From contig NZ_LN848257.1 in NCBI RefSeq assembly GCF_001499735.1, positions 2,679,570 to 2,724,235 of the forward strand: 44,666 bases of DNA. Direction: 5' to 3'. Positions 1 to 44,666 of the stretch are shown piece by piece (positions within the stretch are counted from its first letter, which is position 1; each line of letters starts with the position of its first letter). A program made the position numbers and the translations under genes. The stretch comes from Thiocapsa sp. KS1. GTDB taxonomy: Bacteria; Pseudomonadota; Gammaproteobacteria; Chromatiales; Chromatiaceae. The notes below the pieces were generated by a model, which was given only the letters and a program-made list of their open reading frames with translations, was not told where the DNA came from and ran no database searches.

Positions 1-573
1 CAAGCGGGGTTTGCCGCGCCCGGCATGCATCCGGGGGGTGCACCGCACCCGGCGAGCTATGGCCTCCCGCCCGGCGTCGATCCCTACTGGGCCTACCACG
101 CCCAAGCGCAGGCGGCCTATGCCCCGCCGCCTTACCCCTATGCCGGCCCCTATGCGGGTCCCTATGCGGGAATGGCTCCGCCGCAGGCGATATGGCCGGG
201 CTACGGCCCCGGACTCGAGCAGCAGGGCGGAGCGGGCCGCATGGCCGGCGGGGGCCACGGTGCCGGACACGGTGCCGGGATGGCCGACTTGGTCGACGAG
301 ATCGCCAACGGCGGCAACGGCCTCTCCAGCCTCGGCAAGATGCTCAATTTCGACGACTCCGAGTTCTGGAAAGGTGCGCTTCTCGGCGCCGCAGCCGTCC
401 TGTTGCTGACCAACGAGTCGGTTCAGGGCGCCCTGTTCAAGACCGGCGCCAAGACCAAAGCCGCGGTCAAGACAGGTGTGGATCGCGTCAAGGAGCGCGT
501 GCGTCAATCGGGCGACGCGAATCCGCAGGAGACGAAGGAGACGAAGGAGACGAAGGAGACGAAGGATGTCTGA
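1..573 (+). CDS. Tyr/Gly/Pro-rich membrane-associated protein, 5' end outside window
   Basis: The frame is open from base 1 and the first codons are already Gly/Ala/Pro-rich like the rest, so the start probably lies before the window; the first ATG inside is at 25. About 100 residues of low-complexity sequence (repeats of PYAG, Tyr-Pro-Tyr) are followed by a conserved block, LNF then WKGALLGAAAVLLLTNESVQ, which is one hydrophobic helix, and a Lys/Arg-rich amphipathic stretch. The tail is four ETK units encoded by a 9-bp tandem repeat. The helix block recurs in the gene ending at 1576, so the two are paralogues flanking two other small membrane genes. The arrangement before a P1B-ATPase suggests a structural or membrane-organising part of that system. 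No enzyme motif is seen. Function is inferred from context only. Confidence 0.75.
   Translation, partial: QAGFAAPGMHPGGAPHPASYGLPPGVDPYWAYHAQAQAAYAPPPYPYAGPYAGPYAGMAPPQAIWPGYGPGLEQQGGAGRMAGGGHGAGHGAGMADLVDEIANGGNGLSSLGKMLNFDDSEFWKGALLGAAAVLLLTNESVQGALFKTGAKTKAAVKTGVDRVKERVRQSGDANPQETKETKETKETKDV
531..566 (+). repeat. Four tandem copies of GACGAAGGA
   Basis: Four perfect 9-bp units. They encode the ETK tail of the upstream protein and at the same time supply AAGGAG (553-558), placed 7 nt before the ATG at 566, as ribosome-binding site of the next gene. Slippage would change tail length without shifting the frame. Confidence 0.9.
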
Positions 574-919
574 CCACGATCTCCTTCGGATGTCGACCTA
601 CCCGAGAGCATCGAGCGGTGGAACCGACTGCGCGACGCTCGTCAAGCTTGCAACCCTGGGTGCGGTCGTCGGCGGCAGCGTCGCCGCCGCCGCCAATCTG
701 CAGCGTGTCCAGGTCGGCGACCTGACGGCAACACATGCCGTTGCCGAGACAGGCAAGACGGCGCTCACCGCCGCCGTGGCGACCGCGATCGGCGGGGCCG
801 CCGCATCCAGCATCGCCGAACAAGGCTTGATGCGCCTCGGCATCATGTTCGCCGCCGGCACCCTGACTCTTTACGGACTGCAACGTTGGTCGCAGGCCCG
901 GACGGATACCGATGAGTAG
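566..919 (+). CDS. Small membrane protein with two Gly/Ala-rich helices
   Basis: 117 residues. The ATG at 566 overlaps the upstream gene by 8 bases and follows AAGGAG at 7 nt, so translation is probably coupled; the longer open frame upstream is only Arg-rich readthrough of the 9-bp repeat. Two hydrophobic segments are visible, around residues 20-43 (TLGAVVGGSVAAAAN) and 60-107 (AAVATAIGGAAASS, then LGIMFAAGTLTLYGL), with glycine-zipper spacing. Such small-residue-rich helices are typical of membrane-packing or membrane-curving proteins and of small partner proteins next to P-type ATPases. No metal-binding cysteine or histidine cluster is seen. I do not recognise the family; the role is inferred from its place in the operon. 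Confidence 0.75.
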   Translation: MSDHDLLRMSTYPRASSGGTDCATLVKLATLGAVVGGSVAAAANLQRVQVGDLTATHAVAETGKTALTAAVATAIGGAAASSIAEQGLMRLGIMFAAGTLTLYGLQRWSQARTDTDE

Positions 920-1082
920 TCAACAACAGCGTCAACGGCACGGCGTGCGTAAGAATATGGTCGAGGGGATCGGCGGTCTCCTGACCGGTATCGCGCTCGT
1001 TTTGCTTGCTCGGTCCCTGCTCAAAAAGCGGGCCGCGGCTCCCGAAGCCCCGAGCGTCGAGCCCGCGCAAGGCGCCGGATGA
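912..1082 (+). CDS. Single-helix small membrane protein, 56 aa
   Basis: A short gene with ATG at 912 overlapping the previous stop by 8 bases and its own TGA (1080-1082) overlapping the next ATG at 1079. The product has a basic N-terminus (Gln/Arg/His), one hydrophobic helix (GLLTGIALVLLARSLL, about residues 22-37) and an Ala/Pro/Glu tail. The double overlap and in-phase position make it convincing as a real gene despite its size. A single-pass protein with a charged tail next to a P1B-ATPase could be an accessory subunit; nothing in the sequence shows a metal site. Family not recognised. Confidence 0.7.
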   Translation: MSSQQQRQRHGVRKNMVEGIGGLLTGIALVLLARSLLKKRAAAPEAPSVEPAQGAG

Positions 1083-1576
1083 GCCTGGTTCCCTATCACT
1101 ACAAACCGCGCAGCGACAGCGGTGCGGACAGCATCACACGGAGACGGATCGACATGAGCAGCTCCTATAAGCCTTACGGCAATCCCTACGGTTATCCGAT
1201 GGCGGGCGGCATGGGATCGCCCAAGGCCCAAGGGCAACACTCGGCGGTCGGCCAAGGCCCCGCGATGGCCGCATACCCCGGCTACGGCTACGCTCAAGGC
1301 TACGGCATGACCCAGACGGGATACGCCGCGCCTCAAGCAGCGGGCCAACCGATGTCCCGGCAGAGCAGCCTTCTGAATTTCGGCAACGACCGCTTTCTCA
1401 AGGGCTTGCTCATCGGCGCCGCCGCGACCTATCTGCTGACCAACGAGAGCGTGCAGCGCACGGCGATCAAGGGGGTCGTGCAGGTGTGGTCTGCCCTGCA
1501 AGGTGGGATCGAAGAGGCCAAGGAGCGCTTCCACGACGCCGAGGCCGAGTTGCACCACGCGGCTCAGTCCAAGTAA
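1079..1576 (+). CDS. Tyr/Gly-rich membrane protein, paralogue of the first gene
   Basis: 165 residues from the ATGA overlap at 1079; an internal ATG at 1154, with GGAG 10 nt upstream, is a good alternative (140 residues). The first half is low complexity (YPGYGYAQGYG). The second half has LNFGNDRFLKGLLIGAAATY then LLTNESVQ, nearly the same block as in the first gene of the window, followed by an acidic/basic helix (EEAKERFHDAEAELHH). Low-complexity head, one membrane helix and charged helix make a scaffold-like layout. It is the last of four overlapping genes, and its TAA stop forms the first bases of a 12-bp inverted repeat. The paralogy is seen directly; a role in building a membrane compartment is inference. 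Confidence 0.75.
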   Translation: MSLVPYHYKPRSDSGADSITRRRIDMSSSYKPYGNPYGYPMAGGMGSPKAQGQHSAVGQGPAMAAYPGYGYAQGYGMTQTGYAAPQAAGQPMSRQSSLLNFGNDRFLKGLLIGAAATYLLTNESVQRTAIKGVVQVWSALQGGIEEAKERFHDAEAELHHAAQSK

Positions 1577-1660
1577 ACCGCGTCCTCGTGTTGACATGGG
1601 TTGTTCGGGCTTGGGCCCGACGTTGCCGCGGCCCGATGCCTCGGTGGCGGACGCGGTTTA
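1574..1660. repeat. Long inverted repeat, copy a (TAAACCGCGTCC arms)
   Basis: Perfect 12-bp arms at 1574-1585 and 1649-1660, 63 bp apart. The left arm starts with the TAA stop of the upstream gene. Lies in the 181-bp gap before the P-type ATPase. Arms resemble those of four other elements in this window (9484, 10425, 20143, 20258). Confidence 0.75.
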
Positions 1661-1757
1661 GATGTTCGATGACTTCGATTGCTCGGACACCTGTCCTGCA
1701 ACGCCCGTCGTTCGCGGCGCATCCGAGCCCGCTTGGTCTGCGCAGAGGACACGTCGG

Positions 1758-3935
1758 ATGTGGATTGACCCGATGATGAGCGCCGGCTCGCCGCCAGTCG
1801 GCCTGAGCTATCGCATCGTCCATGAGCTTCCCGGGCGATTGCGATTGCGCATCCCGGCGCTCGGCGCGCCGGGCTTCGACCCCGACGACCTGGAAGACTG
1901 GATGGATCCGCTCGGCGTTGTCACGAGCGCACGTGCGAGCTGCGGCGCCAGCAGTTTGGTCGTGGTCTATCACGAGTCCGCCGGCGCACGCGACAGCGTG
2001 CTTCGGCGACTGGACGCCTATTCGCCGCGGACCGAGCCCGGGGTCACGGGCGGCGGCTCGCGCGACGCCGAGATCTTCCCCATGGTGACCGCTGCGGCAA
2101 CCATCGCACTCCTGCCCTTTCTGAGCCGCCCGCTCCAGGTCGCGCTGACGGTGGCCAACGTCGCTTCGACCTTGGGGACCGGGGCCGAAACCCTGATCCG
2201 CGAGGGCATCAAGGTGGAGGTCCTCGACGCGCTTGCGATCGGCCTCTCCGCGGCCAGGGGCGAGCTCTACACGGCGAACATCACCGACTTTCTGCTCGCG
2301 CTCGGCAACTTCCTCGAGCGGCGCACCGAGCGCCAGTCGGACCGTCTGTTGCGCAAGCTGCTGCGACCCGAGCCCGCGATGGCCTGGGTCGAGCGCGACG
2401 GCGAGCTGACGCAGATTCCGGGCGATCAGGTCATGCCCGGCGAGGTGGTCGTGGTCGGCACGGGGGAGACCATCCCGGTCGACGGACGGGTCGTCGGCGG
2501 CAGCGCCCTGGTGAATCAGGCCGCCGTCACCGGCGAGGACGTCCCGGTGCGCAAGGAGGCGCCGCGCCGCGCGATCTCGGGCTCGGTCCTGATCGAGGGC
2601 CGGCTGCGGATCGAGGCGACGCAGGTCGGCGACGAGACCACGACCGCACGCATCTCGCGCTTCATCCAGGAATCGCTCGACAAGCGCTCCGACACCCAGC
2701 GCGAGGCCGACCGACTCGCCGATCAGCGGGTCTATCTGACCCTGGGGACGGGTGCAGTGGTCTACGGGGTGACCCGCAACCTCACCCGCCTGCAATCCGT
2801 GTTTCTCGTCGATTACTCCTGTGCGCTCAAGCTGGGCACGCCGGTCGCTTTCAAGTCCGGGATGTACCAGGCCGCCGCGCACGGCGTCCTCATGAAAGGC
2901 GGCGAGGCGATCGAGCACCTCGCGGGTGTTGACACCATCGTCTTCGACAAGACAGGCACGCTGACCCACAGCGAGCTCGAGGTCACGGATGTCGTCGTCC
3001 TGAGGGAAGAGGCCACTTGCACCGAGACGGCACTCCTCGCACTCGTCGCCTCGGTCGAGGAGCACGCCGCCCATCCGGTGGCCAACGCCGTCGTGGAAGC
3101 GGCGCGCTCGCGCGATCTACAGCATATCTCGCACGGCGAGGTCGATTATCTGGTCGCGCACGGTCTGTCCGCCGACGTCCAGGGCGAGCAGATCTTGGTC
3201 GGCAGTCGCCATTACTTGGAGGAGCATCGGGGAATCGCGTTCGACGACCATGCCGAGCAGATCGCCCGTCTCGAAGAGCAGGGCAAGATCCTGCTCTTCG
3301 TCGGCAACGCCCATGGACCGGTCGGGCTGATCGCCTTACGCGACACCTTGCGGGCCGAGACGCGCGAGACGCTCGAGCGTCTACGGGCACAAGGGATTCG
3401 CCGTCTGGTGATGATCACGGGCGACCGCCGCCAAAAGGCCGAGGCATTGGCCCGCGAGTTGGGCCTCGACGCCTTTTACGCGGAGGTCGCGCCGGAGGAA
3501 AAAGCCGACCTGATCGCCCGCTTCCAGGCGGACGGCAGCCGCGTGGCCTTCGTCGGCGACGGAGTGAACGACGGTCCGGCACTGGTCGCCGCAGACGTCG
3601 GCATCGCCATGCCGCGCGGCGCGGACATCGCCCGCGCCACCGCCGATATCCTGTTGATGGACGACCGCCTCGGCGCCGTGGCCGACGCCCGCGAGATCGC
3701 GACCAAGACCATGGCCCTGATCCGCGGCAACTTCCGTGCGGCCATCGGGATCAACACCGGTATCCTCGCCGGCGCGATCGGCGGTGTCCTCTCGCCGGTC
3801 GCCAGCGCGCTGCTGCATAACGGCACCACCATCGGCATCCTCTTCAATGCACTGAAGGGTGTGCGGCTCGAAGGAGAAACCGACGGGTCGATGAGTGCCC
3901 GACTGGCGCAGATCAAAGACATCGTCAGGCGCTGA
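1758..3935 (+). CDS. P1B-type metal-transporting ATPase, probable P1B-6 (FezB-like)
   Basis: 725 residues from ATG 1758, chosen because AGAGGA lies 8 nt upstream; the frame is open back to an ATG at 1662. Seen: an N-terminal HMA-like region with the arginine-rich motif PGRLRLR (25-31) and no CxxC; TGED in the actuator domain (258-261); SCA (Cys355) in the ion-path helix instead of CPC; phosphorylated Asp397 in DKTGT; the heavy-metal HP motif (His439); GDGVNDG (600-606); and a final hydrophobic pair near the C-terminus. These are hallmarks of a P1B-ATPase moving a transition metal across a membrane with ATP. Arg-rich head plus SCA point to the P1B-6 group, which includes FezB of ferrosomes, so iron is the likely substrate (inference). 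Follows four small membrane genes; no terminator is seen between them. Confidence 0.88.
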   Translation: MWIDPMMSAGSPPVGLSYRIVHELPGRLRLRIPALGAPGFDPDDLEDWMDPLGVVTSARASCGASSLVVVYHESAGARDSVLRRLDAYSPRTEPGVTGGGSRDAEIFPMVTAAATIALLPFLSRPLQVALTVANVASTLGTGAETLIREGIKVEVLDALAIGLSAARGELYTANITDFLLALGNFLERRTERQSDRLLRKLLRPEPAMAWVERDGELTQIPGDQVMPGEVVVVGTGETIPVDGRVVGGSALVNQAAVTGEDVPVRKEAPRRAISGSVLIEGRLRIEATQVGDETTTARISRFIQESLDKRSDTQREADRLADQRVYLTLGTGAVVYGVTRNLTRLQSVFLVDYSCALKLGTPVAFKSGMYQAAAHGVLMKGGEAIEHLAGVDTIVFDKTGTLTHSELEVTDVVVLREEATCTETALLALVASVEEHAAHPVANAVVEAARSRDLQHISHGEVDYLVAHGLSADVQGEQILVGSRHYLEEHRGIAFDDHAEQIARLEEQGKILLFVGNAHGPVGLIALRDTLRAETRETLERLRAQGIRRLVMITGDRRQKAEALARELGLDAFYAEVAPEEKADLIARFQADGSRVAFVGDGVNDGPALVAADVGIAMPRGADIARATADILLMDDRLGAVADAREIATKTMALIRGNFRAAIGINTGILAGAIGGVLSPVASALLHNGTTIGILFNALKGVRLEGETDGSMSARLAQIKDIVRR

Positions 3936-3942
3936 TCGGATC

Positions 3943-4023
3943 GGTAGGGTGGACAAGCGCAGCGCAGTCCACCAACGCCGTCGCAGGACTCTGTGGACTT
4001 CGCTCTCGCTCGTCTACCCTACC
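3943..4023. repeat. GTAGGGTGGA inverted-repeat element, copy 1
   Basis: Ends GGTAGGGTGGAC (3943-3954) and GTCTACCCTACC (4012-4023) are complementary with one mismatch. Shares its head and the inner AGTCYACC/GTGGACT pieces with the copy at 16064-16148. Fills the gap between the ATPase and the convergent cupin gene. Confidence 0.7.
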
Positions 4024-4061
4024 GGGCCGGCGTGACAGCCAAATCCCTTCGGCGGACCGAA

Positions 4062-4442
4062 TCAGTCAACGTCCTTGTCGGTGCCCCCGGCGCGGTTTAG
4101 CCGGACCGGCGCGCCGAAGAAGACCAGGACCGTCAGATCCTCCTCGACATCGAAAAAGGCATGATCGCAGGCGGCATGCACGTACATCAGCGTACCTTCC
4201 CGCACCGCATGCTCGCTGTCCCCGACCCGCAGTCGCCCTCGCCCGCCGAGCACGAGATACAGCTCGTCCTCCTCGTGCGCGCTCGCCATGTCGCGCGATC
4301 CGGCGGGGAGGTGATAGACCGAGCAGCTGAGCGAGGGTGTACGCAGAAACTCCTTAAGAGACAGGGTTCCCGGCTCTACGCGTGCCATCAGCTCCTCGAG
4401 CTGGAAGACCAACCAATCATCGTCATTGTTCATCGTGCGCAT
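4062..4442 (-). CDS. Small cupin-domain protein
   Basis: 126 residues if the ATG at 4442 is used, 123 from the ATG at 4433; neither has a strong ribosome-binding site. A single cupin barrel is clear: AHEEDELYLVLGGRGRLRVG (motif 1, with His/Glu metal ligands) and GTLMYVHAACDHAFFDVEED (motif 2, with His). Such stand-alone cupins bind a metal and act as small sensors, isomerases or dioxygenases; the substrate cannot be read from the sequence. It is transcribed away from the HMA-like gene at 4664, and their shared upstream region holds a Fur-box-like site, so the two might be co-regulated, although the promoter seen there points rightward. Convergent with the ATPase gene, separated by a repeat element. 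Confidence 0.75.
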   Translation of the reverse strand: MRTMNNDDDWLVFQLEELMARVEPGTLSLKEFLRTPSLSCSVYHLPAGSRDMASAHEEDELYLVLGGRGRLRVGDSEHAVREGTLMYVHAACDHAFFDVEEDLTVLVFFGAPVRLNRAGGTDKDVD

Positions 4443-4580
4443 TCTCGTCGTAAAAGCTGATGCATGGACCGGTCAAGCCCTGCTGCGCGTGTCTTGGAGC
4501 CGACCGCTTGAAGAGAATCGGCGCGGCCCCCCGGTCGAGTGTCTGTCTTACGGATCCGAAGACCCGGAAAGAATACCGTT

Positions 4581-4621
4581 AATGCGAAGGATTTGCATTC
4601 GCCTGATTCGGGACATACTAT
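4581..4621 (+). promoter_or_regulatory. Sigma-70-like promoter with Fur-box-like palindrome over the -35
   Basis: TTGCAT (4593-4598), a 17-nt spacer and TACTAT (4616-4621) form a good sigma-70 promoter 42 nt before the ATG at 4664. The -35 is embedded in AATGCGAAGGATTTGCATT (4581-4599), a 19-bp palindrome matching at 7 of 9 paired positions, similar to gammaproteobacterial Fur sites. A repressor bound here would block polymerase, giving iron-starvation induction of the HMA-like gene (inference). Confidence 0.55.
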
Positions 4622-4663
4622 TCAAGCGTCGTCACTCGGTTTCCCATCGCGAGGCATCCGTCC

Positions 4664-5017
4664 ATGAGCCACTATATCCATCACGTCCCCGGCCGCCTAC
4701 GGATTCGTTCCGGCTCCTTTCGTTGCGACCCGGTCAGTGCGCGTCTGGCCGAGGGCGAGCTGCGCGCGACCGAGGGGGTTCGTGAGGTGCGCGTGAATCC
4801 GCGCGCAGGCAGCATCACCGTCCACTACGAGACCGAACGCCTGACCCAAGCGCAGATCCTGGAAAGACTTGAGCAGGTCGGCTGTCTCGGTGCCTCGATC
4901 CGCACGGATTTGGGTGGAACACGCGTGCACGAGGTCTTCGGAAAGGCCCTCGTCGGCGCCGTCATGCAGAAGGCCGTCGAACGCTCGGCCGTGCGGCTGG
5001 TCAGCGTGCTGCTCTGA
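4664..5017 (+). CDS. HMA-like domain protein with C-terminal helix (ferrosome-type)
   Basis: 117 residues from ATG 4664, with GAGG 10 nt upstream. Residues 1-70 form a ferredoxin-like beta-alpha-beta fold of the heavy-metal-associated type: VPGRLRIR near the start, a central GVREVRVNPRAGSITVHYE and LTQAQILERL, but no CxxC metal site. The arginine-rich PGRLRIR is shared with the N-terminus of the ATPase at 1758-3935, so the two likely recognise the same partner, lipid or ion. A C-terminal Ala/Val-rich amphipathic helix (FGKALVGAVMQKAV) follows. Fez operons encode a comparable HMA-type protein besides the ATPase. It is separated from the ATPase by a repeat and a reverse-strand cupin gene and has its own promoter. 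Role in metal delivery or membrane association is inferred. Confidence 0.75.
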   Translation: MSHYIHHVPGRLRIRSGSFRCDPVSARLAEGELRATEGVREVRVNPRAGSITVHYETERLTQAQILERLEQVGCLGASIRTDLGGTRVHEVFGKALVGAVMQKAVERSAVRLVSVLL

Positions 5018-5115
5018 TCGCGCGCAACCGAGGTGCGAAGCGGGAGGACGCCCCCATGTTACGCTAAGCGCGCTCACGATCGGCAAGCCGCATAGGGAGA
5101 GGGAGACGCGTCCTC

Positions 5116-5517
5116 ATGCTCGACATCAGCGCCCTCGAGAAAGCCATCGCCCGGTTGGCGGAAGGCGTAGCCCGGTATCAACAGGACATCACGGACACAC
5201 AGATCCATGATGGCCTGATTCAGCGCTTCGAGCTCACCTACGAGCTCAGCCATAAGATGCTGAAACGTTATCTTGTATCTGTCTCGCCCAGCCCCGAAAC
5301 CTATCAAAGCATAGCCTTTCAGGACCTGATCCGCTCGGGCAACGCACAGGGTCTGCTGCAGGGCGACTGGCCTACTTGGCGCCGATACCGCGAGATGCGC
5401 GGTATGACCAGCCACACAGACGACGAAGACACAGCACTTGCGGTCGTCGACGCCATTCCGTCATTTCTCGCCGAGGCGACCTATCTGCGTGACCGCTTGA
5501 AGGAACGCGTACGATGA
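5116..5517 (+). CDS. HEPN toxin, HI0074-family nucleotidyltransferase partner
   Basis: 133 residues, an all-helical protein of the HI0074/HEPN family, formerly called nucleotidyltransferase substrate-binding subunit. It keeps the HEPN RNase signature R-x4-H as Arg95-GMTS-His100, near the start of the last helix, and the typical GNAQGLLQGDWPTWRRYRE region before it. HEPN proteins of this group are ribonuclease toxins whose activity is blocked by AMPylation by the neighbouring MNT protein. The stop overlaps the MNT start by 4 bases (ATGA), so the two are made together. The start at 5116 follows a purine-rich GGGAGAGGGAGA stretch. The pair most likely works as a toxin-antitoxin or abortive-infection module; that is known for the family and inferred here. 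Confidence 0.85.
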   Translation: MLDISALEKAIARLAEGVARYQQDITDTQIHDGLIQRFELTYELSHKMLKRYLVSVSPSPETYQSIAFQDLIRSGNAQGLLQGDWPTWRRYREMRGMTSHTDDEDTALAVVDAIPSFLAEATYLRDRLKERVR

Positions 5518-5894
5518 CGGAGACGACCGCAGCCCCCCCGATCGACATCAGCCCCGATCACTGGACCATCGTCCGCGACATCCTCGATCGGCATCTCCCG
5601 AACTACGAGGTCTGGGCCTTCGGCTCGCGCACCAAAGGGACGGCCAGGCCCTACTCGGATCTAGATCTCGCGATCATCACCGACAAGCCCCTTTCACTGG
5701 ATGTCCGCGCCGCGCTGGCCGAGGATTTCTCCGAGTCCGACCTGCCCTGGCGTGTCGATATCGTGGATTGGGCCGCTGCGAGCGAATCGTTCCGGGGGAT
5801 TATGGAGCAGGACAGAGTGGTCCTCCGACGAGCCGATGTCCGCGTGTCCGGACAGAACCAGGGAGCCCGCGTAAACCCGGAGATGCACGGCTAG
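5514..5894 (+). CDS. MNT antitoxin, minimal nucleotidyltransferase
   Basis: 126 residues. The polymerase-beta-type nucleotidyltransferase motif is complete: GSRTKG (37-42), then SDLDLAI with Asp49 and Asp51, and a third acidic residue Asp82 in WRVDIVDW. MNT antitoxins use ATP to AMPylate the HEPN partner and silence it. The core ends near residue 106 (EQDRVVLRR). The remaining 20 residues (ADVRVSGQNQGARV and on) do not look like the family and may come from loss of an earlier stop; they end with a TAG that overlaps the convergent hydrolase gene by 4 bases. Translation is coupled to the HEPN gene through an ATGA overlap. Confidence 0.88.
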   Translation: MTETTAAPPIDISPDHWTIVRDILDRHLPNYEVWAFGSRTKGTARPYSDLDLAIITDKPLSLDVRAALAEDFSESDLPWRVDIVDWAAASESFRGIMEQDRVVLRRADVRVSGQNQGARVNPEMHG

Positions 5895-6985
5895 ATCAAC
5901 CGATAGGCGTTGATATCGGCCGCATACGACAACCGATCCTCCGCCCGCCCGCCTTCGAAGGCATCGCTGAACACGGCCTTGAGCGCCGCGTTGCGCGCTA
6001 CCGGCTCACCCGCGAAATAGCCGTGCGCGTTGCCCACGCCATCGGCACGGGTGATGTCGATGTAACGTGTGTTCGCCGCGAACAGGTTCTTGAGGTAATG
6101 GCCGAGCCGAGCCCGCTGCGCCTCGCCCGGTTTGCGACGCGACCACGCGAGCGCGAAGTCGTTCTCGTTGATGACGACATAGAGACGGTTGCGGAACTGG
6201 ATGCGCTGGACCCAGGTCTCGTGAGCCGCGTTGTTCGTATCGGCGGCGACCAGCGAGACATTGTCGAAGATCAGCTTCGCAGCGGCCGCAGCGCTGGGTT
6301 GCAGGGCGTACTTGAGCACATAGTTGCCCATGCTGTGGCACATCAGATTGAGCGTGACCTTGCAGTCCTCGGCCAACAACTGCGTGAAGCGCGCCTGCAC
6401 GGCCTCTCGATTGCCCCGGCCGCCGTCCTCCGCCAGCGCCTGCTGCCAAAATGCCTCGCGACGCGCCTCGGTCAGCTTCTCATGGTAGAACTGCACCTTC
6501 TCGAAGAAGCGGTTCAGCGCGTCCATCGAGACCCGCGCGTCCTGTTTGTCGTCGAGGTAGTCCGCCGTCCCGCTGACCGCTCCGCCGCCGTTCGCCGGCC
6601 AGCTGAAGGGCAAAACGATCACGTTGTAGAGCGCCTCAAGCGTCTCGGCTGTGCCCAGCACGTCCTTCATGTCGTTGTTGTATCCGTGCACATAGACCAG
6701 CAGATGGCGTTTCTCGCGTGCCGCCTGCTCCATGAGATCGCAGGCGACCCGCAGGCTCGCGTACCAATCCGACCGCTCGTCGATGTCGAGCGCATGCCGT
6801 CGCTTCAGCTCCCGCACCTCGGCCTGCGTCAGCTTATCGGCGAGCAGCTCGGTGGTGTAGTGGGAGCCTTGCCTGGTGACTTTGACGAGCCTCAGCTCGT
6901 TGGGACCGACCGTGTTCGGCGTATCGCCAAACACCTCCAGCCCTTCCTTACGGTTGTTGACCTTGCGGTTGGTGACGACGTACAT
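5891..6985 (-). CDS. DUF900-type alpha/beta hydrolase
   Basis: 364 residues from ATG 6985, chosen because GGAGGAG lies 5-6 nt upstream; the open frame extends 18 codons further but without a site. The N-terminus (MYVVTNRKV) starts a cytosolic protein with no signal peptide. VYVHGYNND (from about 98) is the oxyanion-loop HG motif, and CHSMGN places the catalytic serine at residue 218 in the nucleophile elbow. The FSWPANGG segment and the spacing match the DUF900 alpha/beta hydrolase group, whose substrates are mostly unknown. It converges on the HEPN-MNT pair and overlaps it by 4 bases; the 259 bp upstream hold no other gene. It may be an accessory gene carried with the toxin-antitoxin module, but nothing shows a link in function. 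Confidence 0.8.
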   Translation of the reverse strand: MYVVTNRKVNNRKEGLEVFGDTPNTVGPNELRLVKVTRQGSHYTTELLADKLTQAEVRELKRRHALDIDERSDWYASLRVACDLMEQAAREKRHLLVYVHGYNNDMKDVLGTAETLEALYNVIVLPFSWPANGGGAVSGTADYLDDKQDARVSMDALNRFFEKVQFYHEKLTEARREAFWQQALAEDGGRGNREAVQARFTQLLAEDCKVTLNLMCHSMGNYVLKYALQPSAAAAAKLIFDNVSLVAADTNNAAHETWVQRIQFRNRLYVVINENDFALAWSRRKPGEAQRARLGHYLKNLFAANTRYIDITRADGVGNAHGYFAGEPVARNAALKAVFSDAFEGGRAEDRLSYAADINAYRLI

Positions 6986-7244
6986 GGCATCTCCTCCGGG
7001 TCGGTTGCACCTCGATAAGCGGAACATGACCTTCGCCAAGACCGCTCGCGTGCTGCTGTCCTACGCGTCGTAGCCACCGCGATCGGTGCGTTCGATCCAT
7101 GCGATGCCCGCGTCCGGGGCGCTCGCCCTCCAGCGCGCTTCACCGACCAACCGGATGACCCGACGTTCGTACACTGTAGGATAGGATCGACCAGGAGACC
7201 GACACTTTCAAGGAAGGCGGCCCGGCGTGCATGATCGCAACGCC

Positions 7245-9386
7245 TCAGCTCGTCAGCTTGCGATAGATATCCGAGACCTTGAGCGGAAGTTTGCTCACAT
7301 CGCAGATGACGGCGTAATTGGCCGGACCGTACATGTGCGGCAGATAGTCGGCCCCGGTTTCGTCGATGGTGATGCAGAAGGCGTGAATGCCGTTCAGGCG
7401 GGCCTCGAAGAGGGCCTGGCGGGTGTCTTCGATGCCGTATTCGCCGCGGTATTGGTGGTCGTAGTCGTCGGGTTTACCGTCGGAGAGCGTGATCAGGAGC
7501 TTCACGCGGGCCTCCTGCTCGGCGAGCAGGTGGCTGAGATGGCGGATGGCCACCCCCATGCGGGTGTAGTCGCGCGGGGCGATGCCGCAGATGCGGGCCT
7601 TGGCGTCTTCGTCGTAGGCTTGGGCGAAGGTCTTGACCGGGTAGGCCTCGCAGCGCTTGCGGGTCCAGCCGGAGAAGCCGTAGATGGCAAAACGATCGCC
7701 GAGGGTGTCGAGCGCCTCGGCGAGCAGGATGAGGGCCTCGCGCTCGGCCTGGTTGATCCAGCCCTTGGTTGAGCCTGACATATCGACCATCAGCATGACG
7801 GCGATGTTGCGCTCGTCCTTGTGCATGCGGGTGAAGAGCCGGTCGGTCATCTCCAGTCCCGCGTGCACGTCCGCATAGGCGTCGACCAGGGCATCGATGT
7901 CGACATCCTCGCCGTCGCTCTGACGCTTGAGCAGCCGGTCCTCGCCGCGCAGCACCTCGAAGGTGCGGCGGATGGATTTGATCAGCCCGCCGTATTTACG
8001 CAGCGTCTGATAATAGAAGTCCGGGTCGCTCGGCGGCACCGGATGCTCGCGCAGGATGCACCAGCCCTTGCGGTGATGCTGTCGGCTGTGGTCCCACTCG
8101 TCGTAGGGGAAGGCGCCGTCCTCGTGATAGGTCCCGGCCCAGACCGACTCGGCTGCGCGCTCGTCGTCGCCGAGACCGCGCTTGTAGAGACCGGGCCCGG
8201 CGGCGACCAGATACTCGGGCGGGATCTCGCCGTGATCCTGGATGATGCTCTCCATGGTGGAGATCACATCCTCGGGCGGTGCGACGGGCTTGCCGTCCAG
8301 CATGAGATCGAATCGAACCCCGTTCGGACTGTCCGGGTCCTCGTGTCGGCGGGTTGCAAGACGATCGCGGGTCTCGGGCAGGGTCTCGGCCTCCGGTCGG
8401 TCCTCGCCGGGCGGCGCCCCGTCCTGATCCTCCAGCATTTTGGCCAGGGCAATGCGGAAACGGTCCTGCTCCAGTGCGCTGCGGATCGCGAGCCGGGTGC
8501 GCACCGCATCGGGTTGAAGCTCGCCCCGATAACAGCAAGGGCGCGGCGGACGGCCGCGCAGCGCCTCGACCAAACGAAGCGTTTCGCGCACGTCGCTGCC
8601 GGGCTCGGTGAGTCGATCAACCGCACTACGCCAGCCGCTGTCCTCGCCGTCCAGCTCGAGCCGTAGGGCGGTCATATCGCGGCGAAGACCCGGATAATCG
8701 CGCGCGATACAGGCGTCGAGCCGGAAGGTCTCCAGGACGTGGAAGATGGCCAGATCGCGCGGCGCGAGCCGGCCCGAATCGAGTGCCTCCAGAAGGAGAC
8801 CGGCACGCCAGGTTCCGTACCAGTTTTGCGCCCATTGATGAACGGCCATGGCTTTGTAGAGACGAAAGTTCGCCTCCTTGTCCGGAAGACGGCCCAAGAT
8901 GGGCGGCAGAAAGACGCTCTCGGTGTCGGTATAGGGAATGTCGGCCGGGGCGATCTTGAGCGGGCGCCCGTTCAGCCCGCAGACAAAGCGCTCAAGCACC
9001 GCGGAGCAGTCTTCCAGCGCCATTCCCGCCAGACGCTCCTGCATGTTGGCCGCAAAGTCGGCGACCTGCTGGAAGGCGCGAATGGCCGGGATCTGGCCCT
9101 TCTTGTCGTAGAGGTCCATGGCGTAGAGCAGCCAAGACTCGACCGCGTCCAGATCCATCAACCGCATTGCCCGCGGCGCAAAGGCGGTGAACTGATAGGC
9201 CAGCTCCGCGTTGTCTTTGGCGATAACCGCGCCCCAGTGGAGAACGAACTGCTGTCCTCGCCGGCCGAAGGCAGCCAGATCGCGAGCCGGCTGCGAGGCG
9301 TCGCGGCGCGAGGAGAGTGCGGCGTCGAGATACGCCTCCATCAACTCTTCGAGAGCGTCGGCGGAGAGTGCCGCATCGAGCTTCAT
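7245..9386 (-). CDS. cbbO: CbbO/NorD-type von Willebrand A protein
   Basis: 713 residues from ATG 9386, preceded by GGAAGAGG at 4 nt; the frame is open to 9464, with a weaker start at 9428. A long helical N-terminal part is followed by a C-terminal von Willebrand A domain with the metal-ion adhesion motif DMSGS (Asp535, Ser537, Ser539). CbbO binds Rubisco through this domain and works with the CbbQ hexamer to eject inhibitory sugar phosphates; NorD/NirD relatives do the same job for nitric oxide reductase. It follows cbbQ on the same strand across a 115-bp inverted repeat. No Rubisco or nor genes are in the window, so cbb rather than nor is judged from the closeness of the CbbQ sequence. Its stop lies 259 bp from the hydrolase gene. 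Confidence 0.8.
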   Translation of the reverse strand: MKLDAALSADALEELMEAYLDAALSSRRDASQPARDLAAFGRRGQQFVLHWGAVIAKDNAELAYQFTAFAPRAMRLMDLDAVESWLLYAMDLYDKKGQIPAIRAFQQVADFAANMQERLAGMALEDCSAVLERFVCGLNGRPLKIAPADIPYTDTESVFLPPILGRLPDKEANFRLYKAMAVHQWAQNWYGTWRAGLLLEALDSGRLAPRDLAIFHVLETFRLDACIARDYPGLRRDMTALRLELDGEDSGWRSAVDRLTEPGSDVRETLRLVEALRGRPPRPCCYRGELQPDAVRTRLAIRSALEQDRFRIALAKMLEDQDGAPPGEDRPEAETLPETRDRLATRRHEDPDSPNGVRFDLMLDGKPVAPPEDVISTMESIIQDHGEIPPEYLVAAGPGLYKRGLGDDERAAESVWAGTYHEDGAFPYDEWDHSRQHHRKGWCILREHPVPPSDPDFYYQTLRKYGGLIKSIRRTFEVLRGEDRLLKRQSDGEDVDIDALVDAYADVHAGLEMTDRLFTRMHKDERNIAVMLMVDMSGSTKGWINQAEREALILLAEALDTLGDRFAIYGFSGWTRKRCEAYPVKTFAQAYDEDAKARICGIAPRDYTRMGVAIRHLSHLLAEQEARVKLLITLSDGKPDDYDHQYRGEYGIEDTRQALFEARLNGIHAFCITIDETGADYLPHMYGPANYAVICDVSKLPLKVSDIYRKLTS

Positions 9387-9483
9387 CGAGCCTCTTCCAG
9401 CGCATTCCGCAGCAATTGCATCCGCCATGGACGTCTCACCGTGTCGCGAGCACACAACATGCAAATGTCAAGAGTCTTGAGTC

Positions 9484-9598
9484 CTCTGTTTTGAAGCGCG
9501 TCTTTCGAAGCGCGTCCACCGCCGTGTATCCAGACGTTTGCGAAGCTGCACCAATTCGATCACAGCGCATAGCGCGCGAGACGCGCTTCAAAACAGAG
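9484..9598. repeat. Long inverted repeat, copy b (20-bp arms) between cbbQ and cbbO
   Basis: Perfect 20-bp arms at 9484-9503 and 9579-9598, 75 bp apart. Read in the direction of transcription (minus), the first arm contains the cbbQ stop codon as TGAAGCGCGTC. A second copy of GAAGCGCGTC sits at 9507-9516. The stem could stabilise the cbbQ end of the message relative to cbbO. Confidence 0.85.
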
Positions 9599-10406
9599 AA
9601 GCGCCAAGCTCGTTGACCGCCGCCAACATATCCGGGTCATCCGTCAGCGCCTGAGCAATGGCACTGCGGCAAGCCACCACAGGCGCAACACCGGAGACCA
9701 TGAGCTTGGCCGCGTGCACCAGCAGCCGGGTCGAGGCACCTTCGTCCAATCCCTGCCCTTTCAGATTCCGGGTCATGTGCGCGAACTTGACCAGCTGACG
9801 GGCCAGGGCGGAGGCGATCCCGGACTCCTTCTCGACGATCTTCTGCTCCAAGGCGGAGCCCGGATAGTCGAACTCCAGGGCGACGAAGCGCTGGCGCGTC
9901 GACTGTTTGAGATCCTTCAGGACACTCTGATAGCCCGGGTTGTAGGAGATGGCGAGACAGAAGGTATCCGGCGCCTCGAGCAGCTCGCCGAGCTTCTCCA
10001 TCGGGAGCACGCGGCGATCGTCGGCCAGCGGGTGAATGACCACGGTCGTGTCCTTGCGCGCCTCGACGACCTCGTCCAGATAACAGATGCCGCCGGCCCG
10101 CACGGCGCGGGCGAGCGGGCCGTCGACCCAGATGGTCTCGCCGCCCTTCACCAGGAAGCGCCCGACCAGATCGGACGAGGTCAGATCATCGTGGCAGGAG
10201 ACGGTGATCAGCGGGCGGTGCAGGCGCCACGCCATGTGCTCCATGAAACGTGTCTTGCCGCATCCGGTCGGGCCCTTCAGCAGGATGGGCAGGCTGTTTC
10301 GATAGGCGGCCTCGAAGACCGGGATCTCGTCGCCGACGGGCTCGTAATAGGGCTCGTCCTCGATGAAATAGTCCTCGGGCTTCAGGACTCTGAGCACATG
10401 CTGCAC
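9588..10406 (-). CDS. cbbQ: CbbQ-type MoxR AAA+ ATPase (Rubisco activase component)
   Basis: 272 residues starting with GTG at 10406; AGGAGG at 10413-10418 is 6 nt upstream and decides the start. Walker A is GPTGCGKT (45-52), the Walker B region reads GGICYLDEVVEA, and DLTSSDLVGRFL and the ISYNPGYQS sensor segment are those of the CbbQ/NirQ/NorQ family; the length is normal. CbbQ forms a hexameric ring that drives CbbO to remodel inhibited Rubisco. It is transcribed before cbbO. A 12-bp inverted repeat ends 7 nt upstream of its ribosome-binding site, so leader structure could affect expression. NorQ is the alternative name, but no denitrification genes are nearby. Confidence 0.85.
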   Translation of the reverse strand: MQHVLRVLKPEDYFIEDEPYYEPVGDEIPVFEAAYRNSLPILLKGPTGCGKTRFMEHMAWRLHRPLITVSCHDDLTSSDLVGRFLVKGGETIWVDGPLARAVRAGGICYLDEVVEARKDTTVVIHPLADDRRVLPMEKLGELLEAPDTFCLAISYNPGYQSVLKDLKQSTRQRFVALEFDYPGSALEQKIVEKESGIASALARQLVKFAHMTRNLKGQGLDEGASTRLLVHAAKLMVSGVAPVVACRSAIAQALTDDPDMLAAVNELGASLF

Positions 10407-10784
10407 CGCTGACCTCCTCGCCTGCTGAACCGCGTCCGGGGTGAAATGATCTCGTTCGAGCCGGAGTCAACCGCGTCTCGAATCACGACGACGGCGAGAC
10501 GCGGTTCAGGACAACGAATGGGGGACTTGAATCGTTCCGGCGGGCTGCTCGGCAACGCCTTCTCTTGCGATAGTGGGGACCGGTCCGGGTCGCAGCAAGG
10601 CGGCTCGCCGATCAGGGCTCTGTGACGGGATTGGTTTGCCGACTCCCGGTCCGAGACGAGCCGTGACCCGCAGCAGCCGGTCCGGACGTTCCGTCACCCG
10701 GACCATCCGTCCAAGTTAACCCGAACCCGCATCCGAAGCGATGAGTGCATAGCGTCCGGCGCGCAATGATCCGCCTCATCCGCA
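10407..10784. other. 378-bp gap between yjgR and cbbQ
   Basis: Leader region of cbbQ on the minus strand. It holds inverted repeat c (10425-10509) with a tighter nested stem; the remaining 275 bp towards yjgR show no convincing gene, promoter or terminator. Confidence 0.6.
10425..10509. repeat. Long inverted repeat, copy c (CTGAACCGCGTC arms)
   Basis: Perfect 12-bp arms at 10425-10436 and 10498-10509. A third copy of the arm (AACCGCGTCTCG, 10469-10480) pairs with 10495-10506 to make a tight 12-bp stem with a 14-nt loop, so two folds compete for the same strand. Confidence 0.75.
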
Positions 10785-12314
10785 TCACCTGCGCCCGCGC
10801 GTACTCCCGCCGGTCAGCGAGCCCATGATCCCGCGGATCAACTGACGGCCGATCTGGCTGCCGAGCGAGCGCATGGCGCTGGTCGCGAAGGCTTCGACCG
10901 GTGTCTGGCGTGTGCCGGCGCGTCGCGCCGGGGCCTTGCCGGTCGACGACGTCGAGGCGCTCTTGCCGCTACGGCCGAAGTACTCGGACAGATCCGGGAT
11001 CTCGGGTGCGGCCGAGGCTGCGGCGGCCTGCTCGGCGCGTTGCTCGAGGATCTCGTAGGCGGAGACGCGGTCGATCGAGACGTCGTAAACACCCTTCACC
11101 AACGACTGATCCATGACGGCCCTGCGAACCTGGGGCTCGATCGGCCCGAGATGGCTTCCGGGCGGCGCGACATTGACCCGCCGGACGATGCCCGGAATTC
11201 CCTGCTCGTCGAGGGTCGAGACGAGTGCCTCGCCGACGCCGAGCGCGGTGATGGTGGCCTCGGTGTCGAGCGCCGGATTCTGTCGGAAGGTCTCCGCGGC
11301 GACCCGCACCGCGCGTTGGTCGCGCGGCGTGAAGGCGCGCAAGGAGTGCTGGATGCGGTTGCCGAGCTGGCCGAGGACGGTCTCCGGGACGTCCATCGGG
11401 TTCTGCGTGACGAAATAGACCCCGACACCCTTGGAGCGGATCAGCCGCACGACCTGCTCGATCTTGTCGAGCAGAACCTTGGGCGCATCCTTGAAGAGCA
11501 GATGCGCCTCGTCGAAGAAGAAGACCAGCTTCGGCTTGTCCTGGTCGCCCGCCTCGGGCAGTTCCTCGAACAGCTCGGACAAGAGCCAAAGCAGGAAGGT
11601 GGAGTAGATCTCCGGTGTATGGATCAGCTTATCCGCGGCCAGGATGTTGATGTAGCCGCGGCCCTGCTCGTCGGTCTGCATCATGTCCTGCAACGCGAGC
11701 GCGGGCTCGCCGAAGAGCAGATCCCCGCCCTGCTTCTCGATCACCAGCAGGCGACGCTGGATCGCCCCCACGCTCGCCGACGAGACGTTGCCGTAACGGG
11801 TCTGGAGCTCCGCGGCGTTCTCGGCCACATGCGCCAAGAGGGCACGCAAGTCCTTCAGATCGAGAAGCAGCCAGCCATTCTCGTCCGCGACATGAAAGAC
11901 GATGTTGATGACGCCTTCCTGCACCTCGTTGAGATTGAGCAAACGCGATAGGAGCAGCGGTCCCATCTCGGTCAAGGTGGTGCGGACCGGGTGCCCCTGC
12001 TCGCCCTGGATGTCCCAAAACATCACCGGGTTGCCCGCAAAGACGAAGCCTTCCTCCTGCTCCAGCCCCATCTCGGCGACCCGCTCGGCGACCCGCTTGT
12101 TGCCGCCCCCGGGTTGGCTGATGCCCGCAAGATCACCCTTGATGTCGGCGAGGAACACAGGCACGCCGATGCGGCTGAATTGCTCGGCGAGCCGTTGGAG
12201 CGTCACCGTCTTGCCCGTACCCGTCGCACCCGCGACGAGACCGTGCCGGTTGGCCATGCGCGAGAGGATCGAGACCGGCTCGGGCCCTTTGCCGACGAGG
12301 ATGGACTGGGTCAT
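10785..12314 (-). CDS. yjgR: HerA-like DUF853 ATPase, YjgR family
   Basis: 509 residues from ATG 12314, with GGAG 8 nt upstream; a GTG at 12323 is the longer alternative but leaves no room for that site. Walker A is AGATGTGKT near residue 30, Walker B is LVFFFDEAHLLF, and VYFVTQNPMDVPETVLGQLG is the arginine-finger region typical of HerA/FtsK-type hexameric ATPases of the DUF853 family. E. coli YjgR has the same layout and its role is not established. The last 90 residues are Ala/Ser/Arg-rich linker followed by a Gly/Arg tail (LTGGSTRGRR). Monocistronic, divergent from the rhodanese gene across a 196-bp gap. Confidence 0.9.
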   Translation of the reverse strand: MTQSILVGKGPEPVSILSRMANRHGLVAGATGTGKTVTLQRLAEQFSRIGVPVFLADIKGDLAGISQPGGGNKRVAERVAEMGLEQEEGFVFAGNPVMFWDIQGEQGHPVRTTLTEMGPLLLSRLLNLNEVQEGVINIVFHVADENGWLLLDLKDLRALLAHVAENAAELQTRYGNVSSASVGAIQRRLLVIEKQGGDLLFGEPALALQDMMQTDEQGRGYINILAADKLIHTPEIYSTFLLWLLSELFEELPEAGDQDKPKLVFFFDEAHLLFKDAPKVLLDKIEQVVRLIRSKGVGVYFVTQNPMDVPETVLGQLGNRIQHSLRAFTPRDQRAVRVAAETFRQNPALDTEATITALGVGEALVSTLDEQGIPGIVRRVNVAPPGSHLGPIEPQVRRAVMDQSLVKGVYDVSIDRVSAYEILEQRAEQAAAASAAPEIPDLSEYFGRSGKSASTSSTGKAPARRAGTRQTPVEAFATSAMRSLGSQIGRQLIRGIMGSLTGGSTRGRR

Positions 12315-12510
12315 GTCAGGCACTCCGTGTATGGCGAATGTGGATGATCCGAGGAACCGCGACCGGCAACGCGCCGAGATGCAGCGCCGATCGGTCGGGG
12401 CGTCAAGTATACCCGGGCGCGTCCAGCCATGAGCACGCGGCCTTGTGTCGCCTCGTCTCGCACCTATGTAGCGCGGCAGTCTTCATCAATGTTGTTGCAG
12501 GGACTTTCAG

Positions 12511-12963
12511 ATGACGTTTACACAACCCGGATCACACCTCGCCGGTGCGGCGGTCGCCGCCGTGCTTTTGCAGGCCGGATGTCTCCCGACGACGGGACCG
12601 ACCCTGACCGTCTCCGAGGCATTCGAGCGCACGAAAAGCGGAGAGGTGACCTTGATCGATATCCGCACGCCGATGGAGTGGCGCCAAACCGGTGTCGCGG
12701 AAGGCGCGCATCGCATCGACATGCGCCACCCGAAAGGCCCGGAGGGCTTTGCGGATCAGATTTTGGCCGAGGTCGGCGGCGACAAGAATGCCCCGGTCGC
12801 ACTCATCTGTCGCACCGGCAACCGCAGCGGCCACATGCAGCAGGCGCTCATCGAGCGCGGGTTCACGAATGTGTACAACGTCGTCGGCGGGATGGTGGGC
12901 AGCAATGCCGGGGCCGGCTGGATTCAAGAGAGACTGCCGGTCGAGCCTTGTCCGCGCTGCTGA
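12511..12963 (+). CDS. Exported rhodanese-domain protein
   Basis: 150 residues. A hydrophobic N-terminal stretch (AGAAVAAVLLQAGC) is a signal peptide; Cys24 could be lipidated but Gln at -3 departs from the normal lipobox. A single rhodanese domain follows: IDIRTPMEWRQTG (49-61) and the active loop CRTGNRSG with catalytic Cys100. Six-residue active loops of this type transfer sulfane sulfur through a persulfide. The C-terminus carries CPRC (147-150), a possible second thiol pair. In a sulfur-oxidising host an envelope rhodanese may handle polysulfide or thiosulfate, but the substrate is not shown. The start follows AGGGA. No operon partner: divergent from yjgR and convergent with the TerB-like gene. 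Confidence 0.85.
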   Translation: MTFTQPGSHLAGAAVAAVLLQAGCLPTTGPTLTVSEAFERTKSGEVTLIDIRTPMEWRQTGVAEGAHRIDMRHPKGPEGFADQILAEVGGDKNAPVALICRTGNRSGHMQQALIERGFTNVYNVVGGMVGSNAGAGWIQERLPVEPCPRC

Positions 12964-13033
12964 GCGGTCTCGCCCGGATCGCGCGTGCCGAGCCCGGCGA
13001 GGCACGCTGCCCGCGGAGCCTATCGGCCGAGGC

Positions 13034-13450
13034 TCAGTCCGGCTCGGCGAGCGAGTCGATGTCGATCTCCCAGCGGTCGAGCATTTGGCGATAGATCACG
13101 AGCTCGGCGTCCGAGAAAAAGCCGTCCGAGCGCGCCAGCAGCAGAAGGATCCGGGCCAGGGTCCGACGGGAGATGCGATCCGTGACCGGCGCCAAAATGG
13201 TGTCGACCCAATCCGGGTCGGCGAGCCCGACGAAGCGCGCGGTGCCTGCATGGGCAATGAGGTCGTCGCAGTAACCGTCGAAGATCCTGGCGAAGTCATC
13301 GCGGTCGACGCCGAAGCGCTCGAAGACGCCGAGCTTCTCGAGCATGTCCATCTCCTCGTCCTTCACCTCGCCATCGCCGATGATGAAGAGTGAGATGACG
13401 CGCAGCATGGCCTCGGCGCTGTTGTCCGCGTAGGGGGTGATCTCGGGCAT
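13034..13450 (-). CDS. TerB-like tellurite-resistance family protein
   Basis: 138 residues starting MPEITPYADN at 13450; the open frame runs far upstream but GGACGAGG directly precedes this ATG and the upstream residues are Arg-rich noise. The acidic pattern IIGDGEVKDEEMDML followed by LLLARSDGFFSDAELVIY is the duplicated helix-turn motif of TerB-like domains, which bind calcium or other cations at the membrane face. Cytosolic, no signal peptide. TerB-domain proteins occur in tellurite-resistance and stress systems, but no other ter gene is near, so only the fold is claimed. Convergent with the rhodanese gene and divergent from a membrane-protein gene. Confidence 0.75.
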   Translation of the reverse strand: MPEITPYADNSAEAMLRVISLFIIGDGEVKDEEMDMLEKLGVFERFGVDRDDFARIFDGYCDDLIAHAGTARFVGLADPDWVDTILAPVTDRISRRTLARILLLLARSDGFFSDAELVIYRQMLDRWEIDIDSLAEPD

Positions 13451-13651
13451 CCTCGTCCTGGCTCCTCGGTGATTTCGTTGTCGTGACGGTCGAGCGATGA
13501 TCGCACAAACCCGAGCGCGCCGCCGCGTAGGTCCGGACCCCGCGGGTTTGCGTTCTCGGGAGCAGAGGCTCCAAAATGACGCCGGCTTCGGGTGCGCGCT
13601 TGGCGCGACCCGGATCGGCCGTTCCGATTGACCTCTACGGACGCGACAGCC

Positions 13652-14272
13652 ATGTTCTTCCCCGTCGACGACACGACCCGCCGCAAGGCCAAGACGCCGC
13701 ACGAGCTGGCGATGGTCAACCTGATCGTCTTCAACCTCCTGATCGGGGTGGCGCTGCTCGCGGGCTCGATGGCGGAGCCGGATTCGCTGCTCGGGCGCTA
13801 CAAGTGGCTTGCGGTCTCGATCCCGCTCGCCCTCTCCTTGGCGATCATCGGCGTCACCTGGATCAGATCGCGGCGACCCGGCAAAGGCGCGAGCTGGTTC
13901 GCCGCTACCCACTGGCGGTTGGCGGCAAGCCGCTATCGACTGATCCTGATCGCCTACCTGGTCTGTGCGGCGATCCTGAGCATCGCCTTGGTCGGCAAGC
14001 AGGAGGAGACCGAGATTGCGGCGCAGCTGAAGACCCTGCCGCCGGCGATGCAGGAGATGGAGCGGCACAAGATCGAGTCGCAGGACATGGCCAGCGCCAT
14101 CTGGGCACGCATCGGCGTGGTTCCGCTGTTGCTTGCGGTGATGGTCACCATCATGCTCGAGTCCGGCGCACTCTACCAAGCCGGCCGCGGCGAGCTGCCC
14201 GATGCGTTGGTCGTACGCTGTCCGCCGCCGGACGGGCTCGTCGGGAGCGAGGCCGAGGCGCCGCTCGCATGA
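13652..14272 (+). CDS. Integral membrane protein, four helices, unknown function
   Basis: 206 residues from ATG 13652 (MFFPVDD); an upstream ATG at 13592 would add 20 residues that look non-native. Four hydrophobic segments are visible near 21-41 ([15 protein letters not shown]), 54-71 ([17 protein letters not shown]), 97-114 ([17 protein letters not shown]) and 151-170 ([16 protein letters not shown]). A helical stretch between the last two ([16 protein letters not shown]) probably lies outside the membrane. The N-terminus is charged ([13 protein letters not shown]). No catalytic motif is recognised. It stands 68 bp before the cyclophilin gene and may share its transcript; a T-run at 14294-14300 lies between them. 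Confidence 0.7.
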
Positions 14273-14340
14273 GACACGGCTATCCCCGGCCTTTTTTTCC
14301 GACGATTGCTCACAACGTTTCACCACGACAGGAACCGACC

Positions 14341-14919
14341 ATGTCAAAACCATCCCTCTACCTCACCACGGTACTCTTAGCTGCTATGACGACACCCGCA
14401 CTTGCCGACAATCCCAAGGTTGCATTGGACGTGACGATCGGCGGCGAGCCCGCCGGCACCATCACGATCGAGCTGTTCGCCGACGTGGTCCCGAAGACGG
14501 CCGAAAACTTCCGCGCGCTCTGCACCGGCGAGAAGGGCATGGGCAAGAGCGGCAAGCCGCTGTCCTATGCAGGCAGTCCCTTCCATCGCATCATCCCGGG
14601 CTTCATGATCCAGGGCGGCGACTTTACCCGCGGCAACGGCACGGGCGGCGAGTCCATCTACGGGGAGAAGTTCGCCGACGAGAACTTCCAGTTGAAGCAC
14701 ACCGAGGCCGGCATGCTCTCAATGGCGAACGCCGGCCCCAACACCAACGGGTCGCAGTTCTTCATCACGGTCGATGCGACACCTTGGCTGGACGGCAAGC
14801 ATGTGGTGTTCGGCAAGGTCGTCGAGGGCATGGATGTCGTCGAGGCGATGGAGGCCCAAGGCTCGCGCTCCGGCGGAACCAAGACCGAGGTCGTCCTCGC
14901 GGACTGCCGCGCGCTCTGA
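14341..14919 (+). CDS. Secreted cyclophilin-type peptidyl-prolyl isomerase
   Basis: 192 residues from ATG 14341, with AGGA 8 nt upstream. A signal peptide ([15 protein letters not shown]) with cleavage after about residue 22 sends it to the periplasm. The cyclophilin domain is complete: [15 protein letters not shown] carries the catalytic Arg, and NGSQFFIT and the tryptophan of [12 protein letters not shown] complete the active site. Unlike the usual PpiA/PpiB, it keeps the [19 protein letters not shown] loop and [19 protein letters not shown], as in eukaryotic cyclophilin A. It catalyses proline cis-trans isomerisation of exported proteins. Two hairpins follow the stop. Eukaryotic-like cyclophilins are known in some bacteria, so transfer is possible but not shown. 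Confidence 0.92.
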
Positions 14920-14931
14920 GGTCGATAGGAC

Positions 14932-14954
14932 CCTCGACCCGTTTCGGGTCGAGG
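14932..14954 (+). terminator. Hairpin downstream of the cyclophilin gene
   Basis: CCTCGACCCG (14932-14941) and CGGGTCGAGG (14945-14954) form a perfect 10-bp stem with a 3-nt loop, 12 nt after the stop. A second stem follows (TCGGGGCC 14966-14973 with GGCCCCGA 14980-14987). No T-run, so termination may need Rho. The rest of the 344-bp gap up to 15263 shows nothing convincing. Confidence 0.55.
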
Positions 14955-15263
14955 ATCGCACCGTTTCGGGGCCACCTCGGGCCCCGAGACATTGCCTGAC
15001 CGACCGAACCCTCCGCACCGCGATGAGCCCGGCGCGCGCACGGAACCGGTCATGATCCGCCCCTCGCCCACTTCCAACCTCGCAAGACCTGATTGATCTC
15101 GCAGCACGACGCCGACGGCGACACCGCCGCTCGGGATTGAATTTCCCGATGAATGGACTCAGGGTTTCCGAAGAATGACAGGCGTCGTAGGATTTTGGTG
15201 CAGTCTTTGCCTCAGGATCCGCGTCTTCGACCTTTTTCAGCCAGAAGCACCGAGGATCCAGCC

Positions 15264-15455
15264 ATGTACGACAGCGATCTCGATCGAGACGATCACGATG
15301 CCCGACCCCGCTCGGCGGAATGCCACCGCCTGGACGGCCAGCCTGAGCTACGGATGCAGACCTGGGCCGAGCTGCAGTGGGCGACCGAGCAGAAAAAACG
15401 GTTCGGCCCCTATGCGCGCCAGATCGAGGCCGACGTCCTGCGCGGTCTCGGCTGA
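15264..15455 (+). CDS. Small acidic hypothetical protein, 63 aa
   Basis: 63 residues from ATG 15264 (MYDSDLDRDDHDARP), with GAGG 8 nt upstream; the frame is open further upstream but without a site. The first 15 residues are rich in Asp; the rest is predicted helical (MQTWAELQWATEQKKRFG). No signal peptide, membrane helix or known motif. Codon use matches its neighbours. A 9-bp stem follows 5 nt after the stop, consistent with a real transcript end. Function unknown. Confidence 0.5.
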   Translation: MYDSDLDRDDHDARPRSAECHRLDGQPELRMQTWAELQWATEQKKRFGPYARQIEADVLRGLG

Positions 15456-15460
15456 CCCGT

Positions 15461-15493
15461 ACCCGGCGGAGCTCGCCACGTCTCCCGCCGGGT
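15461..15493. terminator. Hairpin between convergent genes
   Basis: ACCCGGCGG (15461-15469) pairs perfectly with CCGCCGGGT (15485-15493), loop 15 nt. Placed between the ends of two convergent genes, it could serve both directions. No T-run. Confidence 0.45.
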
Positions 15494-15540
15494 TTGAATC
15501 TCATGCACCCGCAACGGCGGGTGCTGCGCGGGTCAGATCG

Positions 15541-16029
15541 TCAGATGACGACTCTGCACCCGCACGTCAGATCGATGACGACAGGCGAGATGAAACGGCG
15601 CGCCTGTCCCTGACGGACGTGCAGCACCAAGAGCGTCTGCGGGTCGAACACCAGCACATCCTTGACGCCCTGAGAGAGGTAAAAAGGCGGGCCGATCTCC
15701 AAGTCTTTGGCCTCGTATCCCTTGCTCACGACCTCGACGACCGCCTCGGGCACCATCGTCAAGACGCTGTCCTGCTCCGCCTCGCCGGGCTCGCGACAGA
15801 AGATGGAGATGTCGGGTCGCTTCAGCCCGTTCGGGAACTGGATGTAGACATCCAGCGCGTGAACGCAGCCGCATTCGCCGACCTCCGACCGCCCGATCGA
15901 AGACGCGATCCGCTCGACATGCTTCTGGTGCCGATACAGCGGCTGCGCTTCCCAGATCGCCAGCCCATTGACGACCTCGAGCCGCACCCCGAGCTCATCC
16001 GAGCGCAATACAAGCTGTTGTAGATCCAT
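15541..16029 (-). CDS. Uma2-family PD-(D/E)XK endonuclease-like protein
   Basis: 162 residues from ATG 16029; GAGGGGG 4 nt upstream decides against two in-frame ATGs further up. The Uma2 (DUF820) core is visible: LKRPDISIF with Asp73, PEAVVEVVSKGYEAKDLEIG with the Glu/Lys part of the nuclease fold, and FDPQTLLVLHVRQG near the end. Uma2 proteins are widespread in cyanobacteria and purple bacteria as scattered single genes; a nuclease fold is known, a cell function is not. A second, broken copy of the family lies at 22190-22811. Divergent from qmoA, with a repeat element just upstream of its start. Confidence 0.85.
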   Translation of the reverse strand: MDLQQLVLRSDELGVRLEVVNGLAIWEAQPLYRHQKHVERIASSIGRSEVGECGCVHALDVYIQFPNGLKRPDISIFCREPGEAEQDSVLTMVPEAVVEVVSKGYEAKDLEIGPPFYLSQGVKDVLVFDPQTLLVLHVRQGQARRFISPVVIDLTCGCRVVI

Positions 16030-16580
16030 CGATCCCCCTCGACGGGCGTTGTTCATGACCCCGGCCGTAGGGTGGACGAGCAAGAGCGAAGTCTACCGAA
16101 CCCCGCGCCGGCGCCGGTGGACTGCACCACGCTTATCCACCCTACGGCTACGACCGGCGACGTGGCCGAGTTTATGAGCAAGCCCCCCTCGACGCATCCC
16201 CGCAGTAAACGACACCCGATCATCGCATCGCCCGGACCTAATAAACGAACATCCTCGAATCGCGTCCGCTCCGACGCCTGTTGATCGAAACCAAGCGCGA
16301 TCCAAGCGAAAACCCCGCAGACCACTCCAAGACGCGATTTGAGCAGCATAACGATGCTCTATCAAACCATCAAAAACTACGATAGAGCCATTCAATAGCT
16401 TGCCGTAGCCGCTGCCGCTCGACAGGGGTATCTTAGCCAATCCCGATATTCGGGCGCCCTCGCGCCTTGAATGTTCCGAACGACGAAGCGTCCCGCCCTG
16501 TCGCCACTGACCGGTCGCCACTGATCGAGACTGTCCCGGGCCGCTCGCCACGCCATTCCGCGAAGACGGAGGTAATGTCC
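16030..16580. other. 551-bp divergent region upstream of qmoA
   Basis: Holds the GTAGGGTGGA repeat (16064-16148) and, near qmoA, a rather A/T-rich stretch with a perfect 8-bp inverted repeat, GCTCTATC (16356-16363) and GATAGAGC (16381-16388), 17 nt apart, which could be an operator. No clear -35/-10 pair was found. Small open frames here come from the repeat and are not credible genes. Confidence 0.5.
16064..16148. repeat. GTAGGGTGGA inverted-repeat element, copy 2
   Basis: Perfect 13-bp ends GCCGTAGGGTGGA (16064-16076) and TCCACCCTACGGC (16136-16148). Same head and inner pieces as the element at 3943-4023. Confidence 0.75.
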
Positions 16581-17864
16581 ATGACGGCAGTCGTCGCAAC
16601 CAACGAGACCATCCTGGTGGTCGGTGGTGGCATCAGCGGCATGACCGCTGCACTGGAGGCCGCCGAGACCGGGAAGCAGGTCGTCCTGGTCGAGAAGCGT
16701 CCTTATCTGGGTGGCCGAGTCTCCCAGCTGTACAAATATTTCCCCAAGCTCTGCTTTCCCACCTGTGGGCTCGAGATCAACCAGCGCCGGGCCAAGACCA
16801 ATCCCAACCTGACCATCCTCACGATGGCCGAGGTCACGGATCTCGCCGGCACCAAGGGCGACTACCGCGCCACCGTCAAGCTCTCCCCTCGCTTCGTCAA
16901 CGAGCACTGCACCGCCTGCGGCGATTGCGAAAAGGCGGTCGAGGCCGAGTTCGACGACGAGTACAACTACGGCTTGGGCAAGCGCAAAGGCGCCTATCTG
17001 CCCTACCGCATGGCCCATCCGCAGCGCTATGTGCTGGATCCGGCGATCATCGGCACCCCGGATGCCGAGAAGGCCAAGGCCGCCTGCAAATACGGTGCGA
17101 TCGATCTGGAGATGCGCGAGGAGACGCTCGAGTTTCGCTGCGGCGCGGTGATCTGGGCGACCGGCTGGCGTCCCTACGATGCCGCCAAGATCCAACCCTA
17201 CGGCTACGATCGGATCAAGAACGTGGTCACCAGCGTCGAGTTCGAGCGCATGGCCGACCCGAACGGCCCGACCGGCGGCAAGCTGGTGCGCCCGTCCGAC
17301 GGCAAGGAGGCCAAAAAGGTCGCCTTCATCCAGTGTGCCGGCTCGCGCGACCGCAACCACCTGCTGCACTGCTCGCGCATCTGCTGCATGGCCTCGCTCA
17401 AGCAGGCGACCTATGTCGCCGACGCCTTCGCCGACGACGCCGAGATCAACATCTATTACATCGACCTGCGTGCCATCGATCGCTTCGAGGACTTCTACAC
17501 CAAGGTCCGGGCCAATCAGAACATCCGGTTCATCAAGTCCAAGCCGGCCTCCGTCGTCGCCGACAAGGACGGCAACCCGGTCGTTCACGGCGTCGACACC
17601 GAGGGGTATGTCCGCTTCGCCGAGCCGCATGACCTGGTCGTGCTGGCCATCGGCATGGAGCCCTCGGTCGACAAGGACGCCTTCCCGGTGCCCATTGTCT
17701 TGAACCGCGAGGGTTTCATCGAGGCATCGCCCCAGAACGGCGGCGTCTTCGCGGCCGGCAGTGCATCCGATGCGCTCGATGTCAACCGGGCGGTCCAGCA
17801 CGCCACCGGAGCGGCCTTGCGCGCCATCCAGGTCGTCAACAGCGTTGCCAGAGCGGAGGCTTGA
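16581..17864 (+). CDS. qmoA: QmoA, HdrA-like flavoprotein of the Qmo complex
   Basis: 427 residues. GGAGGT at 16568-16573 sits 7 nt before ATG 16581 and only 1 nt before the ATG at 16575, so 16581 is chosen. The FAD-binding GGGISGM (15-21) and VEKRPYLGGR open the protein. LCFPTCGLEINQRR, HCTACGDCEK and the paired cysteines of LLHCSRICCMASLKQ are those of QmoA, a shortened HdrA. In sulfate reducers QmoABC links the quinone pool to APS reductase; in sulfur oxidisers it is thought to take electrons from APS reductase as sulfite is oxidised. First gene of qmoAB-hdrCB; 3 nt before qmoB. No aprBA in the window. Confidence 0.95.
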   Translation: MTAVVATNETILVVGGGISGMTAALEAAETGKQVVLVEKRPYLGGRVSQLYKYFPKLCFPTCGLEINQRRAKTNPNLTILTMAEVTDLAGTKGDYRATVKLSPRFVNEHCTACGDCEKAVEAEFDDEYNYGLGKRKGAYLPYRMAHPQRYVLDPAIIGTPDAEKAKAACKYGAIDLEMREETLEFRCGAVIWATGWRPYDAAKIQPYGYDRIKNVVTSVEFERMADPNGPTGGKLVRPSDGKEAKKVAFIQCAGSRDRNHLLHCSRICCMASLKQATYVADAFADDAEINIYYIDLRAIDRFEDFYTKVRANQNIRFIKSKPASVVADKDGNPVVHGVDTEGYVRFAEPHDLVVLAIGMEPSVDKDAFPVPIVLNREGFIEASPQNGGVFAAGSASDALDVNRAVQHATGAALRAIQVVNSVARAEA

Positions 17865-17867
17865 GCC

Positions 17868-20153
17868 ATGGCAGTCGAAAAGAAATTCGCCGGCTACATC
17901 TGCACGGGCTGCGGCATCGGCGAGCGGTTGAACGTCGGCCAGCTGGAGACCATCGCCAGCCGCGAAGGCAAGATGGCGAGCGTGAAACAGCACGCCATGC
18001 TCTGCTCGCCCGAGGGCGTGCAGCTCATCCGCGACGACATCGCCGCGGGCAACGCCACCCACGTGATGATCGCCGCCTGCTCGCGCCGCTCCAAGGTCGA
18101 GGCCTTCAGCTTCCCGGATGCCGCCATGTCGCGCGCCAATCTGCGCGAAGGCGTGATCTGGTCGCGTCCGGATGACCCGGCACAGCAGGAGACCACGCAG
18201 GAGATGGCGGACGACTACGTCCGCATGGCCTGCGCCGAGGTCAAGTACATGACCGTCCCGACCCCCTCGGGCGAGCAGGAGGTCAACAAGGCGATCCTGG
18301 TTGTCGGCGGCGGCGTGACCGGCATGACCGCCGCGCTCGAGACCGCCGCGGCCGGCTATCCGGTTCACCTGGTCTGCGACGAGCCCGAGCTGGGCGGTGC
18401 CTGGAAGGATCTCTACAAGCGCGTGCCCTTCCGCGCCGCGGCCTCCGACGTGCCCAACGGGCGCGATGTCGACCTGCCGCAACCGGAGGATCCGGGCATC
18501 GCGGACATGATCGAGCGGGTGCTGGCCGATCCGCGCATCACGCTGCATCTGAACTCGCGTCTCACGCGGACCTCGGGCGCGCCCGGTCGCTTCGCCGCCG
18601 ACATCAGCGCCGAGTCCGGGTCGACCGTCACCGAGAACTTCGGCGCCATCGTCCAGGCGAGTGACTTCAAACCTTACGACGCGAACAAGCTGCCCGAATT
18701 CGCGTACGGCAAGACCCCGGACGTGGTCACCAACTTCGAGCTGGAGCGCCTCGCCAAGGCCGCCGACGGCGGGCCCTTGAAGCGTCCGTCCGACGGCAAG
18801 GTGGTGCAGTCGGTCGCTTTCATCCAGTGCGCCGGTCAGCGCTCGGACAAGGAGGGCCATCTGCCCTACTGCTCGGGCTTCTGCTGCACCGAGTCGATCA
18901 AGCAGGCGATGTATTTCCGCGCGCAGAACCCGGACTGCGACACCACGGTGCTGTTCGACGATCTGCGCACCCCCGGCGCGGCGGGCGAGGACTTCTACCG
19001 CTCCGGCCAACAGGCCATGGTGACCTTCACCAAGGGCAAGGCGTCCGAGGTGGTTCAAGAAAACGGTCAGCTCAAGGTCAAGTTCAAGGATCTGATCCTG
19101 AACGAAGACACCGAGATGGACTGCGACCTGGTGGTGCTCGCGACCGGTCAGGTGCCGAACGTCGGCCCGGATCCCTACGCCCAGCTCGCGGTCGACGAGG
19201 CCCCAACCGAGGAAGAGAAGGAGGCAGCACGGCGCAAGCTCGCGGTCGCCCCGCCTTCGATCCTCAACCTCGACTATCGTCAGGGCACGGATCTGCCGCA
19301 GCTCAAGCACGGTTTCGTCGACAGCCACTTCATCTGCTTCCCCTACGAAACGCGGCGCACCGGCATCTATGCCGCCGGTCCGGTCCGGCGTCCGATGGAC
19401 ATGAAGCAGGCGATGGAAGACGCCGTCGGCGCGGCCATGAAGGCGATCCAGTCCGCCGAGAACGCGGGCCGCGGGACCGGCGTACATCCGCGGGTGGGTG
19501 ATCTGAGCTATCCGAGCTTCCGCAAGGAAGGCTGCACCCAGTGCAAGCGCTGCACCGTCGAGTGTCCCTTCGGCGCCATCAACGAGGACGAGCAGCGCTA
19601 CCCGCTCTTCAACGAGTCGCGCTGCCGCCGCTGCGGAACCTGTATGGGCGCTTGCCCGGTGCGTGTCATCTCCTTCGAGAACTACTCGATCGACACGGTC
19701 AACCAGCAGATCAAGGCGGTCGATATCCCGGACGAGTTCTCCGAGAAGCCGCGCATCCTGGCACTCGCCTGCGAGAACGACGCCTATCCGGCGCTCGACA
19801 TGGCCGCACAAGCCGGCGTTGCACTCACGCCCTTCGTGCGCGTCATCCCGGTCCGCTGTCTCGGCTCGGTCAGCCTCTCCTGGGTGACGGACGCCCTGAA
19901 CTCGGGCTTCGACGGCATCGTGCTCATGGGCTGCCGGCGCGACGAAGACTATCAGTGCCACTTCGTGCGTGGCTCGGCGATGGCGGCGGAGCGTCTGAGC
20001 AAGGTCGGCGACACGCTCACCCAGCTCAACCTGGAGACCGAGCGGGTCGCCGTGCACGAGGTCGCGATTACGGATCTGCAGCGCGCGCCCGGGTTGCTCA
20101 ACGAGATGGCGGCGACGATCGAGAAGATCGGCATGAGCCCGTTTAAATTCTGA
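17868..20153 (+). CDS. qmoB: QmoB, HdrA-like flavoprotein with ferredoxin and MvhD-type domains
   Basis: 761 residues, full length. Order of parts: an N-terminal CTGCGIG (12-18) segment, the FAD site GGGVTGM (147-153), an HdrA-like core with FIQCAGQR and the cysteines of YCSGFCCTESIKQ, then two 4Fe-4S sites (Cys556, 559, 562, 566 and Cys586, 589, 592, 596), and a C-terminal MvhD/FlpD-like domain (about 620-761) with VRCLGSVS and GCRRDEDYQCHF, which may hold a 2Fe-2S cluster. QmoB is thought to contact APS reductase and pass electrons to the HdrC-type subunit. The stop is inside an inverted repeat followed by a T-rich run, which may reduce readthrough into hdrC. Confidence 0.95.
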   Translation: MAVEKKFAGYICTGCGIGERLNVGQLETIASREGKMASVKQHAMLCSPEGVQLIRDDIAAGNATHVMIAACSRRSKVEAFSFPDAAMSRANLREGVIWSRPDDPAQQETTQEMADDYVRMACAEVKYMTVPTPSGEQEVNKAILVVGGGVTGMTAALETAAAGYPVHLVCDEPELGGAWKDLYKRVPFRAAASDVPNGRDVDLPQPEDPGIADMIERVLADPRITLHLNSRLTRTSGAPGRFAADISAESGSTVTENFGAIVQASDFKPYDANKLPEFAYGKTPDVVTNFELERLAKAADGGPLKRPSDGKVVQSVAFIQCAGQRSDKEGHLPYCSGFCCTESIKQAMYFRAQNPDCDTTVLFDDLRTPGAAGEDFYRSGQQAMVTFTKGKASEVVQENGQLKVKFKDLILNEDTEMDCDLVVLATGQVPNVGPDPYAQLAVDEAPTEEEKEAARRKLAVAPPSILNLDYRQGTDLPQLKHGFVDSHFICFPYETRRTGIYAAGPVRRPMDMKQAMEDAVGAAMKAIQSAENAGRGTGVHPRVGDLSYPSFRKEGCTQCKRCTVECPFGAINEDEQRYPLFNESRCRRCGTCMGACPVRVISFENYSIDTVNQQIKAVDIPDEFSEKPRILALACENDAYPALDMAAQAGVALTPFVRVIPVRCLGSVSLSWVTDALNSGFDGIVLMGCRRDEDYQCHFVRGSAMAAERLSKVGDTLTQLNLETERVAVHEVAITDLQRAPGLLNEMAATIEKIGMSPFKF

Positions 20154-20243
20154 ACCGTGGCCGGGGCTTGGTGCGAGCTTTGTGTAGTGAGTCGACCTCT
20201 GTGGATCTCACATAACTCGGCGCTGCCGCGGTTCAGAATTTAA
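20143..20243. repeat. Long inverted repeat, copy d, at the end of qmoB
   Basis: Perfect 15-bp arms TTAAATTCTGAACCG (20143-20157) and CGGTTCAGAATTTAA (20229-20243). The left arm includes the qmoB TGA stop. The right arm is followed by a T-rich run (20246-20260), like a terminator with a 71-nt loop, so it might attenuate transcription into hdrC. Confidence 0.75.
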
Positions 20244-20257
20244 GATTTTTTATTATT

Positions 20258-20345
20258 TTTGAGCCGCGTCCGCGTAGACGTCGGTGGGTGGCGCAAACCC
20301 CGAAGCCACTCCAAATCCGGCATAGACCGCAAAACGCGGCTCAAA
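20258..20345. repeat. Long inverted repeat, copy e, in the hdrC leader
   Basis: Perfect 12-bp arms TTTGAGCCGCGT (20258-20269) and ACGCGGCTCAAA (20334-20345). The right arm directly abuts the ribosome-binding site GGAG (20346-20349) of hdrC, and the left arm uses the T-run of element d. Confidence 0.75.
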
Positions 20346-20356
20346 GGAGCACTCCG

Positions 20357-20983
20357 ATGGGCGATCTGAATACCGCGATGATCGAGAAGTATCGCAACCG
20401 CTTCCTCAAGGAGGTGGAGGCGAACGTCGAAGAGGGCGAGTGGGTCAAGATGTGCATGCAGTGCGGCGTGTGCTCCGGCTCCTGCCCGCTCGGCAAGTTC
20501 TGGGACCATCCGCCGCAAGAGCTCTTCATGATGATCCGCGCCGGCAAGCGCGAGGAGGTCTTGAGCTCCAGCTCGATGTGGATGTGCACCTCCTGCTACA
20601 ACTGCATCGTCCGCTGTCCGCGCGAGCTGCCGATCACCCACATCATGCACGGTCTGGCGCACTATGCCGCGCGTCTGGGCCTGGCGCCGAAGAACCAGCC
20701 GACCGCCAAGTTTGCCCAGCTCTTTTGGGACAACCTGATGCAGAAGGGCCGCGTCAACGAGCTGAAGCTGGGCCTGAACCTCTACTTCATGAACGGGGCC
20801 GCCGAGGGCGTGAAGGTCGCCATGAAGAACCAGAAGATCGGCCTGGGGATGCTCAAGACCGGGCGGATGAATCCGATGGAGGCGTTCGGCGGACATGCCG
20901 TGAAGGATCTCGGCGGATTCCACAAGGTGCTTGCGAAGGCCAAGGAGCTCGAAGACAAGCGCATCGCCGCCCATTCGGCATAA
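20357..20983 (+). CDS. hdrC: HdrC-like iron-sulfur protein of the Qmo-Hdr cluster
   Basis: 208 residues from ATG 20357; GGAG is 7 nt upstream. Two 4Fe-4S motifs of the CxxCxxCxxxCP kind are complete: Cys33, 36, 39, 43 and Cys77, 80, 83, 87. The remainder is helical (KFAQLFWDNLMQKGR, GLGMLKTGRMNP) and has no membrane segment. In most Qmo complexes this domain is the front half of QmoC, fused to a cytochrome-b-like membrane part; here it stands alone and soluble, as in heterodisulfide reductase HdrC. It would carry electrons between QmoB and the HdrB-like protein. It is followed by hdrB after 20 nt and separated from qmoB by 203 bp of inverted repeats. Confidence 0.92.
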   Translation: MGDLNTAMIEKYRNRFLKEVEANVEEGEWVKMCMQCGVCSGSCPLGKFWDHPPQELFMMIRAGKREEVLSSSSMWMCTSCYNCIVRCPRELPITHIMHGLAHYAARLGLAPKNQPTAKFAQLFWDNLMQKGRVNELKLGLNLYFMNGAAEGVKVAMKNQKIGLGMLKTGRMNPMEAFGGHAVKDLGGFHKVLAKAKELEDKRIAAHSA

Positions 20984-21003
20984 GCAGCGGAGGACACCCC
21001 AAA

Positions 21004-21903
21004 ATGGCAACCCGTGAATACTCCTTCTACCCCGGCTGCTCCTCCCAGAAAGGCGCCTCCTCCTCCAATTATCTGATCTCGGTTCAAGCCATGTGCGAGG
21101 AGCTGGACATCCAGCTCAACGAGATCCCGGATTGGAACTGCTGCGCCGCCTCCATCGGCTATGCCGGCGGCGGCGAGCTGCCGCGCCTCACACTCTCGGC
21201 CCGCAACCTGGCGCTCTCCGAGCAGCACAACCCGGGTCAGGACGTCGTCGCCACCTGCGCCGCCTGCTGGCTCTCCACCCGCGAGGCCCAGGAGCGTCTG
21301 CACGAAGACCGTTCCTTGCTCGCCGAGGCCAACGAGGCACTCGCCGAGGCCGGGCTGAAGCTCACCAAAGAGATGCCCATCAAGCACATGGCCGAGGTGC
21401 TGATCGAGGACATCGGCTACGAGGCCCTCGGCGCCAAGGTCAAGAAGCCGCTCGAAGGCATCAAGATCGCCGGATACGTCGGCTGCCAGACCAACCGCCC
21501 CTTCGGCATCTCGGGCGAGTCCTTCGAGAACCCCAAATATCTCGACAAGCTGGTCGAGACACTCGGCGGCGACTCCATCCCGGACTACGAGAAGAAGGTC
21601 CAATGCTGCGGCGGCGCGCTCGCCTTCTCCGAGCCCGAGAAGTCCCAGGAGATGGTCAAGGGCATCATCGAGGCCGCCTACGACCATGGCGCCGACATGA
21701 TCGTCACCCCCTGCCCGGTCTGCCAGATGAACGTCGAGGTCTACCAGGATCAGATCAACGCCACCTACGGCACCAAGTTCAAGATGCCGGTCGTCTACTA
21801 CTCGACCCTGATAGCCGTCGCCTACGGACGCTCAGCCAAGGACGCCGCGCTCAACGGGCAGATCATCCCGGCGAAGAAGTTGGAGGAGATTGCGGGGAAG
21901 TAG
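21004..21903 (+). CDS. hdrB: HdrB-like protein with two CCG domains
   Basis: 299 residues. Both cysteine-rich CCG motifs are complete: Cys12, Cys46-Cys47, Cys85 and Cys88 in the first half, Cys161, Cys201-Cys202, Cys237 and Cys240 (TPCPVCQMN) in the second. In HdrB these ligate the unusual non-cubane 4Fe-4S clusters that split disulfides. Start ATG 21004 has GGAGG 10 nt upstream. Paired with hdrC behind qmoAB, it takes the place of the membrane half of QmoC, so the acceptor could be a thiol-disulfide couple instead of, or besides, quinone (inference). A strong hairpin follows the stop. Confidence 0.92.
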   Translation: MATREYSFYPGCSSQKGASSSNYLISVQAMCEELDIQLNEIPDWNCCAASIGYAGGGELPRLTLSARNLALSEQHNPGQDVVATCAACWLSTREAQERLHEDRSLLAEANEALAEAGLKLTKEMPIKHMAEVLIEDIGYEALGAKVKKPLEGIKIAGYVGCQTNRPFGISGESFENPKYLDKLVETLGGDSIPDYEKKVQCCGGALAFSEPEKSQEMVKGIIEAAYDHGADMIVTPCPVCQMNVEVYQDQINATYGTKFKMPVVYYSTLIAVAYGRSAKDAALNGQIIPAKKLEEIAGK

Positions 21904-21934
21904 ATCCGCCGCGACGACCCTGTCCATCGAGGAT

Positions 21935-21958
21935 CAAAGCCCGCTGAAGCGGGCTTTG
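21935..21958 (+). terminator. Terminator of the qmo-hdr operon
   Basis: CAAAGCCCGC (21935-21944) and GCGGGCTTTG (21949-21958), a perfect 10-bp stem with a TGAA loop, 31 nt after the hdrB stop; followed by TCTTCTC rather than a full T-run. Confidence 0.8.
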
Positions 21959-22189
21959 TCTTCTCGGGATCCTGAACTCTATTCCGTACCGAATTTCCGT
22001 GCAGAAGAGCCCGAAAGATGGACACCGTCACCGTCAACCAATTTGCGGTCGGTGGTCACTATGATGGCCGTTGAGCGCGTGTGAATCCGCCTTCGGATAT
22101 ACAGCGCGATCATAATGAGTGCTGCGGCGGATCCCCCCGGCGTCGGGTTGGCTCAATCGGCGTAAGATTGCACGCCTACTTCTCCGAAA

Positions 22190-22811
22190 ATGCGGGACAA
22201 CCCGCGGGGAGTACCCGCGATACACCCACGTACAAAACCTCGGCCCGGTCTCTACGAACACCTTGAAAGCCTACCCGAAGAGGTCGTAGGAGAAATCCTC
22301 GACGGCCAACTCTACGGCCAGCCGCGCCCGGCATGGCCCCACATCGTGGCGGCTTCCGGGCTGGGCTACGAGCTGATCGGACCCTTCCAACGGGGGCGCG
22401 ACGGCCCCGGCGGTTGGTGGATCGTCGACGCGCCTGAATTGCATTTCACCCGAGACGCCGAGGTCAATGTGCCGGATCTGGCCGGCTGGCGGCGCGGGCG
22501 CATGCTCAACCATCCGCCGGTTCACCGCATCGAGATCGTCCCGGATTGGATCTGCGAGGTCCTGTCCCCGTCCTCCGAAAGAAAGGACCGAAATATCAAG
22601 ATGCCGATCTACGCGGAGTTCGGCCTGTCCTACGCGTGGCCTGTCCTACGCGTGATTGGTCGATCCTCTAGCACACACATTGGAAGCCTACGCACTCGAA
22701 GATGGAGGCTGGAAAGAGATCGGCCGTTTTGCCGGTGCGGCCTCGGTATCGGTCGCACCCTTCGATGCGGTGGCCATCAACCTGGGCGATCTCTGGGCGG
22801 CAACCGCATAG
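22190..22811 (+). pseudogene. Uma2-family endonuclease, broken by a 16-bp tandem duplication
   Basis: The frame from ATG 22190 encodes a typical Uma2 protein (VPDLAGWRRGR, VPDWICEVLSPSSERKDR, IYAEFGLSYAW). At 22622-22637 and 22638-22653 the same 16 bases stand in tandem, shifting the frame. The lost C-terminus is readable in the next frame (DPLAHTLEAYALEDGGWKEI to GDLWAATA, stop 22809-22811). Removing the duplication restores the frame but leaves TGA where Trp is expected, so there are two lesions. In the present sequence the frame runs on without a stop into the downstream methyltransferase, giving a spurious fusion. It was probably an accessory nuclease-fold gene like the intact one at 15541-16029. 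Confidence 0.8.
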
Positions 22812-22823
22812 AAGGGACCGACC

Positions 22824-22955
22824 GTGACCGTGTTGCAAAAGGCCCTGGTGGTCATCCCCGCCGCGATGCGTCGGCGGCTCGGAATCGTACCCGGCAGCAA
22901 ACTGGATTTCGAACTCGAAGGCGACAGCATTCGGGCCCGGATACTAGAGCTATGA
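22824..22955 (+). pseudogene. AbrB/MazE-like antitoxin, truncated
   Basis: 43 codons starting with GTG at 22824 or 22830, 12 nt after the end of the broken Uma2 gene. LQKALVVIPAAMRRRLGIVPG then SKLDFELEGDSIRARI is the swapped-hairpin AbrB/SpoVT DNA-binding fold seen in VapB and MazE antitoxins. The family normally has 70-90 residues with a C-terminal toxin-binding tail; here the frame stops right after the fold and no toxin gene follows. It may be the leftover of a toxin-antitoxin pair or a minimal DNA-binding protein. No good ribosome-binding site. Confidence 0.55.
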
Positions 22956-23008
22956 CTAACGCCGGCATGCGCTCTTGCGCACCTTTCACCGAAACGAGGA
23001 GACAGCGC

Positions 23009-23854
23009 ATGTCGAATCCAGCCGGCGAGCCGTCCCGTCCGACGCCGGATCCTTGGCACGGTGCCGACTATGCGCACCACTCCGGGTTGCAGGCCGCGAT
23101 GGCGGACGAAGTGCTCGCGCAGATGCAGCTGCTCGGCGACGAGCAGGTGCTCGACCTGGGCTGCGGCGACGGAAAGATCAGCGCGCGCATCGCCGCCCAG
23201 CTCGTCCAGGGTGCCGTGCTGGGCGTGGACGCGTCGGCCGACATGGTCGCCTACGCGCAACGGCAGTTCGGCGCGGACCGGTGCCCGAACCTGCGCTTCG
23301 AAGTGGCCGACGCCCGCCGCCTCGGTTTCGAGGCGTGCTTCGACTTGGTGGTCTCGTTCAACGCCCTGCACTGGGTGCCGCAGGCCGCCGATGCCTTGCG
23401 CGGCATCCGCCGGGCACTGAAGCCGGAGGGACTGGCGCGCTTGCGCTTGGTCACGCGCGCCGCGCTCGTCAGCCTGGAAGAGGTGGCCGAGGAGGTTCGC
23501 CGAGAGCCGCACTGGGCCGGCGCCTTCGCGGGTTTCAGCGATCCCTATCTGCGCCTGAGCGCCGAGGAGTACGCAGCGCTGGCGGAAAGCCTGGGCCTGA
23601 AGCAGCTGTCGCTTTGCAGCGCGGCCAAGCGCTGGGACTTCCGTACCGAGGACGCCTTCTTCGGCTTCTGCAATGCCGGGTTCGGTGCCTGGACCCGGAG
23701 GTTGCCGGAGGCGCGGCGCCGTGCGTTCGTCGAGGAGTCGATGGCCCGCTATCTTGCCGCGATCGATGGTACGTTCGGCGAGCGCTTCGTCTTCCACTTC
23801 ACGCAGACCGATCTGGTCCTGGCGCCGGCAGGTAGCGCAACATCGGTCGACTGA
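23009..23854 (+). CDS. SAM-dependent class I methyltransferase
   Basis: 281 residues; GAGGAG (22996-23001) lies 7 nt before ATG 23009 and decides the start within a longer open frame that belongs to the broken Uma2 gene. SAM motif I is VLDLGCGDGKIS (glycines 51-55), followed by GVDASADMVAYA (acidic residue of motif II) and FDLVVSFNALHWV, all typical of the trans-aconitate/UbiE-like methyltransferases. It transfers methyl from SAM to a small molecule; the acceptor is not evident. Cytosolic, no operon partner. The C-terminal half (FGFCNAGFGAW) is family-specific and I cannot assign it. Confidence 0.85.
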   Translation: MSNPAGEPSRPTPDPWHGADYAHHSGLQAAMADEVLAQMQLLGDEQVLDLGCGDGKISARIAAQLVQGAVLGVDASADMVAYAQRQFGADRCPNLRFEVADARRLGFEACFDLVVSFNALHWVPQAADALRGIRRALKPEGLARLRLVTRAALVSLEEVAEEVRREPHWAGAFAGFSDPYLRLSAEEYAALAESLGLKQLSLCSAAKRWDFRTEDAFFGFCNAGFGAWTRRLPEARRRAFVEESMARYLAAIDGTFGERFVFHFTQTDLVLAPAGSATSVD

Positions 23855-23988
23855 GGCTTGAGACGCCATCCCGAAGTCGGCGCACTGCGGAGGCAACGGG
23901 GCACCCGGTTGCAAACAATTCGGGTCGGCGCGAGTAGGCCGACCAAACAGATCACCATCGGGCAGAAGACTAGGGTGCCGACACAGCC

Positions 23989-24843
23989 ATGACCAACCCG
24001 CGCCTCATCGGACTGACCGCGTTCGCGATGATCCCTCTGGCCGCGAACTCCTGGCTGTGCCGGGCGGCACTGCGCGATACGGCTATCGACGCGGCCAGCT
24101 TCACCTCGATCCGGTTGATCTCGGGCGCGCTGATGCTCTGGCTGCTCGTGTGGTTGACCGGCAAGGCACGCGCGGGTGCGGGCAATTGGCCTTCGGCGTT
24201 CGCCCTGTTCGGCTACGCGGCGCTCTTCTCGTTCGCCTACCTGAGCTTGACCGCGGCGACCGGTGCGCTGCTCTTGTTCGGTGCCGTGCAGGTGACGATG
24301 ATCGCACTCGGACTCCGAGGCGGCGAACGCCTCGACGGAATTCAGATCGCCGGTGTCGCACTTGCCTTCGGCGGACTCGTCGGCCTGCTGTTGCCAGGGC
24401 TGTCCGCGCCGCCGCTGGTCGGTGCGCTCATGATGATCGGCGCCGGCATGGCCTGGGGTGTCTACTCGGTGCGGGGCAAGGGCGCCGGCGACCCGATCCG
24501 CGTCACGGCAGGCAACTTTCTGCTGACCGTGCCGATCACGGCGCTGTTGAGCCTGCTGACGATCGCAGAGGTCTCGGTGGATGCGATCGGCGCAGGCTAT
24601 GCCGTCGCCTCCGGCGCCCTGACCTCGGCTCTCGGCTATGCGCTCTGGTACCGGGTGCTGCCGATGTTGCGCGCGACCAGCGCAGCCACGGTGCAGCTCA
24701 GCGTGCCGGTGATCGTCGCGATCGGCGGTGTCGCCCTGCTCGGTGAGCCGATCACGCTGCGTCTCGTGCTGGCCTCGGCAGCGGTGCTCGGCGGGATCGC
24801 CTTGGTCATCCTGGAGCGCGATCGTATCGGTGGTCGGCGGTAG
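23989..24843 (+). CDS. EamA-family (DMT) transporter
   Basis: 284 residues with ten hydrophobic helices arranged as two five-helix repeats, as in drug/metabolite transporters of the EamA family. The first repeat starts MTNPRLIGLTAFAMIPLAAN and has the typical ASFTSIRLISGAL; the second starts at about residue 143 (GALMMIGAGMAWGVYSVRGK) and ends LGEPITLRLVLASAAVLGG. The short Arg-rich C-terminus is cytoplasmic. Such carriers export amino acids or other small metabolites; the substrate cannot be predicted. Monocistronic; the 181 bp to the convergent glycerol operon show nothing. Confidence 0.88.
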   Translation: MTNPRLIGLTAFAMIPLAANSWLCRAALRDTAIDAASFTSIRLISGALMLWLLVWLTGKARAGAGNWPSAFALFGYAALFSFAYLSLTAATGALLLFGAVQVTMIALGLRGGERLDGIQIAGVALAFGGLVGLLLPGLSAPPLVGALMMIGAGMAWGVYSVRGKGAGDPIRVTAGNFLLTVPITALLSLLTIAEVSVDAIGAGYAVASGALTSALGYALWYRVLPMLRATSAATVQLSVPVIVAIGGVALLGEPITLRLVLASAAVLGGIALVILERDRIGGRR

Positions 24844-25024
24844 GCGGTGGCCCGTCGAGACATTGGAAACAGGTCGTGCGGCGCCGCGATGCATCTTTGG
24901 CGCCCCCGCGGATCGGTCGATACTCGGGGCGCAGAGGTGTGATCGGCGTCTTGCGCTGGCCTGACGGCCAGCGGGTCGAGTGCAACTCGACTATCCCGGG
25001 GGCGGCACTCAACACACCGTCGGA

Positions 25025-26827
25025 TCAGACGCCGACGGCTCCGGTCCGCCACGCGTCCAAGAGTGTCTCGTAGTCCATGGTCTTTCCGACCCCTTCCTCG
25101 TCCGGCAATCGCGGTTTCGGGGCGCCCGGTCGGGCGAGCCAGACGGCAGGGTCTTCGGGTGCCGACACCTGCGGTGCGCAGCGTTTGGACAGGCCCAAGG
25201 CCGCGATACGCGCCAGGATTTGATCTTGGGCCTCAGCCAGGCTGTCCATGGTCTGTTGGGGATCGGTCTTGCCTCGGACCGCGTCTCCGATGCGAGTCCA
25301 CCAGAGTTGCGCCAACTTCGGATAGTCCGGGACATTGAGTCCGGTCGGGGTCCATGCCAGGTGTGCCGGGCTGCGGTAGAACTCCACCAGCCCGCCGAGT
25401 CGAGGCGCCGCCGCGGTCATGGCCTCGGAGGCGAGGTCGCTGTGGCGGATCGGGGTCAGTCCGACCAGGGTCTTTTTGAGCGACACCGTCTTGCAGACGC
25501 AGAATTGGGCGTACAGCCAAGCCGCGCGACGGCGATCCAGCGGCGTCGCGGCGGGAAGGGTCCAGGCGCCGCAGTCCTGGTAGCCGTGCTTCATACCGGG
25601 TTCCCAATAGGCGCCGTGGGGCGATGGCGCGACCCGCCACTTGGGTAGTCCGTCGCTGTCCATCACGGCCGAGCCGGGTTTGACCAGATCGGGCGTGAAG
25701 GCGCTGTACCAGAAGACCTGCTGGGCGATGTCGCCGCGTGCGGGCACCGGGCCGGCGTCCGTGAAGGTCATGTTCGACGCCTCCTGGGGCGCGAAGGCGC
25801 GCAGCCACTCCAGATATTTGCGCAGGGCGTAGACGGCGGCCGGGCTGTTGGTCGCGCCGCCGCGCGAGACGGAAGACCCGACCGGCCTGCAGTCCTCGAC
25901 CCGGATGCCCCACTCGTCGACCGGCGTGCCGTTGGGCAGGCCCGGATCCCCGACCCCGGCCATCGCGAGCCAGGCGTCGGTGAAGCGCCAACCGAGCGAG
26001 GGGTCGACCTTGCCGTAGTCCATGTGACCGTAGACGCGTCGCCCGTCGATCTCGCGGACCTGGTTCGTGAAGTAGTCGGCGATGTCCTCGTAGGCCTTCC
26101 AATTGAGCGGAACGCCGAGCGGATAGCCGTAACGGGTCTCGAAACCGCGTCTCAGGTCATCGCGCCGGAACCAGTCGTCGCGAAACCAATAGAGGTTCGC
26201 GAACTGCTGGTCGGGCAATTGATAGAGGACGCCGTCTGGACCTGTGGTGAAGGAGAGACCGATGAAGTCATCCAGATCCAGCGTCGGAAGCGTGACCTCG
26301 GCGCCCTCGCCGACCATCCAGTCCGACAGCGGCACGACGGCGTCGCTGCGAAAATGCGTGCCGATGAAGTCCGAGTCGTTGACATAGGCGTCGTAGAGGT
26401 TGCGCCCCGTGCGGGTCTGGCGCTGGATGCGCTCGACGAGCTCGCCCTCGTGGATCAGGTCGTGCTGGACCTGGATGCCTGTGATCTCATGGAAGGCCCG
26501 CGCCAGGATGCGTTGCTCGTAGACATGGGTCGAGATGGTTTCGGAGACGACATGGATGCGCTGCCCCCGAAAGGGTGCCGCCGCGCGGATGAAGAACTGC
26601 ATCTCGGCCATCTGCGCGTCGGGGTCCAGGGTCGAGGGCGTGAGCTCGCTGGTCAGCCAGCGACGCGCGGCAGCCGATCGCGCCGGATCGATGTCGGCCG
26701 GCGGCCTGGCGGACTGCTGGGCCGAGGGAAGACCGGGCAGCGCCGCGCCGCCGAGCAGCGCGACGGCAGCCCCGAGGAATCGTCGCCGGCTCGTCAGGTT
26801 GAGTTGCTCTCGCGTGCGTCGACTCAT
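25025..26827 (-). CDS. Tat-exported ABC solute-binding protein, GlpV-like
   Basis: 600 residues from ATG 26827, with GGGAG 7 nt upstream. A twin-arginine signal (SRRRFLGAA, 13-21) followed by a hydrophobic stretch ends near SAQQ, so it is folded before export to the periplasm. The mature part is a family 1 extracellular solute-binding protein; SVSRGGATNSPAAVYALRKY and the length resemble GlpV, the glycerol-binding protein of rhizobial glycerol ABC systems. It is the last gene of glpK-glpD-glpF and stands 40 bp behind glpF. No permease or ATPase gene accompanies it in the window, so it either works with a transporter elsewhere or has lost its partners. Glycerol as ligand is inferred from the operon. 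Confidence 0.8.
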   Translation of the reverse strand: MSRRTREQLNLTSRRRFLGAAVALLGGAALPGLPSAQQSARPPADIDPARSAAARRWLTSELTPSTLDPDAQMAEMQFFIRAAAPFRGQRIHVVSETISTHVYEQRILARAFHEITGIQVQHDLIHEGELVERIQRQTRTGRNLYDAYVNDSDFIGTHFRSDAVVPLSDWMVGEGAEVTLPTLDLDDFIGLSFTTGPDGVLYQLPDQQFANLYWFRDDWFRRDDLRRGFETRYGYPLGVPLNWKAYEDIADYFTNQVREIDGRRVYGHMDYGKVDPSLGWRFTDAWLAMAGVGDPGLPNGTPVDEWGIRVEDCRPVGSSVSRGGATNSPAAVYALRKYLEWLRAFAPQEASNMTFTDAGPVPARGDIAQQVFWYSAFTPDLVKPGSAVMDSDGLPKWRVAPSPHGAYWEPGMKHGYQDCGAWTLPAATPLDRRRAAWLYAQFCVCKTVSLKKTLVGLTPIRHSDLASEAMTAAAPRLGGLVEFYRSPAHLAWTPTGLNVPDYPKLAQLWWTRIGDAVRGKTDPQQTMDSLAEAQDQILARIAALGLSKRCAPQVSAPEDPAVWLARPGAPKPRLPDEEGVGKTMDYETLLDAWRTGAVGV

Positions 26828-26867
26828 CGGATATCTCCCATCGGCTTCGCTCGCGCGGACGCAGGCG

Positions 26868-27602
26868 TCACCGAAACTGCACGCTGGTCGGGTCTTGCAG
26901 CGCGAGGTACAGGAGACCGGCCAACCCGGCGCCGACCAGCGGGCCAACCACCGGGATCCAGGCATAGCCCCAATCGCTGTCGCGCTTCCCACCCGGCATG
27001 GGCAGCAGGGCATGGACGATCCGAGGCCCGAGATCGCGCGCCGGATTGATCGCATAACCGGTCGTGCCGCCGAGACTCAAACCGATGGCCAGGACGAGCA
27101 GACCGACCGGCAAGGCATCCAGAGCCCCCAGGCCGAAGACCGACACGGCGAGGAAGAGCACGGCGAGCACCAGGACGAAGGTCCCGATGATCTCGGAAAA
27201 GAGATTGGATGGCGCGTTGCGCACGGCGGGTCCGGTGCAGAAACAGGCGAGCTTGAGGTCGGGGTCCTCCGTGCGCGCGAAATGCGGCCAATAGGTCAGC
27301 CAGACCAGCAGCGCACCGATCATGGCGCCGATGAACTGCGCCAGGACATAAGCGGGCACTTGCCCCCATTCGAACTTGCCGGCGACCGCAAGGCCGACCG
27401 ACACCGCAGGATTCAGGTGTGCGCCGCTGAATGCGGCGACCGTGAACACGGCCACGAACACGGCCATGCCCCAGCCCCAGACAATCACGATCCAACCGCC
27501 GTTTTGGCCCTTGGTCCCGGTCAACAGGACGTTGGCCACGACACCGTTGCCGAGCAGGATCAGCAGGGCGGTGCCGATAAGCTCTCCAAAGAATGGGGTC
27601 AT
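26868..27602 (-). CDS. glpF: Aquaglyceroporin GlpF
   Basis: 244 residues with six membrane helices and both pore motifs, GAHLNPAVS in the first half and GYAINPARD in the second. The Asp after the second NPAR is characteristic of glycerol-conducting aquaglyceroporins rather than water-only channels. It lets glycerol diffuse through the inner membrane, where GlpK traps it. Third in the glp operon, 96 bp after glpD; that gap holds a short imperfect repeat of GGAGTCTGGC. Start ATG 27602 is the first Met. Confidence 0.93.
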   Translation of the reverse strand: MTPFFGELIGTALLILLGNGVVANVLLTGTKGQNGGWIVIVWGWGMAVFVAVFTVAAFSGAHLNPAVSVGLAVAGKFEWGQVPAYVLAQFIGAMIGALLVWLTYWPHFARTEDPDLKLACFCTGPAVRNAPSNLFSEIIGTFVLVLAVLFLAVSVFGLGALDALPVGLLVLAIGLSLGGTTGYAINPARDLGPRIVHALLPMPGGKRDSDWGYAWIPVVGPLVGAGLAGLLYLALQDPTSVQFR

Positions 27603-27698
27603 GGCTGTTGCCCTCGGGTGGTGTTGTCGTCGCGGAACCTGCTTGGAGTCTGGCTCGGAGTCTGGCGCGGAGTCCCGGCACGGAGCGCCGACTCGACG

Positions 27699-29364
27699 TC
27701 AGGCGGCATCCGACTCCATGTGCCGGGATTGCGCCCGCGTGACGCTTCGAGACTCGCCGAAATACTCCGCGTATCGCGCCTGTGCGGCCTCGCCGAAGAG
27801 GATCTCGCAAGCCTCCATCAAGCCCTCCGCCTCCTGGATCTGGCGGCGCGGAACCACCAGGGCGATCTTGGAGCGACGACGCAGGAAATCCTCGAGCGTG
27901 ACGATCATCTCCTGACGCTTGGCGAGCTGGATCTCGCAGCGCAGATAATCCGTCCCCTTGATCAAGACCTCGGCCCGGCGCGGATCCTCGCGGATCTGGG
28001 CGAGCAGCTCGAACGCCTGCTGGTCATAGCGCCGCCACAGCCGGCTGGAGAGCGGCTCGATGGACTCGGGCGAGGTATAGCTGTCCAAATTCATCAAGCG
28101 CGCCTGGTGCATGTACTCATCGTAGACCGAGCGGTGCGGCTCGCCGTACCAGCGGTACCCGGCATGCGGCAGGTCGATGCCGAGCCCGGCGACGATCCGC
28201 GCGACCTCGTTGCCGACATTGACGCAGTCGGTGAGCTTGCCGCCGAAGATGGACAGATGCGCACGCGTGCGATCGACGTCGATCTCGTGCTTGCGCGAGA
28301 GCTGCATCCAGTCGCGCCCGCTGCCGTCGCCGCCTTGGCGCTTCACCACCAACGGCCGCACCCCGCAGCGCTCGGCGATGATGTCCTCGCGCGTCAGCGG
28401 CGCGGCCAATGCGAGCCGTTTGTTGATGTTCTCCAGCACGAAGTCGCGATCCGCGTCGGTGACCTCGGTCTCGGGTGTGTCGACGCGGTTGTCGGTGGTG
28501 CCGATGCAGGTGCGCACGCCCATCGGGATGACGAAGAACAGCCGTCCGTCGTCGGCGAAGAAGGTCAGGATCCGCTGATGGGGCGTGATCCGCGGCACGA
28601 TCAGATGGATGCCCTTGGAGAACAGATGTTGATGCTCGGTGTGCTCCCCGGTGACTTGATTGTGCTCGTCGACGAAGGGGCCGGCGGCGTTGATCAGGAC
28701 CCTGGAGCGGATCTCGAAGGTCTCGCCCGTCCGGGTATCGCGCGCACGGGTGATCCAAAGCTCCCCGTCGCGCCGCGCACCGAGTGACTCGACATAGTTC
28801 GCCGCGATGCAGCCGCGATCCATCGCCGAGCGCACGAACTGGAAGACGAAGCGCGAGTCGTTGTCGTGCAGATAGGCGTCGGAGTATTCGAATCCGCCGG
28901 CCGCCTTGTCGGTCTTCACGACCGGCTCCTCGCGGTGGATGCGCTCCTTGGTGAGGAAGCGCGGGATCCGCGTGAAGCCGTTGCCGAACAGCCAATAGAC
29001 CCAGGTGCCGAGCCACAGAAAGAAGGGCGAGAATCGAAATCCGCGGTCGATCGTCGCGAAGAAGCGGATCTCCTTGACCCGGCTCGGATAGCTGCGGATC
29101 AGCTCGTTGCGACTCAGGCACAGCTTGCGCACGAGCAGGTAATCGCCGCTTTCGAGATACTTGATGCCGCCCCAGGCCAGGTTCGACGATTGCTGACTGG
29201 TGAAGCCCGCGAAATCGCGCTTGTCGATCAGCGACACTTGGGCGCCCTTGCCCGACAGTGCGGCGGCGGAGACCGCCCCGTTGATCCCGCCGCCGATGAT
29301 CAGCGCGTCATAGACCACACCTTCGCGCAGCTTGGCGATGTTGCTCTCGCGCAGCGTCATGGCA

Positions 29365-29375
<11 letters not shown>
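27699..29375 (-). CDS. glpD: FAD-dependent glycerol-3-phosphate dehydrogenase GlpD
   Basis: 558 residues from ATG 29375 (MTTDAMTL), which overlaps glpK by 11 bases; ATG 29360 is an alternative. The FAD site IIGGGINGA (26-34) lies near the N-terminus, followed by [20 protein letters not shown], the [13 protein letters not shown] and GVRPLVVK segments of the DAO domain, and the C-terminal helical domain. The enzyme oxidises glycerol 3-phosphate to dihydroxyacetone phosphate at the membrane and passes electrons to quinone. Aerobic-type GlpD rather than GlpABC. Tight overlap with glpK implies translational coupling. Confidence 0.95.
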
Positions 29376-30876
<1,501 letters not shown>

Positions 30877-31160
30877 CTCTCGACGCTCGCCTCCGGTGGT
30901 GGTGTGACGCCTGCGCATCCCTGTGGTCGTTTTTTCTTCGAGGCCCATGACGCGGTCGCCCGATCGCGTCGGGCCGGATCCCGGCCGATTGCGGGGCGGC
31001 GTTTGCCCGAACGATCTCGCACGGAACAAGGTCGATCATCCTACCGCGCCGGCCGGCATTCGCAATCGCTCGAGTGTAGTACGCGCGGCGGCAGATCGCT
31101 TGCCAGCGGGGCCATGAACGGCCAACCTATAGGCTGTCTCTTCCTGAGCGAGGTCATTCG

Positions 31161-32276
31161 GTGTTTAACCAAACCCAATACACGCAGGATCGGGATTTTA
31201 CCGAGGCAAGCTCGGCGGACCGCGGTGGAGCGAACGCTGCGCTGCGCCGGGGCTCGATACTTCTTGCCGCCCTCGCCCTGAGCGGCTGTGCGACGCTGCA
31301 TGACTCGCATCTCTTCGTCAAGGAGCCGGAGCGTGCCGATCGCTTCGTCCTGCCGGACGAGGAGACCGACGTTGTCGGGGACGTCCAGGTCGTGGTTGCT
31401 CGATACGAAGACACGCTCCCGGATTTCGCACGTCGCTACGGGTTGGGCCACGACGAGATCGTCGCGGCAAACCCCGGCGTCGACCCCTGGCTTCCGGGAG
31501 ACGGAACGCGCGTGGTCCTTCCGACCCAGTACGTTCTGCCGAATGCCCCGCGCGAAGGCGTGGTCGTGAACCTCGCAACACTGCGGCTGTTCTATTTTCC
31601 CAAGCGCGAGGAAGGCGAGCCACAGGTCGTCGTCACCCACCCCATCGGCATCGGTCGAGAGGGTTGGCGAACGCCATTGGGGCAGATGCGGATCATCCAG
31701 AAGACCGAGAACCCGACCTGGACGCCACCTGCATCCATCCGTCGGGAGCGCGCGCAGCGGGGCGAGCAGCTCCCCGGTGTCGTCGCGGCAGGACCCGACA
31801 ATCCGCTCGGCGCTCACGCGATGCGCCTGAGTCGGCCCCAGTATCTGCTCCACGGCACGAACAAACCGTTCGGCATCGGCATGCGCGTGAGCCACGGCTG
31901 CATCCAACTCTACCCGGAGGACATCGCGCGCCTGTTCGCGGAGGTTCCGATCGGGACCAAGGTCACTGTCGTGAACCAGCCCTATCTCGTCGGATCGCGC
32001 GCCGGCGAGGTCTACCTGGAGGCACACGCGCCGCTCGCCGAGGACGAAAAGCGCTGGAAAGGCAGCCTGAAACCGATGGAGAAGGCGATCGAGTCCGAAA
32101 CCGCCGACGGCCCCGATATCGTCGATTGGGAGAAGGCACGGGCAGTGGCCTTGGAGGCACGAGGATTTCCGCTTCCGATCTCCCCCGGCAGCCCCGGTCT
32201 CGAGGATGTCGTCGCCCGCGCACGTCGCGTGCCGCGCATTCCGCCGTGGGCAGAGGTCGAGGGCGGAGAGACCTGA
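31161..32276 (+). CDS. L,D-transpeptidase lipoprotein with LysM-like segment
   Basis: 371 residues. A basic N-terminus, hydrophobic stretch and lipobox LSGC give a lipoprotein with Cys43 at the mature end. Residues 75-125 (VARYEDTLPDFARRYGLGHD, NPGVDPWLPGDGTRVVLP) are a LysM-like peptidoglycan-binding segment. The YkuD catalytic domain follows, with HGTNKPFGIGMRVSHGCIQL placing the nucleophile at Cys247. Enzymes of the ErfK/YbiS group crosslink peptidoglycan or attach Braun-type lipoprotein. A 120-residue C-terminal extension is charged and of unknown role. Divergent from glpK. Confidence 0.92.
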   Translation: MFNQTQYTQDRDFTEASSADRGGANAALRRGSILLAALALSGCATLHDSHLFVKEPERADRFVLPDEETDVVGDVQVVVARYEDTLPDFARRYGLGHDEIVAANPGVDPWLPGDGTRVVLPTQYVLPNAPREGVVVNLATLRLFYFPKREEGEPQVVVTHPIGIGREGWRTPLGQMRIIQKTENPTWTPPASIRRERAQRGEQLPGVVAAGPDNPLGAHAMRLSRPQYLLHGTNKPFGIGMRVSHGCIQLYPEDIARLFAEVPIGTKVTVVNQPYLVGSRAGEVYLEAHAPLAEDEKRWKGSLKPMEKAIESETADGPDIVDWEKARAVALEARGFPLPISPGSPGLEDVVARARRVPRIPPWAEVEGGET

Positions 32277-32389
32277 AGCTCGGCCTTGTGACCCTGCGGT
32301 CGATGATCCTTTGCGACCTGGGCGCCTTCTTCCGGCAGGTCGCGACCCCCATGATCGGAGAGACGTCAGCGAACCAGAGAACCCAGGTC

Positions 32390-32785
32390 ATGAACGCAAA
32401 GATCGTGACGGTCCGCCCGGAGCATCCCACCGACACGCTGCAGCGGCTGCCCAACTTCGTAGGCATCTCCGAGGCCACGGCCGGGGCCGCGGGGATCTCG
32501 ATGAACCTGGTGGTCATCCCGCCCGCAGGCGAGGCCGAGCCCCACCTGCACCTGGGCTTCGAAACCGCCATCTATCTGCTCAAGGGCCGCGTCGAGACAC
32601 GTTACGGCGAGAACCTCCGGGAATCGGTGGTCAACAACGAAGGCGACTTCATCTTCATTCCGGCGGGTGTACCCCACCAACCCAGAAATCTGAGCGACAC
32701 CGAACCCGCGCTCGCCATCGTCGCGCGCAACAACGCCAACGAGCAGGAAACCGTTCAGCTCTATCGCCCCGCCGGGAGCGAATAG
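32390..32785 (+). CDS. Cupin-domain protein, mannose-6-phosphate-isomerase-like
   Basis: 131 residues from ATG 32390; an ATG at 32351 in the same frame is possible, and neither has a strong site. The cupin motifs are HLHLGFETAIYLLKGRVETR (with His, His, Glu ligands) and GDFIFIPAGVPHQPRN (with His). The fold binds one divalent metal; relatives serve as isomerases, oxygenases or sugar-nucleotide enzymes and the substrate cannot be told. Lies 113 bp after the L,D-transpeptidase gene and 39 bp before a DUF4124 gene, possibly one transcript. Not similar in detail to the other cupin at 4062. Confidence 0.82.
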   Translation: MNAKIVTVRPEHPTDTLQRLPNFVGISEATAGAAGISMNLVVIPPAGEAEPHLHLGFETAIYLLKGRVETRYGENLRESVVNNEGDFIFIPAGVPHQPRNLSDTEPALAIVARNNANEQETVQLYRPAGSE

Positions 32786-32824
32786 GGCGACCAAGACGCT
32801 TCATCGTAAGCAAGGAGGAAGCAC

Positions 32825-33241
32825 ATGCCGGGACGCTGCAAAGATAGCCTCGTAATTCTCGCCATTGCCGTCGGCGGGTTCTCGCCACCGATCGCAGCTG
32901 AAATCCACAAGTGCATCGGCAAGGACGGGAAAGTCTCCTTCAGCGACGTCGCCTGCCCTCACGATGCAGCCGCGGAGATGCTGGACATGCCCGGCAAACC
33001 GGCGAGCCCCTCACCGGATCAAGGATCCGACCTGAACCCGTATCCGCCGGCGCAACCTCCGGCACGACTTGATCGGCAGCGAACGAGAGATCCCGCCAAA
33101 GAACAGCAGCCGCGGACAAACACCTCGCTCATCTACCGAAAATGGCTGATCGAAGAACGGAATGCGACGATCCGAGGGGCGATTCCGCCGGAGATCAACC
33201 GGCCTCGCGAAAAGACCCGGACGGAGATCGGCAAGGATTGA
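32825..33241 (+). CDS. DUF4124-domain exported protein
   Basis: 138 residues from ATG 32825, with AAGGAGGAAG just upstream. A signal peptide (LVILAIAVGGFSPPIAA) is cleaved near residue 25, giving IHKCIGKDGKVSFSDVACP, the DUF4124 motif with a conserved pair of cysteines that likely forms a disulfide. The rest is Pro-rich and ends in charged helix. DUF4124 proteins are common small periplasmic proteins of Gammaproteobacteria without known function. The gene stands upstream of the tRNA-Thr, which is on the other strand; the 273 bp between them are empty. Confidence 0.82.
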   Translation: MPGRCKDSLVILAIAVGGFSPPIAAEIHKCIGKDGKVSFSDVACPHDAAAEMLDMPGKPASPSPDQGSDLNPYPPAQPPARLDRQRTRDPAKEQQPRTNTSLIYRKWLIEERNATIRGAIPPEINRPREKTRTEIGKD

Positions 33242-33514
33242 GCGAGGGCGGCGGCCAATGCGCCCTCGTCCGCGTTCCGCAAGGGCTGGATTCGAAAACT
33301 GAGCATGCGCAGCGCCAAAGGATCGGTCCGGCTCGGCGATGGTCCTCGAGCCGGCCTGTCGCAGCTGTTGCGGAGAGGTCGCGGATGTAAGTGGCAGTTA
33401 CGTTCCGCGCGTGAGCCCGACACCAGAGGAGCGCGAAATCCAAGGTATCGGCTGCTGAGCGGTGACTTCAGGACGAGCAACCTCGGCACGGACCGCCGAA
33501 GCCTTTCTTTCATT

Positions 33515-33590
33515 TGGAGCTGGCGGACGGATTCGAACCGACGGCCTGCTGATTACAAATCAGCTGCTCTACCAACTGAGCTACGCCAGC
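33515..33590 (-). tRNA. tRNA-Thr (anticodon UGU)
   Basis: 76 nt including an encoded CCA. Acceptor stem GCTGGCG pairs with CGCCAGC; the D-loop has AGCTCAGTTGGTAGAGC; the anticodon stem GCTGA/TCAGC encloses the loop TTTGTAA with anticodon TGT, reading ACA; the T-arm has GGTTCGAATCC. All arms pair well. No second tRNA is adjacent. Confidence 0.95.
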
Positions 33591-33819
33591 GAGACAGGAT
33601 GCGCCTGTGTCCGAAGACCGGGCTATCCGGCCATTCTACAGTCAAGCACGATGGCCGCTCAATGAGCGCGAGCCCACGAGGGAGTGCGCGGCTGGCGAGC
33701 GGCCCGGCGAAGCCGATCCGAGGCCGCTCCGTCCGAGGCGCTCTCGGTGTTTACTCGGAACCCGTCTGGCCCTAGGCTCCGTCTATTCCCAGGATGACAC
33801 TACGACCAGGGTCACTGAC

Positions 33820-35307
33820 ATGAGTTTGATTCAACCGACCCGGATCGACTTCGAAGATCCCGAGCTGTCCGCGACACGGGCTGAGCTCGTTCGCGAGCTG
33901 CGAGCCTTCCTGCCGTCAGATGCGGTGCTCGAGCAGCAAGAGCAGGTGCAGCCCTACGAGTGCGACGGACTCTCGGCCTATCGGCAGTTGCCCTTGCTGG
34001 TGGTGCTGCCGCGCACGGTCGAGGAGGTGCAGCGCATCCTGCGGCTCTGTCATACGCGGGATGTGCCGGTGGTGGCGCGCGGCGCCGGGACCGGGCTCTC
34101 CGGCGGGGCCTTGCCGCGCGGCGACGGGGTCTTGCTGAGTCTGGCGCGCTTCACCCGGATCCTCGATCTGGATCCGGTCGCACGCACCGCGCGGGTCGAG
34201 CCCGGGGTGCGCAATCTGGCGATCAGCGAGGCCGCGGCGCCGCATGGGCTCTATTACGCGCCTGATCCGTCGAGCCAGATCGCCTGTACCATCGGGGGCA
34301 ACGTCGCGGAGAACTCGGGCGGGGTGCATTGCCTGAAGTACGGGCTGACGGTGCACAACGTCCTTGCGGTCAAGCTGGTGACGATCGAGGGCGAGCTGAT
34401 CGAGCTGGGATCGGGCGGGCTCGACGCGCCGGGCTACGACCTCTTGGCGCTCTTCATCGGCTCCGAGGGGATGCTCGGCGTGACGGTCGAGGTGACGGTC
34501 AAGCTGCTGCCCGTGCCGGAGCGCGCCCAAGCCATCCTCGCGGCCTACGACGACGTGGAGAAGGCCGGTCAAGCGGTCGGCGACATCATCGCGGCCGGGA
34601 TCATCCCGGCGGGTCTGGAGATGATGGACGGGCCGGCGATCCAGGCGGCGGAGGACTTCGTGCATGCCGGTTATCCGACGGACGCGGCGGCCATCCTCAT
34701 CTGCGAGATCGACGGGACCAGTCAGGAGGTCTCCGAGGAGGTCATGCGGGTGCGCGACCTGCTGTTGGTCAGCGGCGCGACCGAGGTCCGGACCTCGCGC
34801 GACGATGCCGAGCGGCTGATGTTCTGGAAGGGGCGCAAGGCCGCCTTCCCGGCGGTGGGCCGGATCTCGCCGGACTACTACTGCATGGACGGCACCATCC
34901 CGCGCCGCGCCCTGCCCGAGGTGCTGCGGCGCACGGCGGAGATGTCGCGCGAGTACGGGCTGCGGGTCGCCAATGTCTTTCATGCCGGGGACGGCAACAT
35001 GCACCCCTTGATCCTCTTCGATGCCAACAAGCCGGGCGAGCTGGAGCGGACCGAGGAGCTGGGCGGGCGGATCCTGGAGCTGTGTGTGGAGGTCGGCGGG
35101 ACCATCACGGGCGAGCACGGTGTCGGCATCGAGAAGATCAATCAGATGTGCGTCCAGTTCAGTCCGGAGGAGCTGGGGCAGTTCCACGCGGTCAAGGCGG
35201 CCTTCGATCCGAAGGGGTTGCTGAACCCGGGCAAGGGCGTACCGACGCCGCGACGGTGCTCGGAGTATCGGCAGCTTCCGGATCACACGCATCGGCACCC
35301 GCACTGA
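33820..35307 (+). CDS. glcD: FAD-linked oxidase GlcD (glycolate oxidase subunit)
   Basis: 495 residues from ATG 33820. The FAD-binding-4 domain shows [19 protein letters not shown] and [20 protein letters not shown]; the C-terminal cap has [16 protein letters not shown] and [12 protein letters not shown] with the conserved histidines and flavin contacts. GlcD oxidises glycolate (or D-lactate) to the 2-oxo acid, usually with GlcE and GlcF, which are not here; the downstream gene is ruvB instead. In an autotroph this would recover the glycolate from Rubisco oxygenase activity. The stop overlaps the ruvB start as TGATG. Confidence 0.9.
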
Positions 35308-36362
35308 TGGCGAAGCCCGAACGCCTGATCAACCCCGACCCGGCCAGCGACGAGCTGGCACTCGACCGGGCCATCCGCCCGCGCAAGCTCGAAGACTATG
35401 TCGGGCAGCCGGTCGTGCGCGAGCAGATGGAGATCTTCATCGGCGCCGCGCGCGGGCGGGGCGAGGCGTTGGATCATGTGCTCATCTTCGGTCCGCCGGG
35501 GCTCGGCAAGACCACGCTCGCGCACATCATCGCGCACGAGATGCAGGTCAATCTGCGTCAGACCTCCGGGCCCGTGCTGGAAAAGCCGGGCGACCTTGCG
35601 GCCATCCTGACCAACCTCGATGCGGGTGACGTGCTTTTCGTCGACGAGATCCATCGCCTGAGTCCGGTGGTCGAGGAGGTGCTCTATCCCGCGATGGAGG
35701 ACTATCAGCTCGACATCATGATCGGCGACGGCCCGGCCGCGCGCTCGATCAAGCTGGATCTGCCGTTCTTTACCCTGGTCGGCGCGACCACGCGGGCCGG
35801 GCTCCTGACCTCGCCGCTACGTGACCGCTTCGGAATCGTGCAGCGCTTGGAGTTTTACAACGCGGAGGATCTAGCCTGGATCGTCCGTCGATCCGCCCGA
35901 ATCCTCGCCATCGAGACCGAGGCCGAAGGCGCCGCCGAGATCGCCCGGCGCTCGCGCGGGACACCACGCATCGCCAACCGGCTGCTGCGTCGGGTGCGTG
36001 ACTTCGCCCAGGTGCGTGCCGACGGGCGCATCACCGCCGAGGTCGCCGACCAGGCGCTCGGGATGCTCAAGGTCGACGCGCTGGGTTTCGACCACATGGA
36101 CCGACGGCTGCTCGACGCCGTGATCAGCAAGTTCGAAGGGGGGCCGGTGGGCGTGGAAAGCCTCGCGGCGGCGATCGGCGAGGAGCGCGGCACCATCGAG
36201 GACGTGCTGGAGCCTTTCTTGATTCAGCAAGGCTATCTGATGCGCACCCCGCGCGGGCGTGTCGCCACGCAAGCGGCTTATCTTCACCTCGGGCTGAAAC
36301 CGCCGCGGAGCGTCGCCGAGCGTGCCGCCCTCCCCGACCTCTTCGGCGCGCTCTCAGAGTAA
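35307..36362 (+). CDS. ruvB: Holliday junction branch migration ATPase RuvB
   Basis: 351 residues, normal length, from the ATG at 35307 that shares a base with the glcD stop. Walker A GPPGLGKT (62-69), Walker B DEIH (113-116), sensor 1 [10 protein letters not shown] and the arginine-finger segment SPLRDRFGI are all present; the winged-helix C-terminus ends YLMRTPRGR. RuvB hexamers drive branch migration with RuvA during recombination. The usual partners ruvC and ruvA are absent from this locus, so the operon has been split in this lineage. A pilin-like gene follows 66 bp later. Confidence 0.97.
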
Positions 36363-36428
36363 GCGCCGGGACGCTCGTCGATCGAGCAGCCGAAATATGC
36401 ACGGAACCAAACATACGGAATCAATCGG

Positions 36429-37202
36429 ATGAGCAGCAAAACGCGGATCGGCGGCTTCACCCTGATCGAGATCATGATCGTCGTCGCAGTCATCGGCATC
36501 CTCGCCGCCATCGCGCTGCCTGCCTATCAGGACTACACGGTTCGGAGCAAGGTCAGCGAGGGGCTCGGCTTTGCCTCGGCGGCCAAGATCGCGGTGGTGT
36601 CCGCCTTCAGCCACGGCAGCTTGCCGGGGAGCAATGCCGAGGCAGGACTGTCCGATGCAGGCGATTTCGAAAGCCAATACGTCGAGTCGGTCAAGATCGA
36701 AAAAGGCGGCAACATCCGCGTCACCTTCAACGGCACCGTCCCGCAACTCGCGGGCAAAAGCGCCATGCTGGCCGCGACGGAGCGCGGCGGCGCGATCGAT
36801 TGGTGTTGTTACAGCCCGGATATCGAAGTGCGGTATATGCCGGCGTCTTGTCGGGATAGCGAAAGGTGTGGAGGTGCGGATCCAGTGCCGGAACCGGAGC
36901 CGGAACCGGAGCCGGAACCGGAACCGGAGCCGGAGCCGGAACCGGAGCCGGAACCGGAACCGGAGCCGGAACCGGAGCCGGAACCGGAGCCGGAACCGGA
37001 GCCGGAACCGGAGCCGGAGCCGGAGCCGGAGCCGACAGTACCAAAGCTTCCGGTGGACGGCGGTTGTCCTGATGGGTTCAAAGCGCAGGGCAGTTTCTGT
37101 CGGTCACCCGACGGCACTTGCCCGAGCGGATGGCTGTCGAAGCCGGGGAAACGTGGAGGCGAGACTGCGTGCTGCTATCCCGGATGGCCGGGCTGCAAAT
37201 AA
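36429..37202 (+). CDS. Type IV pilin-like protein with Pro-Glu repeats and Cys-rich tail
   Basis: 257 residues. The class III signal is clear: a short basic leader, cleavage between Gly9 and Phe10 in GG/FTLIE, Glu at +5 and a hydrophobic helix ([20 protein letters not shown]), so prepilin peptidase should process it. A short pilin-like head follows, with Cys127, 128, 142 and 147 forming likely disulfides. From Pro154 to Glu201 there are 24 consecutive Pro-Glu pairs, an extended rod-like spacer. The last 55 residues are a separate domain with six cysteines (213, 224, 231, 248, 249, 256) of the pattern [28 protein letters not shown]. It may present this domain on the cell surface or on a pilus. 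No other pil genes are near. The architecture is unusual and I do not recognise the tail. Confidence 0.88.
36888..37034 (+). repeat. Hexanucleotide repeat encoding Pro-Glu
   Basis: 24 hexamers of CCGGAA or CCGGAG plus one final CCG, in frame with the pilin-like gene. The two variants mix irregularly, as expected from repeated slippage and unequal exchange. Copy changes keep the frame. Confidence 0.95.
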
Positions 37203-37550
37203 AACCCAAGCCTCGTCTTGAACCAGTGATGATTTCCGCGCTTATCAAACTCGGCAGGACGGGACACTCGCCCCGTCCGTCACCTTGGGTAATTTTCGGG
37301 AAAGGATGGCATACGAATTCATTCGCACCTGCGGCTCTTCCGGGCATGCGCAGTCGGGATACTTCCTCCGGCCCCCGATTGCGTTCAGCGCGGTTTCAGG
37401 GACCCTAGAGTCTCGCCCGAGACCTCGCTGCCCGTGAGGTCGGCGGGAGAGGACGACTGCAAGTCGTCGATCCCGGTGGAGCGCCGCTTGGCCGCGTTCC
37501 TTCAGGTCGTGCGGGCATGCGCAGGCGGGATGCTGATTTCCGGAAATAGC
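37203..37550. other. 348-bp gap between convergent genes
   Basis: Contains a perfect hairpin GACGACT/AGTCGTC (37452-37458, 37462-37468, 3-nt loop), possibly the terminator of the minus-strand lipoprotein gene, and two near-identical copies of GGGCATGCGCAG followed by CGGGA (about 37342 and 37513). No credible gene. Confidence 0.5.
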
Positions 37551-37901
37551 CTAAGCACAGGTCGGCGACAACCGTATCCGCTGATTCTGCCGCGTATCGG
37601 CCCAAATGATCCGGCGGCACTCGTTGAAGCCGAGCGTATAGACCAGCAGGTACTGACCCGGATCGACCGTGAAGGTGAACGCCTCGTCGCGACCGATGCG
37701 ATAGATCTCTTGGCCGTCGAGCTCGACCCGCATGGTCGCAAACCAACCGGCCAAGGATCCGTCTCGGTAGAGCGTGATGTTCGCGGCTTCGGCCGGGTTG
37801 GTCACGGTCGGCAAGGTGCCTGACTGTCCACCCGTGGCGCAGCCCGCGGTGAGTGCGATGGTCGCAACGGCGCTGATCAAGCCAATCCTGACACTGCTCA
37901 T
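37551..37901 (-). CDS. Small lipoprotein, unknown function
   Basis: 116 residues from ATG 37901, with AAAGGG 8 nt upstream. The signal peptide ends in the lipobox LTAGC with Cys21 as lipid anchor; Ala at +2 suggests outer-membrane sorting. The mature part is a small beta-rich domain (ITLYRDGSLAGWFATMRVEL, IYRIGRDEAFTFTVDPGQYL), a PEGA-like or immunoglobulin-like fold used to display short structural domains, with one pair of cysteines near the end (NECRRI, SPTCA). Convergent with the pilin-like gene, divergent from folP. Function unknown. Confidence 0.8.
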   Translation of the reverse strand: MSSVRIGLISAVATIALTAGCATGGQSGTLPTVTNPAEAANITLYRDGSLAGWFATMRVELDGQEIYRIGRDEAFTFTVDPGQYLLVYTLGFNECRRIIWADTRQNQRIRLSPTCA

Positions 37902-38126
37902 TTCGGTACCCTTTCCGTTTGCTCGTCCGAGCCGGGCGTCGCCCCGATCCCGGTCCGAGATCCCGATCGGTGCGCAAGGCCGAGTCGGCGTTATCCTGCC
38001 GGCGAGACTCGCCGATCCAACCCACCCGCCGCAACGCGCGGGCGATACTCAACGACCGCGCAACGCGTCGGGATCATGCACGCATCGCCCGCGCAACGTC
38101 AAAACCAATCGACCGGAGTCCGGCAG

Positions 38127-38963
38127 ATGAAGAGTACGCCGTCGAGGCACGACACACCGCCCCTCATTATGGGCATTCTCAACGTCACGCCGGACAGTTT
38201 TTCCGATGGCGGGCGCTATTCGGAAACCGCCGTTGCGGTGAGGCATGCCCTCGGGATGATCGACGAGGGTGCCGACCTGATCGACATCGGCGGGGAATCC
38301 ACGCGACCGGGCTCGCAGCCCGTACCCGCGCCGGAGCAAGAGCACCGGGTCATCCCGGTGATTCAGCGTCTGCGCGAATGCGTGCCCGCCACAACCCTGA
38401 TCAGCATCGACACCACCTCCGCCCGAGTGGCCGAGTCCGCGCTCGATGCCGGTGCCGACTGGATCAACGACACCTCCGCCGGACGCGACGATCCGGCGAT
38501 GCTCGCACTGGCGGCCGAGAGGGGCGTGCCGATCGTCCTGATGCATCGGCAAGGGATGCCGGACGCAATGCAGCAGAACCCGCATTACGCGGACGTGGTC
38601 GCGGAGGTTCGGGGATTTCTCGTCGAGCGCATCGAGGCGGCGTTGGCCGCGGGTGTCGCCCGGGAGAAGATCCTGACCGATCCGGGTATCGGCTTCGGCA
38701 AGACGCTCGAGCACAATCTCGCCCTGATGGCCGGGTTGAGCGAGCTGGTCCGCCTCGGGCCGCCCGTTCTGCTCGGGGCCAGCCGCAAACGCTTCATGAG
38801 CGCCATCTGTCGGGAGCCGGATCTCGCCGCACTCATGCCCGCGACCTGCGCGACCACCGCGATCGGCGTCATGGCCGGCGTTAAGGTCTTTCGTGTACAT
38901 GATGTCGCCGGCAATCGCCAGGCGGCGGATGTGGCGTGGGTGGTCCGCGCAGCCGGAGGCTGA
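38127..38963 (+). CDS. folP: Dihydropteroate synthase FolP
   Basis: 278 residues from ATG 38127; GGAG 8 nt upstream supports it over the ATG at 38076. All family motifs are present: GILNVTPDSFSDGG (16-29), DIGGESTRPGS, SIDTTSARVAESAL, INDTSAG, DPGIGFGKTLEHN and GASRKRF. It condenses p-aminobenzoate with dihydropterin pyrophosphate in folate synthesis and is the target of sulfonamides. Often followed by glmM and preceded by ftsH, neither of which is here; it stands alone between a divergent lipoprotein gene and a convergent HugZ-like gene. Confidence 0.96.
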   Translation: MKSTPSRHDTPPLIMGILNVTPDSFSDGGRYSETAVAVRHALGMIDEGADLIDIGGESTRPGSQPVPAPEQEHRVIPVIQRLRECVPATTLISIDTTSARVAESALDAGADWINDTSAGRDDPAMLALAAERGVPIVLMHRQGMPDAMQQNPHYADVVAEVRGFLVERIEAALAAGVAREKILTDPGIGFGKTLEHNLALMAGLSELVRLGPPVLLGASRKRFMSAICREPDLAALMPATCATTAIGVMAGVKVFRVHDVAGNRQAADVAWVVRAAGG

Positions 38964-38999
38964 GTCGCGGGGTCGGAATAGCTCGACTCGCATCCGCCT

Positions 39000-39560
39000 T
39001 CAGGTTGCGGCATCCCCTCGGGGAACGTCGCGACGACCGCTCTCCCGAACGTGCCGGATACGGGCGAGTTGGACGTCGTCGATGGCGAACGCCTTGCCGA
39101 AACCCTTCACGTAAAGCCCGCGCTCCGGACGCAATCGCAGGAGATGAAAATCAGGCAGGGCACGCAAGGTTGCGACGAGGCCGCCGAAGCGGGTCTCCAA
39201 ACCATCGAGGACGCTGTCGTGCATGTCCGAACCGCGGGCGACCTCCTCGACCCCGCACCTGAAGGTCAGACGTCGGCGCACGAACGCGTGAGCGGCCGAT
39301 GCCTCGTCCTCGATGAAGAGCACGCTGACCCGACCCGTCTCGATGAGATTGGCTGTGTGGGTCGAGAGCTCGCTCACGAAGACGTAGAAGTCGCCTCCCA
39401 CCTCCAAATAGGGCGCGTAGCTCGCGTCGGGCTCGCCGTCCAAAGCGCAGGTCGCCATCAAAAGCGTCGAGAACCCGGCTCGAAAGCGAGAAAGCTCCGC
39501 GTGGATTGCATCGAGATCCGGCGAGGAATGTACGTCGGTGCGTGTCGGCTCTTGGGGCAT
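39000..39560 (-). CDS. HugZ/HutZ-like FMN-binding split-barrel protein
   Basis: 186 residues. ASYAPYLEVGGDFYVFVSELSTHTANL and VSVLFIEDE are those of pyridoxamine-phosphate-oxidase-like split barrels; the C-terminal LRLRPERGLYVKGFGKAFAI matches the HugZ/HutZ haem-degrading branch. Such proteins bind haem or flavin and release iron from haem. The start at 39560 has no strong ribosome-binding site. Convergent with folP, with 36 bp between stops. No haem uptake genes are close, so a role in iron recovery is an inference from the family. Confidence 0.8.
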   Translation of the reverse strand: MPQEPTRTDVHSSPDLDAIHAELSRFRAGFSTLLMATCALDGEPDASYAPYLEVGGDFYVFVSELSTHTANLIETGRVSVLFIEDEASAAHAFVRRRLTFRCGVEEVARGSDMHDSVLDGLETRFGGLVATLRALPDFHLLRLRPERGLYVKGFGKAFAIDDVQLARIRHVRESGRRDVPRGDAAT

Positions 39561-39822
39561 GGGTCGGCTGTGACTCGGGTCGTGGTGATGGATCGGCGAG
39601 GCCGGGGCCCGACAGGTCGGTCGCGGCGTCAGCCGAAAGAGCCCCGTCGCTCGGAGCGCTTGCCCTGGATCATCCGCGAGATCAAGGGCAGAATCGCCCT
39701 GCGGAACACGGCGCGATCGCCGCCCGACCGCATCGCTGGAAACGATCCTTCCAAACCCTGACTCGCGTCAAGCGCGTATCGGCTGACCAAGTCCGGTTTT
39801 CATCCTCCCGGGAGACTGCCCG

Positions 39823-41121
39823 ATGTCGCTGATCCGTCGCACCACGCTCGCGATCCTCTTGTTGGCCCTAACCCTGATGGTCGGCGCGCGCGCCCTCTTC
39901 GCGACGACGGCCGACGGCTCGGATGCGGCATCGAGCCTGCACATCACCGGATCCCTGAGCTATCAGGCCCGGGTCGCCCTGCCGCCGGACGCCCTTGCGA
40001 TCGTCGAGCTCAGAGATCCGAGCGTGCCGGGCGGGCGTCAAGTCGCCGAGCAGCGGATCGCCCTGGACGGCCGTCAGGTTCCGATCCCCTTCGAGCTCGT
40101 CGTCGAGCCCGGTGCGCTGCTTCCGGAGCAGACCTACCTGATCCGGGGCGCCATCCTGTCCGCGGGTCTGGCGGCGTGGCTCACGGATGAGGTGCCGCTC
40201 GTCCCGTCGGTCGAGTCGCTCGACCTGGGCGTCATCATGATGCATTCCTATGAGCCGCCTCCCTTCGCGAGCGAGCTCGTCTGCGGGGATCAGCCGATCC
40301 GCGTCGGCGTTCTGGAGGACCGGATGCGCCTGCAGGTCGGCGATCGGACCTTCGATCTGCGACAGGCGGTCTCGGCCTCCGGCGCCCGCTATGTCGCACT
40401 CGCCGACCCGACCACCTCCTTCTGGAGCAAGGGGGACCGCGGGATGCTCGAGGTCGCGGGCACCGCCTATCCGGAATGCATCCCGGTGGAGACCGCGAAG
40501 ACGCCGTTTCGCGCCACCGGCAACGAGCCCTTCTGGAGCCTCGTGCTCGGCGACAAACGGGTCGAGCTGATCACGGATCTCGGGGAGACCCGCATCGATG
40601 TCGGGCTGACCGAGCAGGAGCTGCTCGAAGACGGGCGCCGCTATCAAAATCTGCTGGAGAACCGAGAGCTCGTCATCAGCATCTTCGATCGACCCTGCGT
40701 GGACACCATGAGCGGTATGCCGTTCCCCGCGACGGTCGAGATCCAGCTCGACGATCGCAGGCTCGAGGGCTGCGGCGGGGATCCCGCCACGCTGCTTCAA
40801 GGAGCCGAGTGGGTGGTCGAGGACATCGGCGGCGGCGGCATCATCGATCGCTCGCGCGTCACGCTGAATTTCGGCGCCGACGGCCGTCTTTGGGGTCGGG
40901 CCTCCTGCAATACCTACCAGGGCGACTACACCCTGACCGGCGAGAGTCTCACACTCGCGCTCTCGGCGACGACCATGATGGCCTGCGCGCCTGCCTTGAT
41001 GGATCAAGAGAGCAAGGTCTTCGCTCTGCTTGCCCAGGTTCGTGCCTTCGAGCTGGATCCCACGGGGGCGCTTCTCCTCAAGATCGACGACAAGCCCGTC
41101 CTGCTTGCGCGTCGCGGCTAG
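39823..41121 (+). CDS. Four-domain envelope protein: YbaY, MliC, COG3650 and META/HslJ
   Basis: 432 residues with an N-terminal signal or anchor (LAILLLALTLMVGARALFA). Four recognisable small domains follow: YbaY-like (about 38-140, SYQARVALPPDALAIVELRD), a MliC lysozyme-inhibitor-like domain (150-220, with the pattern FASELVCGDQPIRVG and Cys154/Cys219), a COG3650-like domain (225-325, ATGNEPFWSLVLGD with Cys292/Cys317) and a C-terminal META/HslJ domain (326-432, SCNTYQGDY and MACAP). Each usually occurs alone or in pairs as a small lipoprotein; four in one chain is uncommon. MliC domains inhibit C-type lysozyme, HslJ is linked to outer-membrane stress. Likely periplasmic. Monocistronic. Confidence 0.85.
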   Translation: MSLIRRTTLAILLLALTLMVGARALFATTADGSDAASSLHITGSLSYQARVALPPDALAIVELRDPSVPGGRQVAEQRIALDGRQVPIPFELVVEPGALLPEQTYLIRGAILSAGLAAWLTDEVPLVPSVESLDLGVIMMHSYEPPPFASELVCGDQPIRVGVLEDRMRLQVGDRTFDLRQAVSASGARYVALADPTTSFWSKGDRGMLEVAGTAYPECIPVETAKTPFRATGNEPFWSLVLGDKRVELITDLGETRIDVGLTEQELLEDGRRYQNLLENRELVISIFDRPCVDTMSGMPFPATVEIQLDDRRLEGCGGDPATLLQGAEWVVEDIGGGGIIDRSRVTLNFGADGRLWGRASCNTYQGDYTLTGESLTLALSATTMMACAPALMDQESKVFALLAQVRAFELDPTGALLLKIDDKPVLLARRG

Positions 41122-41206
41122 ACGCTCCGATCGACGTGGAGCAGACGGCATCGGCGAGCCGACAGGAATCCGGAGTACGTACGACCCCGCGATTGACCGA
41201 GGTGGC

Positions 41207-41236
41207 TTGCTGCACGGCAGCAATGATGCGGATAAT
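41207..41236 (+). promoter_or_regulatory. Candidate promoter of iorAB-paaK
   Basis: TTGCTG (41207-41212), an 18-nt spacer and GATAAT (41231-41236), ending 38 nt before the iorA start. The -35 is also the left half of a perfect palindrome, TTGCTG-cacgg-CAGCAA (41207-41223), a possible operator. Confidence 0.45.
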
Positions 41237-41274
41237 GGCGGATTCGTGACGCCCTGACAGAGAGTAAGTCGACG

Positions 41275-42906
41275 ATGACGACCGCAGAACGGCAATTACT
41301 GAGCGGTGACGACGCGGTGGCCCTCGCCGCACTGCATGCGGGGGTGCGCCTGGGTACGGGTTACCCCGGCACCCCCTCGACCGAGATCCTGGAGACCTTC
41401 GACCGCCTCGGCGGGCATGCGCAATGGTCGCCGAACGAGAAGGTGGCGCTGGAGGTCGCGCTCGGGGTCGCCTTCGCCGGGGCGCGCACCCTGGTCACCA
41501 TGAAGCACGTCGGGCTCAACGTCGCGGCCGACCCGCTCTTTACCGCCGCCTACACCGACGTCGAAGGCGGCTTGGTGGTCGTTTCGGCCGACGATCCCGG
41601 CATGGCCTCCAGCCAGAACGAGCAGGACAACCGGCATTACTCACGCGCCGCCGCCATCCCGACGCTCGAGCCCTTCGACTCCCAGCAGGCGTACGACTTC
41701 ACGTTGCTGGCGTTCGAGATCTCGGAGCGCTGGAAGATCCCGGTCCTGCTGCGTCTCACCACGCGGGTCTGTCACGCCAAGACCATCGTCGTTCCGCGCG
41801 GACCCGTCGCGGGCGTGGCCGAGCCCCGCTTCGAGCACAAGATCCCGGCGCGCGTCATGATCCCGGCCTACGCCAAGCCGGCGCATCATCGTCTGCGCAC
41901 CAAGCTCGCCGAGATCGCCGCCTGGAACGAGGCCGAGGGCCCGATCCGGATCGACGCCGGCGACTCCACGCTCGGGATCGTCGCGACCGGCATCAGCGCC
42001 GTGCATGCGCGCGAGGCGGCCCCGGAGGCGAGCCATCTCACCGTCGGTATGACCTATCCGCTGCCGATCGAGCGCATCCGCGCCTTCGCCGCGGGGGTGG
42101 AGCGGCTCGTCGTCGTCGAAGAGGGCGATCCCGTCCTGGTCGAGGATCTTCGCGCCGCCGGCATCCAGGCCGAAGGCAAGCCGGAGATGTATCGCTTCGG
42201 CGAGCTGGACGTGGCGCGCGTGCGCCGCATCCTGGCCGGCGATACCAGCCCCGAGGCCGTCCCGCCCAAGGGCAAGCCGCCCGAGCTGTGTCAGGGCTGT
42301 GCGCACCGCGAGGTCTTCCAGGCGCTCAGGGACCTCGACTGCATCGTTGCGGGCGACATCGGCTGCTACACCCTCGGCGTGCTGCCGCCCTTCTCGGCCA
42401 TGGACACCTGCGTCTGCATGGGTGCGAGCATCGGCGTCGGACTGGGTCTGCGGCATGCGCTGCCCGAGGACCAGGCGCGTCGCGTGGTCAGCGTGATCGG
42501 TGATTCGACCTTCGTGCATTCCGGGCTGACCGGGATCGCGGAGATGGTCTACAACCCGCCGGCGACGGGCCATCTGGTGATGATCCTCGACAACGGCACG
42601 ACCGCGATGACCGGGTTGCAGGAGCACCCGGGGACCGGACGCCTGCTCGATCACTCCACGACCAACAAGCTGAGCTTCGAGGGCATTGCGCGCGCCATGG
42701 GCGTGCAGAACGTGCAGGTCGTCGAGACCACGGACAAGAGCCTGTCGCTCAAGGACCTGATCGCGGAGCTGCTTGCCAAACCCGAGACCTCGCTCCTGAT
42801 CACCCGCCAGCCCTGCGTCCTGGCCGCGCCCAAGATCCGCTTCTACGACAAGGCTGCGGCCGAGTCGGCGCGCGGGCACACCTGCTCCGCGGCGGTTGCG
42901 GACTGA
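41275..42906 (+). CDS. iorA: Indolepyruvate:ferredoxin oxidoreductase alpha subunit, no ferredoxin domain
   Basis: 543 residues. The N-terminal pyrimidine-binding half has GTGYPGTPSTEILETF and VTMKHVGLNVAADPLF; the thiamine-diphosphate-binding half has CQGCAHREVF, GDIGCYTLGVLPP and GDSTFVHSGLTG followed by ILDNGTTAMTG. IorA with IorB converts aryl pyruvates from Trp, Phe and Tyr to aryl-acetyl-CoA, reducing ferredoxin. Classical IorA ends with a domain carrying two 4Fe-4S clusters; here the chain ends after TRQPCVLAAPKI with no CxxCxxC motif. First of three genes: iorB starts 22 nt later, then paaK. The substrate is probably phenylpyruvate or indolepyruvate. Confidence 0.92.
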   Translation: MTTAERQLLSGDDAVALAALHAGVRLGTGYPGTPSTEILETFDRLGGHAQWSPNEKVALEVALGVAFAGARTLVTMKHVGLNVAADPLFTAAYTDVEGGLVVVSADDPGMASSQNEQDNRHYSRAAAIPTLEPFDSQQAYDFTLLAFEISERWKIPVLLRLTTRVCHAKTIVVPRGPVAGVAEPRFEHKIPARVMIPAYAKPAHHRLRTKLAEIAAWNEAEGPIRIDAGDSTLGIVATGISAVHAREAAPEASHLTVGMTYPLPIERIRAFAAGVERLVVVEEGDPVLVEDLRAAGIQAEGKPEMYRFGELDVARVRRILAGDTSPEAVPPKGKPPELCQGCAHREVFQALRDLDCIVAGDIGCYTLGVLPPFSAMDTCVCMGASIGVGLGLRHALPEDQARRVVSVIGDSTFVHSGLTGIAEMVYNPPATGHLVMILDNGTTAMTGLQEHPGTGRLLDHSTTNKLSFEGIARAMGVQNVQVVETTDKSLSLKDLIAELLAKPETSLLITRQPCVLAAPKIRFYDKAAAESARGHTCSAAVAD

Positions 42907-42927
42907 CTTCAGATCGGAGAGACACTG

Positions 42928-43425
42928 ATGGAGAAGGTGAAGAACATCGTCATCGCCGGACTCGGCGGCCAGGGGGTCCTGACGGCCTCCGACATGCTTG
43001 CCGAGGCGGCGTTTCGCGCCGGCTTCGATGTGAAGAAGAGCGAGCTGCACGGCATGAGCCAGCGCGGCGGCTCGGTGAGCAGCGACGTGCGCTACGGCGA
43101 GCAGGTCCTGAGCCCGATGGTCCCGGCCGGGGAGGCGGATGTGCTCTTGATCCTGGAAGCGACCCAGATCGAGATCAATCGCCCGATGCTGCGCGCCGGC
43201 GGGGTCCTGATCGGTCCGGACCTGCTGCCGGAAGGCGCACTCAAGAACAAGAAGAGCCTCAATGTCGCCCTGCTCGGTGCCGTCTCCACGGTGCTGGACA
43301 TCCCGCAGGAGCACTGGATGGCGGCCATCTACGCCAACCTGGCCGAGAAGCTGCACAAGGTCAACGACCAGGCCTTCGCCGTGGGGCGCGAGGCCGCGCT
43401 CCAAGGCTCGATCGCTCAACACTGA
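42928..43425 (+). CDS. iorB: Indolepyruvate oxidoreductase beta subunit
   Basis: 165 residues, somewhat short for the family. [16 protein letters not shown] (8-23) is the conserved gamma/beta-subunit signature, followed by [20 protein letters not shown], typical of IorB, and [17 protein letters not shown]. Forms the coenzyme-A-side partner of IorA. Starts 22 nt after iorA and is followed 11 nt later by paaK, so one message is likely. No iron-sulfur motif here either, so electrons must leave IorAB through a separate ferredoxin or acceptor. Confidence 0.93.
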
Positions 43426-43435
43426 GAGGACCACC

Positions 43436-44666
43436 ATGCTGACAGAGCTCTGGAACGACGCCGAGGGCGGTTTCCACCCGGCCAGCGCGCCCGATTTTCT
43501 GCCGGAGACGGCGCTGAAGCAGGTGCAGCTACGACGGCTTCGCGCGGTCGTATCGCTCGCCTACGACAACGTCGCCCTCTTTCGCGCCCGGATGGAAGAG
43601 CGCGGCCTGACCCCGGACTCGATCCAGCGGCTCGAAGACATCCAGCAGCTCCCCTTCACGGTCAAGACCGACCTGCGCGACACCTACCCCTTCGGCCTCT
43701 TCGCCACGCCCATGAGCGACGTGGTTCGGCTGCATGCCTCCTCCGGCACCACCGGCAAGCCGATCGTCGTCGCCTACACGCGCGAGGACGTCGGCGTCTG
43801 GTCGGAGGTCATGGCGCGCACCCTCGCCTGCTGCGGGCTGCACCGCGGGGACATCCTGCAGAACGCCTTCGGCTACGGACTCTTCACCGGCGGCCTCGGC
43901 GCCCACTACGGCGCGGAGGCCCTCGGGGCGACCGTCGTCCCCATCTCGGGCGGCAACAGCGACCGCCAGATCATGCTGATCCGCGATTTCGGCGTCTCCG
44001 CACTCTGCTGCACCCCGAGCTATTTCACCTATCTGATCGAGCGTGCAGCCGAGCTGGGCGTCGATATGCGTTCGCTCCCCTTGCGCGCCGGCATCTTCGG
44101 GGCAGAGCCCTGGACCGACGGGATGCGTGATCACATCGAGGCCGCTGCGGGGATCAAGGCCTACGACATCTACGGCCTTTCGGAGATCATCGGCCCCGGC
44201 GTGGCGAGCGAATGCTCCGCCCAGCAGGGCCTTCACATCTTCGAGGACCATTTCTATCCCGAGATCATCGACCCGGAGACGGGCGAGGCCCTGCCCGACG
44301 GCGAAGAGGGCGAGCTGGTGCTCACCACGCTGAGCAAAAAGGCGATGCCGATGATCCGTTACCGCACCCGCGACATCACCGCGCTGATCAGCGAGCCCTG
44401 CGCGTGCGGGCGCACCATCCGGCGGATGCGGCGCATCGGTCGGCGCTCGGACGACATGTTCATCATTCGCGGCGTGAACGTCTTCCCGTCCCAGGTCGAG
44501 GCGGCCCTTCTGGCAGTCGAGGGCACGCTCCCGCACTACCAGATCATCCTCACCCGCGACCAGGGTCTGGACCAGATGTCGGTCGAGGTCGAGGTCACCC
44601 CCGAGGTCTTCAGCGACAAGATCCGTGCGCTCGAGGACGTGCGCGCGCGTCTGGCCAAGGCGATCG
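43436..44666 (+). CDS. paaK: Phenylacetate-CoA ligase PaaK, 3' end outside window
   Basis: 410 codons from ATG 43436 to the window end; the family has about 430-440 residues, so little is missing. AGAGGA stands 6 nt upstream. Adenylate-forming motifs are clear: [16 protein letters not shown] (P-loop-like), [25 protein letters not shown] and MIRYRTRD, with [20 protein letters not shown] near the end. It activates phenylacetate or related acids with ATP and CoA. Behind iorAB it would recapture free aryl acetates as CoA esters, or run in reverse to save ATP as in archaeal aryl-acid fermentation. Confidence 0.94.

Follow-up and report, generated by a model that had tools for sequence, protein, structure and literature searches.

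A probable fez-type (ferrosome) operon in the anoxygenic phototroph Thiocapsa sp. KS1

Small genes preceding a P1B-ATPase gene in Thiocapsa sp. KS1 raise the question of whether a purple sulfur bacterium encodes a ferrosome, and what it would use one for. Shewanella is among the described ferrosome makers. Those named in the literature, as far as the partial texts at hand reach, are few (Desulfovibrio magneticus, Rhodopseudomonas palustris, and Clostridioides difficile), and no fez or ferrosome description for the host's group was met in the literature searched, partial texts with the founding ferrosome papers outside their scope. The preliminary description had read the locus as ferrosome-like (fez), a counterpart in a purple sulfur bacterium, and this reading is supported by the clade of the ATPase, by gene kinds that, apart from p3, are those of other Pseudomonadota, and by the two Photo_RC proteins (photosystem genes) that the host encodes. 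Known here from its genes and compared with proven Fez systems by description, the locus is very probably a fez-type operon in an anoxygenic phototroph.

The ATPase and the layout of the locus

The operon lies at the beginning of the window, that is, the whole stretch of 44,666 nt analysed, and its features are collected in Table 1. The ATG of p1 precedes the window by 219 bp (L009:9781), and because a run of 100 N stands inside p1 immediately 5′ of window base 1, the head of p1 is incomplete. For p4, the start at 1079 gives a 4-bp overlap with p3 and a peptide, MSLVPYH, that is also found in L116, L117, and L121, with 1154 as the alternative; the start of the ATPase is uncertain (1662, or M38/M39 at 1773/1776). 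Four overlapping small membrane-protein genes had been described here. The overlaps were borne out (8, 8, and, with p4 starting at 1079, 4 bp), as was the hydrophobicity of p2 and p3, but the label does not extend to the other two proteins: in a Kyte–Doolittle scan over 19 residues only p2 (two segments, residues 22–43 and 66–84) and p3 (one segment) were clearly hydrophobic, and p4 and the in-window part of p1 had no segment over threshold. The four overlapping genes 5′ of the ATPase gene indicate that FezB is encoded with small accessory proteins in one operon, and this gene set is more than chance, since other genomes carry the same set in the same order.

Table 1. Positions of the features at the putative fez locus, numbered from the first base of the window.
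Feature	Position	Strand	Description
p1, 3′ part	1–573	+	Head protein: Tyr/Gly/Pro/Gln-rich head, conserved core SEFWKGALLGAAAVLLLTNESVQ, basic tail
p2	566–919	+	Small hydrophobic protein, distant MamC relative; 8-bp overlap with p1
p3	912–1082	+	56 aa, one hydrophobic segment; 8-bp overlap with p2
p4	1079–1576, or start 1154	+	Second head protein: Tyr/Gly/Pro/Gln-rich head, Gly/Ala-rich stretch, charged segment EEAKERFHDAEAEL
FezB-type P1B-6 ATPase	1662–3935	+	HMA-like head with PGRLRLR, without CxxC; SCALKLGTP, DKTGT, HNGTT
Cupin gene, divergent	4062–4442	-	PF07883, 1.6e-8
Fur-like palindrome AATGCGAAGGATTTGCATT	4581–4599	.	83 bp 5′ of HMA_2 start; 14/18 vs generic Fur box
HMA_2 protein	4664–5017	+	HMA-like fold, PGRLRIR head, without CxxC; PF19991 32.8 bits, cut-off 30

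The PGRLRLR head of the ATPase (in full HELPGRLRLR) and SCA in the place of CPC, both noticed in the preliminary description, were confirmed, and no CxxC was found in the head. In the tree, from which the truncated ATPase L135 was dropped, the protein falls into an SCA-like clade of 57 tips (55 SCA-like and two cyanobacterial with another motif; local support 0.915) apart from the CPC/SPC outgroups, and clustering with P1B-1 to P1B-4 pumps, the outcome named beforehand as contrary to the ferrosome reading, was not seen. ATPases of Pseudomonadota/Campylobacterota form a subclade of 36 tips (support 1.0), and those of the host family, Chromatiaceae, one of 14 tips (support 0.996). The 24 tips outside the SCA clade include L059 and L063, P-type ATPases of another sort (each locus was represented by its longest ORF), and L088 with a different motif. 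The SCA motif, without CPC or SPC, together with the tree position rules out a P1B-1, P1B-2, or P1B-4 identity. P1B-6 pumps are defined by SCA, and the assignment of the ATPase to this (FezB) type by motif and clade, with proven Fez systems compared by description, is well supported. In the parts of the sources available, the metal of P1B-6 pumps is tabulated as Fe(II) (PMC7558416) and FezB is termed a putative ferrous iron transporter (PMC11334425). The NCBIfam matches of the ATPase are generic heavy-metal pump models, and among the 60 listed of its 89 solved-structure matches no chain bears a P1B-6 label, the nearest being copper, cadmium, and zinc pumps. A scan for the pump placed 22 of 248 genomes over threshold, 12 of them at ≥755 bits; the weaker ones, which may be other pumps, were set aside.

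Downstream, the HMA-like protein with PGRLRIR of the preliminary description was recovered as an HMA_2 protein exceeding the Pfam cut-off (Table 1), and no CxxC was found in it. Its AlphaFold model is confident for approximately residues 1–70, and the Foldseek matches are CopZ/RAN1-type HMA domains (best E 1.2e-3). With ~730 bp and a divergent cupin gene between it and the ATPase gene, the HMA_2 gene probably forms its own transcription unit. The cupin, which shares 82–99% identity in L010–L015, probably stands outside the system, though it is retained within the genus.

Accessory proteins and the relationship of p2 to MamC

The Tyr/Gly/Pro-rich heads reported before are confirmed by composition in p1 and p4, Gln being abundant too, and after HMM iteration the two proteins proved to be paralogues of one family, with 59 ORFs across 30 loci. 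The Pfam scan of p1–p4 found little, for the window's proteins matched DUF6232, SARAF, and YtxH with scores below the cut-offs; weak YtxH similarity (E ≤ 0.01) appeared in 4 of 14 scanned members of the p4 family, the window's own p4 not among them. Among the matches listed, FezB is accompanied by two head proteins and a p2-family protein in loci of Rhodomicrobium, Rhodobacter, Cereibacter, Vibrio, and Hahella, and in most of these by HMA_2 as well. Head proteins were found in all 15 Chromatiaceae loci, the p2 family in 13, and HMA_2 in 9, and the corresponding counts in 15 loci of other Pseudomonadota/Campylobacterota were 15, 11, and 13. The small protein p3 was present in 14/15 Chromatiaceae loci and in none of the 15 other Pseudomonadota/Campylobacterota loci or the 19 other SCA-ATPase loci, so that among the loci examined it was found in Chromatiaceae only.

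The protein p2 matched the NCBIfam model of MamC (NF038051) at 3.7e-10 and 40 bits (equivalog cut-off 100), over model positions 12–91 of 97. Matches to this model were obtained for 22 of 25 p2-family ORFs (17/17 in a first scan and 5/8 in a second), and no other NCBIfam model reached E ≤ 0.01 for the 17 members of the first scan. The three ORFs without a match are alphaproteobacterial (Cereibacter, Azospirillum, and R. capsulatus). None of ten controls (nine of a set of ten block-shuffled sequences, and one reversed) matched MamC, which rejects the similarity as a composition artefact; one of them hit an unrelated family at 8e-4, which shows that matches this strong can arise by chance. In Chromatiaceae, a p2-family gene matching the MamC model was found in 13/14 FezB-positive and 0/43 FezB-negative genomes, and no protein in the 57 genomes exceeded the NF038051 cut-off. 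The AlphaFold model of p2 has three helices at low certainty (mean pLDDT 73). By these profile matches, p2 is a distant MamC homologue, which the below-cut-off score keeps out of the MamC equivalog: it resembles MamC (Mms13) of magnetosomes over the conserved hydrophobic core, but differs in scoring 40 bits where the cut-off is 100 and in belonging to a family whose three alphaproteobacterial members lack the match. Magnetic bacteria use MamC when forming magnetite crystals, and in magnetosomes it is thought to contact the forming mineral.

Comparison with known systems, Fur-like operators, and phototrophy

The scan of named genomes by general peptide patterns yielded at least 589 matches, 80 being kept, and R. 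palustris, S. putrefaciens, D. magneticus, and C. difficile are not among these 80. Three loci of phototrophs, L152, L153, and L154, are probably Rhodopseudomonas; their gene order is HMA_2, HMA_2, YtxH-like, p2 family, YtxH-like, and FezB, the first HMA_2 and the first YtxH-like gene being weak matches (E 2e-6 to 9e-4), and neither of their p2-family proteins that were scanned (L152 and L154) matches NF038051. In R. palustris, six fez genes, RPA2333–2338, are reported to make ferrosomes in the part of the source available (PMC12016538). If the three loci are indeed Rhodopseudomonas, the Thiocapsa locus would resemble that operon, as partially described, in its adjacent P1B-6 ATPase, YtxH-like, p2-family, and HMA_2 genes, whereas Chromatiaceae loci add p3 and the long Tyr/Gly/Pro/Gln-rich heads, and the window's HMA_2 gene stands downstream in a separate unit where the presumed Rhodopseudomonas operon has two in front. 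With fezABC of D. magneticus, also known to us from partial texts, the locus shares a FezB-type P1B-6 ATPase as core transporter but has no FezC-like DUF4405 cytochrome; as DUF4405 was absent from the Pfam matches of p1–p4 and HMA_2, the locus falls outside the D. magneticus-type fezABC subgroup. In C. difficile, according to the excerpt available, FezA and FezB are needed for ferrosomes and are Fur-repressed (PMC12574912), and the FezB-type ATPase is the common element; the clostridial SCA-ATPase loci found, none from C. difficile, had neither head nor p2-family proteins in the stretch examined.

Fur-like boxes were scored in 26 loci against the Fur consensus AATGAKAATNATTMTCATT, and 13 had a shuffle p < 0.05, these p-values being somewhat optimistic because the degenerate consensus positions were chosen after the promoters had been inspected. 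A box 5′ of the operon was found in 9/9 same-genus loci (8 genomes) at 13–14/18 (p 0.003–0.013), comparable loci in the genus carried one 5′ of the HMA_2 gene at 14/18 (6/6 tested, p 0.003–0.010), and the host's own feoA promoter, as a control, scored 13/18 (p 0.013). Outside the genus the outcome varied: at p < 0.05, no box was obtained in any of 5 loci from other Chromatiaceae genera or of 6 Rhizobiales/Rhodobacterales-type loci; the latter groups often have other iron regulators. A search of the host genome for the operator AGAACCGTTATCATT with ≤2 mismatches returned the fez site and one other only, and is thus too narrow for defining a regulon. These operators suggest expression at low iron.

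Within Chromatiaceae, FezB occurs in 13/18 phototrophic versus 1/38 other genera, and 3 of 11 genomes of the host's own genus were without it at the threshold used. A phylum-wide link between FezB and phototrophy was rejected (1/31 genomes with Photo_RC versus 7/367 without; Fisher p 0.48). In the literature searched, partial texts that do not extend to the founding ferrosome papers, neither a link between ferrosomes and phototrophy nor one between ferrosomes and magnetosomes through p2 and MamC was found stated.

Alternative explanations and a proposed function

A P1B-6 exporter that, with helper proteins, relieves the cell of toxic excess Fe(II) by moving it out through the plasma membrane, without any organelle, would also account for the ATPase. 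Such SCA-type ATPases do occur with neither head nor p2-family proteins (19/49 SCA loci, in the stretch examined), so the ATPase alone need not imply the full organelle kit; yet a multi-protein set is kept here whose gene kinds are common to the presumed Rhodopseudomonas operon, and expression at low iron, as the Fur-like operators suggest, would run counter to the needs of an exporter, which makes this explanation improbable. A vesicle store of the same architecture for another metal (Zn, Mn, or Co) appears more improbable still: sequence gives no certain metal specificity and the generic NCBIfam matches are heavy-metal pumps, but SCA replaces CPC/SPC, the FezB head is devoid of CxxC, Fur-like boxes occur in the host genus, and the Cereibacter operon has iron-uptake neighbours, namely FeoA and two TonB receptors together with a FecR-family protein and a sigma-70 family factor. 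We infer both the iron granules and the transported metal at the Thiocapsa locus.

A narrower alternative, compatible with a ferrosome, concerns the heads of p1 and p4 only, which the preliminary description had proposed to form a condensate or coat, a role they may play. They might instead be iron-binding tails, Tyr/His/Gln-rich segments holding Fe in or near the vesicle. His makes up a fraction of 0.21 in the homologous heads of L130 and L132 and 0.14 in that of L133, where Tyr is kept, but only 0.02–0.04 in the window's heads, and we regard such tails as a possibility to be taken seriously, though the lesser one.

For the fez-type operon, the following course can be proposed. When iron is short, Fur would leave the operators and the fez proteins would be made, FezB residing in a vesicle that stems from the cytoplasmic membrane; once iron is available again, FezB would pump cytosolic Fe(II) into the vesicle lumen. 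From the cytosolic side p1, p4, and p3 may coat or shape the vesicle, the Tyr/Gly/Pro/Gln-rich heads serving as sticky or metal-binding arms, and the MamC-like p2 would be a membrane-spanning protein that may touch the iron mineral as it forms, much as has been proposed for MamC in magnetosomes. HMA_2 and the FezB head, neither of which has CxxC, may bind one another or lipids by way of the basic PGRxRxR patch and not carry metal in the manner of copper-type HMA domains. The stored iron would serve the assembly of photosystems, cytochromes, and Fe–S clusters.

It is a tentative and rather doubtful proposal that a true MamC relative handles the vesicle mineral in many ferrosome operons of Pseudomonadota/Campylobacterota and that the purple sulfur organelle is an iron reserve for the photosynthetic apparatus; such a reserve would explain why fez follows phototrophy within Chromatiaceae. 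The lack of a direct MamC match in the alphaproteobacterial p2-family proteins scanned makes the proposal slightly less likely. If the proposal is true, ferrosomes and magnetosomes would share an evolved mineral-handling membrane protein, and p2, the MamC relative encoded by a 354-bp gene, would be a concrete molecular link between the two iron organelles. Free iron is scarce in sulfidic water, and the tie of fez to phototrophy within Chromatiaceae gives the operon a testable role there, as a photosystem iron reserve.

ATPase class and gene arrangement of the fez-type locus

The window ATPase (FezB) carries YRIVHELPGRLRLR within an HMA-like head that lacks CxxC, and has SCALKLGTP at the place occupied by CPC in the CPC pumps. 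A FastTree phylogeny built on 81 sequences (676 columns) placed all 55 ATPases with an SCA-like motif in a single clade with 57 tips (support 0.915), the two extra tips being the cyanobacterial ATPases of Baaleninema (L056) and Crocosphaera (L068). These two have PGRLRLR/PGRVRVR heads, with MTGIR/VTGIR at the SCA position. The 36 Pseudomonadota and Campylobacterota ATPases formed a subclade (support 1.0), as did the 14 from the host family (support 0.996), and outside the SCA clade lay three CPC pumps of the host (L002, L004 and L006), together with 21 further P-type ATPases, most of them CPC/SPC. By sequence, the window ATPase is of the FezB-type P1B-6 class. Class P1B-6 is listed with Fe(II) as its metal in a table of PMC7558416, and an excerpt of PMC4932525 states that no biochemistry of P1B-6 ATPases had been done by 2016.

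Features of the locus and of other window genes (window coordinates except in the first row)
Feature	Position	Remark
Window locus	G000:C1:2679570-2724235	assembly 10.4 Mb
p1, head protein	ends at 573	start 219 bp upstream of window base 1
p2, MamC-like	566-919	overlaps p1
p3	912-1082	overlaps p2
p4, head protein	start 1079 or 1154, end 1576	
FezB, P-type ATPase	1662-3935	
Small cupin gene	4062-4442	minus strand, divergent; between fezB and HMA_2 gene
HMA_2 gene	4664-5017	
HEPN-MNT type pair	5116-5894	NTase_sub_bind (PF08780), then nucleotidyltransferase (PF01909), an order typical of toxin-antitoxin pairs
CbbQ-type AAA protein and adjoining large protein	7245-10406	large protein without Pfam match
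Two oxidoreductase subunits	16467-20153	QmoA/QmoB-like

The four small, overlapping genes p1-p4 precede fezB, and the cupin gene that follows fezB is also present in six loci of the host genus (L010-L015). At the sequence level, p1 and p4 are paralogues. Profiles seeded with either one converged on 59 ORFs in 30 loci and, among the matches listed, marked the same ORFs. Tyr, Gly, Pro and Gln make up 43% and 45% of the p1 and p4 heads, respectively, the p1 figure counting unknown residues from a sequence gap, and at least 35% in 47 of 51 homologous heads of at least 25 residues (five further heads fell below the length needed for scoring; three of the ORFs sit downstream of the ATPase). The p1 head is broken by a run of 100 N directly before window base 1 (L009:9900-9999), so it is incomplete. 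A second N run of ~100 bases lies near L009:6550-6650; both fall in low-complexity coding regions and are probably scaffold gaps. The host assembly measures 10.4 Mb vs 3.3-6.1 Mb for other genomes of the genus, and its size is possibly inflated. Another genome of the genus, G007, has two fez-type operons (L119 and L120), each with p1-p4 and a FezB; these two FezB proteins share 80% and 66% identity with the window FezB.

The AlphaFold model of the HMA_2 protein (PF19991; mean pLDDT 73) was confident in the N-terminal domain and uncertain in the C-terminal part. Its top Foldseek matches were HMA domains, CopZ and RAN1 among them (best E 1.2e-3, with none at E <= 0.001), and the four leading ones had a TM by target of 0.69-0.79. 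For p2, three helices were predicted at low certainty (mean pLDDT 73 in the best model and 60-65 in the other four; pTM 0.48).

Operon conservation and the MamC relation of p2

Gene content was compared across 49 loci with an SCA-type ATPase. Head proteins were encoded at 15/15 host-family loci, with two upstream in 14/15, together with the p2 family in 13/15, p3 in 14/15 and HMA_2 in 9/15 (either strand, within the stretch compared). Among 15 loci from other Pseudomonadota and Campylobacterota, which include Hahella, Rhodomicrobium udaipurense, Rhodobacter capsulatus, Cereibacter azotoformans, Azospirillum, Vibrio, Sulfurospirillum and Arcobacter, head proteins were again found in 15/15 (two upstream in 12/15), the p2 family in 11/15, HMA_2 in 13/15 and p3 in 0/15; within the stretch compared, HMA_2 was not found at the Rhodomicrobium and Sulfurospirillum loci. 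The remaining 19 loci (13 Clostridia-type, three methanogens, two Desulfobacterota-type and one Bacteroidales) had head, p2-family and p3 genes in 0/19 and HMA_2 in 3/19. On plasmid pORIO2 of C. azotoformans, the operon neighbours FeoA, two TonB receptors, a FecR-family protein and a sigma-70 family factor. Three genomes with photosystem genes (L152-L154), sampled from the family to which a Xanthobacteraceae MAG belongs and probably Rhodopseudomonas, share a six-gene row of HMA_2, HMA_2, YtxH-like, p2 family, YtxH-like and FezB. In this row, matches were weak for the leading HMA_2 (E 2e-6 to 1e-4) and for the leading YtxH-like gene (E 3e-4 to 9e-4). For R. palustris, PMC12016538 reports ferrosome formation by a set of six fez genes (RPA2333-2338).

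The window p2 matched the NCBIfam model of the magnetosome protein MamC (NF038051) at 3.7e-10 and 40 bits, the model cut-off being 100 bits. This model was matched by 22 of 25 p2-family ORFs (17/17 in a first scan and 5/8 in a second) and by 0/10 shuffled or reversed controls. In the first scan the best match reached 1.8e-12, and MamC was the sole NCBIfam model with E <= 0.01. The p2-family ORFs of Cereibacter, Azospirillum and R. capsulatus, and the p2-family proteins of L152 and L154, gave no match, and these alphaproteobacterial members would be linked to MamC through the intermediate p2 profile alone. Matches occurred in 13 of 57 host-family genomes, namely 13 of the 14 FezB-positive ones, each with one match 0.6-1.1 kb from fezB, and in 0/43 FezB-negative ones. 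In the exception, G027, FezB (L134) lies ~250 bp from a contig end; G456 and G031 had one further match elsewhere in the genome. No p2 gene was detected in the operon of G006 (L118), which is outside the 57 genomes, or at L130-L133.

A table of PMC12746419 lists MamC as acting on the size and shape of crystals, and an excerpt of PMC12199438 presents iron oxide binding by it as possible. Excerpts of PMC12713370, PMC12778047 and PMC12199438, three papers that mention both terms, contained no MamC-ferrosome connection. Among the papers listed in literature searches, whose scope did not take in the founding ferrosome studies by Grant et al. (2022) and Pi et al. (2023), none tied the ferrosome to Chromatiaceae, purple sulfur bacteria, phototrophs or MamC.

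Fur-like operators in the host genus

In 9/9 loci from eight genomes of the host genus, the operon is preceded by a Fur-like box, 79-94 bp ahead of the first gene's scored start. The box is AACAAGAACCGTTATCATT or a variant of it, except at L120, where its sequence differs. Scored against a generic Fur consensus, with a degeneracy picked after the sequences had been seen, these boxes reached 13-14 of 18, with p 0.003-0.013 by shuffling and p 0.017-0.040 when set against other parts of their own locus; the host feoA promoter, a positive control, scored 13 (p 0.013). Outside the genus, shuffle p was below 0.05 in 4/17 loci (L128, L129, L130 and L132) and at least 0.05 in 13/17, including 5/5 host-family loci of other genera. 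The HMA_2 gene has a separate palindrome, AATGCGAAGGATTTGCATT, at -83, scoring 14 of 18 in 6/6 loci of the genus tested (shuffle p 0.003-0.010); at L118 it lies at -85 with one base changed.

Phototrophy and the proposed role of the locus

The host genome encodes two proteins with the photosynthetic reaction-centre marker Photo_RC. With one entry for each of 56 host-family genera, 13 of the 18 that have Photo_RC also had FezB vs 1 of the 38 lacking Photo_RC (G466), an association that the Fisher p of 6e-8 overstates because the genera are akin to each other and some genomes are incomplete. Within the host genus, 8/11 genomes had FezB and 11/11 Photo_RC. Among the 12 strongest FezB genomes of a Xanthobacteraceae draw, 9 had Photo_RC, a raw count of FezB genomes only. 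In a phylum sample of 398 genomes, with the two surveys taken as one genome set since the listed handles agree, FezB occurred in 1/31 genomes with Photo_RC (the host itself) vs 7/367 without, which speaks against a FezB-phototrophy link as a general rule.

The CbbQ-type and Qmo-like genes of the window fit an autotrophic, sulfur-oxidising way of life. Taken with the initial note, the photosystem and sulfur genes suggest that the host family is Chromatiaceae. In the proposed mechanism, the locus would make an organelle, Fe(II) would be imported into its lumen, the head proteins and the MamC-like p2 may have roles in it, and its iron may serve as a reserve for the photosystem.
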